Source: Thalassolituus oleivorans MIL-1 (GTDB lineage: Bacteria > Pseudomonadota > Gammaproteobacteria > Pseudomonadales > Oceanobacteraceae). From it: 64,000 nt of DNA. A model generated the notes under the pieces. That model saw nothing but the letters and a program-made list of their open reading frames with translations, was not told the origin of the DNA and ran no database searches. The stretch lies in contig NC_020888.1 of assembly GCF_000355675.1 (NCBI RefSeq), positions 1 to 64,000 on the forward strand. Direction: 5' to 3'. The position numbers and the translations under genes were made by a program. Positions 1-64,000 of the stretch are shown piece by piece (within the stretch, counting starts at the first letter, position 1; each line of letters begins with the position of its first letter).

Positions 1-58
1 TTGGGTAGAATGGCTGGCTCGATTGAAATCTTTGATGACGCTAGTAACAGGGGTAACC

Positions 59-1624
59 GTGACGGGTTTGTGGCAAGACTGCCTTGGGCATTTACAGCAT
101 GAGTTGCCTGCGCAGCAATACAACACATGGATCAGACCTTTGATCGCGAGTACGGAAAACGGTCAGTTAGTTCTGAGCGCCCCTAATCGCTTTGTCAAAG
201 ATTGGGTTAAAGACAAGTATCTGCAGCGTATTCAAGAAATCTTATCCGAACTTAACGGCGGTCGTATCACTCATGTCGATGTGACTGCGGGTGAGTCGCG
301 TCCTATGTTTAGTCCTCAGGCTGCGCCAAGACCAGAACCACGGCCTGCGGCGTCGTCGGTTGAAGGATTTGCTTTTGCTGCGCCTCGAGTGGAAGCTGAA
401 GAACCAACCAGTACTTTTTCACCGATTGCATCTTCACCGTTAAAAGAATCACCTTCTACTAATAACAACAATGAGTTTGGACGTCAGTCTTCTTCTAATC
501 TCATTTTGCCTGGTCAGGCTTCTTTTAATACTGATCCTATGCCGTCGGCTCCGGTTTCTAATAAACCGAAACGTAATGTGCAGGTTGAAGGTGGTATTCA
601 GCATCAGAGTTTCTTGAATTCGACATTTACCTTTAAAACCTTTGTTGAAGGTAAATCAAACCAGCTAGCGCATGCCGCAGCTAAGCAGATTGCTGAAAAT
701 GCCGGTGGTTCTTACAACCCTCTATTTATATATGGTGGTGTCGGTTTAGGTAAAACCCACTTAATGCATGCGGTAGGTAATCATCTGCAAAGTAAAAATC
801 CGAATGCAAAAGTACTTTATGTGCATTCAGAACGCTTTGTGCAAGACATGGTAAAAGCATTACAGCTAAATGCGATTAACGAATTTAAGCGCTTTTATCG
901 TGGTTTAGATGCTTTATTAATTGACGATATTCAATTTTTTGCGGGCAAAGAACGTTCGCAAGAAGAGTTTTTCCATACCTTTAACGCTTTGTTAGAGGGT
1001 GGTCAGCAAATGATTTTAACCTGTGATCGCTACCCTAAAGAGATCAATGGATTAGAAGAACGCTTAAAGTCACGTTTCGGCTGGGGTTTAACCGTTGCTG
1101 TTGAACCACCAGAGCTGGAAACACGAGTGGCCATTTTGATGAAAAAGGCTGAACAAACTGGTGTTAATCTGCCCGACGATGCGGCATTCTTTATTGCCCA
1201 GAAGATCCGTTCCAACGTACGGGAACTGGAGGGCGCGTTAAAACGCGTGGTTGCGAATTCGCACTTCACAGGAAGTGAAATTACGCTGCCGTTTATTAAA
1301 GAATCGTTAAAAGATTTGCTCGCTTTACAAGACAAACAGGTCAGCGTTGAAAATATCCAGCGAACGGTTGCTGAGTATTACAAAATCAAGATGTCTGATT
1401 TATTATCTAAGCGCCGCACCCGTTCTATCGCTCGTCCTAGACAAGTAGCGATGGCACTGAGTAAAGAACTTACCAACCACAGCTTGCCAGAAATTGGTGA
1501 GTTGTTTGGCGGGCGAGATCACACCACAGTGTTACACGCGTGCCGTAAAATTAAAGAATTACAGGAAACCAGTGCAGACGTTCGGGAAGACTATAAGAAC
1601 TTACTGCGATCACTGACAACCTAG
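59..1624 (+). CDS. dnaA: Chromosomal replication initiator protein DnaA
   Basis: DnaA is the ATP-dependent initiator that binds DnaA boxes and melts oriC. From the start chosen here it is 521 residues. Domain I (about 1-85) carries the family pattern [13 protein letters not shown]. Domain II (about 90-180) is long, low in complexity and rich in Ser, Pro and Asn, which makes the protein longer than the 467-residue E. coli form. The AAA+ domain has Walker [10 protein letters not shown] near 225 and Walker B LLIDDIQF near 285. The C-terminal DNA-binding signature [14 protein letters not shown] is near 484. The frame is open back to a TTG at 23 and an ATG at 35. I prefer GTG at 59 because an AGGGGT ribosome-binding site sits just upstream and family alignments begin at this tryptophan-containing segment. 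It is followed by dnaN after 16 bases. Confidence 0.97.
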
Positions 1625-1640
1625 ATCTGAGTGGAGAATC

Positions 1641-2741
1641 ATGAAATTCGTTATCTCTAGGGAAGCCCTTCTGCGGCCTTTGCAATTGGTGGCAGGCGTT
1701 GTGGAAAAACGTCAGACGCTACCAGTACTGTCTAACGTACTGCTGGAAGTAGAAGGTCAGCAACTGTCTTTGACGGGTACAGATCTTGAAGTTGAACTGG
1801 TCGGACGAGTGACGCTTGATGAAGTCGGCGAAGAGGGCGCAATTACAGTGCCTGCTAAAAAGCTGATGGATATTTGCCGTTCGTTGCCAGATGGCGCACA
1901 GATTGAAGTCGAACAAGATGATCAGCGCGTTAACGTACGCTCTGGTCGTTCACGTTTTACGCTGTCTACCTTGCCTGCAACTGAATTTCCAAATGTCGAC
2001 AACATCGCTGGCGAACAGTCGTTTACTCTGGCCCAAGGCAGCCTGCGTCGTATTATCGACCGCACTAGCTTTGCCATGGCACAGCAAGATGTTCGTTACT
2101 ACTTAAATGGTATGTTGATAGAAGTGAGTGCTAATGGTTTGCGTGCAGTTGCAACCGATGGTCACCGTCTAGCGACATGCCATGTTGCGGTTAGCGGCCC
2201 AGAAGTCGCGCAGCAAATTATTCTGCCGCGTAAAGGCGTGCTGGAGTTGGCTAAGTTGCTGACTGATCCAGAAGCCACTGTTAGCGTTTCGTTAAGCACT
2301 AACCACTTGCGTACCCATACCGAGAATTTCACCTTCACCTCTAAGTTGGTCGATGGCAAGTTCCCAGATTATGGCCGTGTTATTCCTAAGGGCGGCAACA
2401 ACGTTATGCTGGCTGATCGTTTGGAATTACGCCAAGTATTTAACCGTACTGCGATTCTTTCTAACGAAAAATATCGTGGTGTGCGTTTAGTGCTAGCAAC
2501 GGATGTTTTGCAGGTTTTTGCTAACAACCCGGAGCAAGAAGAAGCGGAAGAATCGGTAGCGGTAGAATACAAAGGTGATGCTTTAGAAATGGGCTTCAAC
2601 GTATCTTACCTACAAGATGTTATGGGCGTGCTAGATACACAGCAAGTTAAGCTGACCTTATCTGATGCCAATAGCAGCGCACTTTTAGAAGAGCCAGAAG
2701 GCGGCGATGCCATGTATGTGGTTATGCCGATGCGTCTGTAG
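1641..2741 (+). CDS. dnaN: DNA polymerase III beta sliding clamp DnaN
   Basis: The beta clamp encircles DNA and tethers polymerase III and other partners during replication. The 366-residue length matches the family (366 in E. coli). The N-terminal segment (FVISREALLRPLQLVAGVVE) and the C-terminal YVVMPMRL are diagnostic, and the three clamp repeats span the protein. A GTGGAGA ribosome-binding site precedes the ATG. It lies in the dnaA-dnaN-recF-gyrB series, 16 bases after dnaA and 14 bases before recF, so co-transcription is likely. Confidence 0.97.
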   Translation: MKFVISREALLRPLQLVAGVVEKRQTLPVLSNVLLEVEGQQLSLTGTDLEVELVGRVTLDEVGEEGAITVPAKKLMDICRSLPDGAQIEVEQDDQRVNVRSGRSRFTLSTLPATEFPNVDNIAGEQSFTLAQGSLRRIIDRTSFAMAQQDVRYYLNGMLIEVSANGLRAVATDGHRLATCHVAVSGPEVAQQIILPRKGVLELAKLLTDPEATVSVSLSTNHLRTHTENFTFTSKLVDGKFPDYGRVIPKGGNNVMLADRLELRQVFNRTAILSNEKYRGVRLVLATDVLQVFANNPEQEEAEESVAVEYKGDALEMGFNVSYLQDVMGVLDTQQVKLTLSDANSSALLEEPEGGDAMYVVMPMRL

Positions 2742-2755
2742 TATTACTTCCTGAT

Positions 2756-3838
2756 ATGCCTATTCGGCAACTTCAAATCAGCGGCGTGCGCAACTTACAG
2801 CCGCTGACCATAACCCCGCATAGCGGGGTTAATTTCATTTATGGCGAGAACGGTTCTGGCAAGACGAGCATACTCGAAGCCATTGCGGTCATGGCTGCCG
2901 GCAAGTCGTTTCGTACCTCTCAGCTTAAACATGTTATGAGTCACGATGCTGATCGCATGGAATTGCGCATGAGCATTGAAGACCTGCATCGCGGCGAGTG
3001 CGAGCTAGATAGTTTGCGCTTAAAGGGAGGGGATCATTTGCTGAAGCAAAATGGTTCTGTTCTCACGTCTCAGGCCGAAGCGGCACATTGGTTACCGGTT
3101 CAGATCATAGAGCCAAATACATTCAAGTTATTGGCTGGCTCTCCAGAAGAACGGCGACAGTTTATTGATTGGGGAGTGTTCCACGTGGAACACGGCTTCA
3201 TGGATCAGTGGAAGACCTTTCGCAAACAGCTGAAACAACGCAATGCCGTTCTCAAGCAAAAAGAGAGCGAATGGCTGAGCGTTTGGAACGCTGGATTTGT
3301 GGAGAGCGCCCTTACCATCGACAAACACAGAAGAGACTACCTTAAGCGTTTTAAGCCCGAATTTGAGCGTATTCTTACCGCTCTTGATCCTGATGTAGAC
3401 GTCACCTTGGCGTATTTTCCGGGATGGGACAAAGATTCGGAACTGGGCGATGTACTAACACGTCAGCAAGAACGAGATCTCGCTTTAGGGTACACTCAGT
3501 CAGGGCCACACAGAGCTGAGCTGCGCATCAAATGCGATAAGCAACCGGCTGCCGAGATCTTATCGCGCGGACAGCAAAAAACAGTGGTGGCGGCTCTTAA
3601 GATTGCTCAAGGTTCATTGTTTCAACAAGAGAGTGATCGACGCACTATCTACCTAGTGGATGATCTCGCGTCAGAATTGGATGAAAAGCACCGTTTTGCT
3701 TTATGCAAACTGCTAGAAGATTTAAAATGTCAGGTCTTTATTACCAGCATCGATAAAGACAAGCTGACCGATGTATGGCAGCCCGTTGCCAGTAAAGTGT
3801 TCCACGTGGAACACGGACGTTTAACAGAAGAAGCGTAA
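2756..3838 (+). CDS. recF: DNA replication and repair protein RecF
   Basis: RecF is an SMC-like ATPase that helps load RecA at single-strand gaps. The 360-residue protein has Walker A GENGSGKT at residues 30-37, the ABC-type signature LSRGQQKT near 268, and Walker B YLVDDLASELD near 299. The coding sequence carries two copies of the parS palindrome, and both are read in the same frame, giving the heptapeptide VFHVEHG near residue 142 and again near residue 348 by the C-terminus. RecF therefore accommodates two centromere sites in its own reading frame. It follows dnaN by 14 bases and precedes gyrB by 93 bases. Confidence 0.96.
   Translation: MPIRQLQISGVRNLQPLTITPHSGVNFIYGENGSGKTSILEAIAVMAAGKSFRTSQLKHVMSHDADRMELRMSIEDLHRGECELDSLRLKGGDHLLKQNGSVLTSQAEAAHWLPVQIIEPNTFKLLAGSPEERRQFIDWGVFHVEHGFMDQWKTFRKQLKQRNAVLKQKESEWLSVWNAGFVESALTIDKHRRDYLKRFKPEFERILTALDPDVDVTLAYFPGWDKDSELGDVLTRQQERDLALGYTQSGPHRAELRIKCDKQPAAEILSRGQQKTVVAALKIAQGSLFQQESDRRTIYLVDDLASELDEKHRFALCKLLEDLKCQVFITSIDKDKLTDVWQPVASKVFHVEHGRLTEEA
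3177..3192. promoter_or_regulatory. parS: parS chromosome partition site 1 (inside recF)
   Basis: TGTTCCACGTGGAACA is a perfect 16-bp palindrome matching the bacterial parS consensus bound by ParB. It lies about 3.1 kb from the dnaA start, where origin-proximal parS sites are expected. The parA and parB genes usually lie upstream of dnaA and are outside the window. Confidence 0.9.
3798..3813. promoter_or_regulatory. parS: parS chromosome partition site 2 (3' end of recF)
   Basis: This is a second perfect copy of TGTTCCACGTGGAACA, 621 bases after the first and 25 bases before the recF stop codon's last base. It is identical over all 16 positions and again read as VFHVEH in recF. I found no third copy in the window. 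Confidence 0.9.
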
Positions 3839-3919
3839 GCCCATTTTGTAGGAACACGCGCAAGCGGGCAGATATCTAGCGCAATACGACAAGACGCTAG
3901 AGCACCGAATTAATTATGA

Positions 3920-6355
<2,436 letters not shown>

Positions 6356-6375
6356 TCTGAGTTTGTTGTGGGGAA

Positions 6376-6398
6376 GGCAGCCAATGGCTGCCTTTTTT
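6376..6398 (+). terminator. Intrinsic terminator after gyrB
   Basis: GGCAGCC-AAT-GGCTGCC forms a 7-bp stem followed by six T residues, 20 bases after the gyrB stop. Confidence 0.88.
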
Positions 6399-6412
6399 GT
6401 ATTTTGGGTATG

Positions 6413-6434
6413 AAAAAGCCCGCACTAAGCGGGC
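6413..6434 (-). terminator. Second hairpin, terminator-like on the minus strand
   Basis: GCCCGC-ACTAA-GCGGGC is preceded by AAAAA on the + strand, so it reads as a stem plus U-tract on the minus strand. No minus-strand gene ends here. It may simply insulate gyrB from the accessory region. Confidence 0.45.
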
Positions 6435-6554
6435 CTAATCAAATCATACGTCTTTGGTGGGCTGCCGAAGCAGGGATATCCAAAGCTCACTGAAAAACTG
6501 TAAACTTTTACCGCGGATCTGTCAAAGTTAAATAGTGTAAATCAAGGAAGACTT

Positions 6555-7199
6555 ATGCCCTACAGAGATATTGAGAAAGTGCTATCCCCTGGACGCCTTT
6601 TTACCTATCGGAATGCGGTAAAAACTATTCTAGGTGTTGATAGTGAAGATATAACGTTAAAACTATACGAATGGAATGCAAAGCTCTCTGGGCACTTTCT
6701 ATTCCCATTGCATATCTATGAAGTGATGTTGCGAAATGCTATTTCAGATGCAATTTCACAGAGGTACGGTTTAGACTGGCCGGTCAATACAGTATTTCAG
6801 AATTCTTTACCAAAGAAAGAAAAAGCCGATTTACTAAATTTAGTGACACCCACGTATGATGGGTTAGGAAAAGTAGTTCCCGAACTGAATTTATACTGGT
6901 TTGAAAGTATGCTGACACAAAGACATGAAGCACGTATTTGGAAACCATATAGCAGTATGACTTTCCCAAATGCTAGTGTTGATGCGGCAAATTTGCGGGT
7001 GATATTGAATAAAGAGTGTAAGAAGATTCGTAAATTAAGAAACCGTATAGCACATCATGAACCAATTTTTAATCAGGCTAATATGCAGGAAATATTAGGA
7101 CACATTCAAACGGCTGTGGCATTTCGTTGTACTACTACCGAAGCGTGGTTGATGAATTGTGAGCAAGTTTCGGAATTGCTAATTAATCCTATTATTTAG
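6555..7199 (+). CDS. Abi-like (Abi_2 / HEPN) protein
   Basis: This 214-residue protein fits the Abi-like family (abortive-infection type, AbiD/AbiF relatives). The N-terminal half has the family pattern of a short aromatic-rich helix followed by LFPLHIYEVMLRNAI (its FPLHIYEVMLRNAI core is near residues 55-68). Near 162-172 it has RNRIAHHEPIF, which contains the R-x4-H signature of HEPN domains, many of which are RNases. Abi-type HEPN proteins typically arrest infected cells. There is no signal peptide. The gene opens the AT-rich accessory region after gyrB. A second gene follows after 41 bases on the same strand and could be a partner. RNase activity is inferred from the motif only. Confidence 0.7.
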   Translation: MPYRDIEKVLSPGRLFTYRNAVKTILGVDSEDITLKLYEWNAKLSGHFLFPLHIYEVMLRNAISDAISQRYGLDWPVNTVFQNSLPKKEKADLLNLVTPTYDGLGKVVPELNLYWFESMLTQRHEARIWKPYSSMTFPNASVDAANLRVILNKECKKIRKLRNRIAHHEPIFNQANMQEILGHIQTAVAFRCTTTEAWLMNCEQVSELLINPII

Positions 7200-7240
7200 C
7201 GATAACGCTATGGTTATTAAAAAATACTGGTAAAAACATT

Positions 7241-7963
7241 ATGGATAAAGATCGTAAGCGTGAAATTGCACAATCAAAAAATATACCTATCTGGACAAAA
7301 TCCTCGCTGTTATATGGGGATTCTACAATTACTCGTGCTTTGATAGCGGCATTACCATATATCGGTGGTTCACTAGATTTAATTTTAAGTCAGAAGGGCG
7401 AGAAATTCGTTCAGCAACGTATGGAAATATTAATTTCTGAGATTAATCTCAGACTGAATCGTGTTGAGAAGTGTACGATCAACCCCGAAGACGAAGAGGG
7501 TGTTTATGATTTATTTCAGTCAGTATGTGAGAAGGTGATACGGACAAAGTCTGAAGATAAAATTAAACATTTTGCTAGGCTCTTTAGTGATTGCGTAAGT
7601 GGTGAGAAAGAGTGGGATGAAACGGAAGCTGCCGCGAGGTTGATTTCCGAATTTTCCGATACACATATAATAATTTTAAAAATATTCGCAACTGCAAAGC
7701 AAAGTGAAACAGACGGTTTTATGGGTTTAAAAGTTATTCCATTATTTGATAACAGTGTGATCAAAGATGTTGAGCCCTTGATCGAAAGTTTAAATTATTT
7801 ATCTGAAGCAGCTTTGAAAATGTATTGTTCTGAGTTGGTTTCTAGGGCGCTACTGCATGATGAAGGTGCAACACGCTGGGGCAATCATTCCTTAAAAATT
7901 CTAGCACCAACTCCTTTGGCCGATTGGTTGCTCGCTAAAATCGGAGAGTCCGCGCAGTCGTAA
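7241..7963 (+). CDS. Hypothetical protein, possible partner of the Abi-like gene
   Basis: I do not recognise this 240-residue protein. A hydrophobic segment near residues 33-48 (ALIAALPYIGGSLDLI) could be a buried helix or short membrane segment. The middle and C-terminal parts are helical and charged, with the arrangement FARLFSDCVSG then a segment like SDTHIIILKIF and a C-terminal APTPLADWLL. That layout loosely resembles Abi-alpha (DUF4393)-type proteins, with a winged-helix-like tail, but the resemblance is weak. Its base composition is AT-rich like its upstream neighbour, 41 bases away, so the two may be one transcription unit. A defence role is inference from context. Confidence 0.6.
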   Translation: MDKDRKREIAQSKNIPIWTKSSLLYGDSTITRALIAALPYIGGSLDLILSQKGEKFVQQRMEILISEINLRLNRVEKCTINPEDEEGVYDLFQSVCEKVIRTKSEDKIKHFARLFSDCVSGEKEWDETEAAARLISEFSDTHIIILKIFATAKQSETDGFMGLKVIPLFDNSVIKDVEPLIESLNYLSEAALKMYCSELVSRALLHDEGATRWGNHSLKILAPTPLADWLLAKIGESAQS

Positions 7964-8087
7964 TAGCAAATGTTGTTTAATGATGAAATAGTGCTTTGAG
8001 ACAATAATTATTAACGTCTTCATATAATTAGTTTCATTGGGAGAAAAGGCACTGTTCGGCATTAGGATAAAAATGAGGTATTGCCTT

Positions 8088-8330
8088 ATGAAAACTGAAG
8101 AGTTTGATCAAAAATTTGATGATGGTGTTGAAGATATTGACGGTGATCTTGATTTGTCGACGGTGCGTCGTGTGAATCAGGAGTCTAAGCGTATCAATGT
8201 GGATTTTCCTGCGTGGGTTGTTGATTCATTAGATCGCGAAGCTGCCCGAATCGGTGTGACCCGTCAATCCATTATTAAGGTGTGGTTGGTTGAGCGCTTG
8301 CAAATGGAGGCTAATAATCATCCTGAATAA
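8088..8330 (+). CDS. CopG/BrnA-type antitoxin, orphan
   Basis: This 80-residue protein has the layout of CopG-type antitoxins that pair with BrnT-like toxins: an acidic N-terminus (KTEEFDQKFDDG), then a ribbon-helix-helix with RINVDFPAWVVDSLDREA and GVTRQSIIKVWLVERL. The frame is open upstream to 8037, but ATG at 8088 has a GAGGT site at proper spacing and matches the usual family N-terminus. The 124 bases upstream contain no toxin reading frame, and the gene downstream is unrelated, so the antitoxin appears to have lost its partner. It could still act as a DNA-binding repressor. Confidence 0.72.
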   Translation: MKTEEFDQKFDDGVEDIDGDLDLSTVRRVNQESKRINVDFPAWVVDSLDREAARIGVTRQSIIKVWLVERLQMEANNHPE

Positions 8331-8419
8331 GTGTCAGTTCATCTTATGTAGTTCTTACTCTAGTGCGTGAATGCTCGATGGGTGTAGACTGGTTATGTAA
8401 TCAAAACAAGGAGTGTTGA

Positions 8420-9052
8420 ATGTCCCAAGTATATAGTCTCAAATTAAATCATGTAGGTTTGATTGTCCGAGGTAAGCATTCTCATGATCATAACCCTGGG
8501 AAAATGGAACAGCATGCTGATTGCATACTTCCAGGTGGTCAGCCTGTAGGTTTCTTTGGTAATGGTGGTGACGCGTCTAGTGGAGTGAGTGGACCAAGTT
8601 TTGGTAGTTCAAGTAATTCGTGGGCGGCAGGCCCATCAGCTATTTGGAATAGTAAGGGCTTAAATATGAAGGGAATGGTTGCCTACATCGAGGACTTAAG
8701 AAAAATACGTCCAATGTATGTCGACGCGGCACTTGCTAAAAAATATGATATTAAATCCACTGTCTTGCTATTAGAAGTGACGAAGGATCAAGCTGATTTA
8801 TTTAAGAGATATTGGACTCAGTTGAAGTTAAATCCTGGTGCTTTCAATATCTTAGGTGGTAATTGTTCCACGCATGCCTCTGAAGCTTTTATTGATGCAA
8901 AAATATTAACAAAAGGCATCCCTGGGTTAGATACTCCAAATAATCTCTACAAACAACTGAGTGAAAAATACATTGGGAAATGTCAAACATTTAGTGGGTA
9001 TATTGGTGTGAGAAATAAAGGTAGGGATCTATATGATCTTGTTGTGGAGTAG
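8420..9052 (+). CDS. Candidate permuted papain-fold (NlpC/P60-LRAT type) enzyme
   Basis: This is a 210-residue protein without a signal peptide. An N-terminal NHVGLIV (His11) and a later GGNCSTHASEAF (Cys149), followed by DTPNNLYKQL near 171, match the order of catalytic residues in circularly permuted papain-like folds, with His first and Cys late. Such proteins include peptidases, amidases and acyltransferases, and some are interbacterial toxins. A Gly/Ser-rich segment lies near 40-70. An AAGGAGT ribosome-binding site precedes the ATG. The stop codon lies inside the next gene, a lipoprotein that starts 20 bases earlier, which implies translational coupling. The fold is inferred from motifs only. 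An effector role is a hypothesis from the paired lipoprotein. Confidence 0.6.
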   Translation: MSQVYSLKLNHVGLIVRGKHSHDHNPGKMEQHADCILPGGQPVGFFGNGGDASSGVSGPSFGSSSNSWAAGPSAIWNSKGLNMKGMVAYIEDLRKIRPMYVDAALAKKYDIKSTVLLLEVTKDQADLFKRYWTQLKLNPGAFNILGGNCSTHASEAFIDAKILTKGIPGLDTPNNLYKQLSEKYIGKCQTFSGYIGVRNKGRDLYDLVVE

Positions 9053-9467
9053 TATAAATAAAGTAGTGAGTTTATTGGTTTTAGTGATATTGTTTTCAAT
9101 TATAGGAGCGTGTGCTATGTCAGATAATATAGAGTTAACATGGGAATGGCCTGATGGTCGAGTTTCGGATCAAAAATTTCTAATAAAAGTTAACAATGTA
9201 GAGTCAAAGAGTTCTGGTTTTTTTGGAATAGGGAAGTCCCCATCGATAGCTAGCAACATACCCTCTCCAGTGGTATTGACGGGTGAAATTTTAAAAGATG
9301 AAATGTTAGAAGGGAAAAGTATCAAAGTAACTTTGCCAAAGCTTGAGTTAGAGTCAATAAGATCTGGAGATTATGCCGTGGTCGGTGTTATGGATGAAAA
9401 TACATGTATTTGCATTGTCAAAGTAGCTTCTTCGAGTGAAGATATTTCGAAAGTGTCATGTCCATAA
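9033..9467 (+). CDS. Small lipoprotein, candidate immunity protein
   Basis: This 144-residue protein has a signal peptide with hydrophobic core SLLVLVILFSII and lipobox IGAC (Cys27), so it should be exported and lipid-anchored. The mature part is about 117 residues and beta-rich in appearance, with two further cysteines near the C-terminus (NTCICIVKV) and a terminal one. I recognise no family. The start codon overlaps the upstream candidate papain-fold gene by 20 bases and the downstream hydrolase begins 5 bases after its stop, so the three genes form one unit. A periplasm-facing partner next to a cell-wall-type enzyme would fit an immunity role. That is inference. Confidence 0.65.
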   Translation: MILLWSSINKVVSLLVLVILFSIIGACAMSDNIELTWEWPDGRVSDQKFLIKVNNVESKSSGFFGIGKSPSIASNIPSPVVLTGEILKDEMLEGKSIKVTLPKLELESIRSGDYAVVGVMDENTCICIVKVASSSEDISKVSCP

Positions 9468-9472
9468 AGTAA

Positions 9473-10210
9473 ATGATTGATATTATTGTAATAGCCGTAG
9501 TTTTTGTTTTCGTAACTTATTTGGTTTTATTTTTCTCACAAAGAAAATTAATTTATAGAGCACCACATCCAAGTTACTTACTGTATAAAAAATATAAAAA
9601 TCAGTCGCTCGTTTTAACTACGAGTGATTTTACTAACCTTTACGGTTGGTGTATTCCAACTCAATCTGAAATATCGTCGAATATTGAAATAATTTATTTC
9701 GGTGGTAATGCACAAGACTCATGTACCATATTGAAAACGCTTTCAGTCTTACCTGCCCAAGATATTTTTACGTTTAACTATCGAGGTTATGGGCAGAGCG
9801 AGGGGTACCCAAGTGAGAAGACTCTGTGTCGGGATTCGCTTGAAATTTTTGACTTGGTAAGATCAAAGAATCCTAAATCAAAAATAGTAGTTATTGGCTA
9901 TAGCTTAGGAAGCTCTATAGCTGGTTATCTTGCTACGCGCAGAGAGGTACATAAACTGGTTTTATTATGTCCTTTAAGTAGCATATCCAGAATCGCCTCA
10001 GAGAGGTTTTTAATTCCAAGAATAGTTATAAAAGATAGCTTTGATCTAGAGAGAACTGCGAAAAAAATCGAAGCGAACAGTTTAGTGATTCTTGCCGAGA
10101 ATGACCTAGATATTCCCGCATCGCATTCTCGTAGCGTGTATGAAAATATTTCGGGGCAGAAGTTACTTAAAATCATCGGCAATGAAAATCACAACACGAT
10201 ATTTGATTGA
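9473..10210 (+). CDS. Membrane-anchored alpha/beta hydrolase, C-terminus truncated by an IS
   Basis: This is a serine hydrolase of the BEM46/ABHD13-like type. It has an N-terminal membrane anchor (residues 2-21), then QRKLIYRAP, a core strand with YRGYGQSEG, the nucleophile elbow GYSLGS, an acid candidate in ENDLDIP and a terminal His in NENHN. The frame now ends at 245 residues with a TGA that belongs to the terminal repeat of the inserted IS. If the IS and one copy of the GAT target duplication are removed, the frame runs on for 17 more codons to a TAA at 11494-11496, giving about 262 residues with a final amphipathic helix. All three catalytic candidates lie before the break, so activity may survive. 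Confidence 0.8.
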   Translation: MIDIIVIAVVFVFVTYLVLFFSQRKLIYRAPHPSYLLYKKYKNQSLVLTTSDFTNLYGWCIPTQSEISSNIEIIYFGGNAQDSCTILKTLSVLPAQDIFTFNYRGYGQSEGYPSEKTLCRDSLEIFDLVRSKNPKSKIVVIGYSLGSSIAGYLATRREVHKLVLLCPLSSISRIASERFLIPRIVIKDSFDLERTAKKIEANSLVILAENDLDIPASHSRSVYENISGQKLLKIIGNENHNTIFD

Positions 10211-10270
10211 ATCGCCCCTAGTTTCTTAGACACTCTTTAAAGTTACAATGTATTTAAAGAGGAGGCCGAG

Positions 10271-10564
10271 ATGGCTGGTGAACGATATAACGAAGAATTC
10301 AAGATCGCAGCAGTAAAGCAAGTGACCGAACATGGTTACTCCATTGCTGATGTTGCTCAGCGTTTAGGCATTACAACTAAGAGCTTGTACAACTGGCGTG
10401 ATCGTTACGGCGAGAATGCGCAAGCCTACCACGAGAAGCAATCCAGTCATGAAGAGCTGCGTAAGCTTAAAGCGGAGCTAAAACGTGTCACAGAGGAGCG
10501 TGACATATTAAAGGAGGCCGCCGTGTTCTTTGCTGCCGAGTCAAAGAAAAATACACGTTCATAA
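10271..10564 (+). CDS. IS3-family transposase OrfA
   Basis: OrfA is the 97-residue DNA-binding subunit. It has a helix-turn-helix (GYSIADVAQRLGITTKSLYNW, around residues 22-43 at its core) and a C-terminal leucine-zipper-like coiled coil (ELRKLKAELKRVTEERDILK). The ribosome-binding site AGAGGAGG is strong. The end overlaps the orfB frame, as expected for the programmed -1 frameshift that makes the OrfAB transposase. Confidence 0.92.
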   Translation: MAGERYNEEFKIAAVKQVTEHGYSIADVAQRLGITTKSLYNWRDRYGENAQAYHEKQSSHEELRKLKAELKRVTEERDILKEAAVFFAAESKKNTRS

Positions 10565-11421
10565 AATCTCGAACAGATCGCTACTCCGTTCGTACCCTGT
10601 GTCGAACACTTGAAGTTCATCCCAGTGGGTTTTATGCCTGGTTAGCGAACCCCGAAAGTACACGGCAGAAAGTTGATGAGTATCTACTCGGGTTTATTAA
10701 GCAATTCTGGCTTGAGAGTGGTTGCGTTTATGGCTATCGAAAAATCCATAAAGATCTAAAGCATGCAGGAGAACACTGTGGAAAAAATCGTGTTCATCGA
10801 CTGATGCAGCAGGCACAAATACAGGCAGAGCGGGGCTACAACCGAAAAACACGCTATGACAGCGGCGAGTTATCCACCGTTGCCCCTAACCTACTGAATC
10901 GTGAATTTGATGTATCCAAACCGAATACCGTATGGGTCACCGATATTACCTACATTCGTACCTATGAGGGCTGGCTGTTTCTAGCGGTAATCATTGATTT
11001 ATTCTCACGGCAGGTCGTTGGCTGGTCGATGAGTGAACGTATTAATACCGATTTGGTACTGAATGCAATCACGATGGCGTGCTGGCGAAGGAAGCCAAAA
11101 GGTGAGGTGATCGTGCATTCCGATCAAGGTTGCCAATACACAAGTTACGACTGGCAAAGCATGTTAAAAGCCAATAACTTAACCGTCAGTATGAGCCGTA
11201 GAGGGAACTGTCATGATAATGCCTGTGCGGAAAGCTTCTTTGCCTTGCTAAAGCGAGAACGTATTCGCCGTAAAATTTATCGCACAAGAGAAGAAGGAAA
11301 AGCGGATATATTTAATTATATTGAGCTGTTTTATAATTCCACACGTCGTCATGGTAATAATAATGACTTGTCGCCAAGGGACTATGAAAAGAATTATTTC
11401 TTGAAGCAAATGGGTGTCTAG
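10543..11421 (+). CDS. IS3-family transposase OrfB (read by -1 frameshift)
   Basis: This is the catalytic part of the transposase, with an rve-type integrase core. The first ATG in frame is at 10804, but homologous sequence starts earlier in the same frame at the A-rich run near 10543 and includes RTDRYSVRTLCRTL and HPSGFYAW. About 292 residues are therefore expected after frameshifting from orfA near the AAAGAAAAAT stretch at 10543-10552. The DDE triad is visible: Asp in VTDITYI, Asp in HSDQGCQYTS and Glu in CHDNACAESFF. It appears intact. Confidence 0.88.
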   Translation, partial: KEKYTFIKSRTDRYSVRTLCRTLEVHPSGFYAWLANPESTRQKVDEYLLGFIKQFWLESGCVYGYRKIHKDLKHAGEHCGKNRVHRLMQQAQIQAERGYNRKTRYDSGELSTVAPNLLNREFDVSKPNTVWVTDITYIRTYEGWLFLAVIIDLFSRQVVGWSMSERINTDLVLNAITMACWRRKPKGEVIVHSDQGCQYTSYDWQSMLKANNLTVSMSRRGNCHDNACAESFFALLKRERIRRKIYRTREEGKADIFNYIELFYNSTRRHGNNNDLSPRDYEKNYFLKQMGV

Positions 11422-11442
11422 GAAACTAGGGGCGATTCAGAT

Positions 11443-11496
11443 AGCAAAGAGACTATTTCATCAATAAATGCGTTTATTCAGCACGATAATAGATAA
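11443..11496 (+). pseudogene. Detached 3' tail of the alpha/beta hydrolase
   Basis: These 54 bases continue the hydrolase frame exactly after removal of the IS and one GAT repeat: 17 codons (SKETISSINAFIQHDNR) and TAA. The segment resembles the final helix of such hydrolases and now has no start of its own. Confidence 0.85.
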
Positions 11497-11503
11497 ATTC
11501 TTA

Positions 11504-11791
11504 TTATAGTCTTTCTCGGATCACCCCATACCTCGTACTCCGCCAACCGCCAGTCATCTTCTGAACACAACCCTTGGCCACTAAATCCGCCAAGTGCCGC
11601 GTTGCGGTTGCTTTACTCACCTTGGCGACTTTCTGATATTGGCCTGCGCTTATGCCGCCTTCAAAGCCATCCGGGCCGCCATCAAGTAGGCGATTTAACA
11701 CTTTGATTTGTTCTTTGTTTAAACCGCGTCGAACGGGTGTAAGGAAGGTGCTTTTGAATGGTGAGCCGATTAAATGCGCTATTCGGCTCAT
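11504..11791 (-). CDS. Orphan Fic-type C-terminal winged-helix domain (remnant)
   Basis: This 95-residue protein matches the C-terminal winged helix found at the end of many Fic-family adenylyltransferases: LNKEQIKVLNRLLDGGPDG, SKATATRHLADLV and a terminal GGWRSTRYGV. The Fic catalytic domain with HxFx(D/E)GNGR that should precede it is absent. Upstream sits an unrelated hydrolase whose TAA directly abuts the ATG used here. The gene is therefore a decayed fragment or a stand-alone DNA-binding domain translated from the upstream message. The first 20 residues do not look like Fic sequence. Confidence 0.6.
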   Translation of the reverse strand: MSRIAHLIGSPFKSTFLTPVRRGLNKEQIKVLNRLLDGGPDGFEGGISAGQYQKVAKVSKATATRHLADLVAKGCVQKMTGGWRSTRYGVIRERL

Positions 11792-12622
11792 TTAAGCCTT
11801 ATAAGCCTCAATTTCGGTCTTCCACTTTTCAACCAGCGCGCGGTTATCGTGGTCATTAGGATGGAAGTCTTCGCGGTAGAAGTCTTTAAACGGGCCTTTG
11901 ATACAGGTAAATAAACCGGTTTCGCTGAACAGCGCTGCATAGGCATCTTTCATGTGTGCCCAGCTCGGCATGCGGCGGGCGTTAAACAATAAATAGAAGG
12001 TACGAGCAAAGCTGAGCATAGGGAACAGGATGGAGACAGATCGCATAATCCTCTTCAGGAGTTTACGGCTACCGCCTGTGCTCATGTAAACATCAAAGGC
12101 CACGGCTTTGTGTTCAATTTCTTCAATGGCGTGCCAGATCAGTAGATTTTTCACCGCTGGATGCATATCGGCGAGCTGTTCGGGGTGGGTAAGTACATAC
12201 TCTGCCACGATGGCCGTAATATGTTCGAGACATACGGTTGCTGCTAAGCGCTCTCTGGCTGAGCGCTTGTTATTTAGAAACCCAATGGCTCGTTCTACTC
12301 GTTTCTCAATGGCTAGTGCATTCCAGCCCAAGGATTGTAGCTTTAGATTGGCGAGCTTGTGCTGATTGGTGTGGTGCGCTTCTTGGCGAGTAAAATCTTG
12401 GATATCCTGCAGCAATTGGGGATCGGTCACCTTATCTTTGAAGGCTCTCACCGATTCAATGAACATTTGCTCGCCCGGTGGAAAGGTGCCCGACAGCACG
12501 GTCATGAACGCTGTCATAAAGGGGTTGTTACGATACCAATCCATTTTGTCGATGGCATCGAAAGCGAAGTCCATTTTACGCACTTCAATATTTTGATGTG
12601 CCGATTCGGCGATAGTCGCCAT
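11792..12622 (-). CDS. Predicted metal-dependent hydrolase (PF10118/COG3687 type)
   Basis: The 276-residue protein belongs to the helical, probably di-metal family annotated as predicted metal-dependent hydrolase. Conserved His/Glu clusters are seen: FTRQEAHHTNQH near 91, CLEHITAIVAEY and then LLIWHAIEEIEHKAVAFD near 173. Substrate and reaction are unknown. The frame is open to 12676, but ATG at 12622 has a TAGGAG site at good spacing and the family N-terminus starts there. It is divergent from the MscS gene. The stop codon touches the downstream winged-helix ORF. Confidence 0.8.
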   Translation of the reverse strand: MATIAESAHQNIEVRKMDFAFDAIDKMDWYRNNPFMTAFMTVLSGTFPPGEQMFIESVRAFKDKVTDPQLLQDIQDFTRQEAHHTNQHKLANLKLQSLGWNALAIEKRVERAIGFLNNKRSARERLAATVCLEHITAIVAEYVLTHPEQLADMHPAVKNLLIWHAIEEIEHKAVAFDVYMSTGGSRKLLKRIMRSVSILFPMLSFARTFYLLFNARRMPSWAHMKDAYAALFSETGLFTCIKGPFKDFYREDFHPNDHDNRALVEKWKTEIEAYKA

Positions 12623-12827
12623 GACAGCGCTCCTACTAGACGATGAGTGAATACATAAGATAGTTGTAACCGACAATGGCGGGCCAACTCAAGGTCTGTG
12701 GGGGCCACCGCCTATTAAAGAGTATGACGTCATTCAGAAGGTGGCGTCACACAGCGGGCAATTGGACCCCAACTGCACTGCGTTAGCCGATATACTTATG
12801 TTTAAATCTCATCCGCATGGAGTCAGT

Positions 12828-14306
12828 ATGCGACATTTATGGTTTGTATGTGCCGTTTTATTTTCCAGTATGGCTTTTGCCGAACCGCCTGTGGCGGATA
12901 TTCATGCAGAAGAAGTAACGGCCCATACCGAAACTCAAAAGATAGAGAATTTAATTTCAACCCTTGAAAGCGAAGCCGATAGGGGAGCACTAGTAGATAA
13001 GCTCAAGCTGTTGCTGGAGGTAAATGAGCCAGCTAAGACTGATTCGTTAGTGGAGGGTCTGATTGATTTAGACAGTACCGGTAATGGTCTAGCCAATGAA
13101 TTAATGCGAATTTTAAATTCTTATGGGTTTAGTGATTCTTTGATAGGAGATCTACTGGTTTTACTGGTCGCCTTATTTGTTATAGGAATTTTTGTCTTTT
13201 TAAATGGCATGTTGGCCGTTCGCTTAGAAAAACGTATGCGCAAAATTGCTAAGCGTCTTGAGTTAAGCCGAGATCGTTTTCAAACATTATTCTCTTTGCA
13301 ACGTTGGGCAGGTTATTTATTTGGTTCTATTGTCAGTCTTTATGCCTGTACCAACGTACTATCTGACTACTATCCCAAAGCGGAAAAATTTCTAGCATTT
13401 GAATCCGTATTCTCATCGGCCTTTATGCTCATTGTCGTCGCTTTGGTTTTTATGCTGATTTGGGAAGGGGTCAATGCTCTACTTGAATTTATTGTGCATA
13501 GAAATAGCCATTTATCGAGTAGCCGTTTTCAAACCATCACGCCGATTATTCGTAACATACTTTTATTCACCCTCAGTTTATTGTCGATCATGGTGGTGTT
13601 GTCTGAGTTAGGTATCGACATTATGCCATTGCTTGCCGGTGCGGGGGTTCTGGGTATTGCGGTAGGTTTTGGTGCGCAAACCTTAGTGAAAGACTTTCTG
13701 ACCGGGCTTACAGTTATTTTCGAAGACCTGTTACAAATAGGCGATGTCATTCAGTTGGGTGATCACTTTGGTGTGGTCGAGAAAATTTCGTTGCGAAAAA
13801 TTCAGATAAGAGATCTGGATGGCGCTGTGATTACCGTGCCATTTGGTGACATTTCAGTAGTTAAAAATCTGACCAAAGATTTCAGTTTTGCGTTATTTAA
13901 TATTGGCGTGGCGTATCGCGAGAATATTGATGATGTACTGGTATGTTTAAAAGAAATTGATGAAGATTTACGCAACGACGAGGTGTATGGGGATAAGATA
14001 CTAGAACCAATGGAGATTTTCGGTTTAGACGAGTTTGCCGATAGCGCGGTAATGATCAAAGCGCGTATTAAAACGAAATCTCACGACCGTTGGAATGTTA
14101 TGCGTGAATATAATCGTCGTATGAAGATAGCGTTCGACGAGCGTAATATTGAAATACCTTTCCCTCATCAAACCATCTATTTTGGTGAAGATAAATCGGG
14201 TCGAGCGCCAAGTGCAAAAATTGAATTGGATAAACCCCAAGAGGCTAAACTAGAAGTTAAGGCTGAGACTAAGCCCGACATCAAACGAGGAACCGAAGAG
14301 GTCTAG
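12828..14306 (+). CDS. MscS-family mechanosensitive channel
   Basis: This small-conductance mechanosensitive channel releases solutes on osmotic downshock. A signal peptide (RHLWFVCAVLFSSMAFA) is followed by a polar N-terminal domain, four predicted membrane helices between about 110 and 290, the pore helix with LLAGAGVLGIAVGFGAQ, and the cytoplasmic beta domain with FEDLLQIGDVIQLGD and ITVPFGD. The C-terminus carries a Lys/Glu-rich tail. I chose ATG at 12828 over the in-frame ATG at 12741 because a GGAGT site precedes it and a proper signal peptide follows. The product is 492 residues, longer than E. coli MscS (286), like the MscS relatives with extra N-terminal domains. Confidence 0.88.
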   Translation: MRHLWFVCAVLFSSMAFAEPPVADIHAEEVTAHTETQKIENLISTLESEADRGALVDKLKLLLEVNEPAKTDSLVEGLIDLDSTGNGLANELMRILNSYGFSDSLIGDLLVLLVALFVIGIFVFLNGMLAVRLEKRMRKIAKRLELSRDRFQTLFSLQRWAGYLFGSIVSLYACTNVLSDYYPKAEKFLAFESVFSSAFMLIVVALVFMLIWEGVNALLEFIVHRNSHLSSSRFQTITPIIRNILLFTLSLLSIMVVLSELGIDIMPLLAGAGVLGIAVGFGAQTLVKDFLTGLTVIFEDLLQIGDVIQLGDHFGVVEKISLRKIQIRDLDGAVITVPFGDISVVKNLTKDFSFALFNIGVAYRENIDDVLVCLKEIDEDLRNDEVYGDKILEPMEIFGLDEFADSAVMIKARIKTKSHDRWNVMREYNRRMKIAFDERNIEIPFPHQTIYFGEDKSGRAPSAKIELDKPQEAKLEVKAETKPDIKRGTEEV

Positions 14307-14323
14307 TTGATTTAGGAAGCAAT

Positions 14324-14354
14324 AAAAAGCCCCGCTGTTTAGCGGGGCTTTTTT
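14324..14354. terminator. Bidirectional intrinsic terminator
   Basis: GCCCCGC-TGTTTA-GCGGGGC is flanked by AAAAA on the left and TTTTTT on the right. It serves the MscS gene and the minus-strand PLDc_N-type gene that ends at 14379. Confidence 0.9.
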
Positions 14355-14378
14355 GTAGCGTATTCGATAGTGTTTTAA

Positions 14379-14564
14379 CTATTTATCGCGTGGACCAAAT
14401 AGCAACCAAGCCACAAAGCCAGCGACGGGCAAGAATAAAATCGCAAGAATCCATACTACCTTAGCGCCCGTTGACGTTCGGCGTGACTGCACGACGTTAA
14501 TCAAAGCGTAAATATCTGCAATCAGAATAATAAGCCCAAACAAACCGGTAATTTGAATCTGCAT
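14379..14564 (-). CDS. Small membrane protein with PLDc_N-type domain
   Basis: This 61-residue protein has two predicted membrane helices (about 5-25 and 35-56) joined by a short polar loop with RRTSTGAKVVW, and it ends GFVAWLLFGPRDK. That is the pattern of the PLDc_N (phospholipase D N-terminal-like) family of small membrane proteins, whose function is unknown. It follows plsC by 24 bases on the same strand, so it is probably co-transcribed with the acyltransferase. Confidence 0.75.
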   Translation of the reverse strand: MQIQITGLFGLIILIADIYALINVVQSRRTSTGAKVVWILAILFLPVAGFVAWLLFGPRDK

Positions 14565-14588
14565 GTTAATGTCCTTGGTTAATCTAAA

Positions 14589-15398
14589 TTAAAAGCGCTT
14601 ACCACTGGTCGTGTCGGTAATCATGGTGCCAGTGAACTTTGTCGATGATATCTCTTCGACGGTGGAATTGATCCAGTGTTCAACCTGATCGTGTAATTCT
14701 TGTGTGCTTAAGTTCGTTGTATCAATCACGCGGCTGATAACGACTGTAATTGTTCCTGGACGTTTTATCCAATGATCATGCGGCCAGAATTCTCCGGCAT
14801 TATGAGCAACGGCCAGCACGGGGGCATTGTTCTTTACTGCAAGCATGGCCGCGCCCTTAGAGAAGGCTTTACGAGTTCCGGGCGGCACGCGGCTACCTTC
14901 TGGGAATATCAAAATATGAAAGCCATTATGTAAGCGTTCCGCACCGTCTTTTACTAATTGTTTTAACGCTTGGGCGCGCTGCATGCGATCAATCAATATC
15001 GGGTGCATGTGTTTCAATAGCCAACCAAAGAGCGGCGCTTTAGTAAGTTCTTGCTTGGCGACCTGAACTTGCGGGTACAGCAACACGGGTAACATGAAGG
15101 TTTCCCAGCTGCTTTGGTGTTTAGCTAATATAACGCAACGCTGTTCGCCTTCCGGGATATGTTCTGCACCGACAACACGCCAGTGTATGCCGGTAATCGC
15201 CTCTGCTGACCATAAAATCACGCGGCAAAATGGACGTGCCACCCAGCGATGACGTAACTTTAGCGGCAATAGGGGGATGAATATCAAGCTAGGTAGCATC
15301 CAAAATAGCGCGAACACACATAGCCATAGGTACAGCAAGAGTGTGCGTGCGCCATAAAAGGCAAGTTGAATACTCGTTAGTACCGGTGGTGTTTTCAT
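14589..15398 (-). CDS. plsC: 1-acyl-sn-glycerol-3-phosphate acyltransferase
   Basis: PlsC-type enzymes transfer an acyl group to lysophosphatidic acid at the inner membrane. The 269-residue protein has an N-terminal hydrophobic region (about 10-45), the acceptor-binding motif AKHQSSWETF near 91 (an H-x4-E variant of H-x4-D, common in this branch), and FPEGSRVPPG near 166. The Pseudomonas counterpart lies beside gyrB in front of gmhB, glyS and glyQ, and the same relative order is kept here. The gene starts 137 bases after gmhB ends. Confidence 0.88.
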   Translation of the reverse strand: MKTPPVLTSIQLAFYGARTLLLYLWLCVFALFWMLPSLIFIPLLPLKLRHRWVARPFCRVILWSAEAITGIHWRVVGAEHIPEGEQRCVILAKHQSSWETFMLPVLLYPQVQVAKQELTKAPLFGWLLKHMHPILIDRMQRAQALKQLVKDGAERLHNGFHILIFPEGSRVPPGTRKAFSKGAAMLAVKNNAPVLAVAHNAGEFWPHDHWIKRPGTITVVISRVIDTTNLSTQELHDQVEHWINSTVEEISSTKFTGTMITDTTSGKRF

Positions 15399-15534
15399 CG
15401 CTTCTCGCAGGCTTATGATCCGCCCAATTTACACCCATCTCGCGGTGCGGAGCCGGGCATTCAACTTAGGCTGTATGTAATTAGAGTACGAGGAAACCCA
15501 ATGGTAATAAAGCGGCGATGATAAGAAGTGAGCT

Positions 15535-16086
15535 TTATTCTGCTTGGCCCAGCAACCAATCTACAAAAGCAGACAAGTCGTCGAATACAGGCCGATCACT
15601 GAGTTCCGCATCAGCCTTTAATTTTGGTAGCGTGCGTTCGCCTTTGCCTGTCATAACTAACGCTGTTTTACAGCCAGCACTGGCCCCAGCTTTTAAGTCT
15701 GTGAGTGAATCACCTACCATCCAAGCATCGTTAGCAGAAACACCTAACGCTTGTTCTATTTGGTGGATTAAGCCTGGCATTGGCTTACGGCAATCACAAT
15801 GGTCATCGGGAACATGCGGGCAAAAAGCGATATGCGCAAATTCACCGCCGTGTTCAGCCGTCAACGAACTCATTTTGTTGTGCATGCCATTCAATACTTC
15901 AATCGGGAAAAATCCACGGCCAATCGCCGACTGGTTCGTCGCCACAGCAACGGTATAACCTGCGTTGCACAAACGACCAACGGCCTCAGCGCTGCCCGGT
16001 ATTGGCTGCCATTCATCCACCGAACGAATGTAATTGTCGGAGTCGTAATTTAGTACACCATCGCGGTCGAGGATAATCAGCTTCAT
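15535..16086 (-). CDS. gmhB: D-glycero-beta-D-manno-heptose 1,7-bisphosphate 7-phosphatase
   Basis: GmhB is a HAD-family phosphatase of the ADP-heptose pathway for lipopolysaccharide inner core. The 183-residue protein from ATG 16086 starts KLIILDRDGVLNYDSD, with the HAD nucleophile Asp. It also contains the zinc-loop pattern CPHVPDDHCDCRKP near 105 and the last HAD motif MVGDSLTDLKAGASAG near 134. The frame stays open upstream to 16251, but that extension crosses a terminator and lacks family similarity. Partner enzymes hldE and hldD are at 36.4-38.8 kb. Confidence 0.9.
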   Translation of the reverse strand: MKLIILDRDGVLNYDSDNYIRSVDEWQPIPGSAEAVGRLCNAGYTVAVATNQSAIGRGFFPIEVLNGMHNKMSSLTAEHGGEFAHIAFCPHVPDDHCDCRKPMPGLIHQIEQALGVSANDAWMVGDSLTDLKAGASAGCKTALVMTGKGERTLPKLKADAELSDRPVFDDLSAFVDWLLGQAE

Positions 16087-16203
16087 AAAATTAGGATTCC
16101 GTAATGCTCGGCAGGTTGGCGCCATTAAAGAAAGTGAAAGGGAGATTATCGGTTTTTGAGTTATGGATGCAACTAAGTAGGGCAGAATAGAACCCGTATA
16201 AAT

Positions 16204-16240
16204 AAAAAAGCCCAGCGACTTCTCAGTGGCTGGGCTTTTC
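16204..16240 (-). terminator. Intrinsic terminator after glyS
   Basis: On the minus strand GCCCAGCCACT-GAGA-AGTCGCTGGGC forms a long stem, with one mismatch, followed by TTTTTT. It lies 12 bases downstream of the glyS stop. Confidence 0.87.
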
Positions 16241-16251
16241 AGCAGTAACAA

Positions 16252-18357
16252 TTACAGTACAGATATATCCGCAATTGCCATAAACAAGCCACTAAGCTGT
16301 TTTAGCAGCGCTAGGCGGTTGTTCTTAACGGCTTCGTCATCGGCAATGACCATTACGTTGTCGAAGAAGGCATCGACGACTTCGCGTAGGCCCGCTAATT
16401 CCGTTAATGCCGCGCTGTAGTCACCGTTCGCAAGTAGCGGCTCAACCACGGCTTTTTTCGCAGCAACTTGTTCAGCTAGCGCTTTTTCTTCGGCTTGTTG
16501 CAGCAGTTCAGCATTCACTTTGGCTTCAACGTTTTCGCCGCCATTCTTAGCCAGAATGTTGGAGACACGTTTGTTGGCAGCGGCGAGTGCTTGGGCGGCT
16601 TCTAATTTACCGAAGGTAAATACAGCTTGTACGCGACGGTTAATATCCAACGCATTGGTTACGCCCAGTGCACGTACAGACTGGAATACGCCCGTTGGAA
16701 TGTTTTCGTCTTGATACCATGCGCTGAAACGATCCAGCATGTATTCAGTTAGGGTTGCTTTGGTATCGGCACGCAGTTCAGTGGCCCATTCATTCGCCAA
16801 CGCCCAATCAATTAAGTCGCCAAGGTCGATGTTGATTTGCTTTTCAACCAGCAAACGCAACACACCTAGTGATGCGCGACGCAACGCAAATGGGTCTTTA
16901 GAACCCGTTGGTAGCTGGCCAGTACCAAATAAGCCGACCAAGCTGTCGAGACGATCAGCCAAGGCGATCAGGGTGCCGGTTTGTGTTGCTGGTAAAGCAT
17001 CCCCAGCGAACGCAGGCATGTATTGCTCAACCATGGCCGCCGCGACGTCTGCTGGCTCGCCATCGTGTTCGGCATAGTACTTACCAGCCAAACCTTGCAG
17101 GTCGGTAAACTCGGTCACCATGTTTGAAACAAGGTCGTTTTTGCACAGATGCGCAGCGCGTTGAACCAGCGCTACATCGGCGCCAATGTGTTCAGCAATT
17201 TTGCTGGCTAATACGCTAATACGACGGGTTTTGTCGGCAGTAGAACCAAGGCCATTCACCCAGACCACGTTTTCCAATTTCGGGAAACGGCTGGCCAATG
17301 GGTTTTTACGATCGGTATCCCAGAAGAAAGCGGCATCGGATAAACGCGGACGAATCACCTTCTCGTTACCTGAGATCACTTGTTGTGGATCTTTGCTTTC
17401 GATATTGGCAATGGTGATGAAGTTGGGCAGCAGTTTGCCGTCTTTCATCACGTGGAAGTACTTTTGGTGTTCTTTCATTGAAGACACCAGTGCCTCTGGC
17501 GGCACGCGCAGGAAGTCTTCATCAAACGACCCAGCCAAGGCTACCGGCCATTCGTTTAGGGCCGTTACTTCATCGAGCAAGTCGTCGCTGATGACGGCTT
17601 CGCCACCCAGTTTTTTACCTTCGGCCGTGACTTGTTCTTTAATCAAAGTACCACGTTCGCTAAAGCTCGCCATCACATAGGCGGCGCGTAACTTGTCTTG
17701 GTACTCTGACGGGTGTTCGATAACGATTTCGCCGGGTGCATGGAAGCGGTGACCACGAGTGGTTTTTCCTGGTTGAAGCCCCAGGATACGCCCCAGCATT
17801 TCCTTTTGCTGCTCAGTTTGAGCGTTATTAGCTTCATAAATATCCTGATTGCCAAATAGCATCAGAATCCAATGTACTGGACGGACAAATTCCACACGAG
17901 AAGAGCCCCAGCGCATACGTTTCGGAACTGGAAGTTTGCCAAGAGAGTGATCAACAGCAGCAATTAGAGTTGTAGACGTGATCGTTCCATGACCTTCGAC
18001 ACGGTAGTAAAGACGTTCCCCTTTGGAGTCAGTAATCTTGCTGACTTGATCCATGCTAATACCATTTGATTTGGCAAAACCTTCTGCAGCTTTGGTTGGT
18101 TTGCCGTTAGCATCGAAGGCAATGTTACTATAAGGACCGAACTTCTCTACAACTCCCCCATCTCCTTTTTCGGCTAAATTGCTAATGCGAACGGCTAGGC
18201 GGCGCGGAGCAGCAAAAATCTCAACGTTGCCATAAGTAATATCTTCAGTATCTAGCCAATCTTTTAATTCAGCAGCGAATGCTACTGATAACTTTTTAAG
18301 CGCTTTCGGTGGCAGCTCTTCGGTGCCTAGCTCTACTAAGAAATCACGAGTGCTCAT
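16252..18357 (-). CDS. glyS: Glycyl-tRNA synthetase beta subunit
   Basis: GlyS is the tRNA-binding subunit of the heterotetrameric glycyl-tRNA synthetase. The 701-residue protein opens with the diagnostic FLVELGTEELPPKAL, carries PVPKRMRWG near 141 and the HD-like and anticodon-binding regions toward the C-terminus (PFALRRASLGVLRLL near 485, then AFFDNVMVMADD-like AFFDNVMVIADD near 668). It shares one base with the end of glyQ, so the two are translated from one message. Confidence 0.96.
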   Translation of the reverse strand: MSTRDFLVELGTEELPPKALKKLSVAFAAELKDWLDTEDITYGNVEIFAAPRRLAVRISNLAEKGDGGVVEKFGPYSNIAFDANGKPTKAAEGFAKSNGISMDQVSKITDSKGERLYYRVEGHGTITSTTLIAAVDHSLGKLPVPKRMRWGSSRVEFVRPVHWILMLFGNQDIYEANNAQTEQQKEMLGRILGLQPGKTTRGHRFHAPGEIVIEHPSEYQDKLRAAYVMASFSERGTLIKEQVTAEGKKLGGEAVISDDLLDEVTALNEWPVALAGSFDEDFLRVPPEALVSSMKEHQKYFHVMKDGKLLPNFITIANIESKDPQQVISGNEKVIRPRLSDAAFFWDTDRKNPLASRFPKLENVVWVNGLGSTADKTRRISVLASKIAEHIGADVALVQRAAHLCKNDLVSNMVTEFTDLQGLAGKYYAEHDGEPADVAAAMVEQYMPAFAGDALPATQTGTLIALADRLDSLVGLFGTGQLPTGSKDPFALRRASLGVLRLLVEKQINIDLGDLIDWALANEWATELRADTKATLTEYMLDRFSAWYQDENIPTGVFQSVRALGVTNALDINRRVQAVFTFGKLEAAQALAAANKRVSNILAKNGGENVEAKVNAELLQQAEEKALAEQVAAKKAVVEPLLANGDYSAALTELAGLREVVDAFFDNVMVIADDEAVKNNRLALLKQLSGLFMAIADISVL

Positions 18358-19349
18358 TATTTGGTCTCCTGCTGGGCAGCGTCTTTATCGGCTTTTTTCG
18401 CCTTGGCTGCTTCGTACTTCGCTAATACTTCGGCGCGGTTTGCTTCGGTCGCCAGCGGGAAGCCTTTTTCGGCACGGCTGTTGAAATAAGCTTCAGCAAC
18501 CGAACGCGCTAAGGTACGTACACGCAAGATATAGCCTTGACGCTCAGTCACAGAAATCGCGCCGCGAGCATCGAGTAAGTTAAAGGTATGCGAGCCTTTC
18601 AATACCTGCTCGTAAGCCGGTAGCGGCAAGCCAACTTCGATCAGACGTTTGCAGTCTTTCTCGTATTGGTCGAAGGCTTTGAATAAGAAATCGACATCGG
18701 CGTGTTCGAAGTTATAGGCCGACTGTTCTACTTCGTTTTGATGGAACACATCGCCATAGGTCACGGCTTTGCCGTCTGGGCCGTAGGTCCAAACTAGGTC
18801 GTAGACAGAATCCACTTCTTGCAGGTACATGGCGATACGCTCAAGACCGTAAGTGATTTCGCCGGTTACGGGGAAACATTCCAAACCGCCAACTTGCTGG
18901 AAGTAAGTGAACTGAGTCACTTCCATACCGTTGAGCCAAACTTCCCAGCCCAAACCCCAAGCGCCTAGCGTTGGTGATTCCCAGTTGTCCTCAACGAAAC
19001 GAATATCGTGAACCAAAGGATCAACGCCCATCACGCGCAGCGACTCAAGGTACTTTTCTTGAATATCCACTGGGTTTGGCTTCATCACTACCTGAAATTG
19101 GTAGTAATGCTGCAAGCGGTTCGGGTTCTCACCATAGCGGCCATCAGTAGGACGGCGGCTTGGTTGCACGTAAGCAGCACTCCAGTTTTCTGGGCCAATA
19201 GCACGCAAAAACGTCGCGGTATGAAAAGTACCGGCACCGACTTCCATATCGAGTGGTTGGTTGATTACACAGCCCTGTTCGGACCAGTATTCCTGCAAGG
19301 CCGCGATTAAGCCTTGGAATGTTTTGACGTTATGGCGACTCTGGCTCAC
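18357..19349 (-). CDS. glyQ: Glycyl-tRNA synthetase alpha subunit
   Basis: GlyQ is the catalytic class II core of the bacterial alpha2beta2 glycyl-tRNA synthetase. The 330-residue protein starts [18 protein letters not shown] after a short N-terminal segment, then [20 protein letters not shown]. Further family signatures are [17 protein letters not shown] and YFQQVGG. The C-terminus has a Lys/Ala-rich tail. It is followed directly by glyS with a 1-base overlap. Confidence 0.96.
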
Positions 19350-19508
19350 AGCGAGGATTCCTGTTTGCGTGCGTTATGCAACGTTCGAAAATTTAAAGAC
19401 GCGAGATTATAACAGTGACGGTGGGATTTTGTAGCTATTGGTGGGTTTTGCGGCTGACGCCGCGAGTTCTTTTCGCAACACGGACTTAAAACCAAGGGTG
19501 GATCTTTC

Positions 19509-19601
19509 TGTAGGAGTCACTCAGGGAGCGACAGCGAGCAGTGACGAAAACTGCAGTAATCGGGAGTACGAACAAAAAACGTTCGCTGACTCCCTCCTAC
19601 A
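19509..19601. repeat. Multi-hairpin intergenic element
   Basis: This 93-bp segment between speE and glyQ starts TGTAGGAGTCAC and ends CTCCCTCCTACA, so its ends are imperfect inverted repeats. Inside, GGGAGT-A-CGAAC and its partner GTTCG-CTG-ACTCCC form an 11-bp broken stem with an A-rich loop, and GCAGTG...CTGC forms a smaller one. It looks like a short interspersed repeat of the REP/MITE kind. No second copy is in the window, so repeat status rests on structure only. Confidence 0.5.
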
Positions 19602-19636
19602 AGATTGGTCGAAGTCATTTGACTTCAAGCATAAAA

Positions 19637-20491
19637 TCACACCATCAAAGCTTTCACATAATTCGGCAATGCAAATGCCGCAACATGAATCTCTGGGTTG
19701 TAATAACGTGTGCTAAACCCTGCGGCGTCGTAACGCGCTTGAATCTGTTCAACGCTTTGCTTGCGCAATGATGCGTCGTCGGTTGCCCAGGCTAAGGTCA
19801 TAAAACCACCGGTATAGGTTGGCACGGGGGCAACGTAGAAGCTGTTGTCTACGTACAGTTTGCTTAGGCGTTGGAAGGTGTTGGTGATTTCCTGACCTTG
19901 CATAAATGGCACGCCGTTTTGTGCCACCATGATGCCGCCTTCGTTCAAACAGGTTTTTTCGTCGGCATAGAAATCTGAGGTAAACAGCACTTCGCCCGGG
20001 CCGATAGGGTCGGTGGAGTCGGAGATGATGACGTCGTATTTGTCTTGGCAGTTGGCGACGAATTCTTTGCCATCGGCGATCACGATAGTGGCGCGCGGGT
20101 CATCGAAGGCACCATTAGAATGACGCGGGAAGTATTCTTTGCACATGTCGATGACGCTGCCGTCGATTTCAACTTGGGTTACGTGTTCTACGTTTTTGTG
20201 ACGCAACACTTCACGCAAGATGCCGCCGTCGCCGCCACCAATAATTAGCACACGCTTAGGGGCTGGGTGGGCAAACAAAGGCACATGGACCATGCTTTCG
20301 TGGTAAATAAATTCGTCTTTCTCGGTGGTTTGTACCACTCCATCCAGCAGCATAACGCGGCCTAGAAACGGCGTTTCGAAGATTTCCAGATGTTGGTGTT
20401 CCGTTTTCACTTCAAACAGCAGTTCGCTCACAGTGAAGGATTGGGCGTAGCCATCATACAGGCGTTCGGAAACGACGGTTTTAGAGGTCAT
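19637..20491 (-). CDS. speE: Spermidine synthase (polyamine aminopropyltransferase)
   Basis: SpeE transfers the aminopropyl group from decarboxylated S-adenosylmethionine to putrescine. The 284-residue protein has the cofactor-binding motif IIGGGDGGILREVLRH near 85, VEIDGSVIDMCKEYF and the catalytic region DVIISDSTDPIGPGE with its Asp near 157. QTTEKDEFIYHESMVHVP is also typical. No speD was seen nearby. The gene stands alone on the minus strand. Confidence 0.93.
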   Translation of the reverse strand: MTSKTVVSERLYDGYAQSFTVSELLFEVKTEHQHLEIFETPFLGRVMLLDGVVQTTEKDEFIYHESMVHVPLFAHPAPKRVLIIGGGDGGILREVLRHKNVEHVTQVEIDGSVIDMCKEYFPRHSNGAFDDPRATIVIADGKEFVANCQDKYDVIISDSTDPIGPGEVLFTSDFYADEKTCLNEGGIMVAQNGVPFMQGQEITNTFQRLSKLYVDNSFYVAPVPTYTGGFMTLAWATDDASLRKQSVEQIQARYDAAGFSTRYYNPEIHVAAFALPNYVKALMV

Positions 20492-20671
20492 GAGATAGTC
20501 CGTGAGGATAGGAGGATGAATTTCTGCGGGCGATTATAACGGCGCGAACGCTAGGAGGCCAAGGTAAGTGGGGATAATCGTATTGGTAATGGGCCCGAAT
20601 TGCCCTTAGGTCTGCAATTGCGTCTGCTATGATCCCCTTCTAGGATTAAATAAGAATATCAAAAGGAAATC

Positions 20672-21688
20672 ATGATGCACTCCCAATTCAAAAAGTCGGC
20701 CTATTGCTTGGTCGTTGCTGCACTGGTATCGGCCTGCAGTGGTAACAGTAGCAGTACCAATGTCGCTACCGTGATCGACGTTGACCCTACCACGCAACTT
20801 GCGCAACAAACCTTAGCTGAATTGGGGGCAGATCTTCCGGCAGCGGATGCGGCATTAAGTTCAGATACCCCTGAAGGCTTATGGCTGATAAATACCAGTT
20901 CGAAGTTTGATTATGAAGTGACCGATAGCAGTGATACCACCAACTACTATCAAGGTCGCCAACTGGTATTACTGAGCGCATTAGAAACCGAAGGTGAGTA
21001 CCGCTTGTGGGCGTGCAATATTGACCACCAATTGGATTTTACCGATATCACGTTAACGCTTGCTGATGGCACATTAAGTGGCTCGGTTGAGGACTCTTAC
21101 AATTGGAGTCTGATAGTAACCAACAACCGCAGCTTGTCTGGCAGCTTGCAGACTGATGCGACGGGGGACGGGTACAGCATTGCGCAAAATACGCGCATGG
21201 TGGGTGTGAAGGTTAGCGATGCCACCTCGTTCACCGATGCCGCTAGTGAATACGCGATAGGTGTCGATTTTACTGTGGGTTCCGCCAGCGCCACCTTTGC
21301 AGAATTAAGTGATTCGTTAGCGTGTGTTGGTGCTTCGAAGGGGGTTGGTGCCGGTGTGGTGAATAGCAACACCTCTATATCCGCTGTCAATTACGCTGAA
21401 ATCATGACGCTGACGGGGGAGAAGGCAGCGTTCTCTGGCGATGCGAGCACAATCGGATTGAACGTAACTTTGGTTTACGACAACACCTTCTCGCAGGATA
21501 TTATTTCCGGTCAAAGTGATATTTATGGCGAAGGTACGTGTGATGAGAGTGATGATGTCTGTCAGAGCACGGCGACTTATGCGTTTGAAATTACCGCAAC
21601 GAGTGATGATGAACTGGCTTTTTCGGCGTCCGGTACGGATGAGAACGACGGTGAAATGTCTTTAGATGTGAGTATTGAAGCTAATTAA
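20672..21688 (+). CDS. Lipoprotein of an unrecognised family (paralogue A)
   Basis: This 338-residue lipoprotein has signal peptide core AYCLVVAALVSAC with lipobox VSAC (Cys22), then a Ser/Thr-rich linker. I do not recognise the family. The N-terminal two thirds resemble the lipoprotein encoded at 23447-24268: both have P-x-G-x-WLI, then QLV-x-L, G-x-(F/Y)-R-x3-C, and a later C-x2-AS-K motif. The C-terminal 100 residues (from about 240) are an extra domain with two cysteines in GTCDESDDVCQ. AAGGAA precedes two adjacent ATGs, and either could start the protein. A strong terminator follows. Confidence 0.72.
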   Translation: MMHSQFKKSAYCLVVAALVSACSGNSSSTNVATVIDVDPTTQLAQQTLAELGADLPAADAALSSDTPEGLWLINTSSKFDYEVTDSSDTTNYYQGRQLVLLSALETEGEYRLWACNIDHQLDFTDITLTLADGTLSGSVEDSYNWSLIVTNNRSLSGSLQTDATGDGYSIAQNTRMVGVKVSDATSFTDAASEYAIGVDFTVGSASATFAELSDSLACVGASKGVGAGVVNSNTSISAVNYAEIMTLTGEKAAFSGDASTIGLNVTLVYDNTFSQDIISGQSDIYGEGTCDESDDVCQSTATYAFEITATSDDELAFSASGTDENDGEMSLDVSIEAN

Positions 21689-21710
21689 TTCGACCTTTTA
21701 AGTATAAAAA

Positions 21711-21747
21711 AAGCGGCCCCTGTTTATTTGCAGAGGGCCGCTTTTTT
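21711..21747. terminator. Bidirectional intrinsic terminator
   Basis: AGCGGCCC and GGGCCGCT form a perfect 8-bp stem with a 15-base loop, with A residues before and TTTTTT after. It lies between the convergent lipoprotein gene and hydrolase gene. Confidence 0.88.
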
Positions 21748-21779
21748 CTGGGCGCTGTTAAATTCAACGCCTATTGGTT

Positions 21780-22712
21780 TTATTCAGGCAAATCAGCAAT
21801 AAATGCTTTTAAGTCGGTTGCTGTTTGCTTTGGCGCTTCTAGCATAGGCAGGTGACCAATACCGGGCATGATAATCGTTTTAACATTGGTCAAAAGTCCT
21901 TCCAGAATGGGCGCTGCTTCTGGGTTGAGTACTCGATCTTCAGCGCCCCATACTAGCAAGGTAGGGGTGGTTAGGCCGCGGACGCGTTCTTCGACATTGT
22001 CTGCAGATAGTTGGGCAAAAATATTTTGTTCTAAATCGAAGTTAGCGATGCGTTTTTTCGCCATTTCATCCAGTACAAAGCCTGGGATGAAAGGGGGCTT
22101 GCTCATCACGATATCGAATACTTTACGAAATTCTTCTGGGGTTTTAGCTGTTAACGGATTGACCCCAGTTTTACGAATGATAGTGCGCATTTCGGCTTCC
22201 GGAGCTGACCAAACACCGCCTGGATCGAGCAACCACAAGCTCTTAACTTCATGCGGGTATAGCGTGGCGTATGTCATCGCTATGTGGCCACCCATTGAGC
22301 TTCCACCTAAGTGAAAGCGCTCTAAACCGAGGCGCGCAACCAATTCATGCAAACGCTGCGCTTGAGCGATAGGGCTATAATCTGCACCTGTTGGCTTAGA
22401 GGATTCACCAAAGCCAATGTGGTCGGGAGCAATAACGTGGAAGTCACCTGTTAGGTAAGGGCTAACTTCGGTAAAGTTATCTTTATCGGCACCAAATCCG
22501 TGGAGTAATACCAGCGTTTCACCTTTGCCGCCTTCAAGGTAAACATATTGGTTGCCATCGGCGAGGGAAATGGTTTTGCGCTCAAGACCGGCGATGTCGC
22601 GTTTAAACTCGACAAGAAAAGTAGCTGTCTTTAACGGAGCAAAGTGAACGCTAGCAAATATTCCGATCACAGCGATCACTAGTAGTATTGTTAGGCTTTT
22701 AACCAGTTTCAT
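21780..22712 (-). CDS. Alpha/beta hydrolase with N-terminal membrane anchor
   Basis: The 310-residue esterase/lipase-like protein has a hydrophobic N-terminal segment (about 5-25). The catalytic pattern includes the oxyanion region LLHGFGADKDNF, the nucleophile elbow GGSSMGGH near 137, the acid in WGAEDRVLNP and the His in GIGHLPMLEAP. It resembles cold-active lipases of marine gammaproteobacteria, but the substrate is unknown. The start codon overlaps the stop of the upstream cyclotransferase-like gene by one base, indicating an operon. Confidence 0.85.
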   Translation of the reverse strand: MKLVKSLTILLVIAVIGIFASVHFAPLKTATFLVEFKRDIAGLERKTISLADGNQYVYLEGGKGETLVLLHGFGADKDNFTEVSPYLTGDFHVIAPDHIGFGESSKPTGADYSPIAQAQRLHELVARLGLERFHLGGSSMGGHIAMTYATLYPHEVKSLWLLDPGGVWSAPEAEMRTIIRKTGVNPLTAKTPEEFRKVFDIVMSKPPFIPGFVLDEMAKKRIANFDLEQNIFAQLSADNVEERVRGLTTPTLLVWGAEDRVLNPEAAPILEGLLTNVKTIIMPGIGHLPMLEAPKQTATDLKAFIADLPE

Positions 22713-23200
22713 CAGTAAACCTTATTGTTATCGATGGGTGGATAAACAGATGTGTAGTCACCTGTTAGGATTCGACGATGGCCAATAGTACTTAGGCGGT
22801 ACTCGTAAACCCAGACCTTATTAGGCCATAGTTTGGCTTGATTGGCATGATTTGGTCCTTGTTGGCGCATATACACCTGAATTTCACAGCGTTCATATTC
22901 GTGCGGGAGCGGATCTTCTGCCCTACAAGCTTCATACTCATCCAGAATAGCCAATGCAGCTTGCGGGTTTTTTAGGCAAAACAATTCGCCAATGACTTGA
23001 TCAGTAGGCTCTGTACTGGCTTGTGCACCAGGGTACCTTCCTAAATCAAATAACTGCGCTTGCCAAATAGTTTGCCCCATGGCTTCGCCGTATCGTTGTA
23101 AGGCGTCGTGGGCAATATTGCCGCCCTTCGGTAAATGCTGACTATGCTGCTGGCACTCGGGGCGAAGGGTGCCGTAAACAAACAGATATTCTTCGGTCAT
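22712..23200 (-). CDS. Gamma-glutamylcyclotransferase-like protein
   Basis: The 162-residue protein opens with LFVYGTLRPE, the substrate-loop signature of the gamma-glutamylcyclotransferase/AIG2 fold, and has a candidate catalytic Glu in LDEYEACR near 88. Enzymes of this fold act on gamma-glutamyl peptides or amines, and the exact substrate cannot be read here. It is co-transcribed with the downstream alpha/beta hydrolase. The 246 bases upstream hold no gene that I can see. Confidence 0.82.
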   Translation of the reverse strand: MTEEYLFVYGTLRPECQQHSQHLPKGGNIAHDALQRYGEAMGQTIWQAQLFDLGRYPGAQASTEPTDQVIGELFCLKNPQAALAILDEYEACRAEDPLPHEYERCEIQVYMRQQGPNHANQAKLWPNKVWVYEYRLSTIGHRRILTGDYTSVYPPIDNNKVY

Positions 23201-23446
23201 TTTGTCTGGCCTTTAGGTTAGAATGCGACCAATCGGTTAGCCGTATTGTCCTCTCTGATCTTGAAATTTGCCTATTTCGTATCGAATTGGCCTAGATCGA
23301 AAACCCTATGGTAGAGATTCTGTGACGCCTGCCTCATTTTATACAAAAGGGTACATGTGGTCGTCTGGGTGTCATGAATCGAGTGTTAGAGTGGCTTTCG
23401 TTTTGAAAATACCGCCAATATTATGACCAAATAAGAGGGCGCACAG

Positions 23447-24268
23447 ATGTTGATTTCGAGATTGTTCACCATAGGAATAATGACGGCTGCAATCATGGCT
23501 TGCTCTAATGAGTCGACTGATGCCAATTCTGCGGTCATTCCTGAGCAATCTAGTAATTCGGTTACCAGTAACGCTCCTGTTTTAAAATCTCCAGCGGGTG
23601 TTTGGTTAATATCATCCAAGCTTCTCGAAACGAATACCAGCCCCGAGTTCGGTATTACTAGCAGTATCGAAAGCAAACAATTGGTCGTGCTAGAAGAAAT
23701 TGGCGACGGTATTTTTCGTTTTCATGAGTGCGGGATGAACATCGATGTTGATTACGCAACAACGAAATTAGTGCAACGCGGTGAACGTTTATTCGATCAA
23801 GGTGCTTACCAAGATAAGCGTGGTGAAGTGCAATATTCCGAATCATATAAAATTGAGCTTGAAGTATTAAATGATCAATATCTCAATGGCGTATTGTTGG
23901 TAACCGACCAAGATAGTAACGGTGATTACAACGGTATCCAGCATGCAATGATTTCGGGTAATAAATTTAGTGATGTTGGCTCACTTAGCGAATTAACGGA
24001 TGAAGATATTGCTCATGTTTTTGCTGGTGAGAAAATCAATAAGCAATCGACGAATGAGGCTCATAGCATTACGTGTTTAGCGTCGTCAAAAATAGAGTCT
24101 AACGGTACTAATAATTGGGATAGTGTTCCGCAGATGGTGCGTAACGTTATTAACGATGTACGTGACGAGCTAGATGCAATGCCTGTGGATGTTAATGCCA
24201 ATAGCGCTGAAGAAATTGCTGAAGGTGAAAGCGGCAGCGACGAAACGAATCAAGTCTCTAGCTGGTAA
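23447..24268 (+). CDS. Lipoprotein of the same unrecognised family (paralogue B)
   Basis: This 273-residue protein has a short signal peptide with lipobox IMAC (Cys19). It shares with the 20672 lipoprotein the sequence pattern P-x-G-x-WLI (SPAGVWLISSK), QLVVL, GIFRFHEC and a later ITCLASSK. It lacks the C-terminal cysteine domain of paralogue A and ends in an acidic tail. The two paralogues face the same way and flank the minus-strand hydrolase/cyclotransferase pair. Function is unknown. A GAGGG site precedes the ATG. Confidence 0.7.
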   Translation: MLISRLFTIGIMTAAIMACSNESTDANSAVIPEQSSNSVTSNAPVLKSPAGVWLISSKLLETNTSPEFGITSSIESKQLVVLEEIGDGIFRFHECGMNIDVDYATTKLVQRGERLFDQGAYQDKRGEVQYSESYKIELEVLNDQYLNGVLLVTDQDSNGDYNGIQHAMISGNKFSDVGSLSELTDEDIAHVFAGEKINKQSTNEAHSITCLASSKIESNGTNNWDSVPQMVRNVINDVRDELDAMPVDVNANSAEEIAEGESGSDETNQVSSW

Positions 24269-24284
24269 ACAGATTTCAGTCGAT

Positions 24285-24323
24285 AAAAAAGGGGCGTTGC
24301 CGTGAGGTAACGCCCCTTTTTTT
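24285..24323. terminator. Bidirectional intrinsic terminator
   Basis: GGGGCGTTGCC-GTGA-GGTAACGCCCC forms an 11-bp stem (one G-T pair), with AAAAAA before it and TTTTTTT after it. It separates the convergent lipoprotein gene and parC. Confidence 0.9.
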
Positions 24324-24332
24324 GCTAGGTGC

Positions 24333-26594
24333 TTATTCCCCAGCGTTAACCACTTCCATTAAGTCTACGTTTTGGAAACCACGAGGTAGCTTATTACCAC
24401 GGCGTCCACGTTCGCCTTGATAATGTTCCAGATCAGAAAACTTCAACTTTAAGTGGCGCTTACCGGCGTATACCAACAAGGTATCGTTTTCATGGAAGGC
24501 GACTGCACTCACCATTAACTCTTCACGGCTGGCGGCGCGGGCACTGTTAATGCTGATCATTTTATTACCTTTACCGCGCGCCATTTGTGGTAAGTCCGCG
24601 GCTGGGAATACCAGCATGCGCCCTTCGTTGCTGATGGCGGCAATCCAGCATTTTTCAGGATCGGCTAACCGCGCAGGCGCAAGAATACGAGCATTATCAG
24701 GAATGGTAATCAGTGTCTTACCTGCCTTATTTTTACTTTGCATGTCGGCAAGGGTGGCAATAAAACCATAGCCGGCATCGGTGCTCAGTAAATATTGTTC
24801 TTCGTCTTTGCCCATCAGTACTTTTAGGAAGCTAGCGCCCGCCGGTGGATTAAGCTTGCCAGTGAGAGGCTCTCCTTGGCCGCGTGCGGATGGCAGCTGG
24901 TGTGCTGGCAGGCTGTATGAGCGACCGCTGCTATCGAGGAAGATCGCGTTCTGATTGCTCTTGCCTTGGGCTGCAATCATAAAGCTATCGCCCGCTTTAT
25001 AGCTGAGATTTTCGGCATCGATATCATGGCCTTTCGCCGCACGTACCCAACCTTTCGCGGAGAGTACAACGGTGACCGCTTCTGCCGATACTAATTCAGT
25101 TTCGCTGAAAGCTTTCGCTTCGCCACGAACAACTACAGGCGAACGACGTTCGTCGCCATAGGTTTCGGCATCAGCGGTGATTTCTTTTTTAATTAAGGTT
25201 TTTAAGCGACGTTCTGAACCGAGTGTTTTTTCTAGATAATCGCGTTCTTTTTCTAATTCGTCTTGTTCGCCACGAATTTTCATTTCTTCCAATTTGGCGA
25301 GGTGACGTAATTTTAATTCAAGAATAGCTTCTGCTTGAATATCGCTAATACCAAAGCGTTCCATCAGCACGGGTTTAGGCTGATCTTCGGCACGAATGAT
25401 TTCAATCACTTCGTCGATATTTAAAAAGGCGACTAATAAGCCTTGTAAAATATGCAGACGCGCCAGCACTTTATCTAACCGATATTGCAAGCGACGCCGT
25501 ACGGTTTCGGTACGATAGCTTAACCATTCGGTTAACATAGTGAGCAGGTTTTTAACGGACGGGCGTCCGTCTAACCCAATCACGTTCATGTTAACGCGGT
25601 AATTACGTTCTAAATCTGTGGTCGCAAATAAATGTGCCATTACCGCATCAGTGTCGACACGATTCGATTTAGGAATAATCACTAGGCGAGTTGGATTTTC
25701 GTGGTTGGATTCATCGCGTAAATCGGTAACTAATGGCAGCTTTTTAGCCGTCATCTGTGCCGCGATTTGTTCTAATATCTTTGCGCCAGATACTTGATGC
25801 GGTAGCGCGGTAATCACAATGTCGCCATCTTCTACTGAGTAGACTGCGCGCATTTTTACGCTGCCTTTGCCTTCGCGGTACATTTTGCGCAAATCAGCAC
25901 GGGGCGTAACGATTTCGGCATCGGTTGGGAAGTCGGGAGCAATCACATGCTCGCACAACGCATCGATATCCGCAGACGGATCATCCAACAAATGAATACA
26001 AGCGCTGGCCACCTCGCGCACATTGTGCGGCGGAATATCCGTGGCCATACCAACGGCAATACCGGTTGTACCATTTAATAAAATATTTGGTAGGCGTGCT
26101 GGAAGCGTAACAGGCTCATCCATGGTGCCGTCGAAGTTAGGCTGCCATTCAACGGTGCCTTGGCCCAGCTCAGATAGCAGCACATCGGCATACTTCGCTA
26201 ATTTCGCCTCGGTATAGCGCATGGCGGCGAACGATTTCGGATCGTCTGGTGCCCCCCAGTTACCTTGGCCATCAACTAGCGGATAACGATAGGAGAACGG
26301 CTGCGCCATAAGCACCATAGCTTCATAACAGGCGCTATCACCGTGGGGATGATATTTACCCAACACGTCACCTACGGTACGCGCCGATTTTTTGTATTTA
26401 GCGGTCGACTTTAAGCCTAACTCGCTCATAGCATAGACGATACGGCGCTGAACTGGCTTTAAGCCGTCACCAACGTGCGGCAGCGCTCGATCAAGAATGA
26501 CGTACATCGAATAATTGAGATACGCATTCTCGGTATAATGTTTGAGCGTCTGGCGTTCAACGCCATCGTCTGTATAACTGATCTGATCCGTCAT
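24333..26594 (-). CDS. parC: DNA topoisomerase IV subunit A
   Basis: ParC is the DNA-cleaving subunit of topoisomerase IV, which decatenates daughter chromosomes. The 753-residue protein has [12 protein letters not shown] near 46, the catalytic Tyr127 in [10 protein letters not shown], and the quinolone-determining region [12 protein letters not shown] with Ser87 and Glu91 at the positions of E. coli Ser80 and Glu84, meaning no classic resistance change is seen. The C-terminal domain is the shorter ParC-type beta-pinwheel region. The partner parE lies 2 kb upstream on the same strand, with a c-di-GMP gene between them. Confidence 0.95.
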
Positions 26595-26716
26595 AGGTCG
26601 CTTTTCATCGCTTCGTTTGATTCAGTTTATTCGGGCCTATTATTGAGCCGATTGTGACTCTACCCTGATTGCAACACAACCGTGCCGCATTGTTCTTTTA
26701 TGCCAAACAGTGAACG

Positions 26717-28594
26717 TCATTGGTTAGTATTATATTTTGTTAAAAATTCTTCACCACTCAATGGATTGCCATAGAAGTACCCTTGCAACCAATCGCAACC
26801 CAAGCGATGTAATGTATCTTCTTGAATCTGGTTTTCTACACCTTCCGCAACCACTGATAGACCTAAGCTCTTTGCCATCATAATAATTGCGCGGGCGATT
26901 TCGTAGTCGCTGGATTCATCGCTAATATCGCGTACAAATGACTGGTCAATTTTCAATACGCTAACCGGCATTGACTTGATTTTGCTTAATGAAGAGTAGC
27001 CTGTACCAAAATCATCAATCGAGAATTCCACACCCATATTGCGCAGTAAATGGATCTGTTGAGTTACTTCGGTAATGCCCGACATCATTAACGATTCGGT
27101 TACTTCTAATTCCAACCATTGTGGATTGAAATTTAGATCATCTAATATTTTTGCCACGCTTTCTGCAAAGCTACCATTGATTTGAATGGCGGAGACGTTA
27201 ACGGCAATTTTCTCTAAGGTTAATCCTTGGTCACGCCACGCTAAGAACTGTTCGCATGCTGAGCGTAAAACCCATAACCCTAACTCCATAATTAAACCGC
27301 TGGTTTCCGCCAGTGGGATGAATTCGTGAGGTGAAATGAGTCCCCGCAATGGATGAGGCCAGCGTAATAGGGTTTCTACTCGTAGCGGGTTCGATTCATT
27401 TTGTCGGAACTGAGGTTGATAAACCAAGCGGAAGTCGTTTTGCACTAAGGCATCACGTAAGTCTTTTTCGAGCGACATGCGACTGTGCATGTTGCGGCTT
27501 AATTCTGGTTGATACATCCAGCTGCGATTGCGGCCCAGTTCTTTTGCTTTGTGCAGCGCGACATCGGCATTGCGAATAAGCGCATCAACACTTTCGCCAT
27601 GCTGTGGGGCTACGCTGATGCCTGCGCTGGCAAAAACACTGAGCAGATGGCCTTGTAAGCTGTAGGGTTGCGATATAACACTGAGTAGCTGATCGCATTT
27701 TTCATTAATGGTACTAGCGTCATCAACCTGGGTTAACACGACGATAAACTCATCGCCACCTAAGCGCGCACATATATCGGTATCGCGTAGATTTTTAGTT
27801 AGTCTGTGAGCGACATCTTTTAATAATAAATCGCCTACGGCATGGCCGATGGAGTCATTTATTTCTTTGAATTTATCCAGATCAATAAATAGTACGGCAA
27901 CTGTTTTATTACTGCGTTTGGCTAACTGTAAGGCGTAGTCGAGTTGTTCGTTTAATAAAATACGGTTTGCTAAGCCGGTTAGCACGTCGTGATGTGCCAT
28001 GTGCTCTAGATTTTTCTGCGCTTTTTTACTTTCCGTAATGTCGCGGCTCATGCCAAGAATGCCGGTGCATTGACCGTCTTTCGAATATAACGGCAACTTA
28101 CGTGTTTCGAGTAATACCGGGCGACCGTCAGCATTGTGCAGCCATTCCTCGTGGATGCACTGGGCGCCGCGCTCAATGGTTTCCTTATCCCTTTGGCTGG
28201 CGAGTGCTGCGGTTGGGCTGTCGTAAAAATCGGCGTCGGTTAAGCCGTAAATTTCGTTGGCGGAGCGACCAATAAAACGTGCGCAATTTTCATTACAAAG
28301 CCGATAGCGGCCGTCGGTGTCTTTGTAGTACACCATATCAGGTTGCGAATCGAGGATATTACGAATGAGCTCAGTATGTTCTTTTAAGCGCTGATCACTG
28401 TCTTGGCGTCGACGAATTTGGCGCCAATAAAAAAACACAACAGAAGCACCCAGTATCACTATGGTAAATAGCAAAATCAACAAATCGGTGGGTAAGCTGT
28501 TATTTCGATCACCGTCGGCTACTGATGCGCCGGTAAATAAAGACCAGACGATCAGTAGCAGAGCTAATGGGGCGAACCAGCGACGTAAATGCAC
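26717..28594 (-). CDS. PAS-GGDEF-EAL cyclic-di-GMP signalling protein
   Basis: This 625-residue inner-membrane protein has two hydrophobic segments (about 7-27 and 37-56), a PAS domain (about 85-190, QPDMVYYKDTDGRYRLCNENC core), a GGDEF domain with ARLGGDEFIVVL near 282, and an EAL domain with VETLLRW, NVSAIQ, LEVTES, DDFGTGYSSL and AEGVEN. Both catalytic sets look complete, so it may synthesise or degrade c-di-GMP depending on a PAS signal. Translation starts at a GTG three bases after the parE stop, so expression is probably coupled to topoisomerase IV. Confidence 0.88.
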   Translation of the reverse strand: MHLRRWFAPLALLLIVWSLFTGASVADGDRNNSLPTDLLILLFTIVILGASVVFFYWRQIRRRQDSDQRLKEHTELIRNILDSQPDMVYYKDTDGRYRLCNENCARFIGRSANEIYGLTDADFYDSPTAALASQRDKETIERGAQCIHEEWLHNADGRPVLLETRKLPLYSKDGQCTGILGMSRDITESKKAQKNLEHMAHHDVLTGLANRILLNEQLDYALQLAKRSNKTVAVLFIDLDKFKEINDSIGHAVGDLLLKDVAHRLTKNLRDTDICARLGGDEFIVVLTQVDDASTINEKCDQLLSVISQPYSLQGHLLSVFASAGISVAPQHGESVDALIRNADVALHKAKELGRNRSWMYQPELSRNMHSRMSLEKDLRDALVQNDFRLVYQPQFRQNESNPLRVETLLRWPHPLRGLISPHEFIPLAETSGLIMELGLWVLRSACEQFLAWRDQGLTLEKIAVNVSAIQINGSFAESVAKILDDLNFNPQWLELEVTESLMMSGITEVTQQIHLLRNMGVEFSIDDFGTGYSSLSKIKSMPVSVLKIDQSFVRDISDESSDYEIARAIIMMAKSLGLSVVAEGVENQIQEDTLHRLGCDWLQGYFYGNPLSGEEFLTKYNTNQ

Positions 28595-28597
28595 GAT

Positions 28598-30487
28598 TTA
28601 CAGAATCTCGATTTCATTGCCGCGTGCTTCTAACCACGATTTGCGGTCAGGTGCTCGTTTTTTGGCAAGTAACATATCCATCAGCTCGTTAGTACCATCG
28701 CCGGGTTCAATGGATAATTGAACTAAGCGCCGAGTATTCGGATCCATGGTGGTTTCGCGCAACTGCAGTGGGTTCATTTCACCCAAACCTTTAAAGCGCT
28801 GAACGTTGATTTTGCCGCGTTTATTTTCGGCTGCAATGCGATCTAGCACGCCCTGTTTTTCGCCTTCATCAAGGGCGTAATAGACGTCTTTACCGATGTC
28901 GATTCGGTATAGCGGTGGCATGGCAACATAAACATGCCCATCGGATACTAGCTTACGGAAGTGACGTACGAATAAGGCACAAAGCAGGGTGGCAATGTGC
29001 AAACCGTCGGAGTCGGCATCGGCAAGAATACAGACCTTGTTATAGCGTAGACCGCTCAGATCGTCTGTACCGGGATCAATGCCCAAAGCCACGGCTATAT
29101 CGTGTACTTCTTGTGAGGCTAAAATCTCAGTGGAGTCGACTTCCCAAGTGTTCAGGATTTTACCGCGCAGAGCCATAATCGCTTGGAATTCGCGATCGCG
29201 AGCTTGTTTCGCCGAGCCGCCAGCGGAATCCCCTTCCACCAAAAACAGTTCACTGCGTTCGGTATCTTGGCCGCTACAGTCAGCGAGTTTGCCAGGCAGT
29301 GCTGGGCCTTGTGTAATCTTTTTACGCGCGACTTTTTTCGATTTACGCAAACGCGTTTGTGCACTGCTGATCGCCATTTCGGCTAAGCGTTCGGCTTCGG
29401 CGGTATTTTCATTCAGCCATAAAGCAAAGGCATCTTTAACGACACCTGAGATAAACGCCGATGCTTCGCGTGATGATAAGCGTTCTTTGGTTTGGCCAGC
29501 GAATTGTGGATCGGCTAGTTTAGCCGATAACACATAAGAACAGCGTTCCCATAAATCGTCAGGGGTCAGTTTGATACCGCGCGGTAGCAAGTTGCGGTAT
29601 TCACAAAATTCGCGCAAAGCGTCGAGCAAGCCTGAACGGAAGCCATTAACGTGCGTACCACCTTGGGCGGTAGGAATTAAGTTAACGTAACTTTCCTGCA
29701 GCAGTTCGCCGCCTTCTGGTAACCAATGTACAGCCCAATCGACGCCTTCGTGGTTGCCCATCATCGAACCGGTAAATGGTGCTGATGGTAAAACTTCGTA
29801 GCCGGTTGAACTGATTTCTAAATAGTCGCGTAAACCATCTTCGTAATACCACTCGGCACTGTCTTCGGCATTCGGCGCGGTAAACTTGATGCGTAAACCT
29901 GGGCACAACACCGCTTTAGCGCGCAGTACGTGCTTAAGTCGTGCGACGGAGAATTTTGGTGAATCGAAATATTTAGGATCGGCCAAAAAGCGCACACTGG
30001 TGCCGGTGCGTTTTTTCGCACAGCTATCAACTACCTGCAATTCCATGGCTTTGTAGCCATCTTTAAAGCCGATGCGCTGCACTTGGCCATCACGCCAAAT
30101 CGTGACTTCTAATACCTGTGAAAGCGCGTTCACGACCGACACACCAACCCCGTGTAAACCACCGGAGAATTGATAGTTGTCGTTTGAGAACTTACCACCC
30201 GCATGAAGCTGCGTAAGAATCAGCTCAACACCTGAAACGCCATGTTCAGGGTGAATGTCCGTTGGCATGCCGCGACCGTCGTCGAGTACCGTCATCGAGC
30301 CATCACCATGAAGGGTGACGTCGATAAGGGTGGCATGACCGGCTAACGCTTCATCGACTGAGTTGTCGATAACTTCTTGCGCTAGATGATTCGGTCGGGT
30401 GGTATCTGTGTACATGCCCGGACGTTTTCGTACCGGGTCTAGGCCGCTTAATACTTCAATGGAAGATGCGGTGTATTGCTTTGACAT
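28598..30487 (-). CDS. parE: DNA topoisomerase IV subunit B
   Basis: ParE is the ATPase subunit of topoisomerase IV. The 629-residue length fits ParE rather than GyrB (807 residues here). It has DNSVDEALAG, DDGRGMP and [15 protein letters not shown] in the GHKL domain, [16 protein letters not shown] near 426 and ADADSDGLHIATLL in TOPRIM, and [11 protein letters not shown] near the C-terminus. It sits at the end of the nudF-yqiB-cpdA-yqiA series as in enterobacteria, 136 bases after yqiA. Confidence 0.95.
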   Translation of the reverse strand: MSKQYTASSIEVLSGLDPVRKRPGMYTDTTRPNHLAQEVIDNSVDEALAGHATLIDVTLHGDGSMTVLDDGRGMPTDIHPEHGVSGVELILTQLHAGGKFSNDNYQFSGGLHGVGVSVVNALSQVLEVTIWRDGQVQRIGFKDGYKAMELQVVDSCAKKRTGTSVRFLADPKYFDSPKFSVARLKHVLRAKAVLCPGLRIKFTAPNAEDSAEWYYEDGLRDYLEISSTGYEVLPSAPFTGSMMGNHEGVDWAVHWLPEGGELLQESYVNLIPTAQGGTHVNGFRSGLLDALREFCEYRNLLPRGIKLTPDDLWERCSYVLSAKLADPQFAGQTKERLSSREASAFISGVVKDAFALWLNENTAEAERLAEMAISSAQTRLRKSKKVARKKITQGPALPGKLADCSGQDTERSELFLVEGDSAGGSAKQARDREFQAIMALRGKILNTWEVDSTEILASQEVHDIAVALGIDPGTDDLSGLRYNKVCILADADSDGLHIATLLCALFVRHFRKLVSDGHVYVAMPPLYRIDIGKDVYYALDEGEKQGVLDRIAAENKRGKINVQRFKGLGEMNPLQLRETTMDPNTRRLVQLSIEPGDGTNELMDMLLAKKRAPDRKSWLEARGNEIEIL

Positions 30488-30623
30488 TCAGACCTCAGCC
30501 AGCAATCCATAGTGCTTGTTTTCCGCAGAGTATACCGAGGACCCGCCACTTGTGCAGCTTGTGTCGAGGATTCTGCACAATTGATCAGTTGAATGACGTG
30601 CCATTCTGGCGGGTTAAGGGTAT

Positions 30624-31256
30624 TCAGGGTTGTAAACAGCGGCTTATATGGTGAAAAATTTGCGGTAGTCGTTCGATGAAACCTTCGAAACTATGAGAGC
30701 CTGCACCTTCAAGCCAAGCTGGGCTTGCTCGGTAAAGCTGTGCTGCGTGCCGATAGTCGAGGGTTTCATCACCGGTTTGTAGTAATAGCAGTAAGCGCTC
30801 GGGATGCATAACGGTATCGACATTTAATCTTCTCAGCTGATCGAGATGATCGGTCGTTAATTGATGTACTTCGCCCGAATAATAATGGGTGTGCGGTCCA
30901 AGGTAGTGCTCAAATAGCTCGAACGGCCGCACTGCTGGGTTAACGAGAACGGCAGGGACATTATTTTGTTGCGCCAACCACGTGGCGTAAAAACCACCCA
31001 AAGAGCTGCCAATGATGAATACCCGAGCATATTTGGCCTGAAGTTCGGCCAGTGCCTTGGCGGCAACCTCAATGGCATCCGCGGGAGCAAAAGGGAGCGT
31101 GGGAATGCTGAGCTGATGAATATCGAGATGCTGGTCGAAATAGCGGCTTAGCTCTTGAGCTTTTTGCGATTTTGGCGAGCTTAAAAAGCCATGCAAATAC
31201 AAACAACCGAAGTGGTCCACTTGTGCAGGTAAGCCATCAATCGATACAACTGGCAT
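30624..31256 (-). CDS. yqiA: YqiA-type esterase
   Basis: This 210-residue single-domain alpha/beta hydrolase of the UPF0227 family is known in E. coli as an esterase acting on short acyl substrates. It shows YLHGFLSSPKSQKA near 21, the nucleophile elbow IGSSLGGFYA near 82 and a C-terminal GAGSHSFEGF with the His. The gene ends the run nudF, yqiB, cpdA, yqiA and starts 5 bases after cpdA ends. Confidence 0.86.
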   Translation of the reverse strand: MPVVSIDGLPAQVDHFGCLYLHGFLSSPKSQKAQELSRYFDQHLDIHQLSIPTLPFAPADAIEVAAKALAELQAKYARVFIIGSSLGGFYATWLAQQNNVPAVLVNPAVRPFELFEHYLGPHTHYYSGEVHQLTTDHLDQLRRLNVDTVMHPERLLLLLQTGDETLDYRHAAQLYRASPAWLEGAGSHSFEGFIERLPQIFHHISRCLQP

Positions 31257-31261
31257 AAGGA

Positions 31262-32068
31262 CTAGTATCCGGTTTGCGAATGATCTACTTCAAAGTGAAC
31301 GCCTTTTACTCGCTCTACGCCGGTATCGAACTTGCCATCGGCGTGTAATTCAAACCAACGATAGCCTGGATTTTGATCGTCGAGGGCGAAGTCATCTGAA
31401 TTCGGTTCAAACTGGATGCAGGTCGAGGGCGTTGCCATTAGACGAATACCATCTTGCACGCCTTCTAGTGCCTGATGAACGTGACCCCAAGCGACACCGC
31501 GTACGTTATCGTGGCGGCCAAGTAGCTGCATGAATTCATGGCTGTTGCGCAATCCAATCGGGTCGATCCACGCGCAATTCATTGATACCGGGTGATGGTG
31601 TAAACAAACAAGCGTATGAAGGTCTGGTGCTTCAGTGAGTGTGTAATCTAGAAACTCAAGTTCTTCTCCCGCTAGTTCGCCAAATACGGCGCCTTCCACT
31701 TGCGAGTTGAGCATAATGATTTGCCAGTGTTCATTACGAATCACTCGTTGTAAGTGTTCGGTTCCCTGCGCCACTTTGCTCATTGCGCTCGGCTCGTCAT
31801 GATTACCGCGTAGCCAAAATGCAGGGCGTTGAAAAGTACTCATGACATCGTGTAGGTGTTGGTAGGATTTCTCACTGCCATCCTGCGTGAGATCGCCGGT
31901 AACCAGAAAAGCGTCAAACTGTGGGTGCTGTTTACGAATGCTGTTTAACACACAATCCAAACTTTGCGACGTGGGCATACCGAGCAGGCGACCGTCCTCC
32001 GGACCCAGCAAATGGGTATCGGTAATTTGTATTAGCCGCAGCGGCCCGTTTGTCGTTAGCGTGTGCAA
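31262..32068 (-). CDS. cpdA: 3',5'-cyclic AMP phosphodiesterase
   Basis: CpdA hydrolyses cAMP and so tunes the CRP regulon. The 268-residue calcineurin-type metallophosphoesterase shows all metal-binding blocks: QITDTHLL near 14, VTGDLTQDGS near 57, LRGNHDEP near 85, CLHHHPV near 154 and WGHVHQ near 195. The start is TTG with a strong GGAGG ribosome-binding site. Placement between yqiB and yqiA supports the name. Confidence 0.9.
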   Translation of the reverse strand: MHTLTTNGPLRLIQITDTHLLGPEDGRLLGMPTSQSLDCVLNSIRKQHPQFDAFLVTGDLTQDGSEKSYQHLHDVMSTFQRPAFWLRGNHDEPSAMSKVAQGTEHLQRVIRNEHWQIIMLNSQVEGAVFGELAGEELEFLDYTLTEAPDLHTLVCLHHHPVSMNCAWIDPIGLRNSHEFMQLLGRHDNVRGVAWGHVHQALEGVQDGIRLMATPSTCIQFEPNSDDFALDDQNPGYRWFELHADGKFDTGVERVKGVHFEVDHSQTGY

Positions 32069-32186
32069 GATATCCTCCAGATACCCTTTGAATCATTCGT
32101 CGATAGTAACAAGATTCAGACTATGGGTATCGGACTCGGTTCACAAATTCAGCAATGAACTCACGTAAATATAGGAACCTGAGGGT

Positions 32187-32642
32187 TTAAAACGTCGGTG
32201 TGAACGAGAATGGAATGTTAACGTGGCCATGTCGTAAGCAGTGGTCGAGCCAATCAGCAAGAAAGCGATTGAGTTGTACTTTTTCGTCAGGTAGGCGCAT
32301 TTGTGGATTCGGATACTGGTAGCGACCATCGAATCTATGCTGATTTTGATAGCTAAGCACTTCCGCCATGCTGGCGTCATGGTACAAGCGAACTTGCATC
32401 GAGGGTGGTTGGATCCAAGCGGGGCTTAGCCCTTCTTGAATGACTTCAAGCATAGTGGTGTAAGGGTGCTGCTCTTGTACCCGGATACGCACCTGCGCAC
32501 GGTTTTCGGAATCATAGGTAATGGCAAATACGCGTTCGCTACCCTCTTCACTATCAGGAAGAAGCTTTAAAAATCGCACATAATTAGCTTCGCATAGGGC
32601 AGCTAACTCTTGTAGATCTGGCACGTAGCGTTTACGAATCAC
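32187..32642 (-). CDS. yqiB: DUF1249 protein (YqiB-like)
   Basis: This 151-residue protein of unknown function matches the DUF1249/YqiB family: VPDLQELAALCEANYVRFLKLLPD near the N-terminus (the LCEANYVRFLKLLP core is characteristic), then TTMLEVIQE and a central VRLYHDASMAEVLSYQ. It starts at GTG with a GAGGA site. The neighbours nudF and cpdA are the same as in E. coli. The function is not known in any organism to my knowledge. Confidence 0.82.
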   Translation of the reverse strand: MIRKRYVPDLQELAALCEANYVRFLKLLPDSEEGSERVFAITYDSENRAQVRIRVQEQHPYTTMLEVIQEGLSPAWIQPPSMQVRLYHDASMAEVLSYQNQHRFDGRYQYPNPQMRLPDEKVQLNRFLADWLDHCLRHGHVNIPFSFTPTF

Positions 32643-32808
32643 GATATCCTCGTTACCTTCAATGTTGTGAACACCTTGTTTTGTTACAGGTGGTCAAGCA
32701 GCCTATCGAATCCCTTAATCGCTTACTAGTGACAGAATGAATCGAACTAAGTAAGGCATCTCTTAGCCTTTAAGTGTCTATACCCCGTCAAATCAGTTTT
32801 GTTGGCAG

Positions 32809-33423
32809 CTAAGGTCTAGTCATGTGTTCATGGTGTATCTTCAGCCATTGCAGCGCAATAATGGTGGCAGCATTGTTGATAATCCCAGTTTCAACAGCCG
32901 ACCAAGCATCAGCAAACGATAGGGTCGTTAAACGAATGTCTTCGTTTTCTTCCGCTAAGCCATGAATGCCGCCAACATCCTTGCTGTCGATAATTCCACA
33001 GTAAAGCTGAACCCTTTCACTGGTGCCACCCGGAGATACCCAATAGCGACATATAGGATGTAATTTTGTGAACTGGCATCCAGCTTCTTCTTCTGTTTCT
33101 CTCGCGGCCACGTCTTCGTAGCTTTCACCCTCTTCAACCATACCGGCCACTAATTCTAACAACCAAGGTGAACGCTCATCGGCTAACGCTCCTATCCGAA
33201 ATTGCTCGGTGAGCACGACGCAATCGCGTTTAGGATCGAACAGTAGTACGCATACTGCCTCGCCTCGTTCGAATAACTCACGTTCGAAGCTTTCCGTCCA
33301 ATCTCCGGCAAAGGTTTTGTGCTTGAGGCGAATTTTTTCAATAGCAAAGAAGCGTTTGAATAGGACGCTACGATCTTCAACTACAATATCAGCGGCATCA
33401 AATGTGGTGGGGATTTCTGCCAT
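32809..33423 (-). CDS. nudF: ADP-ribose pyrophosphatase
   Basis: NudF hydrolyses ADP-ribose to AMP and ribose 5-phosphate. The 204-residue protein from ATG 33423 contains a complete Nudix box, Gx5Ex7RExxEE, starting at GMVEEGESYEDVAARE, preceded by the substrate-side segment DERSPWLLELVA. The frame is open to 33477 but the shorter start has an AGGT site and family-like length (209 in E. coli). It is divergent from tolC, as in E. coli. Confidence 0.9.
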   Translation of the reverse strand: MAEIPTTFDAADIVVEDRSVLFKRFFAIEKIRLKHKTFAGDWTESFERELFERGEAVCVLLFDPKRDCVVLTEQFRIGALADERSPWLLELVAGMVEEGESYEDVAARETEEEAGCQFTKLHPICRYWVSPGGTSERVQLYCGIIDSKDVGGIHGLAEENEDIRLTTLSFADAWSAVETGIINNAATIIALQWLKIHHEHMTRP

Positions 33424-33581
33424 GCTTGACCTACCTATATTACTGAATAAGAATGTAAAACCCGACGGTGACAGCACTCTGTGTTCTTAAATGTGGAACA
33501 ATCCTCGCCGGGTAGATTGGATTTTTTCTGGTAGAATCCAAATACTCTATTTTTACACCGCCCGTTGCGAAAGGCACTAGT

Positions 33582-34913
33582 ATGAAAAAATTGCTTTCGA
33601 TTACCTCAGCCCTGCTAGCGTCGACCCTTGCTAGCGCTGCTGACCTTAGCACCATTTATGAACAAGCAGCCAGTAACGATCCTGAAGTGGCCTCGGCGCG
33701 CGCTTCTCGCGAAGCGGATGACTATAACGTCATGATTGCTCGCGGTGCTTTACTGCCGCAGGCCCAGCTAAATTACAACATCAGTAAGATTAATTCAGAA
33801 GCTGAGTCAATCGACTTCACCACTGGTCAATCGGTCGATGCCAACAAAAATTATACCCTTAACGAGTTAGAGCTAGCGGCGAGCATGTCGCTGTTTAATT
33901 TGAATAGTTGGTATTCTTATCGGGCAGCGATTACAGGGAACAGAGGCTCGGAGCTTCAGTTGCAGTTGGCAGAACAACAGTTGCTGTTGCGCACAGCAGA
34001 AGCTTACTTTGATGTGCTGCGCTCACAAGACAACCTATCGACTGCGAAAGCAGAAGAAAAGGCCGTTAAGCGTTCACTTGAGCAAACGAAACAGCGTTAC
34101 GACGTTGGCTTGATTGCCATTACTGAAGTATATGAAGCGCAAGCGGGTTACGATTTGAGCTATGTGAATCTGTTAGGTCAAGAAGCTGCGCTAGAGATCA
34201 GCTATGAAGCAGTCGAAAACCTAACCGGTGAGCGCTACGAAAGTGTTGCCCCCCTAAAAGAAAAAATAGTGATGGAGTTGCCTGAGCCTTCGGATCCGAA
34301 TGAGTGGGTTGCTTCAGGCTTGAGCAAATATCCAAGTATATTGTTGGCTGAAAGTGGTCGGGATACGGTGCGCTTGCAGCGCAATGCGGCGCGTTCAAAC
34401 CATTTACCAACGGTAAAATTAGTCGCATCTTATTCAGAAGCCGATCAGGCACCATTTGGTACCAGTGAAGACCCAACCGATAGCACTACAAAAGTGGTAG
34501 GGGTGCAGTTATCTGTACCATTGCTGGCTGGAGGGTCGTTATATGCACAGAGCAAGCAAGCAGCCTTGAACTATGCCGCTGCAGATTACGATTTAGAGAA
34601 GCAACGTCGTGATGTGAAGCAAAATATTCGTAGTCTTTATCACAAAGTGCGTACAGACGTGTTGAATATCAAAGCGCGTAAGCAGGCGATCAAGTCGGCT
34701 AAGAGTGCCTTAGATGCAACAGAAACAGGATATAAAGTGGGTACGCGTAACATCGTTGAAGTGTTGGATGCACAGCGTAATCTTTATCAAGCACAGCGCG
34801 ATTATGCGAATGCTCGTTATGACTACATCATCAATTTGCTGAATCTTAAGTTCTTTGCCGGCACCTTGAATGAGCAAGATATTCAAATGTTGAACACTTG
34901 GCTGGATGCATAA
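33582..34913 (+). CDS. tolC: TolC-family outer membrane efflux/secretion channel
   Basis: TolC is the outer-membrane duct for efflux pumps and type I secretion. The 443-residue protein has a signal peptide ending LASTLASA, followed by ADLSTIYEQAASNDPEV. The two internal repeats, each with long coiled coils, are seen at about 20-225 and 230-435, including RYDVGLIAITEVYEAQA near 178 and its counterpart YKVGTRNIVEVLDAQRNLYQ near 388. It is divergent from nudF and followed by a terminator. No pump genes are adjacent. Confidence 0.9.
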   Translation: MKKLLSITSALLASTLASAADLSTIYEQAASNDPEVASARASREADDYNVMIARGALLPQAQLNYNISKINSEAESIDFTTGQSVDANKNYTLNELELAASMSLFNLNSWYSYRAAITGNRGSELQLQLAEQQLLLRTAEAYFDVLRSQDNLSTAKAEEKAVKRSLEQTKQRYDVGLIAITEVYEAQAGYDLSYVNLLGQEAALEISYEAVENLTGERYESVAPLKEKIVMELPEPSDPNEWVASGLSKYPSILLAESGRDTVRLQRNAARSNHLPTVKLVASYSEADQAPFGTSEDPTDSTTKVVGVQLSVPLLAGGSLYAQSKQAALNYAAADYDLEKQRRDVKQNIRSLYHKVRTDVLNIKARKQAIKSAKSALDATETGYKVGTRNIVEVLDAQRNLYQAQRDYANARYDYIINLLNLKFFAGTLNEQDIQMLNTWLDA

Positions 34914-34942
34914 CTTAGACATTAATGTTTAAGATTAGAAAC

Positions 34943-34974
34943 AAAAAAAACAGCGGCTTAGCCGCTGTTTTTTT
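34943..34974. terminator. Bidirectional intrinsic terminator between tolC and waaA
   Basis: ACAGCGGC-TTA-GCCGCTGT is flanked by eight A and seven T residues. Confidence 0.92.
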
Positions 34975-35002
34975 ATACCTATTAGTTGGCCTAGTGATTA
35001 GC

Positions 35003-36286
35003 CTAGAGCCTTAAAAATCCAGCCGCTATACCACTTAAGTGCTCAACGGCACCGCGATTCGCATCAACAGTTTGCTGAGCATTGCGGCCCATTGCAGCGC
35101 ACCGTTCTGGGTCGGCCAGAAATGTCTGTAGAGCCGTTAACAAGCCGTCATCGGCATCGACGACCGCAAGCGCTTCCGCTTCCACTAAGGTGTCCACAAT
35201 TGCAGCAAAATTGGTGTAATTAGGGCCAATCAACGTCGCTTTACCGAGCGCTGCTGGTTCAATCGGATTGTGCCCACCGCGTTCGATCAAGCTACCGCCC
35301 ATCAGCACCACGTCGGCGGCGGCCAGTAACAGCAGCATCTCACCCATGCTGTCGGCGACATATACTTGGGTTGTTTTTGTTGCTGGGCCATTGCTGCGGC
35401 GTTGCACTCTTAGTCCGCGACTGCGTACTGCGTTGGTCACTGCCTCGAAACGTTCTGGGTGTCGTGGTATCAGCATCAGTAACAAATCTGGACAGGCTTT
35501 AAGCAGTTGCGGATATAAGTCTAAAAGACGTTCATCTTCGCCCGGATGACTTGAGGCTAAAGCCAGTACACGACGTTCGCTACCCCATTGCTGACGTAGC
35601 TCCGCCCCCTTAGCGTTAATACCTGCTGGAACAGTCACATCAAACTTAATACTGCCGGTGACATCGAGTTTATTTTCAGCAAGCCCCAAGGACAAAAAGC
35701 GTTGGCCATCATCCGCATTCTGCGCGGCCACAAGACTCAGCTGGCTGAGCATCGGTGCGGTTAGCTTATTAAATTTCTGATAACCCCGCGCTGATTTCTC
35801 CGATAGGCGCGCGTTTGCAAGCATTACCGGCACTCGGTGCTTGGCGCAGCTAGCCAGTAAATTGGGCCAAAGCTCTGTTTCCATAATAATTAATAAGCCG
35901 GGCCGTAACTTATGGATAAATCGCGTTAAAAATAATGGAACATCGTAAGGCAAGTACATGTGAAACACGCTTTCGCCGAATAGTCGTTTAACTTGTTCAG
36001 ATCCCGTTGGCGTTGTGGTGGTAACTATCACGGGGACATTAGGATGTTGCAGCATAAAGCGGCGCACCAGTGGTGCAGCGGCTAAGGTCTCGCCGACCGA
36101 TACCGCATGAATCCAGAGGCCATTTGCTGCAGGACGATGTGGGATGATGCCAAAACGCTCAGATATGCGTTGACGATAGCCGGGATTTACTCGACCACGC
36201 CACCAGAGGCGCGCAACAAAAATCGGCAGTAACAGAGTATAAAGCAGGGTGTATAAGTATCGAGGCACGATAATCCAAATCAACAC
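35003..36286 (-). CDS. waaA: 3-deoxy-D-manno-octulosonic acid (Kdo) transferase
   Basis: WaaA (KdtA) adds Kdo to lipid IVA at the inner membrane. The 427-residue GT30 enzyme has an N-terminal membrane anchor (about 9-27), IHAVSVGETLAA near 60, a central SSHPGEDERLL region, and the C-terminal nucleotide-sugar motif MGGSLIERGGHNPIEPA near 332. The frame begins at TTG 36286. GTG at 36268 is an equally plausible start. The genes for heptose and acyl transfer to the same lipid lie just downstream on the other strand. Confidence 0.92.
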   Translation of the reverse strand: MLIWIIVPRYLYTLLYTLLLPIFVARLWWRGRVNPGYRQRISERFGIIPHRPAANGLWIHAVSVGETLAAAPLVRRFMLQHPNVPVIVTTTTPTGSEQVKRLFGESVFHMYLPYDVPLFLTRFIHKLRPGLLIIMETELWPNLLASCAKHRVPVMLANARLSEKSARGYQKFNKLTAPMLSQLSLVAAQNADDGQRFLSLGLAENKLDVTGSIKFDVTVPAGINAKGAELRQQWGSERRVLALASSHPGEDERLLDLYPQLLKACPDLLLMLIPRHPERFEAVTNAVRSRGLRVQRRSNGPATKTTQVYVADSMGEMLLLLAAADVVLMGGSLIERGGHNPIEPAALGKATLIGPNYTNFAAIVDTLVEAEALAVVDADDGLLTALQTFLADPERCAAMGRNAQQTVDANRGAVEHLSGIAAGFLRL

Positions 36287-36419
36287 AGGCGACGGGAGTC
36301 AAATCATAGCACAAGCCAATGTGAGTGCTGATATGCCTAGGTAATGAAACACTGAATAGCGGAACTGGCTAGATCAATATGTTAGACTGGCGCCTTTCAA
36401 AATTCGTGTGAAGTTAACG

Positions 36420-37850
36420 ATGGATGTAACCATTCCCGATTTTCATCAAGCCCGTGTTTTAGTGTTTGGTGACGTAATGTTGGACCGTTATTGGCAAGGG
36501 CCGACCTCGCGTATATCACCTGAGGCGCCTGTCCCAGTGGTTAAAATTCAAGATATTGAAAATCGCGCGGGTGGAGCCGGTAACGTAGCTCTCAACATAG
36601 CGACGCTTGGCGCAGGAGTGGATTTACTCGGAATTACAGGTAATGATGACAACGGCTCTGCGCTTGCTGATATGTTGGCAAAATCTGGCGTCGATTGTAG
36701 CTTTCTCCATCATCCTCTGCACCCCACGATTACCAAACTACGCATTATCAGCCGTCATCAGCAATTGATTCGACTGGATTTTGAAGAAGCATTTGATGCG
36801 ACCGATTTAAGTCATCTGTATGTCGATTTTGATCAGCGTATCAAAGGTGCGGGTGTCGTTATTTTGTCGGATTACGGTAAGGGGGCTTTAAGTAATCCGC
36901 AGCGCTTAATTGCAGTTGCGCGTGAGCAAAATGTTCCTGTCTTGGTTGATCCAAAAGGTACCGACTTCGAGCGCTATCGCGGTGCCACTTTAATTACCCC
37001 CAATCTTAGTGAGTTCGAGGCCGTTGTTGGTCCGTGCTTAACCGATGAGCAATTGGTCGCTAAGGGGCAGGAGTTAATTCAGCGTTATAATTTGCAGGCA
37101 GTATTGGTCACGCGTAGCGAAAAAGGTATGACTCTGATAGAGCGCGATGCTGAACCTTTCCACCTACCAACGCGCGCTCGTGAAGTGTTTGATGTTACCG
37201 GTGCCGGCGATACCGTTATTTCGGTATTAGCCGCGTGTTTAGCCGCAGGTCAAAATTTCCAACAGGCAACGACGTTAGCTAATACTGCTGCGGGTGTTGT
37301 CGTTGGTAAGTTGGGCACGGCAACCGTAACAACCGAAGAATTACGTCGTGAGTTACGCAGCGAGAGTCAGCAAGGTGCTGGTTTATTTGATGAAGAATCC
37401 TTAATGGCTTTAGTGCAAGAAGCGCGTGCGCGTGGTGAAACATTAGTCATGACCAATGGCTGTTTTGACATTATTCATCCCGGCCATGTGCAGTATTTAA
37501 AAGAAGCCAAAGCACTAGGTGATCGACTATTAGTTGCAGTTAATGCGGATGAGTCGGTAAGTCGTTTAAAAGGTCCAAGCCGACCGATCAATACCATTGA
37601 TCATCGCATGGCGGTGTTGGCAGGGCTGGAAAGTGTTGATTGGGTTGTCCCGTTTACTGAAGACACGCCTGAACGCTTAATTTGCCGAGTATTACCTGAC
37701 ATTTTAGTCAAAGGTGGCGACTATAAAATTGAGCAAGTGGCCGGTGGCCAGTGCGTACAAAAAAATGGTGGCGACGTTATTATTTTAAGCTTTAAAGACA
37801 ACTGCTCTACTAGTGCGATTGTAAAACGAATTCAGGAGACAGATGCATGA
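36420..37850 (+). CDS. hldE: Bifunctional heptose kinase / adenylyltransferase HldE
   Basis: HldE phosphorylates heptose 7-phosphate at C1 and then adenylylates it, on both sides of the GmhB step. The 476-residue length matches E. coli HldE (477). The ribokinase-type N-domain has GDVMLDRYW near 20, [12 protein letters not shown]-type [13 protein letters not shown] near 50 and GAGDTVIS near 259. The cytidylyltransferase-type C-domain has [19 protein letters not shown] near 346. I chose ATG 36420 over GTG 36408 by comparison with the family N-terminus. Its stop overlaps hldD by 4 bases. Confidence 0.94.
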
Positions 37851-38818
37851 TTATCGTGACCGGTGGTGCGGGTTTTATTGGTAGCAATATTGTAAAAACG
37901 CTTAATGAACAAGGCCGCACCGATATTATTGTGGTTGATGACCTTAGTGATGGTAAGCAGTTTTACAATATCAGCGATTGCGATATTGCTGACTATTTAG
38001 ATAAAGACGATTTTTTGCAGCGTGTGCAATTAGATGACGGCCTGCTTGATGACGTTGAAGTGATTTTCCACGAAGGTGCTTGTTCTTCCACTACAGAGTG
38101 GAATGGCAAATTCATGATGGAAAATAACTATGAATATTCTAAAACTTTGCTACATGCTTGTTTAGAAAAAGGCATCGCCTTTTTGTATGCGTCCAGTGCA
38201 TCTGTATACGGTGGCAGCGATGTTTTTAAAGAAGAACGTCGTTTCGAAAAGCCGTTAAACGTTTATGGCTACTCCAAGTGGCAGTTTGATCAATACGTAC
38301 GCCAACTACAGTGCACTTATCCAGATAAAGTATTTCCAAGTCAGGTTGTTGGTTTCCGCTATTTTAATGTTTATGGTCCGCGCGAGCAGCATAAAGGCTC
38401 AATGTCATCGGTCGCTTTCCACTTTAATAATCAACTAAAAGACAACGGTATCTGTAAGTTGTTTGGTGGCAGCGGTGGCTATGGTGATGGCGAACAGCGT
38501 CGCGATTTTGTTTTTGTTGGTGACGTCGTCAAAGTCAATTTATGGTTTTGGCAAAACCCAACACAAAGTGGCATCTTTAACTTAGGAACGGGTAACTGTC
38601 AGAGCTTTAATGATGTCGCTGACGCCGTGATTAAGTGGCATGGTGAAAAAGGCCTGCAAGGTAGTAAATCGTATACGCCATTTCCCGAACATTTGAAGGG
38701 CGCATATCAAAGCTTCACTGAAGCAGATATTAGTGCATTGCGTGCTGCAGGCTATACCGATGCATTTGCTAACGTAGAACAAGGTGTGTTCGCCTACTTG
38801 GACTGGTTGAATGCCTAA
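37847..38818 (+). CDS. hldD: ADP-L-glycero-D-manno-heptose 6-epimerase
   Basis: HldD makes the final ADP-L-glycero-D-manno-heptose used for the lipopolysaccharide core. The 323-residue SDR-extended enzyme starts [16 protein letters not shown] (nucleotide-binding Gly motif) and has ASSASVYGG near 116 and the catalytic YxxxK in [12 protein letters not shown] near 140, then [11 protein letters not shown]. It overlaps hldE by 4 bases (ATGA) and the downstream acyltransferase by 8 bases, a tight three-gene operon. Confidence 0.95.
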
Positions 38819-39719
38819 ATCTTTATTGATGCCCCAGCACTGGTTCGTGTGGCTGGGGCTGGGATTGCTGCGCGCTCTTACGTTTTTACCTTATGCTTGG
38901 CAGTTAGCGATTGGCCGCGTTATTGGTTTGTTACTGCATAAAGTTGCAAAAAGTCGGCGCCGCATTGCTGAACGTAATATTGAACTCTGCTTTCCGGAGA
39001 AATCAGAGCAAGAGCGGGCAATATTGGTTCGTCAGATTTTCATCGACAACAGCATTGGTTTAATGGAAACCATGATGGCGTGGTTTCGTGCTCCAGATTA
39101 TCTACTTGATCGTACCGAGTTCATTGGCTTTGATCAGGTTAAATCTCACCTGGCTGAAGGTCGTGGTGTGATGCTTTTAGGCGCTCATTACTCAATGCTA
39201 GATTTGGCAGGTTCATTAACCACGAATATCTTGCCTGTAAGCGTGAGCTATCGCCCTCAAGATAATCCTGTCATGAATTATGTCATGGAACGCAATCGAG
39301 ATCGTTTATATCAGCAATGTTTCACCCGTAAAGATATTCGTGGATTTATTCGAACGCTGAAAAAAGGCAATGTGCTTTGGTATGCTCAAGATCAAGATTT
39401 TGGACGTAAGAATAGTGTGTTTGTCGATTTCTTTGGTGTACCTGCAGCAACTATTACTGCTACTTCTCGAATAGCCAAGGCAGGCAACGCGGTTGTTATT
39501 CCAATGACCTACTTTCGTAAAGAAGATAATAGTGGTTATGTACTAACCGCTTATGATCCATTACCAATCCCTAGTGACGATGAAGTCGAAGATGCACGCG
39601 TAGCAAATGCTTTTTTAGAGAGCAGACTGCGTGAACATCCTTCTCAGTATTTATGGCTACATAAGCGCTTTAAGACCCGGCCTGATAAAAATGAGAAAAA
39701 AGGTAAGATCTACCAGTGA
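38811..39719 (+). CDS. LpxL/HtrB-type lipid A acyltransferase
   Basis: This inner-membrane enzyme of the lauroyl/myristoyl acyltransferase family adds secondary acyl chains to Kdo2-lipid IVA. The 302-residue protein has an N-terminal hydrophobic stretch (about 10-45), the catalytic H-x4-D motif in [11 protein letters not shown] near 123, and WYAQDQDFG near 194. The C-terminal [11 protein letters not shown] is diagnostic. The choice between LpxL and its paralogues cannot be made from sequence alone. It is the last gene of the hldE-hldD operon. Confidence 0.88.
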
Positions 39720-39727
39720 CGGTTTTA

Positions 39728-39757
39728 AAAAACGCAGCTTTAAGCTGCGTTTTTTAT
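39728..39757. terminator. Intrinsic terminator after the hldE operon
   Basis: AACGCAGCTT directly followed by TAAGCTGCGTT forms a stem, with A residues before and TTTTTT after, so it can work for both the + operon and the convergent MocR gene. Confidence 0.88.
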
Positions 39758-39788
39758 TAGTCCTTGGCTATTGTTTAGGTATATGAAT

Positions 39789-41183
39789 TTACGCAATATA
39801 TTTCTTCAATACATTTAAGGCTTTTATTCTCTCTTCTGTCCACTGATGATTGAAACTCAATCTGAGGTTAGATTTGAATTGATTAGAAATTGAAAAAATA
39901 GGGCCGGGAATAATCGTAATTCCAGATCGACTAAGCTGGGAATATAACTGCATCGTATCGCAATGTTCGGGGAGTGTTACCCATAACGAAATTCCTCCTT
40001 CTGGTACAGTATAGTCAGCAAAAGACCAATTTTGGCACAGGTAAGTCAGTAACTGATCACGCTGTTGTAGTAGCGTCTGTTTTTGCCGACGAAGATAGAG
40101 GTGATAGCTGCCATCGGCAATGTAGTCACAGAGGCCTTGTTGGGTGCTACTGCTACTCGCTAACTGTGTTATCAGCTTTAATTTTATTATTTTTTCATGC
40201 CATCGAGCGCCCTTGATCCAACCGACTCTTAGATCGCGGCTCAGACTCTTGGAAAACGAGCTGCAACTAATGACGCGGCTATGTTCATCAAGTGCAGCCA
40301 GTGGTTGAGTGGCGCTATGAAATCCCATTTCTCCATAAATATCGTCTTCGATAACGGCAATATCGAATTTCTCGGCGAGAGCGAGTAGTTTAATGCGGTT
40401 ATCGTTTGGCATAAGTGAGCCGGTTGGAGTAGAAAAGTTGGGCGTCACAATGATGGCTTTTATCGGCCATACATTTAAGTTTGATTCTAACGCCGCAATA
40501 TCAATTCCTGTCGTGTATGAAGCTGGTATTTCAATGACTTTGAGTTGCAGTTGTTCTAACAGCTGTAAGGCGCCATAAAAACCAGGTGACTCAACCGCAA
40601 CGACATCCCCAGCCTGACACGTAGCCATTAACGCGAGGAAGAGTGCATGTTGGCAGCCGTTTGTGATGCATAGCTCTTCTGGCTGCGCTGCACAGTCTCT
40701 TCGGTGCATCATTTCAGCCAACTGCTTGCGTAAGTGGATATCACCGGCTGGGACATCGTAATACTGATGTAAGTGACCTTTTTGTCTTCTAAGCGCTCGA
40801 GTGAGGCTTCGATTTAAGGCGACAATACTCGAAGGCTTTTCACCGTCGACGAAACTTGGCATCAGATCAAATGCCGCATTTTTAGACATGACGTCGATGA
40901 GCACATCACTAACGGTAATCAGCGTTGGCGCATTAGTTACTTGTGCTTTTGAAGACACTTTCACGGCTCTTTCGTGCGGAATAAAGTAGCCGGATTTAGG
41001 CTTGGCAATGACTAGGCGCTGAGCCTCAAGCCTATGTAGAGCATGCTGAACAGTCGCCTTAGAGACTTTGTGGTCTTCGCAAAGTTGGCGGATGGATGGG
41101 AGCCGAGCACCGCTCTTCCAACGGCCATTGGTAATGCCTTCTCTTAACCACGTTTCAAGTTCTAAATAGCGAAAGTTATTCAT
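39789..41183 (-). CDS. MocR-type regulator (GntR helix-turn-helix plus aminotransferase fold)
   Basis: This 464-residue regulator has an N-terminal GntR winged helix (about 5-70; RLPSIRQLCEDHKVSKATVQ core) and a PLP-dependent class I aminotransferase-like domain (about 105-460), with ITNGCQHALFLAL, TPNFSTPTG and the PLP lysine in SSFSKSLSRDLRVGW. Such regulators usually control a neighbouring operon in response to a ligand or PLP. It is divergent from the CcoG-like gene with 81 bases between them, and that gap contains a candidate operator made of direct repeats. Confidence 0.88.
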   Translation of the reverse strand: MNNFRYLELETWLREGITNGRWKSGARLPSIRQLCEDHKVSKATVQHALHRLEAQRLVIAKPKSGYFIPHERAVKVSSKAQVTNAPTLITVSDVLIDVMSKNAAFDLMPSFVDGEKPSSIVALNRSLTRALRRQKGHLHQYYDVPAGDIHLRKQLAEMMHRRDCAAQPEELCITNGCQHALFLALMATCQAGDVVAVESPGFYGALQLLEQLQLKVIEIPASYTTGIDIAALESNLNVWPIKAIIVTPNFSTPTGSLMPNDNRIKLLALAEKFDIAVIEDDIYGEMGFHSATQPLAALDEHSRVISCSSFSKSLSRDLRVGWIKGARWHEKIIKLKLITQLASSSSTQQGLCDYIADGSYHLYLRRQKQTLLQQRDQLLTYLCQNWSFADYTVPEGGISLWVTLPEHCDTMQLYSQLSRSGITIIPGPIFSISNQFKSNLRLSFNHQWTEERIKALNVLKKYIA

Positions 41184-41217
41184 TCGTCCTCGTGCTGTCT
41201 AGTTCACCCTGCTCAAC

Positions 41218-41255
41218 TGTACCTATTATTTATTCAGAATCTATACCTAATATAG
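41218..41255. promoter_or_regulatory. Candidate MocR operator (direct repeat) in the divergent gap
   Basis: TGTACCTATTAT (41218-41229) and TATACCTAATAT (41242-41253) match at 10 of 12 positions with a 24-bp offset, which suits binding to the same DNA face. The second copy is part of CTATA-CCTAA-TATAG, an inverted repeat adjoining the AGGAA site of the CcoG-like gene. Confidence 0.45.
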
Positions 41256-41264
41256 GAACAATTA

Positions 41265-42656
41265 ATGGTGTTTCATAGCGAGGTGGCCTGCAGCAGAGTA
41301 AAACGTATGACTAACATTCCTCTTTATAATCTTGATAGCCCCAAGCATATTGCGAATGGGACTATTCATGTACGGCTGGTATCTGGATTATTTCAGCGTC
41401 TGCGCTACTTAGTGTCAGCTCCATTAGTGACACTATTTGTCGTCATGGCTTGGGTTCAATACGACGGCAAACAGGCCATTCAGTTTTCGTTAGCAGAGCA
41501 TCAATTACGAGTGTTTGCTTGGAGCCTTTCGTGGAACGATTTGCCTTTGCTGGCAGGGCTATTGATCGTCGCGGCACTAATATTGTTTGTAATGGCAATG
41601 ACGATTGGTCGCGCTTGGTGTGGTTTTGCATGTCCACAAAGTATCTGGAGCTGGATGTTTATTCGGATTGAAGATTTTACTGAAGGTAATTCGCGTAAGC
41701 GGGCAAGAAAACAACCGTTAACATTCAATCGCATGATCAGAAAGCTAACCAAACATGGCTTATGGATAATTGTTTCTGCTGTAACCGCCTTTAGTTTTTC
41801 AGCCTATTTTTTTCCTAGTCGAGAGTTATTGCATGGGCTATTAACGTTTACGCTGCCAGTTGATGTCGCCGGATGGTTATTAATCATGTTCGGCTTAACA
41901 TACTTAAATGCAGGTTATGTGCGCGAGAAAATATGCCTTCATGCTTGTCCTTACGCACGTTTCCAAAGTGTTATGTTTGATCGCGATACCTATACTGTTA
42001 GCTATGATGTCGAGCGAGGAGAGCCTAGAAACAAAAGTAAGGCTCTAGGCATAAAAGGGGACTGCGTAGATTGCACTTTATGTGTTCAGGTTTGCCCCGT
42101 TGGTATTGATATCCGCAATGGTTTACAAGCGGCGTGCATTGATTGCGGAGCATGCATCGACGCATGTGACAGTGTCATGCGTCACTTAGGTAAACCGAAA
42201 GGACTTATCCGATTTGCATCAGATAATATACTTACTGCTAGTAAAGCACGCTTCTGGCGTCCACGTTTATTTGCTTATTCAGCGGTTACTGCTGTGTGCA
42301 TCGTCATCATAACGATAGGTTTTGTGAATAAAACCGATCTTCTATTCAATGTTCAGCGGGATAGAAATGAATTATATGTACTTCAAGCTGATGATAGATT
42401 GTGTAATTCATATCAGGTCAAAATAGAATCGTTTGTTCATGATTTAGATTCAGTAGAAATTACTGTAAATGGCTTAAACCAAGCGACGGTTGAGGGGGCC
42501 ACCAATTTATCGGCACTAAGTGATAATGCACAGTGGCAACTGATAAAAGTGTGCACAAAGGAAGATCTGCCCTACCGGACAAAAATAAATTTTGTAGCGA
42601 CGAGTGGAGAAAAATCCTGGCGACAGATCTCCACGTTTATTGCGCCTTCAACGTAA
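41265..42656 (+). CDS. CcoG/FixG-like membrane iron-sulfur protein
   Basis: The 463-residue protein belongs to the CcoG (FixG/RdxA) family, in which CcoG acts as a cupric reductase in cytochrome cbb3 oxidase assembly. It shows several membrane helices (about 35-55, 88-110, 155-175, 190-210 and one near 345), FACPQSIWSW near 125, CLHACPYARFQ, a double 4Fe-4S region starting at CVDCTLCVQVCP and continuing with CIDCGACIDAC, and a C-terminal Ig-like periplasmic domain. A copy away from a ccoNOPQ cluster and beside a MocR regulator is unusual, so it may serve another copper or redox task. The AGGAAC site supports ATG 41265, and ATG 41307 is the alternative. Confidence 0.85.
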   Translation: MVFHSEVACSRVKRMTNIPLYNLDSPKHIANGTIHVRLVSGLFQRLRYLVSAPLVTLFVVMAWVQYDGKQAIQFSLAEHQLRVFAWSLSWNDLPLLAGLLIVAALILFVMAMTIGRAWCGFACPQSIWSWMFIRIEDFTEGNSRKRARKQPLTFNRMIRKLTKHGLWIIVSAVTAFSFSAYFFPSRELLHGLLTFTLPVDVAGWLLIMFGLTYLNAGYVREKICLHACPYARFQSVMFDRDTYTVSYDVERGEPRNKSKALGIKGDCVDCTLCVQVCPVGIDIRNGLQAACIDCGACIDACDSVMRHLGKPKGLIRFASDNILTASKARFWRPRLFAYSAVTAVCIVIITIGFVNKTDLLFNVQRDRNELYVLQADDRLCNSYQVKIESFVHDLDSVEITVNGLNQATVEGATNLSALSDNAQWQLIKVCTKEDLPYRTKINFVATSGEKSWRQISTFIAPST

Positions 42657-42676
42657 GCACTAAGAGAATTCAAACG

Positions 42677-44407
42677 TTAGTTATTTTGATACAGTAGTAT
42701 AAATACTGCGATCAGTAATATGATCGAGACCGATTGCCAAAATACGACTGGGTTTCTCTCCAGTAAGGGCGGTTTTGTTTTAGTTAAAAAGGTTTTACTG
42801 GGATGGCGTAAATCGTAAACAAACTCAGATAAATCCTCATAGCGCTTGTAAGGATTGACGTATACGGCCTTGCGAATAGCATCGTCAATCCATGCAGGAA
42901 TTTCGCAGTCATCGCTAATCAGTGATTGATACTTTAGTTTGTTTTGTGCTGTTTTACTTCTAGCTTTAGCGATATTCGAACCATAAGGTAACTTGCCTGT
43001 TAGCATCTGATAGGTGATCACACCTAATGAAAACTGATCGGAATAGATGCTGCCGTTCTCACCTAAAAAATATTCTGGTGCGCTGTATTGTGCAGTGCCT
43101 AAGATCAATGGCTGATCGATAGCGCTTTCCATCTCTTCTAAGCCAGCGACTAAGGTGGCACCAAAGTCGATGATCTTCACCGTACCGCTTTGGTCAATCA
43201 TGATGTTATCGGGCTTTAAATCTTGGTGCAGCATTTCTAAACGATGGAATGCTCGCAGTCCTTTAGCTATTTGCTCAACAATGTCGCGCACGTCATCTAG
43301 GTTCGGCTTTGGGTTGTCACGCATCCATTGGGCAAGATTCTTACCTTCAATAAATTCCATTGCTACATATAAAAACTGTCGTTGGCGGGCATTGGCTATA
43401 GGCTTTAGTACATGAGCACTGTCTATTCGCTTAGCAATCCATTCTTCCATCAAAAAACGTTCTAAATAGGCGGGGTCGTTACGTAAATCAATTGAAGGAA
43501 TTTTAAGAATCACGCGTTGGTCAGATTCAATATCTTTAGCCAGAAATACATGACTGCGACTCGTAGAATGCAAACCACGAATAATTTCGTAGCCATCGAA
43601 TTCCATGCGAGCATCCAGCTCTGGCGGGAAAGGTAAGTCGGTAATTTGTAGTTGAACCTCGTTGAGACCTTGATCAGGCAAGTCGTCGATGCGTAATATC
43701 TGAATCGTGAGGTTGTCATCACTCTTGTTGGCAAGAGCTTTATCGACAATTGTTTGAGCGGCTAAGTCTAAGTTGTCGCCACTCTGTTTTATGCTGGCAA
43801 TAATATCATTGGCACTGACGAATTCATGCACTCCGTCGGTAGCTAACATATAAATTTCGCCTTTGCTTACGGCAAAGGTTTGGTAGTCGATATCCAGTTG
43901 TTGATCAATGCCAAGCGCGCGACTTAAATAACTTTTGTCTTCCGATATCCACAGGCGATGATCGTTAGTGAGTTGCTCCATGGATGTATCATGCAAGCGG
44001 TAGACGCGCGTATCGCCAACATGAAAAACATGTGCTGTATTGGACTTGATTATTAAACAACTAAAAGTGCAGACGTAGCCCTTGTCTTTATCGTAACGAT
44101 ATTGACTTTGACGCGTTTGTGAGTGCAGCCATGAGTTTGTGGCGTATAAAACACGCTGTGCGGACTGCTTTACCGACCAAGTTTCGGAAGTACAGTAATA
44201 ATCACTTAAGAAACCATTAATAGCTGCCGCGCTTGCTATTTGGCTGACGGTGCTACTGCTAATGCCATCAGCAAGAGCGATGACAATGCCTTTAGAGCTA
44301 AGCTGGGGTTCTTGCGGAATAGCAACGCCATGAAAGTCTTGATTGAGATCTTTAATGCCCTTATCTGAGCATTGTCCAACGGTTACTTTCAGGCATCTTT
44401 CCATCAT
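42677..44407 (-). CDS. Fused PP2C phosphatase and Ser/Thr protein kinase
   Basis: This is a 576-residue bifunctional signalling protein. The PP2C domain (about 5-240) has KDLNQDF, ALADGISSS, FHVGDTRVYR, ATDGVHEFV and SDDNLTIQIL. The eukaryotic-type kinase domain (about 270-525) has an ATP lysine in VILKIPS, LHQDLKPDNIM, IDFGATLV, YSAPEYFLG and SDQFSLGVITYQMLTG, so its catalytic residues are present. A single membrane helix ends the protein (about 553-573). In other proteobacteria such fusions lie with nitrate/nitrite assimilation and FNT transporter genes. Here it follows the FNT gene but no reductase genes are near. Substrates are unknown. Confidence 0.9.
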   Translation of the reverse strand: MMERCLKVTVGQCSDKGIKDLNQDFHGVAIPQEPQLSSKGIVIALADGISSSTVSQIASAAAINGFLSDYYCTSETWSVKQSAQRVLYATNSWLHSQTRQSQYRYDKDKGYVCTFSCLIIKSNTAHVFHVGDTRVYRLHDTSMEQLTNDHRLWISEDKSYLSRALGIDQQLDIDYQTFAVSKGEIYMLATDGVHEFVSANDIIASIKQSGDNLDLAAQTIVDKALANKSDDNLTIQILRIDDLPDQGLNEVQLQITDLPFPPELDARMEFDGYEIIRGLHSTSRSHVFLAKDIESDQRVILKIPSIDLRNDPAYLERFLMEEWIAKRIDSAHVLKPIANARQRQFLYVAMEFIEGKNLAQWMRDNPKPNLDDVRDIVEQIAKGLRAFHRLEMLHQDLKPDNIMIDQSGTVKIIDFGATLVAGLEEMESAIDQPLILGTAQYSAPEYFLGENGSIYSDQFSLGVITYQMLTGKLPYGSNIAKARSKTAQNKLKYQSLISDDCEIPAWIDDAIRKAVYVNPYKRYEDLSEFVYDLRHPSKTFLTKTKPPLLERNPVVFWQSVSIILLIAVFILLYQNN

Positions 44408-44418
44408 TATTTCCCTAA

Positions 44419-44454
44419 GAAAAAAGCCCCAGTAATAACTTACTGAGGCTTTTA
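44419..44454 (-). terminator. Intrinsic terminator between the FNT gene and the kinase/phosphatase gene
   Basis: On the minus strand AGCCTCAGTAA-GTTA-TTACTGGGGCT (one G-T pair) is followed by TTTTTT. It lies 38 bases after the FNT stop, just before the PP2C-kinase start, so the kinase needs read-through or its own promoter. Confidence 0.85.
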
Positions 44455-44491
44455 AGTTACCGTCTTTTATTTAAAGACAGCCCGCGTTCTA

Positions 44492-45301
44492 TTAAGCATT
44501 ACGCTTTGGCTTAGTCAGTACGTGAGTAGTGTATAGAGTTAGGCCAGTGAACGCCAAACCACCGACAAGGTTACCGATAGCGGTTGGGATTTCGTTCCAG
44601 ATGAAATAATCAGCGATAGAGAAGTCGCCACCCATAATGATGCCAGAAGGGAACAAGAACATGTTTACTACTGAGTGTTCAAAACCCATAAAGAAGAACA
44701 ACATAATTGGCATCCACATGGCCAAAACTTTACCGCTTACTGAGGTGGAGATCATTGCGCCCACAACGCCCATTGATACCATCCAGTTGCATAGCATGCC
44801 GCGGATGAAAATAGTCAACCAACCGTCTACACCATGTTCGGCGTAACCTAAAGTACGCGCTTCACCAACAGAAGCGATCTTGGCACCCACAGCACCTGGA
44901 TCCGTGTTGAAGCCCATTGTAAAAACAAAAGCCATCATAAAGGCAACCGTTAAAGCACCGGCGAAGTTACCGAGAAAAACTAAGCCCCAGTTACGCAATA
45001 TGCCGCCGACGGTTACACCTGGACGTTTATCTAATAATGCTAATGGACACAAGACAAACACACCGGTTAATAAGTCGAAACCCATTAAGTACAGCATACA
45101 AAAACCGACAGGGAATAGAATTGCACCGATTAAAAACACACCCGTTTGGACCGCGACGGTTACCGCAAATGCCGCAGCCAATGCCAAAATCGCACCTGCC
45201 ATATAAGCACGAATTAATGTATCGCGCGTCGACATAAAGATTTTAGATTCGCCTGCATCCACCATCTTGGTGACGAACTCCGCTGGAGCTAAATAAGACA
45301 T
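44492..45301 (-). CDS. Formate/nitrite (FNT) family transporter
   Basis: The 269-residue pentameric-channel-type transporter has six predicted membrane helices and FNT family signatures: YMAGAILALAAAFAV in the first helix, FPVGFCMLYLMGFDLLTG, a NWGLVFLGNFAGAL segment near 104, ILCNW-like MLCNWMVSMGV near 169 and GFEHSVVNMFLFP near 205 with the central His. FNT channels carry formate, nitrite or related anions. The nitrogen-type control region upstream (NtrC site, sigma-54 promoter, ANTAR leader) makes nitrite the most likely substrate. A GAGGTGAG site precedes the ATG. Confidence 0.9.
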   Translation of the reverse strand: MSYLAPAEFVTKMVDAGESKIFMSTRDTLIRAYMAGAILALAAAFAVTVAVQTGVFLIGAILFPVGFCMLYLMGFDLLTGVFVLCPLALLDKRPGVTVGGILRNWGLVFLGNFAGALTVAFMMAFVFTMGFNTDPGAVGAKIASVGEARTLGYAEHGVDGWLTIFIRGMLCNWMVSMGVVGAMISTSVSGKVLAMWMPIMLFFFMGFEHSVVNMFLFPSGIIMGGDFSIADYFIWNEIPTAIGNLVGGLAFTGLTLYTTHVLTKPKRNA

Positions 45302-45362
45302 AGTCTCACCTCATAAGGTTATTAAAAGTTAGTCAATCGTTTGGACAGCTTGGCTCGGAGCC

Positions 45363-45416
45363 AAAAAAAACGGCGTCCTCCCACAAACAAAAATTGCTCG
45401 TGAGATGGACGCCGTT
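45363..45416 (-). terminator. Leader terminator (attenuator) upstream of the FNT gene
   Basis: On the minus strand AACGGCGTCC pairs with GGACGCCGTT across a 28-base loop and runs into eight T residues, 62 bases before the FNT ATG. The 5' arm is shared with the second ANTAR-type hairpin, so the two structures are mutually exclusive. This is the arrangement of an antitermination leader. Confidence 0.88.
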
Positions 45417-45421
45417 ATCCA
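45406..45421 (-). promoter_or_regulatory. ANTAR-target hairpin P2 (antiterminator)
   Basis: On the minus strand TGGAT-AACGGC-GTCCA forms a 5-bp stem (one T-G pair) with hexaloop AACGGC. A at loop position 1 and G at position 4 are the conserved ANTAR recognition bases. Forming it consumes the 5' arm of the terminator. Confidence 0.82.
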
Positions 45422-45439
45422 GAATTCTTTAAATTGTAA

Positions 45440-45455
45440 GAGCCGCCGTTGGCTC
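45440..45455 (-). promoter_or_regulatory. ANTAR-target hairpin P1
   Basis: On the minus strand GAGCC-AACGGC-GGCTC forms a perfect 5-bp stem with the same AACGGC hexaloop as P2, 18 bases upstream of it. Tandem hairpins of this type are bound by NasT/NasR-type ANTAR antiterminators. Confidence 0.82.
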
Positions 45456-45470
45456 ACTAGTTAACATCAC

Positions 45471-45486
45471 TGCATGAGCTATGCCA
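45471..45486 (-). promoter_or_regulatory. Sigma-54 (RpoN) promoter of the FNT gene
   Basis: On the minus strand TGGCATAGCTCATGCA matches the consensus TGGCACN5TTGCA at all but two positions, with GG and GC separated by exactly 10 bases. The predicted transcription start falls near 45460, just before hairpin P1. Confidence 0.75.
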
Positions 45487-45500
45487 TGTTTAATAATAAG

Positions 45501-45529
45501 AAAAATCCTGAGTTATTCTTCGGATTTTT
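45501..45529. other. Symmetric A/T hairpin upstream of the FNT promoter
   Basis: AAAAATCC (45501-45508) pairs with GGATTTTT (45522-45529) across a 13-base loop. It could be a weak terminator in either direction or a bend between the NtrC site and the promoter. No recognisable gene ends at it. Confidence 0.35.
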
Positions 45530-45569
45530 TGCGGATTGAGCCAATATTTCGTTTGAGTGCTTTGATTGC

Positions 45570-45586
45570 TGCACTTCTAAAGTGCA
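45570..45586. promoter_or_regulatory. NtrC-type enhancer site
   Basis: TGCAC-TTCTAAA-GTGCA is a 17-bp palindrome with the TGCAC-N7-GTGCA arms of the NtrC consensus. It lies about 110-126 bases upstream of the predicted sigma-54 start site, where enhancers for NtrC normally sit. The 482-base gap 45302-45783 is therefore mostly control region. Confidence 0.72.
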
Positions 45587-45692
45587 GAGTTCGTTGTTTG
45601 CGCTTTAGATTGGTTCGTATCTCATTCTGCGCTCGTGTCCGATTTTGTCCCGCTGACGCATTCAGTGCTAGATTCTCACTCATAAGATTTAA

Positions 45693-45717
45693 GAATAGTT
45701 GAAGATAACAACTATTC
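45693..45717. promoter_or_regulatory. Inverted repeat, candidate operator of the acyl-CoA operon
   Basis: GAATAGTTG-AAGATAA-CAACTATTC is a perfect 9-bp inverted repeat with a 7-base centre, ending 67 bases before the acyl-CoA dehydrogenase ATG. The spacing fits a dimeric repressor. The regulator is unknown. Confidence 0.45.
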
Positions 45718-45783
45718 ATTTCATCTATCTGAATCCTCTGCGTACACTGAATTCAATCATTGCTATCCACTAGGAGAAATCGA

Positions 45784-47007
45784 ATGGATTTCCAGCACTC
45801 CCCCAAGGCTCAGGAATACATCAAACGCGTTTCTGAGTTTATGAAGAACGAGATTGATCCGATTGAAGAAAGCTACTTGCGCGAGTTGCACAGCCTAGAC
45901 GATAAGTGGGTTGTGCTACCGATCATCGAGGAGTTAAAGGCAAAAGCGAAAGCCGCAGGCCTTTGGAATCTATTCTTCCCGAATGAATCTCACGGTGTTG
46001 GCTTAACCAACCTTGAATACGCACCGTTGGCTGAGATTATGGGGCGCTCGTTTATTGCGTCTGAGATCTTCAATTGCAATGCGCCAGATACCGGCAATAT
46101 GGAAGTGCTAGAGAAGTACGGCACGGCCGAACAGCAAGAGAAGTGGCTAAAGCCATTGATGGCGGGTGAAATCCGTTCGGCCTTTTGCATGACTGAGCCC
46201 GGCGTGGCGTCTTCTGATGCCACCAATATGGAAGCAACCGCAATTGTTGAAGGCGACGAAGTCGTACTTAATGGTCGCAAGTGGTGGACTACCGGAATCG
46301 GCCATCCTAACTGCAAAGTCGGTATTTTTATGGGGTTAACCAACCCTGAAGCACATCGTCACCAGCAGCATTCTATGGTGTTGTTCGACTTTGACACACC
46401 TGGTGTGAAAATCGAGCGCATGCTGCCGGTGTTTGGTCACTACGATGAGCCGTTCGGTCATGGTGAAATGACATTCGATAACGTGCGCGTGCCGTTAAGC
46501 AACATGATCGCAGGCCCTGGCCGTGGTTTTGAAATTGCCCAAGGTCGCTTGGGGCCTGGTCGCATTCATCACTGCATGCGTTTAATTGGTGGGGCGGAGA
46601 AAGCGCTTGAGTTGATGTGTAAGCGTGCCGTTAGCCGCACGGCATTCGGTAAACCGATTGCCAATCTGGGTGGTAACCGCGACATCATTGCCAATGCTCG
46701 TATGAGTATTGAACAAGCGCGTTTGTTGGTTCTTAAGGCCGCGTGGATCATCGATAAGGTCGGCGTTATGGCTGCCATGAGTGAAATTTCGCAAATCAAA
46801 GTAATTGCCCCGAATATTGCGCAACAAATATGCGATGCGGCGATGCAGATTCATGGTGGCGGCGGTTTATCCGATGACTTCCCATTAACCGGTATTTACG
46901 CTCAGGCTCGCGCTTTACGACTGGCTGATGGCCCTGATGAAGTGCACCGTGGATTAGTAGCGAAGTTTGAACTGATGAAATATCGCAAATACATGGCAGA
47001 AAAGTAA
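45784..47007 (+). CDS. Acyl-CoA dehydrogenase (ACAD10/11-like)
   Basis: This FAD enzyme oxidises an acyl-CoA at the alpha-beta bond. The 407-residue protein has [16 protein letters not shown] near 141, a [12 protein letters not shown] segment near 170 and the C-terminal [13 protein letters not shown] followed by [10 protein letters not shown] near 383. These match the ACAD10/11-type branch more than short-chain enzymes. ATG 45784 has an AGGAG site, and the frame is open to 45760. It opens a six-gene + strand operon with an APH-type kinase, which is the other half of eukaryotic ACAD10/11. Confidence 0.9.
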
Positions 47008-47122
47008 GAATCAAACGGATGTGGCACAAACGGCTCTTAAGTAGCCGTTTGTTCGCGGACTAGAATGCGATACACCTCTGGTCGAAGCGTTCAGCGATAA
47101 TTTAAATTAGGGTAAATATACA

Positions 47123-47935
47123 ATGAAACACGTTTTAATTACCGGTGCCGCTAGCGGTTTAGGTCGTGCCTTAGCGCTGCGCTTTGCTAAAGCTGGAGCC
47201 CATATTTGTATCGCCGATATTAATGCTGACGGTTCGCAAGAAACGTTAGCCATGGTCAAAGCTGCCGGCAGCGATGGTTGGATTTATTCTTTGGATGTTC
47301 GCAGTCCTGAACAATGGCAAGCGCTAGCTGAAGAAGTGAGTCAGCGTTGGGGCAGCATTGATGTCGTCATTAACAATGCGGGTGTTGCTACTGGAGATCG
47401 TATTGATGCCGGTGAGTGGGCGTGGTGGGAATGGATCATCGACATCAATTTAAAAGGTGTGGCTCTTGGTTGTCGAACCTTTACACCTTTGATGAAAAAA
47501 CAAGGTTCTGGCTACTTTATTAACGTTGCATCGCTTGCCGGTTTAATGGTGGCACCTTCGATGGCATCCTACAACGTGACAAAAGCCGGTGTTGTTGCAC
47601 TGTCAGAAACTATGCATTACGAATTAAAACCGTACGGCATTGGCACTACTGCATTATGCCCGGGCTTCTTCCGCACCAATTTAAATGTGGGAATGAAGAC
47701 ATCTGATCCGGATATGTTGAAATTCGTCGATAAAGTCTTCGAATCATCCGCTTTAGATGCTGATGATGTAGCTGATGCGGCTTACGTCTCGATGCAGAAA
47801 AATGAACTGATTTGCAATCCGCATCCCGTCGGTCGTCGTGCATATTTTGTAAAACGCTTTCTGCCTTGGATTTACCGTAATCAAATCGGCAAGATGGCTG
47901 AAGCATTGAAAAAGCGTGAAGAGCGCAGGAAGTAA
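47123..47935 (+). CDS. Short-chain dehydrogenase/reductase (operon gene 2)
   Basis: The 270-residue classical SDR has the nucleotide motif TGAASGLG at 7-14, NNAGVA near 88, the catalytic Ser in INVASLAGL and the YxxxK equivalent in ASYNVTKAGVVALSE near 151 (Tyr and Lys both present). The Asp after the second strand (CIADINADG) suggests NAD preference. It probably oxidises a hydroxyacyl intermediate. It follows the dehydrogenase gene by 115 bases and is followed within 4 bases by the kinase gene. Confidence 0.87.
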   Translation: MKHVLITGAASGLGRALALRFAKAGAHICIADINADGSQETLAMVKAAGSDGWIYSLDVRSPEQWQALAEEVSQRWGSIDVVINNAGVATGDRIDAGEWAWWEWIIDINLKGVALGCRTFTPLMKKQGSGYFINVASLAGLMVAPSMASYNVTKAGVVALSETMHYELKPYGIGTTALCPGFFRTNLNVGMKTSDPDMLKFVDKVFESSALDADDVADAAYVSMQKNELICNPHPVGRRAYFVKRFLPWIYRNQIGKMAEALKKREERRK

Positions 47936-47939
47936 TAAT

Positions 47940-49043
47940 ATGTCTAAGGAATATATCGATCAGGCCAAGGCCTTACGCGATAGCGACAGTTTTAATGTTG
48001 AAGCGCTAAATGCTTGGTTGCAGCAGCAGGTTGACGGTTTAAGCGGTACGCCAGAGGTTCGTCAGTTTTCTGGTGGAGCTTCGAATTTAACCTATCAATT
48101 GAGCTACCCTGCGCAAGCGGATGGCAAGCCAGTCGATTATATTATGCGACGTCCTCCGTCGGGCCATAAGGCCGCCGGTGCTCACGATATGAAGCGTGAA
48201 TATAACGTCATGGCGTCGTTAAAACCTGTTTATCCTTATGTTCCACAAATGATTGCTATGTGTGATGACCAAAGCGTTATCGGTAGCGATTTCTACGTTA
48301 TGGAGCGCCTAGTTGGAATTATTCCTCGCGGTAATTTACCGAAAGGTATGCAGCTGAGTGCAGAACAAGCACGAGATCTATGCATTTCCACGTTTGACAA
48401 ACTTATCGACTTGCATCAAGTGGATTACAAGGCAGCGGGTCTTGATTCATTAGGCAAAGGCGAAGGGTATGTGCAGCGCCAAGTTGAAGGCTGGACGAAA
48501 CGCTATGGTAAATCGAAAACATGGAATGTTCCCAGCTTTAAAAAGACCATTAAATGGTTGCAAGAGCACCAGCCGAACGACGTAGCGACGTGTATTATTC
48601 ATAACGATTTTCGTATGGATAACGTGGTTCTTAATCCCGATAATCCGGGTGAAATAATCGGTGTTCTTGATTGGGAAATGGCAACCTTAGGTGATCCTCT
48701 TATGGACTTAGGTGGTGCATTGGCTTACTGGATACAAGCTGACGATGACTTCGTCATGCGATCAGTTCGTCGTCAGCCGAGCCATTTGCTAGGTATGCTA
48801 ACGCGTAACGAAATCGTTGAACATTATTGCCAACGTATGAATCTCGATAAAGCAATGTGGCCTTTTTATGAAGTCTTTGGTTTGTTTCGCTTAGCGGTTA
48901 TTGCGCAACAAATTTATTACCGTTATCACCATAAGCAAACCGATAATCCAGCCTTTAAGAATTTTTGGATTATGGTGAATTATTTAAACTGGCGCTGTAA
49001 TCGCATTATCAAGCGCAGCCAATTACCAAAGGCTGGCCATTAA
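47940..49043 (+). CDS. APH-type phosphotransferase (ACAD10/11 kinase-like)
   Basis: The 367-residue protein belongs to the aminoglycoside-phosphotransferase-like kinases fused to acyl-CoA dehydrogenase in ACAD10/11. It shows RQFSGGASNLTYQL near 36 (ATP loop), IMRRPPSGHKA with the Lys side, the catalytic HNDFRMDNVVLN near 219 and the metal Asp in GVLDWEMATLGDPLMDLG. In related systems the kinase phosphorylates 4-hydroxyacyl-CoA. ATG 47940 has AGGAAG upstream, and the frame is open to 47916. It ends 3 bases before the next gene. Confidence 0.86.
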   Translation: MSKEYIDQAKALRDSDSFNVEALNAWLQQQVDGLSGTPEVRQFSGGASNLTYQLSYPAQADGKPVDYIMRRPPSGHKAAGAHDMKREYNVMASLKPVYPYVPQMIAMCDDQSVIGSDFYVMERLVGIIPRGNLPKGMQLSAEQARDLCISTFDKLIDLHQVDYKAAGLDSLGKGEGYVQRQVEGWTKRYGKSKTWNVPSFKKTIKWLQEHQPNDVATCIIHNDFRMDNVVLNPDNPGEIIGVLDWEMATLGDPLMDLGGALAYWIQADDDFVMRSVRRQPSHLLGMLTRNEIVEHYCQRMNLDKAMWPFYEVFGLFRLAVIAQQIYYRYHHKQTDNPAFKNFWIMVNYLNWRCNRIIKRSQLPKAGH

Positions 49044-49046
49044 ATT

Positions 49047-49739
49047 ATGGCCAGCATCTATCTGGTACGTCATGGTCAGGCGGGTTTTGACAAATTAAAT
49101 TATGATCAACTGTCCGAATTAGGTTTTGCTCAAGGCGAGCTAGTCGGTAAGGCACTGGCTCAGCGCGGCATTGAAGCGCCAATGGTTGTGCATGGCGCCA
49201 TGCAGCGCCATCGCGAAACGATGCAATCGGCGCAGCGGCATTGGCATAGTTTTGGGCCGATTGTCGAAATGTTTGGGTTTAATGAATTTGATTCAGACGA
49301 TGTTATTGCTTGTGCTTTTCCGCACTTTAAACATAAAGCTGCGTTAGGCGCTTGGTTGCTGACACAAAAAAATCGTCGTAAAGCATTTCAGGAATTATTT
49401 GCAAAGGCTGTAGAACGTTGGACGTCGGGCGAGCACGATGATGATTATATCGAATCGTGGAATAACTTTACTGGGCGTTGCACTCGGGCTTTAGAGGATC
49501 TAATAACTAATGCTGCGGGCAAAAATGTTGTGGTATTTACCTCGGGTGGCCCCGTCACTGCGATTGCCCAACACTGTTTGGGATTAAGCCATGACAAAGC
49601 GTTCGAATTAAATTGGACCTTGCTCAATGCTGGAATATCGCAATTACTCTATAACCGCGAAGGCAAAGTTAGCCTAGCCTCGTGTAATGAACATCATCAC
49701 TTAGCCAGTGCTGGTAAACAGTATCTGACCTATCGTTAA
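49047..49739 (+). CDS. Histidine phosphatase superfamily protein, second His replaced
   Basis: This 230-residue protein of the phosphoglycerate-mutase-like fold begins ASIYLVRHGQAGFD with the RHG nucleophile. A Glu in YIESWNNF near 137 fits the proton donor. The second catalytic His, normally near VSHGG, is replaced in VVVFTSGGPVTA, so classic phosphatase chemistry may be altered. It is the fourth gene of the acyl-CoA operon, between the kinase and the second SDR, and may act on a phosphorylated intermediate or serve as a binding protein. Confidence 0.78.
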   Translation: MASIYLVRHGQAGFDKLNYDQLSELGFAQGELVGKALAQRGIEAPMVVHGAMQRHRETMQSAQRHWHSFGPIVEMFGFNEFDSDDVIACAFPHFKHKAALGAWLLTQKNRRKAFQELFAKAVERWTSGEHDDDYIESWNNFTGRCTRALEDLITNAAGKNVVVFTSGGPVTAIAQHCLGLSHDKAFELNWTLLNAGISQLLYNREGKVSLASCNEHHHLASAGKQYLTYR

Positions 49740-49754
49740 AACTAGGAAACATAT

Positions 49755-50525
49755 ATGAACCCAACGAGCTTATTTGATCTTACTGGCCGCGTAGCTTTGG
49801 TAACAGGCGCTAGCCGAGGCATTGGTGAAAGCATTGCAAAATTACTCGCCGCTGCAGGTGCGCATGTGATTGTTTCTAGTCGTAAGATCGACGATTGCCA
49901 AGTGGTTGCTAATGCCATTAACGAAGCCGGTGGCAGTGCAGAAGCCTTGGGGTGCCATATTGGTGAGATGGATCAGATTGAAGCGTGTTTTAGCGCGATA
50001 GAAGCTAAGCATGGCAAGTTGGATATTTTAGTTAATAACGCTGCTGCTAATCCATATTTTGGTCATATTTTAGATACCGATTTGGGCGCTTACAGTAAAA
50101 CCGTTGATGTAAATATTCGCGGTTATTTCTTTATGTGCGTTAAAGGCGGTAACTTGATGAAGAAAAATGGCGGCGGCACTATTATCAACGTTGCTTCCGT
50201 TAATGGCGTTGTGCCGGGTGATTTACAAGGTATTTATTCCATTACTAAATCTTCAGTTATAGCGATGACAAAGGCGTTTGCAAAAGAATGCGCGCAACTG
50301 GGTATTCGTGTGAACGCCTTGTTGCCCGGTTTAACGGATACTAAGTTTGCCAGTGCGCTAACAAAGAATGACGCTATTTTGAAACATGCAATGATGCACA
50401 TTCCGATGAAGCGTGTTGCCATGCCGGAAGAAATGGCGGGTACGGTTTTGTATTTAGCATCAGATGCCGCAAGCTACACAACAGGTACTTGCATTAATGT
50501 CGATGGTGGTTATTTGCTGGTGTAA
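49755..50525 (+). CDS. Short-chain dehydrogenase/reductase (operon gene 5)
   Basis: This 256-residue SDR is of the FabG-like type, with TGASRGIGESIAK at 17-29, NNAAANPYFG near 95, the Ser in INVASVNGV and YSITKSSVIAMTKAFA near 157. The C-terminal TTGTCINVDGGYLL is typical. A short Arg after the second strand (SSRK) favours NADP. It starts 15 bases after the histidine-phosphatase gene and is probably a hydroxyacyl or ketoacyl reductase/dehydrogenase. Confidence 0.87.
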   Translation: MNPTSLFDLTGRVALVTGASRGIGESIAKLLAAAGAHVIVSSRKIDDCQVVANAINEAGGSAEALGCHIGEMDQIEACFSAIEAKHGKLDILVNNAAANPYFGHILDTDLGAYSKTVDVNIRGYFFMCVKGGNLMKKNGGGTIINVASVNGVVPGDLQGIYSITKSSVIAMTKAFAKECAQLGIRVNALLPGLTDTKFASALTKNDAILKHAMMHIPMKRVAMPEEMAGTVLYLASDAASYTTGTCINVDGGYLLV

Positions 50526-50550
50526 TCTGGTAGCCTAAACACTCCAATAG

Positions 50551-50583
50551 AAGCTGAGCGTCATTAGATCCTCAGCTTTTTTT
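50551..50583 (+). terminator. Intrinsic terminator before the SMP-30-like gene
   Basis: AAGCTGAG (50551-50558) pairs with CTCAGCTT (50571-50578), followed by TTTTTTT. It lies between the second SDR and the SMP-30-like gene, so the latter may be transcribed only in part from the operon promoter. Confidence 0.75.
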
Positions 50584-50603
50584 ATAAATAAAAAAGGGAC
50601 ATT

Positions 50604-51671
50604 ATGCGATCACTAACCTACGTCGCCGTTGGATTTGGCGCAATTATCGGTGTGGCTTTATTGCTGCCTTCTCCGATTAACTCTGCGGCGACGACACCCT
50701 CAACGCCCCAATTGCTGGACGGTGCCTATGCGCCTAACGACATGTTGCAGTCGGCACAAATGACTCTTCTTCCAGCAGGCGTGCATGGTGGTGAAGATGT
50801 CGCACTCGATAGCAAGGGCTGTCGTTACACTGGTGTCGATGATGGCAGCATTCTGAAACTCTGCACTGGCGGTGAGGAGGCTGATCGTTGGCAAACGGTT
50901 GCGAATACTCAAGGCCGTCCCCTTGGGCTGGCCATGACGCCGAGCGATGAACTTATTATTGCCGATGGTGTTCGTGGTTTATTGAAGTGGACGCATGAGG
51001 GGACATTGCAAGTATTAGCAGACCATTATCAGGGCGAGGCATTAGGCGTTGTTGATGATGTTGATATCGGTAATGACGGTACGATTTATTTCTCGGATGC
51101 TAGTACGCATTGGCCATTAGCGCAGTATTTAAATGACGCACTCGAAGCCCGCCCCAGTGGCCGGTTATTTGCGCTTAAACCGAGCGGAGAATTAACCTTG
51201 TTGGCGGATGATTTAGCCTTTGCAAATGGTGTCGCAGTGAGCAGCGATCAGTCATTTGTGTTGGTCAATGAAACCTATCGTTATCAAATTACCAAAGTGT
51301 TTCTAACAGGCGATAGAAAAGGCGAGAAAGCGATTTTTGCTGATGGATTGCCGAGCATTCCCGATGGCATTGCGCGTGCTGCCGATGGCAGTTTTTGGGT
51401 AGCTATGTATGCTCTGCGCAGCCCCGTTTTAGATGCGCTGCATCCGTATCCTTGGATAAAAAATCAGATGGCCAAATTACCCAGTTGGCTATTACCTGTG
51501 CCACCTGCGTACGGTTTAATTGTACATTTTTCTGAGCAAGGCGAAGTATTGCAAAGTTTACATGACAGAGCGGCGGTTACGGTGGGTAACGTGACCTCGG
51601 TACAACCTGAAGACGATGGTTTACACCTAGGCACCCTGCATTCAGGTGCCATTGGTGTGCTTAGATTCTAG
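50604..51671 (+). CDS. SMP-30/strictosidine-synthase-like beta-propeller protein
   Basis: The 355-residue protein has an N-terminal signal or anchor (about 4-22), then a six-bladed propeller of the SMP-30/strictosidine-synthase-like (APMAP) type. Blade signatures are GGEDVALDSKGCRYTG near 65, DDVDIGNDGTIYFSD near 152, FANGVAVSSDQSFVLVNE near 206 and IPDGIARAADGSFWVAM near 252. Relatives are lactonases or arylesterases. A periplasmic lactonase would suit an operon for hydroxy-acid catabolism, since 4-hydroxy acids form lactones. That link is inference. GGGAC precedes the ATG. Confidence 0.8.
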   Translation: MRSLTYVAVGFGAIIGVALLLPSPINSAATTPSTPQLLDGAYAPNDMLQSAQMTLLPAGVHGGEDVALDSKGCRYTGVDDGSILKLCTGGEEADRWQTVANTQGRPLGLAMTPSDELIIADGVRGLLKWTHEGTLQVLADHYQGEALGVVDDVDIGNDGTIYFSDASTHWPLAQYLNDALEARPSGRLFALKPSGELTLLADDLAFANGVAVSSDQSFVLVNETYRYQITKVFLTGDRKGEKAIFADGLPSIPDGIARAADGSFWVAMYALRSPVLDALHPYPWIKNQMAKLPSWLLPVPPAYGLIVHFSEQGEVLQSLHDRAAVTVGNVTSVQPEDDGLHLGTLHSGAIGVLRF

Positions 51672-51683
51672 GCTTATGAACAA

Positions 51684-54350
51684 TCAGTTTGCGATAGAGT
51701 GGACTGATTGTTTGCTGTTATCTTCCTCTGTGCCGTTACTCTCTTCCGCGTTGTTGTTGGTAATTGGGCGGCTTTGAACGCTGGCAGCATTACTGTTAAA
51801 ACCACCGATCACACTAATAACAAAATCGACATTAGCGCGGTCTGTATCCGTCAGTTCAATTATTTGTTCTGCTCCTAAGCTCGGGTAGGCACCACAAGTT
51901 TCCCCGCTTTGGCAAATCAACAAATCGACATCAATATCAGAACCCGCATTAATGATATAACGACCGGGTTTTAGGTCGGTGAATTTATAATTACCGTTGC
52001 TATCACTTTGTGTCTCGGCGACAACATCTTCGTTTTCGCTGTCGGCATCGAGTAATAAAATGTACTGCTGCGTCATGCCACCACCGCTCACGACCTCACC
52101 CACCTGCATAGTGACGCTGATTGACAAGGGATAACCGCTGTCGGGGGTAACCGTAATTGTTGCGTCATAAATACCATCGATCAAGTTGGTGCGGTCAAGG
52201 GTGACGTTGTAGCTGCCCAGCCCATTAGCATCGACGCTACTCGACGATACTGTTAGCCAGCTAGCATCGTCAGTGACGCTAGTGATCATAGGATCGGTAG
52301 AGTCTTGGTTGGCATTGCTAACGATAAAATTAGCGCTGTCATCCGTACCTAAGCTGAGGCTATTCGGTGAAGATTCCAACACGGGAGTGGAACTGCTAGT
52401 GCCGCCAATATTTTGTGCCGCGACAACTGCTTTATAGGCATTGATAACGCCGTATCCAAATTCGTTATTACGTCCGCTTTGATCTGTTAACTCTCCTGCT
52501 GCAAGCGCATTATCGACTTGTACGGGTGTTAGATTGGGATTGACGGCTTTCATCAACGCCAGCACTCCAGCCACATGCGGGGTCGCCATTGAGGTGCCCT
52601 GTTCTAAATAGTAAGAGGCAACACGAGCGCCACTGGCATCATTGACGGAAGTACTTAATACGCCATCGGATTGTCCATCGGCATTACGATCAGCCGTTAG
52701 ATCACCTCCAGGTGCTGCTACGTCGATTTTACTACCGGAGTTGGAGTAATAAGCGATATTGCCATCAGGACCGATGGCGCTAACCGATATCACACCATTG
52801 TAGGAGGCGGGATAGGATAGCTCGGAGCTGCCATCGTTACCGGCAGCTGCGACAATGATGACACCTGCATTACGCGCCGCGGTAATGGCATTTTGCTCGG
52901 CGGTTGATGCACCGTAGCTACCTAAACTCATATTGATGATGTCGGCTTTCTGGTTGGGCACTGTGCCGCTATTGTTACTTAACCCTGCTGCGTAGCGAAT
53001 CCCTTGGATGATATCGCTGGATTCCCCACCTTGGATGCCGAGCACGCGCACCGGCATAATTTTAGCGCTCCAGCTCACACCAGCGCCGCCGGTATTGTTG
53101 TTGGTTTCCGCTGCGACCGTGCCACTGACATGTGTTCCGTGCCACGAGCTACCGCCCCGCTGAGTGCTGTCACCGGGGTCATCGGGATTGCTATCGATAC
53201 CATTACCGTCATTGGCATTGGTTTTGTCAGAAATAAAATCATAGCCACTCACTAGCTGGTTGCTTAAATCGGGGTGCGCGAGAAATACTCCAGTATCGAG
53301 TACGGCAACAATGACATTGCCGCCGCCAGCACGGCTGCCAGTGGTGATATCCCATGCTTGAGGCAGGTTGATGTCGTTGTAGTGATATTGATTACGATAT
53401 AAAGGGTCGTTGGGTGTTCGCAGCGCATGGCGAATATAGTTTGGCTCAGCAAACTCAACGTCTTCGCGTTCGTTTAAGCGTTTGATATCAATCAGGGTTT
53501 GCCTTGCGCGAGCTAGCTCAGGATTGAAAGCTTGTAGTGGTGTTAGCGCCGCGGCTTGAATGCGCGCCATTTTAACCTTGGCCGGATACTCGCTGGAGTA
53601 ATGGTCGGCATTCAACCGCGTTGTACCTAATGCACGGCTGTGCGTTTCTGCTGACGCCTTTATACCTGATAGGGCTTTCGCATTAGCCGCTGAGCTATTG
53701 TCCTTCCACTGCACTATGGCTTGATCGAGTACGAAAGGCGTTAAACTATTGCTATTGGATGCACTGGTAATACTGGTATCTGCTGGTTGAATACGTAGTA
53801 CGTATTTAGAGATGCCGCTATAAGCATAAACATTGATTAAATACTCACCATCGGCAGGAACGATGATTTCTTCAAACTCAGATTCATTGAGTGAGCTTAA
53901 AATTGAGGTTTCTAGAGGAGGTTTAAATAGATAAAGATCTAAGTCGCCACTGTACGCCGATCCGGTATTATTACCTTCATAATCAACCACTTGCAGCGTT
54001 ATTTTTTGCCCCGCTTGGAGGCTAACCGAGAAGTAATCATCTTCATCGGCATCGTTATTAAAACGCTCGTAATCGCCGGAATCACTGGCGGCTGCAAAAG
54101 TCGGCACCGCCGAGGCAAAGCCATGTACCGTCACGCGGTTAGGGATACTTTGTGGTGTCGATGGATCATTGTTAGACGCATAGGTTGCCAAGCTATCGTT
54201 AACATCGGAGTCGGTGACTGTGTTAACCGGAATACTTAGCTGGCCCGACAAGCTTAAGCCAGAGTCGCTGCTACTACCGCCACCAGATTTACAGCCGATA
54301 AGTGCGCAAGCTAAGGCAATCGAAAGAGTGATACGAGCGGGTGTAATCAT
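51684..54350 (-). CDS. Subtilisin-like (S8) serine protease lipoprotein
   Basis: This 888-residue secreted lipoprotein has lipobox LIGC at about Cys20. A PPC-like beta domain lies near 90-190, followed by a propeptide-like region, then the S8 catalytic domain (about 325-650) with Asp in VAVLDTGVFLAHPDL, His in HGTHVSGTVAAE and Ser in GTSMATPHVAGVLAL. A BACON-like beta domain (about 660-760) and a C-terminal carboxypeptidase-regulatory-like domain with DSNGNYKFTDLKPGRY follow. ATG 54350 has GGAGAAG upstream, and the frame is open to 54386. It is convergent with the SMP-30-like gene and likely degrades extracellular protein. Confidence 0.9.
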   Translation of the reverse strand: MITPARITLSIALACALIGCKSGGGSSSDSGLSLSGQLSIPVNTVTDSDVNDSLATYASNNDPSTPQSIPNRVTVHGFASAVPTFAAASDSGDYERFNNDADEDDYFSVSLQAGQKITLQVVDYEGNNTGSAYSGDLDLYLFKPPLETSILSSLNESEFEEIIVPADGEYLINVYAYSGISKYVLRIQPADTSITSASNSNSLTPFVLDQAIVQWKDNSSAANAKALSGIKASAETHSRALGTTRLNADHYSSEYPAKVKMARIQAAALTPLQAFNPELARARQTLIDIKRLNEREDVEFAEPNYIRHALRTPNDPLYRNQYHYNDINLPQAWDITTGSRAGGGNVIVAVLDTGVFLAHPDLSNQLVSGYDFISDKTNANDGNGIDSNPDDPGDSTQRGGSSWHGTHVSGTVAAETNNNTGGAGVSWSAKIMPVRVLGIQGGESSDIIQGIRYAAGLSNNSGTVPNQKADIINMSLGSYGASTAEQNAITAARNAGVIIVAAAGNDGSSELSYPASYNGVISVSAIGPDGNIAYYSNSGSKIDVAAPGGDLTADRNADGQSDGVLSTSVNDASGARVASYYLEQGTSMATPHVAGVLALMKAVNPNLTPVQVDNALAAGELTDQSGRNNEFGYGVINAYKAVVAAQNIGGTSSSTPVLESSPNSLSLGTDDSANFIVSNANQDSTDPMITSVTDDASWLTVSSSSVDANGLGSYNVTLDRTNLIDGIYDATITVTPDSGYPLSISVTMQVGEVVSGGGMTQQYILLLDADSENEDVVAETQSDSNGNYKFTDLKPGRYIINAGSDIDVDLLICQSGETCGAYPSLGAEQIIELTDTDRANVDFVISVIGGFNSNAASVQSRPITNNNAEESNGTEEDNSKQSVHSIAN

Positions 54351-54605
54351 TAACTTCTCCACAAGCTTGGCGAAACACTTAAGCAAGCTCGGTTATATGA
54401 CATACGTCTTAACAGAGGAATTGGATGCCTTTCCCTCATGATATCTATACGTAACAAATTGAATAACTGTTTCAATGTTAGGCATTTTACCGAGCTGGCG
54501 CAGTATCTTTTTGGGTTTTATCCTTTTTTCATCAGCCTTTTGCCTTATGGCACTTCTCAGTTGCTTTTATTAGTCTGAATAAAATGACGCCAGCAAGGAA
54601 TGCCA

Positions 54606-56123
54606 ATGTCACTCGCCAAGGTCTATACCCGCGCACAATTGGGTATTGAATCGCCTCAAGTCCAAGTTGAAGTTCACCTATCGAATGGTTTGCCATCGTT
54701 GAGTTTGGTCGGGATGCCCGAGACCGCCGTGCGCGAATCAAAAGATCGCGTGCGCAGCGCCATCATTAACAGCCAGTTTGAATTTCCAGCGAAACGCATC
54801 ACGATCAATCTCGCCCCTGCGGATTTACCCAAAGAAGGTGGTCGTTATGATTTGGCCATTGCTTTAGGCATACTCGCCGCTTCCGATCAAATCCCCGCCG
54901 ATGCTTTAGAAAAATACGAGTTTATTGGTGAGCTGGCCTTAAGTGGTGCTTTGCAGCCGGTATCGGGCGTTTTGCCATCGGCGTTACAGTGCACAGAAAA
55001 ACAACGGATTTTAATACTGCCAGCAGGTAATGCGGCTGAAGTAAGTTTGTGCAGTACTGGTGATTACCGTATCGCTTCTGGGTTGAGCGAGGTAACGGCG
55101 TTTTTGCATGGCCAGCATCAGCTAACTCAGGTACAGCCTAACCTTGATGCTTTCGCATTAACGCGCTTGGGAGACGATTTGCAAGATGTTCGCGGTCAGC
55201 CACAGGCCAGACGGGCGTTAGAAATAGCCGCAAGTGGGCAGCATAATCTTCTGTTTATTGGCCCTCCAGGAACGGGCAAAACCATGCTCGCCAGTCGTTT
55301 GCCGGGGATTTTACCGCCAATGACCGAAGACGAAGCCTTAGTCTCAGCATCGATTTATTCGATTAGTCATCAAGATGATGGCTGGAAGCAACGTTGGCGT
55401 CAGCGCCCATTTCGCGCACCGCATCACACGGCATCTGGGGTTGCACTGGTGGGCGGTGGAGGAAACCCTAAGCCGGGAGAAATATCGTTAGCTCATGGCG
55501 GCGTACTCTTTCTCGATGAATTGCCTGAATACAGCCGCAAAGTACTGGATGTATTGCGCGAACCACTCGAAAGTGGCCGTATCGTTATTAGCCGAGCGAA
55601 TCGTTCCATCACCTTCCCAGCCCGATTTCAGCTCATCGCGGCCATGAATCCATGTCCTTGTGGTTATTTCGGTGATCCGTCGGGGCGTTGCCATTGCAGC
55701 CAAGAGCAAATACGGCGCTATCAAGGGCAAACGTCTGGGCCACTGCTTGATCGTATTGATCTGCACATTGAAGTGCCTCCGCTTCCTGTGGCTGTCTTGC
55801 AACAAGCGCCGCCGTCAGAGCCAAGCGAGCAGGTGCAGCAACGGGTGATCGCGGCGCGCGCGCGTCAAATACAACGGCAAGGCTGCCCTAACGCAGAATT
55901 ATCGGGTGCAACGCGTGATCGCGTGTGCGCGTTACGAGAAGATGATCAAACGTGGCTGTTGGATACTATCGAACGACTGCAATTATCCGCTCGTGGCTAT
56001 CACCGCTTATTAAATGTTGCCCGCACTATTGCCGATTTGGCCGAAGCCGAGCATATCGAGAAAATTCATCTTATGGAGGCCTTAGGCTATCGCAGCTTGG
56101 ATCGTTACCGGCAGGTGACTTGA
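54606..56123 (+). CDS. comM: ComM/YifB-type Mg-chelatase-like AAA+ protein
   Basis: ComM is a hexameric branch-migration helicase that helps integrate DNA in natural transformation. The 505-residue protein starts SLAKVYTRAQLGIESPQV, with the N-terminal LonC-like domain and GLPSLSLVGMPETAVRES near 30. It has Walker A GPPGTGKTML near 218, the RAPHHTAS region, FLDELPEYSR near 302 and a cysteine pattern MNPCPCGYFGD. AAGGAA supports ATG 54606 over the ATG at 54600. No other competence genes are near. Confidence 0.92.
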   Translation: MSLAKVYTRAQLGIESPQVQVEVHLSNGLPSLSLVGMPETAVRESKDRVRSAIINSQFEFPAKRITINLAPADLPKEGGRYDLAIALGILAASDQIPADALEKYEFIGELALSGALQPVSGVLPSALQCTEKQRILILPAGNAAEVSLCSTGDYRIASGLSEVTAFLHGQHQLTQVQPNLDAFALTRLGDDLQDVRGQPQARRALEIAASGQHNLLFIGPPGTGKTMLASRLPGILPPMTEDEALVSASIYSISHQDDGWKQRWRQRPFRAPHHTASGVALVGGGGNPKPGEISLAHGGVLFLDELPEYSRKVLDVLREPLESGRIVISRANRSITFPARFQLIAAMNPCPCGYFGDPSGRCHCSQEQIRRYQGQTSGPLLDRIDLHIEVPPLPVAVLQQAPPSEPSEQVQQRVIAARARQIQRQGCPNAELSGATRDRVCALREDDQTWLLDTIERLQLSARGYHRLLNVARTIADLAEAEHIEKIHLMEALGYRSLDRYRQVT

Positions 56124-56318
56124 TGTATTTATGTTTTTAAACTTTGAGCGTAATTCGGGTAATAACGTAAAGATATAAACTTTGATTGGGAGTGATTCTT
56201 TTGCTATTAGCGTGCAGATTTGTTTTTGTTTTGCGTTAATCTGTACCTTATACCAATGTTGCTGCGTAAAGAGCACTTCATGTTAAACTCGAATTTCGGT
56301 AAATCGGGGGGCTTTACA

Positions 56319-56510
56319 ATGCCAAACAAACCTATCACCAGTGAATTTTTAGCTGCTCAGGCGGCTGGATCGTGCAGGATCGAGGGGCTAAAGGTTTCTG
56401 CTGAAGAAGAGCGGCTGATGAGCGACATTATCGCCGGTAGGGTTGATGCCGAAGCTGAAATTGAAAAAATTGTTCAAGCCTGCAAGGCTACAAATAAAAA
56501 TGCGACTTGA
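56319..56510 (+). CDS. VbhA-like antitoxin of a Fic toxin
   Basis: The 63-residue protein has the layout of VbhA-type antitoxins: an N-terminal helix that carries the Fic inhibitory motif (S/T)xxxE(G/N), here SCRIEG near 19-24, then GLKVSAEEERLMSDIIAGRVDA (its core LMSDIIAGRV is family-like) and a short C-terminal helix. The motif places a Glu in the Fic active site and blocks ATP binding. The frame is open to 56220, but ATG 56319 gives the family length. The toxin gene starts 22 bases later. Confidence 0.82.
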   Translation: MPNKPITSEFLAAQAAGSCRIEGLKVSAEEERLMSDIIAGRVDAEAEIEKIVQACKATNKNAT

Positions 56511-56532
56511 TTGATCTGAAGGAACCCAACGC

Positions 56533-57150
56533 ATGGAAGCTTATTCACAATACGACTTATCTGAACACGATCCGTATTTAATTAACAATTCGTCATGTTT
56601 AAAAAATTTATTAGGGCATACGAATACCACCTCTCTTAATGAAGCCGAAAGGCGTATTACCCAGCAGACATTAGCGCAGTTAATAGCTTCACCCGTTCAG
56701 CCTTCTTTTGATTTGAAACACTTAGCTGAAATACATCGCAGAATTTTTCGCCATGTTTACCCGTTTGCTGGAGAATTACGAAAAGTAGAGATTGGCAAAG
56801 GGAATAAACTTTTCTTACCGTATGCTTTGATTCATCGCGAAGCTGCTGCTTGCTTCTCGCAATTGATGACTGAAAATTATTTACGAGGCTTAGACGCTAA
56901 TACCTTTGGGCAAAGAGCTGGTTTTTATTTGGGTTGGATCAATAAGATACATGCATTTAGGGAAGGGAACGGGCGAACGCAGCGTGTCTTTATCGATCAG
57001 TTAGCTAGTCAAAACGATTACTTCATTGAATGGTCTTCAATTAGCGGTCAGGCGATGGCCGATGCTAGTCGATCAGCCAGAACTATAGATGTCAGTGCTA
57101 GAGATCTTGGACGTCTTTTATCTATGAATATTGTAAAGAGGGAATGGTAA
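56533..57150 (+). CDS. Fic-domain toxin (VbhT-like adenylyltransferase)
   Basis: This 205-residue class I Fic protein transfers AMP from ATP to target proteins, in known cases including DNA gyrase and topoisomerase IV. The catalytic loop HAFREGNGRTQR near 139-150 matches HxFx(D/E)GNGRxxR in full. The flap KGNKLFLPYALI lies near 96, and HLAEIHRRIFRHVYPFAGELR near 64 is typical (FRHVYPFAGELR core). There is no inhibitory motif in the toxin itself, since it is carried by the preceding antitoxin gene. Both gyrase and topoisomerase IV genes are in this window, though that is not evidence of targeting. Confidence 0.88.
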   Translation: MEAYSQYDLSEHDPYLINNSSCLKNLLGHTNTTSLNEAERRITQQTLAQLIASPVQPSFDLKHLAEIHRRIFRHVYPFAGELRKVEIGKGNKLFLPYALIHREAAACFSQLMTENYLRGLDANTFGQRAGFYLGWINKIHAFREGNGRTQRVFIDQLASQNDYFIEWSSISGQAMADASRSARTIDVSARDLGRLLSMNIVKREW

Positions 57151-57230
57151 ACTTTGTAAAGTTGCGTTCTACCGAGACTAGACCAGACTAAAAAGACAGT
57201 TCATCTTTTTTTGTAGCGTTGGAGCACTTG

Positions 57231-57434
57231 ATGCGCGACTCTGATTCGGTAAAGCAATTGGTTATTTTCTTGGCTGTTACAGCTGTTATTGTTGCGGGTA
57301 TGGTGTATTACCACAAAGTAACGCCTAGCCCATTTGATGCGAAGGCTTTCTTCGGTGAAACGGGAGCTGTTCCTGTTGTTCCCTTACCCGCAGCGCCTAA
57401 AACAGGCACTGTTGCCCAGATCCCTCGCTCATAA
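57231..57434 (+). CDS. Small single-pass membrane protein, unrecognised
   Basis: The 67-residue protein has one predicted membrane helix (about 10-27, LVIFLAVTAVIVAGMVYY) followed by a short Pro/Ala-rich tail. ATG 57231 has a GGAG site, and the frame is open to a TTG at 57219. Its last 38 bases overlap the 3' end of the convergent EAL gene. I recognise no family. It is supported by the ribosome-binding site and its clear membrane segment. Confidence 0.55.
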   Translation: MRDSDSVKQLVIFLAVTAVIVAGMVYYHKVTPSPFDAKAFFGETGAVPVVPLPAAPKTGTVAQIPRS

Positions 57435-59004
57435 CTAGTTCGCCGTCAATACGTTCGATGAGGTGATCGAGAGACATAGGTTGGGCGTATAAAAAGCCTT
57501 GAACCCGATCACAGCCAAGAGTGTGAATTACCTCTAAGCATTTGCTGTCCTCTACGCCTTCTGCCGTTGTTTCTAAGCCTAAGCGCCGCGCTAAATACAA
57601 CATAGAGCTAACGATATGTGTTTGCGGGCCGTCAGAACCTAACGGCGTTACAAACGCACGATCGAGTTTTATGCCAGTTAGTGGCAGCTCGTTTAGGTGC
57701 GAGAGTGATGAAAATCCCGTACCAAAATCATCCAATACGATATGAACACCCGCCTGCTTTAGTGTGCGCAAATTTAGCAGTGACACACTGGCATCCAGCA
57801 TCATGGCGGTTTCGGTTAGTTCTAATTCTAAACAGGAAGGCGGTACGCCGTTCTCTTCCAGAAGACTGAGAACTTTGTCGGCGTAATCAGGATCGGCGAC
57901 TTCGGGGAAGGACACATTCACCGCCATGCGCAATGAGTGTCCGCGCTCAGCAAGTCGATGCCATGCTTTCAACGTTTCGCTCAAGGCCCATAAGCCCAAA
58001 GTCCGAATTAAACCGGCCATTTCAGCATCGCGAATAAATACCGTTGGTGGCACAACCCCTAACTCTGGGTGCAGCCAGCGTAATAGGGCTTCTGCCCCCA
58101 CTAACTTTCCACTCGCGGTTTCGAATTGTGGCTGAAATTCTAGGTAGAACTCTTTGCGTCTTAGCGCGCGGATTAAATCAGACACGACCAAGCTCTCAGA
58201 TGTACTCAGTGACCGCGTACCTATGCCGCTTTGCATCATGCGCTTGTGTTCAATTTGCTGCACACAGGCTTGTAGTGTTTTTCCAAGGTCATTATAGCTG
58301 TGCAACATCAAGGGATTACTAAGGAAAGACGTCCACAGATAGGCACTGTCGTCTTCATATGAGGCAAGCCAAGATTCTGCCAATATTGCTTGTTGGGTGC
58401 TCACCACAACAAACTGATCGTCTAATAATTTGCCGATTAGGGCGTCGGCTGGTGCATTTGAGCGCAGACGATGTTCAAACGCTTGTTGGGTGGCAAAGCG
58501 CAGTTCAGCACTATCGCCGGATGCTGCGGGTCGCCATCGACAACTAACCACCTGCAAAAATAGATCGGATTGCTTCTCTAAGCGGATGCGTAATTGTCGC
58601 AAGAACATCTGGCGCGTGAGTAATGGGCACTGCAAGCCGAGAGCGCTCGTACGTAAATCTTCTAAGCCATGGTTGATTGATGTCGGTGATAGTTGGTCTT
58701 CATCTAGCCACACGCTCGCGTCAGGGTAATAAGCGCGTTCTGTAGGGCGACCTATGATCAAGCAGGCATGGTGGCTGCTCATTTCTTGAATACGATCACG
58801 TAAATTAGGTGAGTCATGAGGTGCGATTACAATAACCATATGGCCATTTGGAATCGGCATAAAGGCGTCGAACATGCCACTACGAATGGGATGCGCAGCG
58901 GCCCCTGGTTGCTCACTTAACCATTGAATCAAGGTTGAGGATACGGGACGTTCCGTCCCTAGAACCAATAGGTCGAGTATTGTGTGGTCTGGTAGAGACA
59001 CCAT
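57397..59004 (-). CDS. EAL-domain c-di-GMP phosphodiesterase with degenerate GGDEF
   Basis: The 535-residue protein has an N-terminal receiver-like region (about 8-110), a degenerate GGDEF domain (about 135-260) where the GGDEF site reads KLLDDQFVVV, and an EAL domain (about 275-520) with EALLRW, NVSFPEV, LELTETAMM, DDFGTGFSSL and TAEGVED. The EAL residues are complete, so it should degrade c-di-GMP, with the degenerate GGDEF perhaps sensing GTP. There are no membrane helices. It stands alone, convergent with the small membrane protein gene. Confidence 0.86.
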   Translation of the reverse strand: MVSLPDHTILDLLVLGTERPVSSTLIQWLSEQPGAAAHPIRSGMFDAFMPIPNGHMVIVIAPHDSPNLRDRIQEMSSHHACLIIGRPTERAYYPDASVWLDEDQLSPTSINHGLEDLRTSALGLQCPLLTRQMFLRQLRIRLEKQSDLFLQVVSCRWRPAASGDSAELRFATQQAFEHRLRSNAPADALIGKLLDDQFVVVSTQQAILAESWLASYEDDSAYLWTSFLSNPLMLHSYNDLGKTLQACVQQIEHKRMMQSGIGTRSLSTSESLVVSDLIRALRRKEFYLEFQPQFETASGKLVGAEALLRWLHPELGVVPPTVFIRDAEMAGLIRTLGLWALSETLKAWHRLAERGHSLRMAVNVSFPEVADPDYADKVLSLLEENGVPPSCLELELTETAMMLDASVSLLNLRTLKQAGVHIVLDDFGTGFSSLSHLNELPLTGIKLDRAFVTPLGSDGPQTHIVSSMLYLARRLGLETTAEGVEDSKCLEVIHTLGCDRVQGFLYAQPMSLDHLIERIDGELVMSEGSGQQCLF

Positions 59005-59205
59005 AAGAAAACAATAAAACCGTAATTAAATTAAAGGCTCCTATATGTATAGGTCATTAGCGCGACTCTTGCCGTTGGATTGCGAAAAAATATGAAAACA
59101 CGAGGGTCGCTGGGGCGTTTTTGCTGCCGAATGTCAGGTCTTGTTAGTAAAGGAACGATTTAATCGCGGTCGATAACTGCTAAAATCCCCGGCCCAGAGA
59201 GAGGT

Positions 59206-61239
59206 ATGTCCGTGGTCGATCTAAGTCAACTCAATCCCCGCCAGAAAGAAGCAGCCAAATACATCGACGGTCCACTGTTGGTGCTGGCCGGTGCGGGTTC
59301 GGGTAAAACCAGCGTGATCACGCGTAAGATTGCCTATCTCATTGGTGTTTGCGGCATTAAGCCGCACCACATCGCGGCGGTGACCTTTACCAATAAAGCC
59401 TCGCGCGAGATGAAAGAGCGGGTCAGCGCCTTGGTTGGCAAGGGCGGAGCCAAAGGGTTAACCGTCTCTACCTTCCACAACCTCGGTTTGAACATCATTC
59501 GTTTTGAGCACAAAACAGCAGGCTACAAGCCGGGCTTTTCGATTCTTGATCAAGACGACTGCAAAGGCATTATCCGCGACGTTATGCACCGTGAGCACGG
59601 TGACGATGGCGATATGCTCGACATGATTCAGAGCGCTATTTCCAATCTGAAAAACGATCTTATTACTCCTGAGCAAGCGGTCAACATGGCCCAAACTCAG
59701 CAAGATTCGCTGATTGCGCAAACCTATTCGGTTTACCAGCGCATGCTCAAGGCCTACAACGCGGTCGATTTTGATGATTTGATCATGGCGCCAACCGTGT
59801 TGTTTATGAATAACCCGGAAGTATTAACACGCTGGCAGAAGAAGATTCGTTACTTGCTGGTGGATGAGTATCAAGACACCAACACCAGTCAGTATGAGCT
59901 GGTTAAGTTACTCGTGGGTCATCGTACCGGTTTGACTGTGGTTGGGGATGACGATCAGTCGATTTATGCTTGGCGCGGCGCTAAGCCAGAAAACTTGTCG
60001 CTGTTGAAGAAAGATTTCCCAACGCTGAAGATCGTCAAACTGGAGCAAAACTATCGCTCCACCGGTTTAATCCTTAACGCCGCTAACCGTGTGATTGATA
60101 ACAATCCGCACGAGTTTGAGAAGAAGCTCTGGTCCGATATGGGCTACGGCGATCCGATTAAGATTCTTAAATGTCGCAACGACGACGTTGAGTCCGAGCG
60201 CATCGCGACGGAAATTGTTGAGCGCCGCTTGCGTTATGGCTGCGGCTATAAAGATTTTGCCGTGCTGTACCGTGGTAATCATCAATCGCGCAATATTGAA
60301 ATGAAATTGCAGGCCTATCAGGTGCCTTACAAAATCAGTGGTGGCCAGTCATTTTTTGGCCGCAATGAAATTAAAGACATCATGGGCTATTTACGCTTAA
60401 TCATTAACCCCAGCGATGATGCTGCTTTTTTACGCATTATTAATACCCCGCGCCGTGAAATTGGCCCGACTACGATTGAAAAGCTAAGCGAATACGCCGC
60501 CATGCGTGGCACCAGTATGTTGTCTGCCACCACTGAGATGGGGCTTGAACAGTCACTGATGCCTAAGGCGCTGGATCGCTTGCGTCGGTTTGGCCATTGG
60601 CTCGATGGGATTACTCGCAATGCTTATACCGATGATCCAGTGGCAGCGATTAAAGAAATGATCACCGACATCGATTACGAAAGCTATTTATTGCAAAACT
60701 CCGGTACGCCAAATCAAGCCGAGCGGCGCATGAAAAACGTGTGGTTTTTAATCGACTCCATTAGCAAGATGATTTCAAAAGCGGAAGAAGAGGGTGATGA
60801 ATGCACCATCGAAGATGCCGTAGGACGTTTGATTTTGCGCGATATGATGGAGCAACAAGCGCAAGAAGACGAAAGTGATCAAGTGCAGTTAATGACGCTG
60901 CACGCGTCAAAAGGTTTGGAATTTCCGCATGTGTATATCATGGGCATGGAAGAAGAACTCATGCCGCACCGCAACAGCATTGAAGCCGATACGATCGAAG
61001 AAGAACGCCGTTTAATGTACGTGGGTATTACCCGTGCAAAGCGGACGTTAACACTGACGTATGCAGCGAAGCGCCGTCAGTATGGTGAAGCAGCGTCGAC
61101 TACGCATTCGCGCTTTTTGGATGAATTACCGCCCGATGATATTCTTTGGGAAGGTAAAACCGAAACCAGCGCTGAAGAGCAAAAGCAGCGCGGACAAGAA
61201 ACGCTGAGCAGTTTGCGCAATATGTTGGCTGATTTTTAA
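59206..61239 (+). CDS. rep: ATP-dependent DNA helicase Rep
   Basis: Rep is a 3'-5' superfamily 1 helicase that clears proteins ahead of the replisome. The 677-residue length fits Rep (673 in E. coli). Motifs seen are LNPRQKEAAKY, VLAGAGSGKTSV near 27, DEYQDTN near 221, VGDDDQSIYAWRGA near 246, QNYRST near 283, TLHASKGLEFPHV near 565 and VGITRAKRTL near 605. ATG 59206 is only 3 bases from GAGAGG, so GTG 59212 may be the true start. Confidence 0.94.
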   Translation: MSVVDLSQLNPRQKEAAKYIDGPLLVLAGAGSGKTSVITRKIAYLIGVCGIKPHHIAAVTFTNKASREMKERVSALVGKGGAKGLTVSTFHNLGLNIIRFEHKTAGYKPGFSILDQDDCKGIIRDVMHREHGDDGDMLDMIQSAISNLKNDLITPEQAVNMAQTQQDSLIAQTYSVYQRMLKAYNAVDFDDLIMAPTVLFMNNPEVLTRWQKKIRYLLVDEYQDTNTSQYELVKLLVGHRTGLTVVGDDDQSIYAWRGAKPENLSLLKKDFPTLKIVKLEQNYRSTGLILNAANRVIDNNPHEFEKKLWSDMGYGDPIKILKCRNDDVESERIATEIVERRLRYGCGYKDFAVLYRGNHQSRNIEMKLQAYQVPYKISGGQSFFGRNEIKDIMGYLRLIINPSDDAAFLRIINTPRREIGPTTIEKLSEYAAMRGTSMLSATTEMGLEQSLMPKALDRLRRFGHWLDGITRNAYTDDPVAAIKEMITDIDYESYLLQNSGTPNQAERRMKNVWFLIDSISKMISKAEEEGDECTIEDAVGRLILRDMMEQQAQEDESDQVQLMTLHASKGLEFPHVYIMGMEEELMPHRNSIEADTIEEERRLMYVGITRAKRTLTLTYAAKRRQYGEAASTTHSRFLDELPPDDILWEGKTETSAEEQKQRGQETLSSLRNMLADF

Positions 61240-61253
61240 CGATTAACGAACAT

Positions 61254-61284
61254 AAAAAAGCCCAGCAATTGCTGGGCTTTTTTA
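61254..61284. terminator. Bidirectional intrinsic terminator after rep
   Basis: GCCCAGCAATTGCTGGGC is a near-continuous stem with AAAAAA before and TTTTTT after. It serves rep and the convergent lipoprotein gene. Confidence 0.9.
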
Positions 61285-61298
61285 TGTTGGGTTTGTGG

Positions 61299-63626
61299 TT
61301 ATTTAATTGCCCAAACCTCGCCGTACACTTCGCCAACGGCTTGATCAACCGCGGCAGATGTACCGGCCTCTTGGCTAAAGGTTTTCAAGCTAATTTGACG
61401 TGCATTCACTTCAATTTTCGCCATCGTTAAGCGCAGGAATGTCGTCTCGCCCTTTTGTGTATTAGACGTGTTAATGACCACGTGGCCAGCGCTATTGATT
61501 GCCCAAGTAAAGTCGAGAACGGAATCTTCTTCACCACCTACTTCGCCAACAAACACACCCGCACCTGCGGCTTTGAAATTAAACACGCCAAAATCCGATA
61601 CAAAGGTTTGATTGGTTAGGTCTGCACTGACAAAGCTAGAGGCTGAACATGCTTCAGCAGCGGCAATAAAATCGGATGACGTTCCGCCCGTTGCAACACC
61701 GCTTTGATCTTCGCCTTCTTCAATATCACCGGTTGAGCAAGGTTCAAGGTCAGTTAGCAAACTGTAATCAAATGCGGCTTTGATTTGATCGCGTGCGCTG
61801 TTATTGAATACCCATTGATTGTCATTGCTGCTACCGGCTGGAATGATGCCGCCGCGACGTACATAGCCATCATGAACAGTAAAGAACTGGGTTTTCTCGT
61901 CGTCGTCCAGATCGCCTTTTGAGATCAAAATGGCAGGTAAGGTGAATTGCATAACTACCTTAGTATCAACCGTATTTTGTGCCCAAGTGCCGGTGTATTT
62001 AGTGGACAATGACGTCGTAGAACCTTCGCGATAGTCGACTAAATAATAGTTAGCGACGCCGCCGCTGACGAACTCTGCCATGATGCTAATATCACGACCA
62101 TAAAGTTCGGTGCCTTTAATATCGGCAGGATCATTTGGGTTGCTAGCTGCTGTGCTAGAAACTAACTGAGATAGAGTCGTCGCCGCGTCGCCATCGGTTT
62201 CGTAGTTGCCGTCACCGGTGCGCAGGAAGACGTTATTACACCAAGTATCCGTTGGCGAGAATGGGCCTGTAGCGTTGCCAGAGCCACCCCAGCATTCAGA
62301 TACCGTTGCAACGTTATCGTTGAAAATAACGTGAATAGCCGAGTCACGAACAAAGCTTAAACGATATCCAGTAGCGCCCTCGCTAAAGGTTTCGGCAGGG
62401 TCGAGTACGTATTCATAACGTTCGTCGTCGGCGAAGCTGGCGATGCGCTTGCCGGTTAAATCGACTGAAATACCGGTAATGACTTCCTTAGAGGCACCAA
62501 GACCACCGCGCTTAACAATAACGCTATCGCCCGATACCGTAATGGTTTCAGAGCTATCCGAGACACAATTCCAAGCACCGCTATCCAAAATACAATCTTG
62601 GTAGGTATCAGCATTGTCTTCTGAGTCAGCATCCCAAGATTCGGTTGAGCTGTTGTAAATGGAGCGCGTGATGGTGACGTTATTGCTGCTATCGGCGCTC
62701 ACGGTGCCGTAAAAGAAATCAACAACGCCTTGGTCGTACTCATCACTTTCAAAAAAGTGCAGGCTGTCACCGGAAGTTAATACTTCGGCAATGCTTACAT
62801 CGGTCGCACTGCGTTTTGCTTCGCGTTCGGCAAGATCGTCGTTAATGGTTGCGGTATCAACGTTGGCGCCGTCAACGCCACCCGAGGAAACAACATCATC
62901 AGGATCAAAGCTTTCACCTGCGGCATCCACTTGTGCTGAAATAGTGTCAAGTGCAGCGACAACTTGTTTAACGATGAGTGACAGTAGGTCTTCAAACGCA
63001 ACACCAGTGCCGTCAGTGAGCTGTTTGACGGTTTCGATGTTATTTTGCATTACCACACGGGTAACCTGAGCCACCTTGTGCAGGCGCGCAAATTCAGCGC
63101 CATTGGTTTCATCACTACTACCGGCAACATAGTCGTCGGCAAGATCAATTTCGGTACCGAGTTTCGTTTGTACGCTAGCTTTGGCTTCGTCAGGAGTTAA
63201 ACCACTTTCACGCACCTCGTTCTGTACCATGGTGGTGAGAGGGCTAACGAAGTTATAACCCGCAGGTGCGGTTAAGGTGTAGGTTCGATCAATGGCAACG
63301 CCAGGGTTATCTTCGTCAATGGTTTCACCGACGACAATTTCTACCAGAATCGCAGTACTGGCTAGTTGCTCTGCGGTTACGCCTTCGAGGGTGTAGGCAC
63401 CGCCAGAGGTGGAAGTCGTTGATGGTTCGTCGGCATCACATTCTTGGTTGTCATTCAGATCTAAGCAGACGGTGGCTCCGGCTAAGTAACCGTCAGCGAC
63501 TTTACCCGATAATGATTCGCTGCCGGTTTCTGTCGAGGCAGAGGCGTTATCGTTATTGGTATTAGAGCAACCGACCAGTGCACTTGATACGCACATGGCT
63601 GCTAGCAATGGGGTAATTCGATTCAT
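61299..63626 (-). CDS. Large lipoprotein with carboxypeptidase-regulatory-like domain
   Basis: This 775-residue lipoprotein has signal core LLAAMCVSSALVGC (lipobox LVGC, Cys20), then an acidic Ser/Thr linker and a CarboxypepD_reg-like domain, VADGYLAGATVCLDLNDN near 43, typical of marine gammaproteobacterial lipoproteins. The rest is Asp/Ser/Thr-rich and probably beta-structured, with seven or more cysteines that may form disulfides. No catalytic motif is evident. ATG 63626 gives a standard signal peptide, and the frame is open to 63668. Function is unknown. A surface or binding role is inference. Confidence 0.72.
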   Translation of the reverse strand: MNRITPLLAAMCVSSALVGCSNTNNDNASASTETGSESLSGKVADGYLAGATVCLDLNDNQECDADEPSTTSTSGGAYTLEGVTAEQLASTAILVEIVVGETIDEDNPGVAIDRTYTLTAPAGYNFVSPLTTMVQNEVRESGLTPDEAKASVQTKLGTEIDLADDYVAGSSDETNGAEFARLHKVAQVTRVVMQNNIETVKQLTDGTGVAFEDLLSLIVKQVVAALDTISAQVDAAGESFDPDDVVSSGGVDGANVDTATINDDLAEREAKRSATDVSIAEVLTSGDSLHFFESDEYDQGVVDFFYGTVSADSSNNVTITRSIYNSSTESWDADSEDNADTYQDCILDSGAWNCVSDSSETITVSGDSVIVKRGGLGASKEVITGISVDLTGKRIASFADDERYEYVLDPAETFSEGATGYRLSFVRDSAIHVIFNDNVATVSECWGGSGNATGPFSPTDTWCNNVFLRTGDGNYETDGDAATTLSQLVSSTAASNPNDPADIKGTELYGRDISIMAEFVSGGVANYYLVDYREGSTTSLSTKYTGTWAQNTVDTKVVMQFTLPAILISKGDLDDDEKTQFFTVHDGYVRRGGIIPAGSSNDNQWVFNNSARDQIKAAFDYSLLTDLEPCSTGDIEEGEDQSGVATGGTSSDFIAAAEACSASSFVSADLTNQTFVSDFGVFNFKAAGAGVFVGEVGGEEDSVLDFTWAINSAGHVVINTSNTQKGETTFLRLTMAKIEVNARQISLKTFSQEAGTSAAVDQAVGEVYGEVWAIK

Positions 63627-63816
63627 GCTGTAACTCCTAACTAATGACGTGACCTTCGGTCGATGCACTGAGTTAAGCAGTTATTTGGCGAGTGTTTTGA
63701 AAAATACACCTACAAAATGTAGTTATTTATCGTTAAGAAATGTTGCTGAATTGTGCAGGTCGCTCAGGTTCTGGGCTGCAGAAGTTTAGATACTGTTATT
63801 CTTGTTATTTAGCAGG

Positions 63817-63844
63817 AAGTGGCTGACAGGAATGTCCGCCACTT
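63817..63844 (-). other. Strong hairpin downstream of the partial gene
   Basis: On the minus strand AAGTGGC-G-GACA-TTCC-TGTC-A-GCCACTT folds with 11 pairs around one mismatch. There is no T-run after it, so it is not a standard terminator. It lies 47 bases after the stop of the partial gene. Confidence 0.4.
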
Positions 63845-63891
63845 ATTAAAAACCTAGGGATTTACTCGGTTTTAATTCAGTAATGGCAGTG

Positions 63892-64000
63892 CTACTTATG
63901 TAGCCAAACCTTATTACTGATTCCCGCAAGTTCTTGATCGACAATGACACTAGCGGCATCAAGAGCGACATCATGCACAGCGCCATTGGCGATTACTTCA
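63892..64000 (-). CDS. 3' end of a gene cut by the window edge
   Basis: On the minus strand the last 109 bases read without a stop for 35 residues (ending ELAGISNKVWLHK) to a TAG at 63894-63892. The composition looks coding, and the start lies beyond the window. I cannot name the product from this tail. The 265 bases between it and the lipoprotein start hold only the hairpin and no other gene that I can see. Confidence 0.55.
   Translation of the reverse strand, partial: EVIANGAVHDVALDAASVIVDQELAGISNKVWLHK

Follow-up and report, generated by a model that had tools for sequence, protein, structure and literature searches.

A conserved ANTAR-type dual-hairpin leader, probably opened by NasT, precedes a formate/nitrite transporter gene in Thalassolituus oleivorans

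Here, we ask how the gene for a formate/nitrite transporter (FNT) is controlled in Thalassolituus oleivorans MIL-1. The gene (44492..45301, minus strand; 269 aa) lies in the first 64,000 nucleotides of contig NC_020888.1 (hereafter the window, i.e., the whole stretch that was analyzed), and its product is a member of Pfam family PF01226, matched over the cut-off (E 4.3e-64). A leader with two small hairpins and a terminator stands before it. Our best reading is an ANTAR antitermination leader of the ordinary sort, for which the reader protein has been exchanged between NasR and NasT. With a probability of roughly 0.8, we infer that the leader acts by ANTAR-type transcription antitermination in nitrite uptake, a reading in which NasT binding, read-through, promoter use, and the transported substrate are deduced. 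NasT probably opens the switch when nitrate is present.

Word matches and folding place hairpin P1 (GAGCC-AACGGC-GGCTC) at 45440..45455 and hairpin P2 (TGGAT-AACGGC-GTCCA) at 45406..45421, each present once and on the minus strand, with a linker of 18 nt between them (45422..45439, minus strand); both hairpins show covariation in relatives. As the first-pass annotation had proposed, AACGGC is the loop of P1 as well as of P2, with A1 and G4 in each, i.e., the two neighboring stem-loops with A1/G4 hexaloops that mark ANTAR dual-hairpin RNAs. On the same strand, folding reveals an intrinsic terminator ending in T8 (45363..45416; −33.6 kcal/mol, z −8.95). Its 5' arm is made of the P2 loop and the P2 3' arm, with A1 of the loop as its first base; therefore, P2 and the terminator are mutually exclusive, as in other ANTAR dual-hairpin leaders. 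The annotation had put this overlap 62 bases ahead of FNT, and folding bore it out: 61 bases separate the last T of the terminator (45363) from the start of the FNT ATG (45301), and the two coordinates differ by 62. A simple terminator scan of the window did not list 45363-45416, probably because of a bulge in the stem. In isolation, the P1 segment folds at −8.5 kcal/mol (z −2.49) and the P2 segment at −4.4 kcal/mol (z −1.22), and P2 by itself is therefore nothing unusual. The isolated terminator is far stabler than P2, and the leader segment folded whole adopts the terminator form; a large kinetic or protein effect would therefore be needed for P2 to prevail.

For comparison, FNT loci were drawn from 55 whole genomes, MIL-1 and its relatives, of which 34 have an FNT match, and from named genome contigs (the best 80 of 594). 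An exact-word scan of 110 FNT loci returned 19 with both hairpins, 9 with P2 only, and 82 with neither; it was too strict, and a covariance model, R1, was used in its place. R1 was built from 11 aligned FNT leaders of relatives that were picked by a stem rule, leaving out L023 with its 40-nt linker and holding out the leader of the window. In this alignment, 8/10 pairs have stem changes on both sides, while the loops are fixed, and sliding the 3' partner by 1-3 columns lowers the paired cells from 95.5%, a figure inflated by the stem-rule choice of seeds, to 26-51%; the compensatory changes of an ANTAR dual-hairpin RNA are thus present. R1 recovered the held-out leader of the window with 53.3 bits (E 7.3e-10 in the 3.92-Mb genome), and the next match listed had 18.2 bits, with 150 of 1378 first-look candidates scored. 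Among the relatives' loci L007-L035, R1 matched at FNT with E <1e-5 in 13/29, nine of which are seeds, and twice more at 0.022. In the best 80 of 594 named loci, it made 56 matches at E≤1: 37 shortly before FNT (2 seeds; 19 at E≤0.01), 17 before nirB, where some of the nirB frames were called too long, and 2 elsewhere. Rfam searches of the window at gathering thresholds gave no match, and when the genome was searched for further copies of the P2 region, the window site alone came up.

Two details of the hairpins deserve comment. The loop-closing pair is C-G in P1 and a U-G wobble in P2. The latter speaks against our reading, since NasR, which prefers two hexaloops with A1/G4, favored a C-G closing pair in SELEX (PMC7496416, in part); U-G at the top of P2 is the commonest pair among the seed leaders (8/11). 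The linker of 18 nt falls within the 10-25 nt of the 11 seeds and outside the 5-12 nt that occur naturally in the eut leaders of Enterococcus faecalis, in which 14 nt weakened induction (PMC3369931, in part). We regard this range as specific to E. faecalis and not family-defining because the published search model let the linker vary (same source).

Upstream of P1, we identified a candidate sigma54-type −24/−12 promoter, TGGCAT-AGCTC-ATGCA (45471..45486, minus strand), with one mismatch to TGGCAYN5TTGCW, which we take to be the sigma54 promoter consensus. The motif ends 15 nt before P1, and the transcript would start near 45460. A candidate enhancer, the NtrC-type palindrome TGCACTTTAGAAGTGCA (45570..45586), lies 114 nt upstream of P1 and has no mismatch to TGCACYNNNNNRGTGCA, presumably the consensus of NtrC-type sites; the genome encodes NtrC (family match over the cut-off). 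By chance, 0.52 sigma54-type motifs and, at ≤1 mismatch, 0.64 NtrC palindromes are expected per window. Neither motif is therefore beyond chance in the window alone, and it is the comparison across leaders that carries weight. A sigma54 motif with ≤1 mismatch occurs ≤60 nt before P1 in 44/50 relatives' leaders, a set that includes some near-copies and excludes the weak L022 and L030, versus 0.56% of control windows. Similarly, an NtrC-like site with ≤2 mismatches is present within 260 nt upstream of P1 in 32/51 leaders, the window's own included, versus 6.3% of controls. Two further inverted repeats were noticed in this region. One, AAAAATCC/GGATTTTT, encloses a loop of 13 bases and lies in the interval that separates the NtrC-type site from the sigma54-type promoter (45501-45529, minus strand); the other, the 25-base operator-like GAATAGTTGTTATCTTCAACTATTC (45693-45717), precedes the divergent gene for an acyl-CoA dehydrogenase.

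The first-pass annotation had called for nasS-nasT or nasR to be looked for elsewhere in the genome, and a lack of any ANTAR protein would have spoken against its reading; this is not the case. The genome, a single contig that is 99.98% complete, encodes exactly one ANTAR protein, NasT, with a receiver and an ANTAR domain. nasT is located at 1.56 Mb with an overlapping nasS, followed by nrtA; both partners of a NasS-NasT regulon are thus at hand. NasS is an NMT1-like binding protein that matched no NasS-specific family, and its name rests on genomic context. NasR, the NIT-ANTAR protein, is absent, and the sole NIT match in the genome belongs to a chemoreceptor that has HAMP and MCP domains but lacks an ANTAR domain. 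On searches with the ANTAR and NIT domains and a tblastn over 17 kb, we rejected a hidden NasR.

Across genomes, the leader goes together with ANTAR proteins. For the named genomes (the best 80 of 594), the comparison covered 50 of the 80, i.e., 37/37 with an FNT-adjacent leader and 13/43 without, and an ANTAR protein was found in 37/37 versus 6/13 (Fisher p 1.7e-5, kinship ignored). The 13 leaderless genomes are a non-random choice, in that the comparison passes over 17 genomes whose leader precedes nirB and 13 further ones; at least two of the latter (L094 and L115) have a nasR-like gene each, and p would be 0.013 if all 30 had an ANTAR protein. Among the 34 FNT-bearing relatives, one of which (G012) matches with an FNT fragment only, an ANTAR protein is present in 16/16 with the leader and 12/18 without (p 0.020, kinship ignored). 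By frame length alone, the 37 leader genomes among the best 80 of 594 comprise 21 with only a NasR-sized protein, 12 with only a NasT-sized one, 2 with both, and 2 unclear cases, G088 being put in the NasR-sized group from its gene neighborhood. The relatives with an FNT leader have a NasR-sized protein in 15/16, the MIL-1 genome being the sole NasT-only one, and R1 finds no match at FNT in seven NasT-only relatives whose FNT is complete (G013, G018, G022, G030, G037, G040, and G049); therefore, recognition by NasT is something that we infer.

From these data, we propose the following working model. Under nitrogen shortage, NtrC and sigma54, as the motifs suggest, would start transcription just ahead of P1. 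With nitrate and nitrite absent, NasS would hold NasT, the nascent RNA would fold into the terminator, and transcription would stop before FNT. With nitrate or nitrite present, NasT would be freed and bind the two A..G.. hexaloops, and bound NasT would keep P2 open against the terminator to allow transcription of FNT. Ramesh et al. (2012) named nitrate and nitrite transporters among the genes behind ANTAR sites (PMC3369931, in part). Against the model, in Bradyrhizobium diazoefficiens the cited part of PMC6759348 reports that most NasT-affected genes are without such a hairpin and that narK, at which hairpins are present, rose in the mutant.

Several other explanations of the leader were considered. 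It is very improbable that an ordinary terminator happens to follow two look-alike stem-loops. The window holds a single pair of A1/G4 hexaloops with stems ≥5, P1/P2, and such short pairs arise at 0.23 per shuffle on average in 100 dinucleotide shuffles of the window; however, none of the 100 gave a pair with identical loops or with an overlapping terminator, and conservation, covariation, and the score of the held-out leader also argue against chance. A terminator that serves an upstream gene was rejected because the neighbor is divergent. Somewhat less remote, although still quite unlikely, is that the hairpins are real and act in another way, either mainly as a constitutive attenuator or as a site at which NasT affects RNA stability or translation instead of the terminator. 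The terminator is very stable by itself, and Ramesh et al. noted ANTAR sites that have no terminator and lie near ribosome sites (PMC3369931, in part). Against this, P2 and the terminator share bases, their overlap is seen in 28/110 FNT loci even in the strict scan, leader and ANTAR proteins go together across genomes, and no minus-strand gene just upstream would need a terminator, the only frames that the ORF list has there being short ones within the divergent dehydrogenase gene.

The alternative that deserves the most attention, if an unlikely one, is that the leader was built for NasR, that NasR was lost, and that NasT does not read what was left; FNT would then be kept low or read-through would be constitutive. 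All eight of the same-genus genomes that were searched carry a NasR-sized protein and the MIL-1 genome does not; in G001, G003, and G005, nasR and a gene of the BI-1 family lie on one short stretch, and in MIL-1 the same stretch is conserved as far as the BI-1-family gene, around which a tblastn search of 17 kb with NasR found nothing convincing. The prevalence of NasR-sized proteins among the leader relatives and the seven NasT-only relatives without an R1 match point the same way. On the other side, the loops and the terminator are intact in the MIL-1 genome, its nrtA leader likewise has an AACGGC loop, 12/37 leader genomes of the wider gammaproteobacteria (best 80 of 594) have only a NasT-sized protein as judged by frame length, and the ANTAR domains of NasR and NasT align closely.

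How NasT may have come to serve this leader is suggested by the distribution of the two regulators. Each of the eight same-genus genomes has a single ANTAR match with a NasR-sized frame of 426-451 aa, and the leader is kept in all eight; NIT and ANTAR domains were checked in G003, G005, and two genomes from other genera, and G005 and G006 are 80-84% complete, which makes NasT absence weak there. MIL-1 shares the arrangement nasT-nasS-nrtABC beside ygiQ with G017 and G028, and G028 carries both regulators, nasR by FNT and nasT by nrt. These observations suggest that NasR and NasT can stand in for each other. The simplest story would be reciprocal loss; transfer of nasR or nasT may have occurred instead. 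In full, the one-component NIT-ANTAR protein NasR and the two-component NasS-NasT would be interchangeable readers of one leader class: an ancestor would have had both, as does G028, NasR would have been lost here and NasT in the genus mates, the RNA switches would have been kept, and the survivor would have taken over the targets of the other. We hold this tentatively, at a shade under even odds. The 12 leader genomes with only a NasT-sized protein (best 80 of 594; frame length) count for an exchange, and the 15/16 relatives with a NasR-sized protein and the seven NasT-only FNT relatives without an R1 match count against a general one.

FNT is followed by a gene for a PP2C phosphatase and Ser/Thr protein kinase, identified by ORF and family search (42677..44407, minus strand; 576 aa), after a gap of 84 nt that contains a second, strong terminator-like hairpin by folding (44420..44453, minus strand). 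The order FNT and then PP2C-Ser/Thr kinase on the same strand holds in 106/110 loci, MIL-1 included; the gap has a median of 66.5 nt, is ≤300 nt in 92/106, and is replaced by slight overlaps in several loci. A terminator-like hairpin is located in this gap in 29/106 loci, including the window, and here would probably stop a share of the transcripts before the phosphatase/kinase gene. In relatives, FNT may adjoin a nasR-like gene and precede nirB, or come after nirB with the leader before nirB. Among the best 80 of 594 named loci, 14 have a nasR-like gene (36-44% identity) on the upstream side of FNT in divergent orientation, and a further locus has one of 26% identity. In the FNT tree, the FNT proteins of MIL-1 and G005 belong to another, strongly supported clade than those of the 5 other genus members included, while in the kinase tree the seven genus members form one group (support 87/83) that also takes in G031; therefore, FNT alone may have been replaced behind a kept leader.

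We take nitrite to be the likely substrate of FNT; a role in formate or cyanate transport may apply instead, in line with cynS lying within the FNT-kinase group in several of the best 80 of 594 named loci. The cyanobacterial FNT protein NitM carries nitrite, and cyanate and formate were non-inhibitory (PMC4390861, in part). cynS is found inside or after the FNT-kinase pair in gammaproteobacteria, e.g., at L038, L043, L050, L081, and L109, which suggests a shared nitrite/cyanate nitrogen supply group.

By inspection, we assigned two further leaders with a terminator and a sigma54-like motif in the same genome, one before nrtA (1560534-1560622) and one before nasA (1547135-1547216). The nrtA leader has a mismatch in the P1 stem and scores 16.1 bits with R1; the nasA leader, with a P2 stem of four pairs and the loop ATTGGC, is unreported by R1. 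The genome-wide R1 search lists neither and is thus an incomplete count of leaders. The ATTGGC loop recurs at L186, L198, and L201 (3/29 relatives' loci scanned). NasT probably serves both leaders as well and, if the assignments are right, has at least three targets. The prediction that the lone FNT transporter gene, rather than a reductase operon, is under NasT-type antitermination is therefore upheld in its first half, with NasT present and the leader conserved, and is unsupported in its second, as nasA and nrtA, by inspection, have leaders too. FNT, moreover, has the phosphatase/kinase gene behind it, across a terminator.

Behind its leader, the nasA reductase gene forms a pair with cobA, and nasA identity within the genus is 72-75% (G001-G004 and G006-G008; G005 has a fragment only). 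NasA, a molybdopterin oxidoreductase, carries a BFD domain and scores under the NCBIfam nitrate reductase cut-offs, and NrtA is an NMT1-like binding protein named from its genomic place. Family searches support the names NirB, NarK, CobA, YgiQ, cyanase, BI-1 family protein, and NIT chemoreceptor, and those of NrtB, NrtC, and the porin come from sequence and place alone. Upstream of nirB (1547537-1547610, plus strand), a sigma54-type motif with no mismatch is followed by the hexaloop-like AACGGC and AATGGC, with short stems and no terminator visible by eye; possibly, this is an ANTAR site working in another manner. A paralogue of the phosphatase/kinase gene adjoins narK in the nas cluster (1552237-1553988, plus strand), bringing the genome to at least two.

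If our reading holds, the nitrate antitermination regulon of gammaproteobacteria gains what is probably a nitrite importer and, perhaps, the conserved phosphatase/kinase as well. The part worth an experiment is the exchange of the reader protein over a kept RNA element. Close species appear to read one RNA switch with two differently built sensors, a natural experiment that lets one test whether ANTAR domains recognize RNA generically and the sensor alone sets the input. Among the titles and abstracts listed in literature searches, none dealt with an ANTAR leader of an FNT-kinase pair or with NasR/NasT exchange.

Dual-hairpin ANTAR leaders are already known, as are antitermination by NasR and NasT and the control of a leader of this type by sigma54/NtrC (PMC3369931, PMC7496416, PMC3795266, and PMC12830290, each in part), and the FNT leader resembles four described systems to different degrees. 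In the Pseudomonas nirBD leader nalA, which is read by NasS-NasT, a sigma54/NtrC start, a leader terminator, NasT antitermination, and nitrate/nitrite control are combined as we propose here (PMC12830290, in part). A nalA-like placement, with R1 matching just before nirB and FNT and the kinase gene downstream, was seen in 17 of the best 80 of 594 named loci, nearly all from Pseudomonas/Stutzerimonas; in contrast, the MIL-1 leader precedes FNT and is far from nirB. The Klebsiella oxytoca nasF leader is alike in its two A1/G4 hexaloops, the mutual exclusion of P2 and the terminator, and the nitrate/nitrite signal (PMC7496416, in part), whereas here the reader would be NasT and not NasR, the gene is FNT and not nasF, and P2 is closed by U-G. 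In Paracoccus denitrificans, NasT of the NasS-NasT pair binds the nasA leader after nitrate, and expression requires a hairpin (PMC3795266 and PMC5424462, in part); there, the nitrite transporter gene nasH is inside the nas operon, whereas here FNT has a leader of its own. Finally, the eut leaders of E. faecalis, read by EutV, share the dual-hairpin motif and the overlapping terminator (PMC3369931, in part) and differ from the FNT leader in signal, genes, and linker (5-12 nt there, 18 here).
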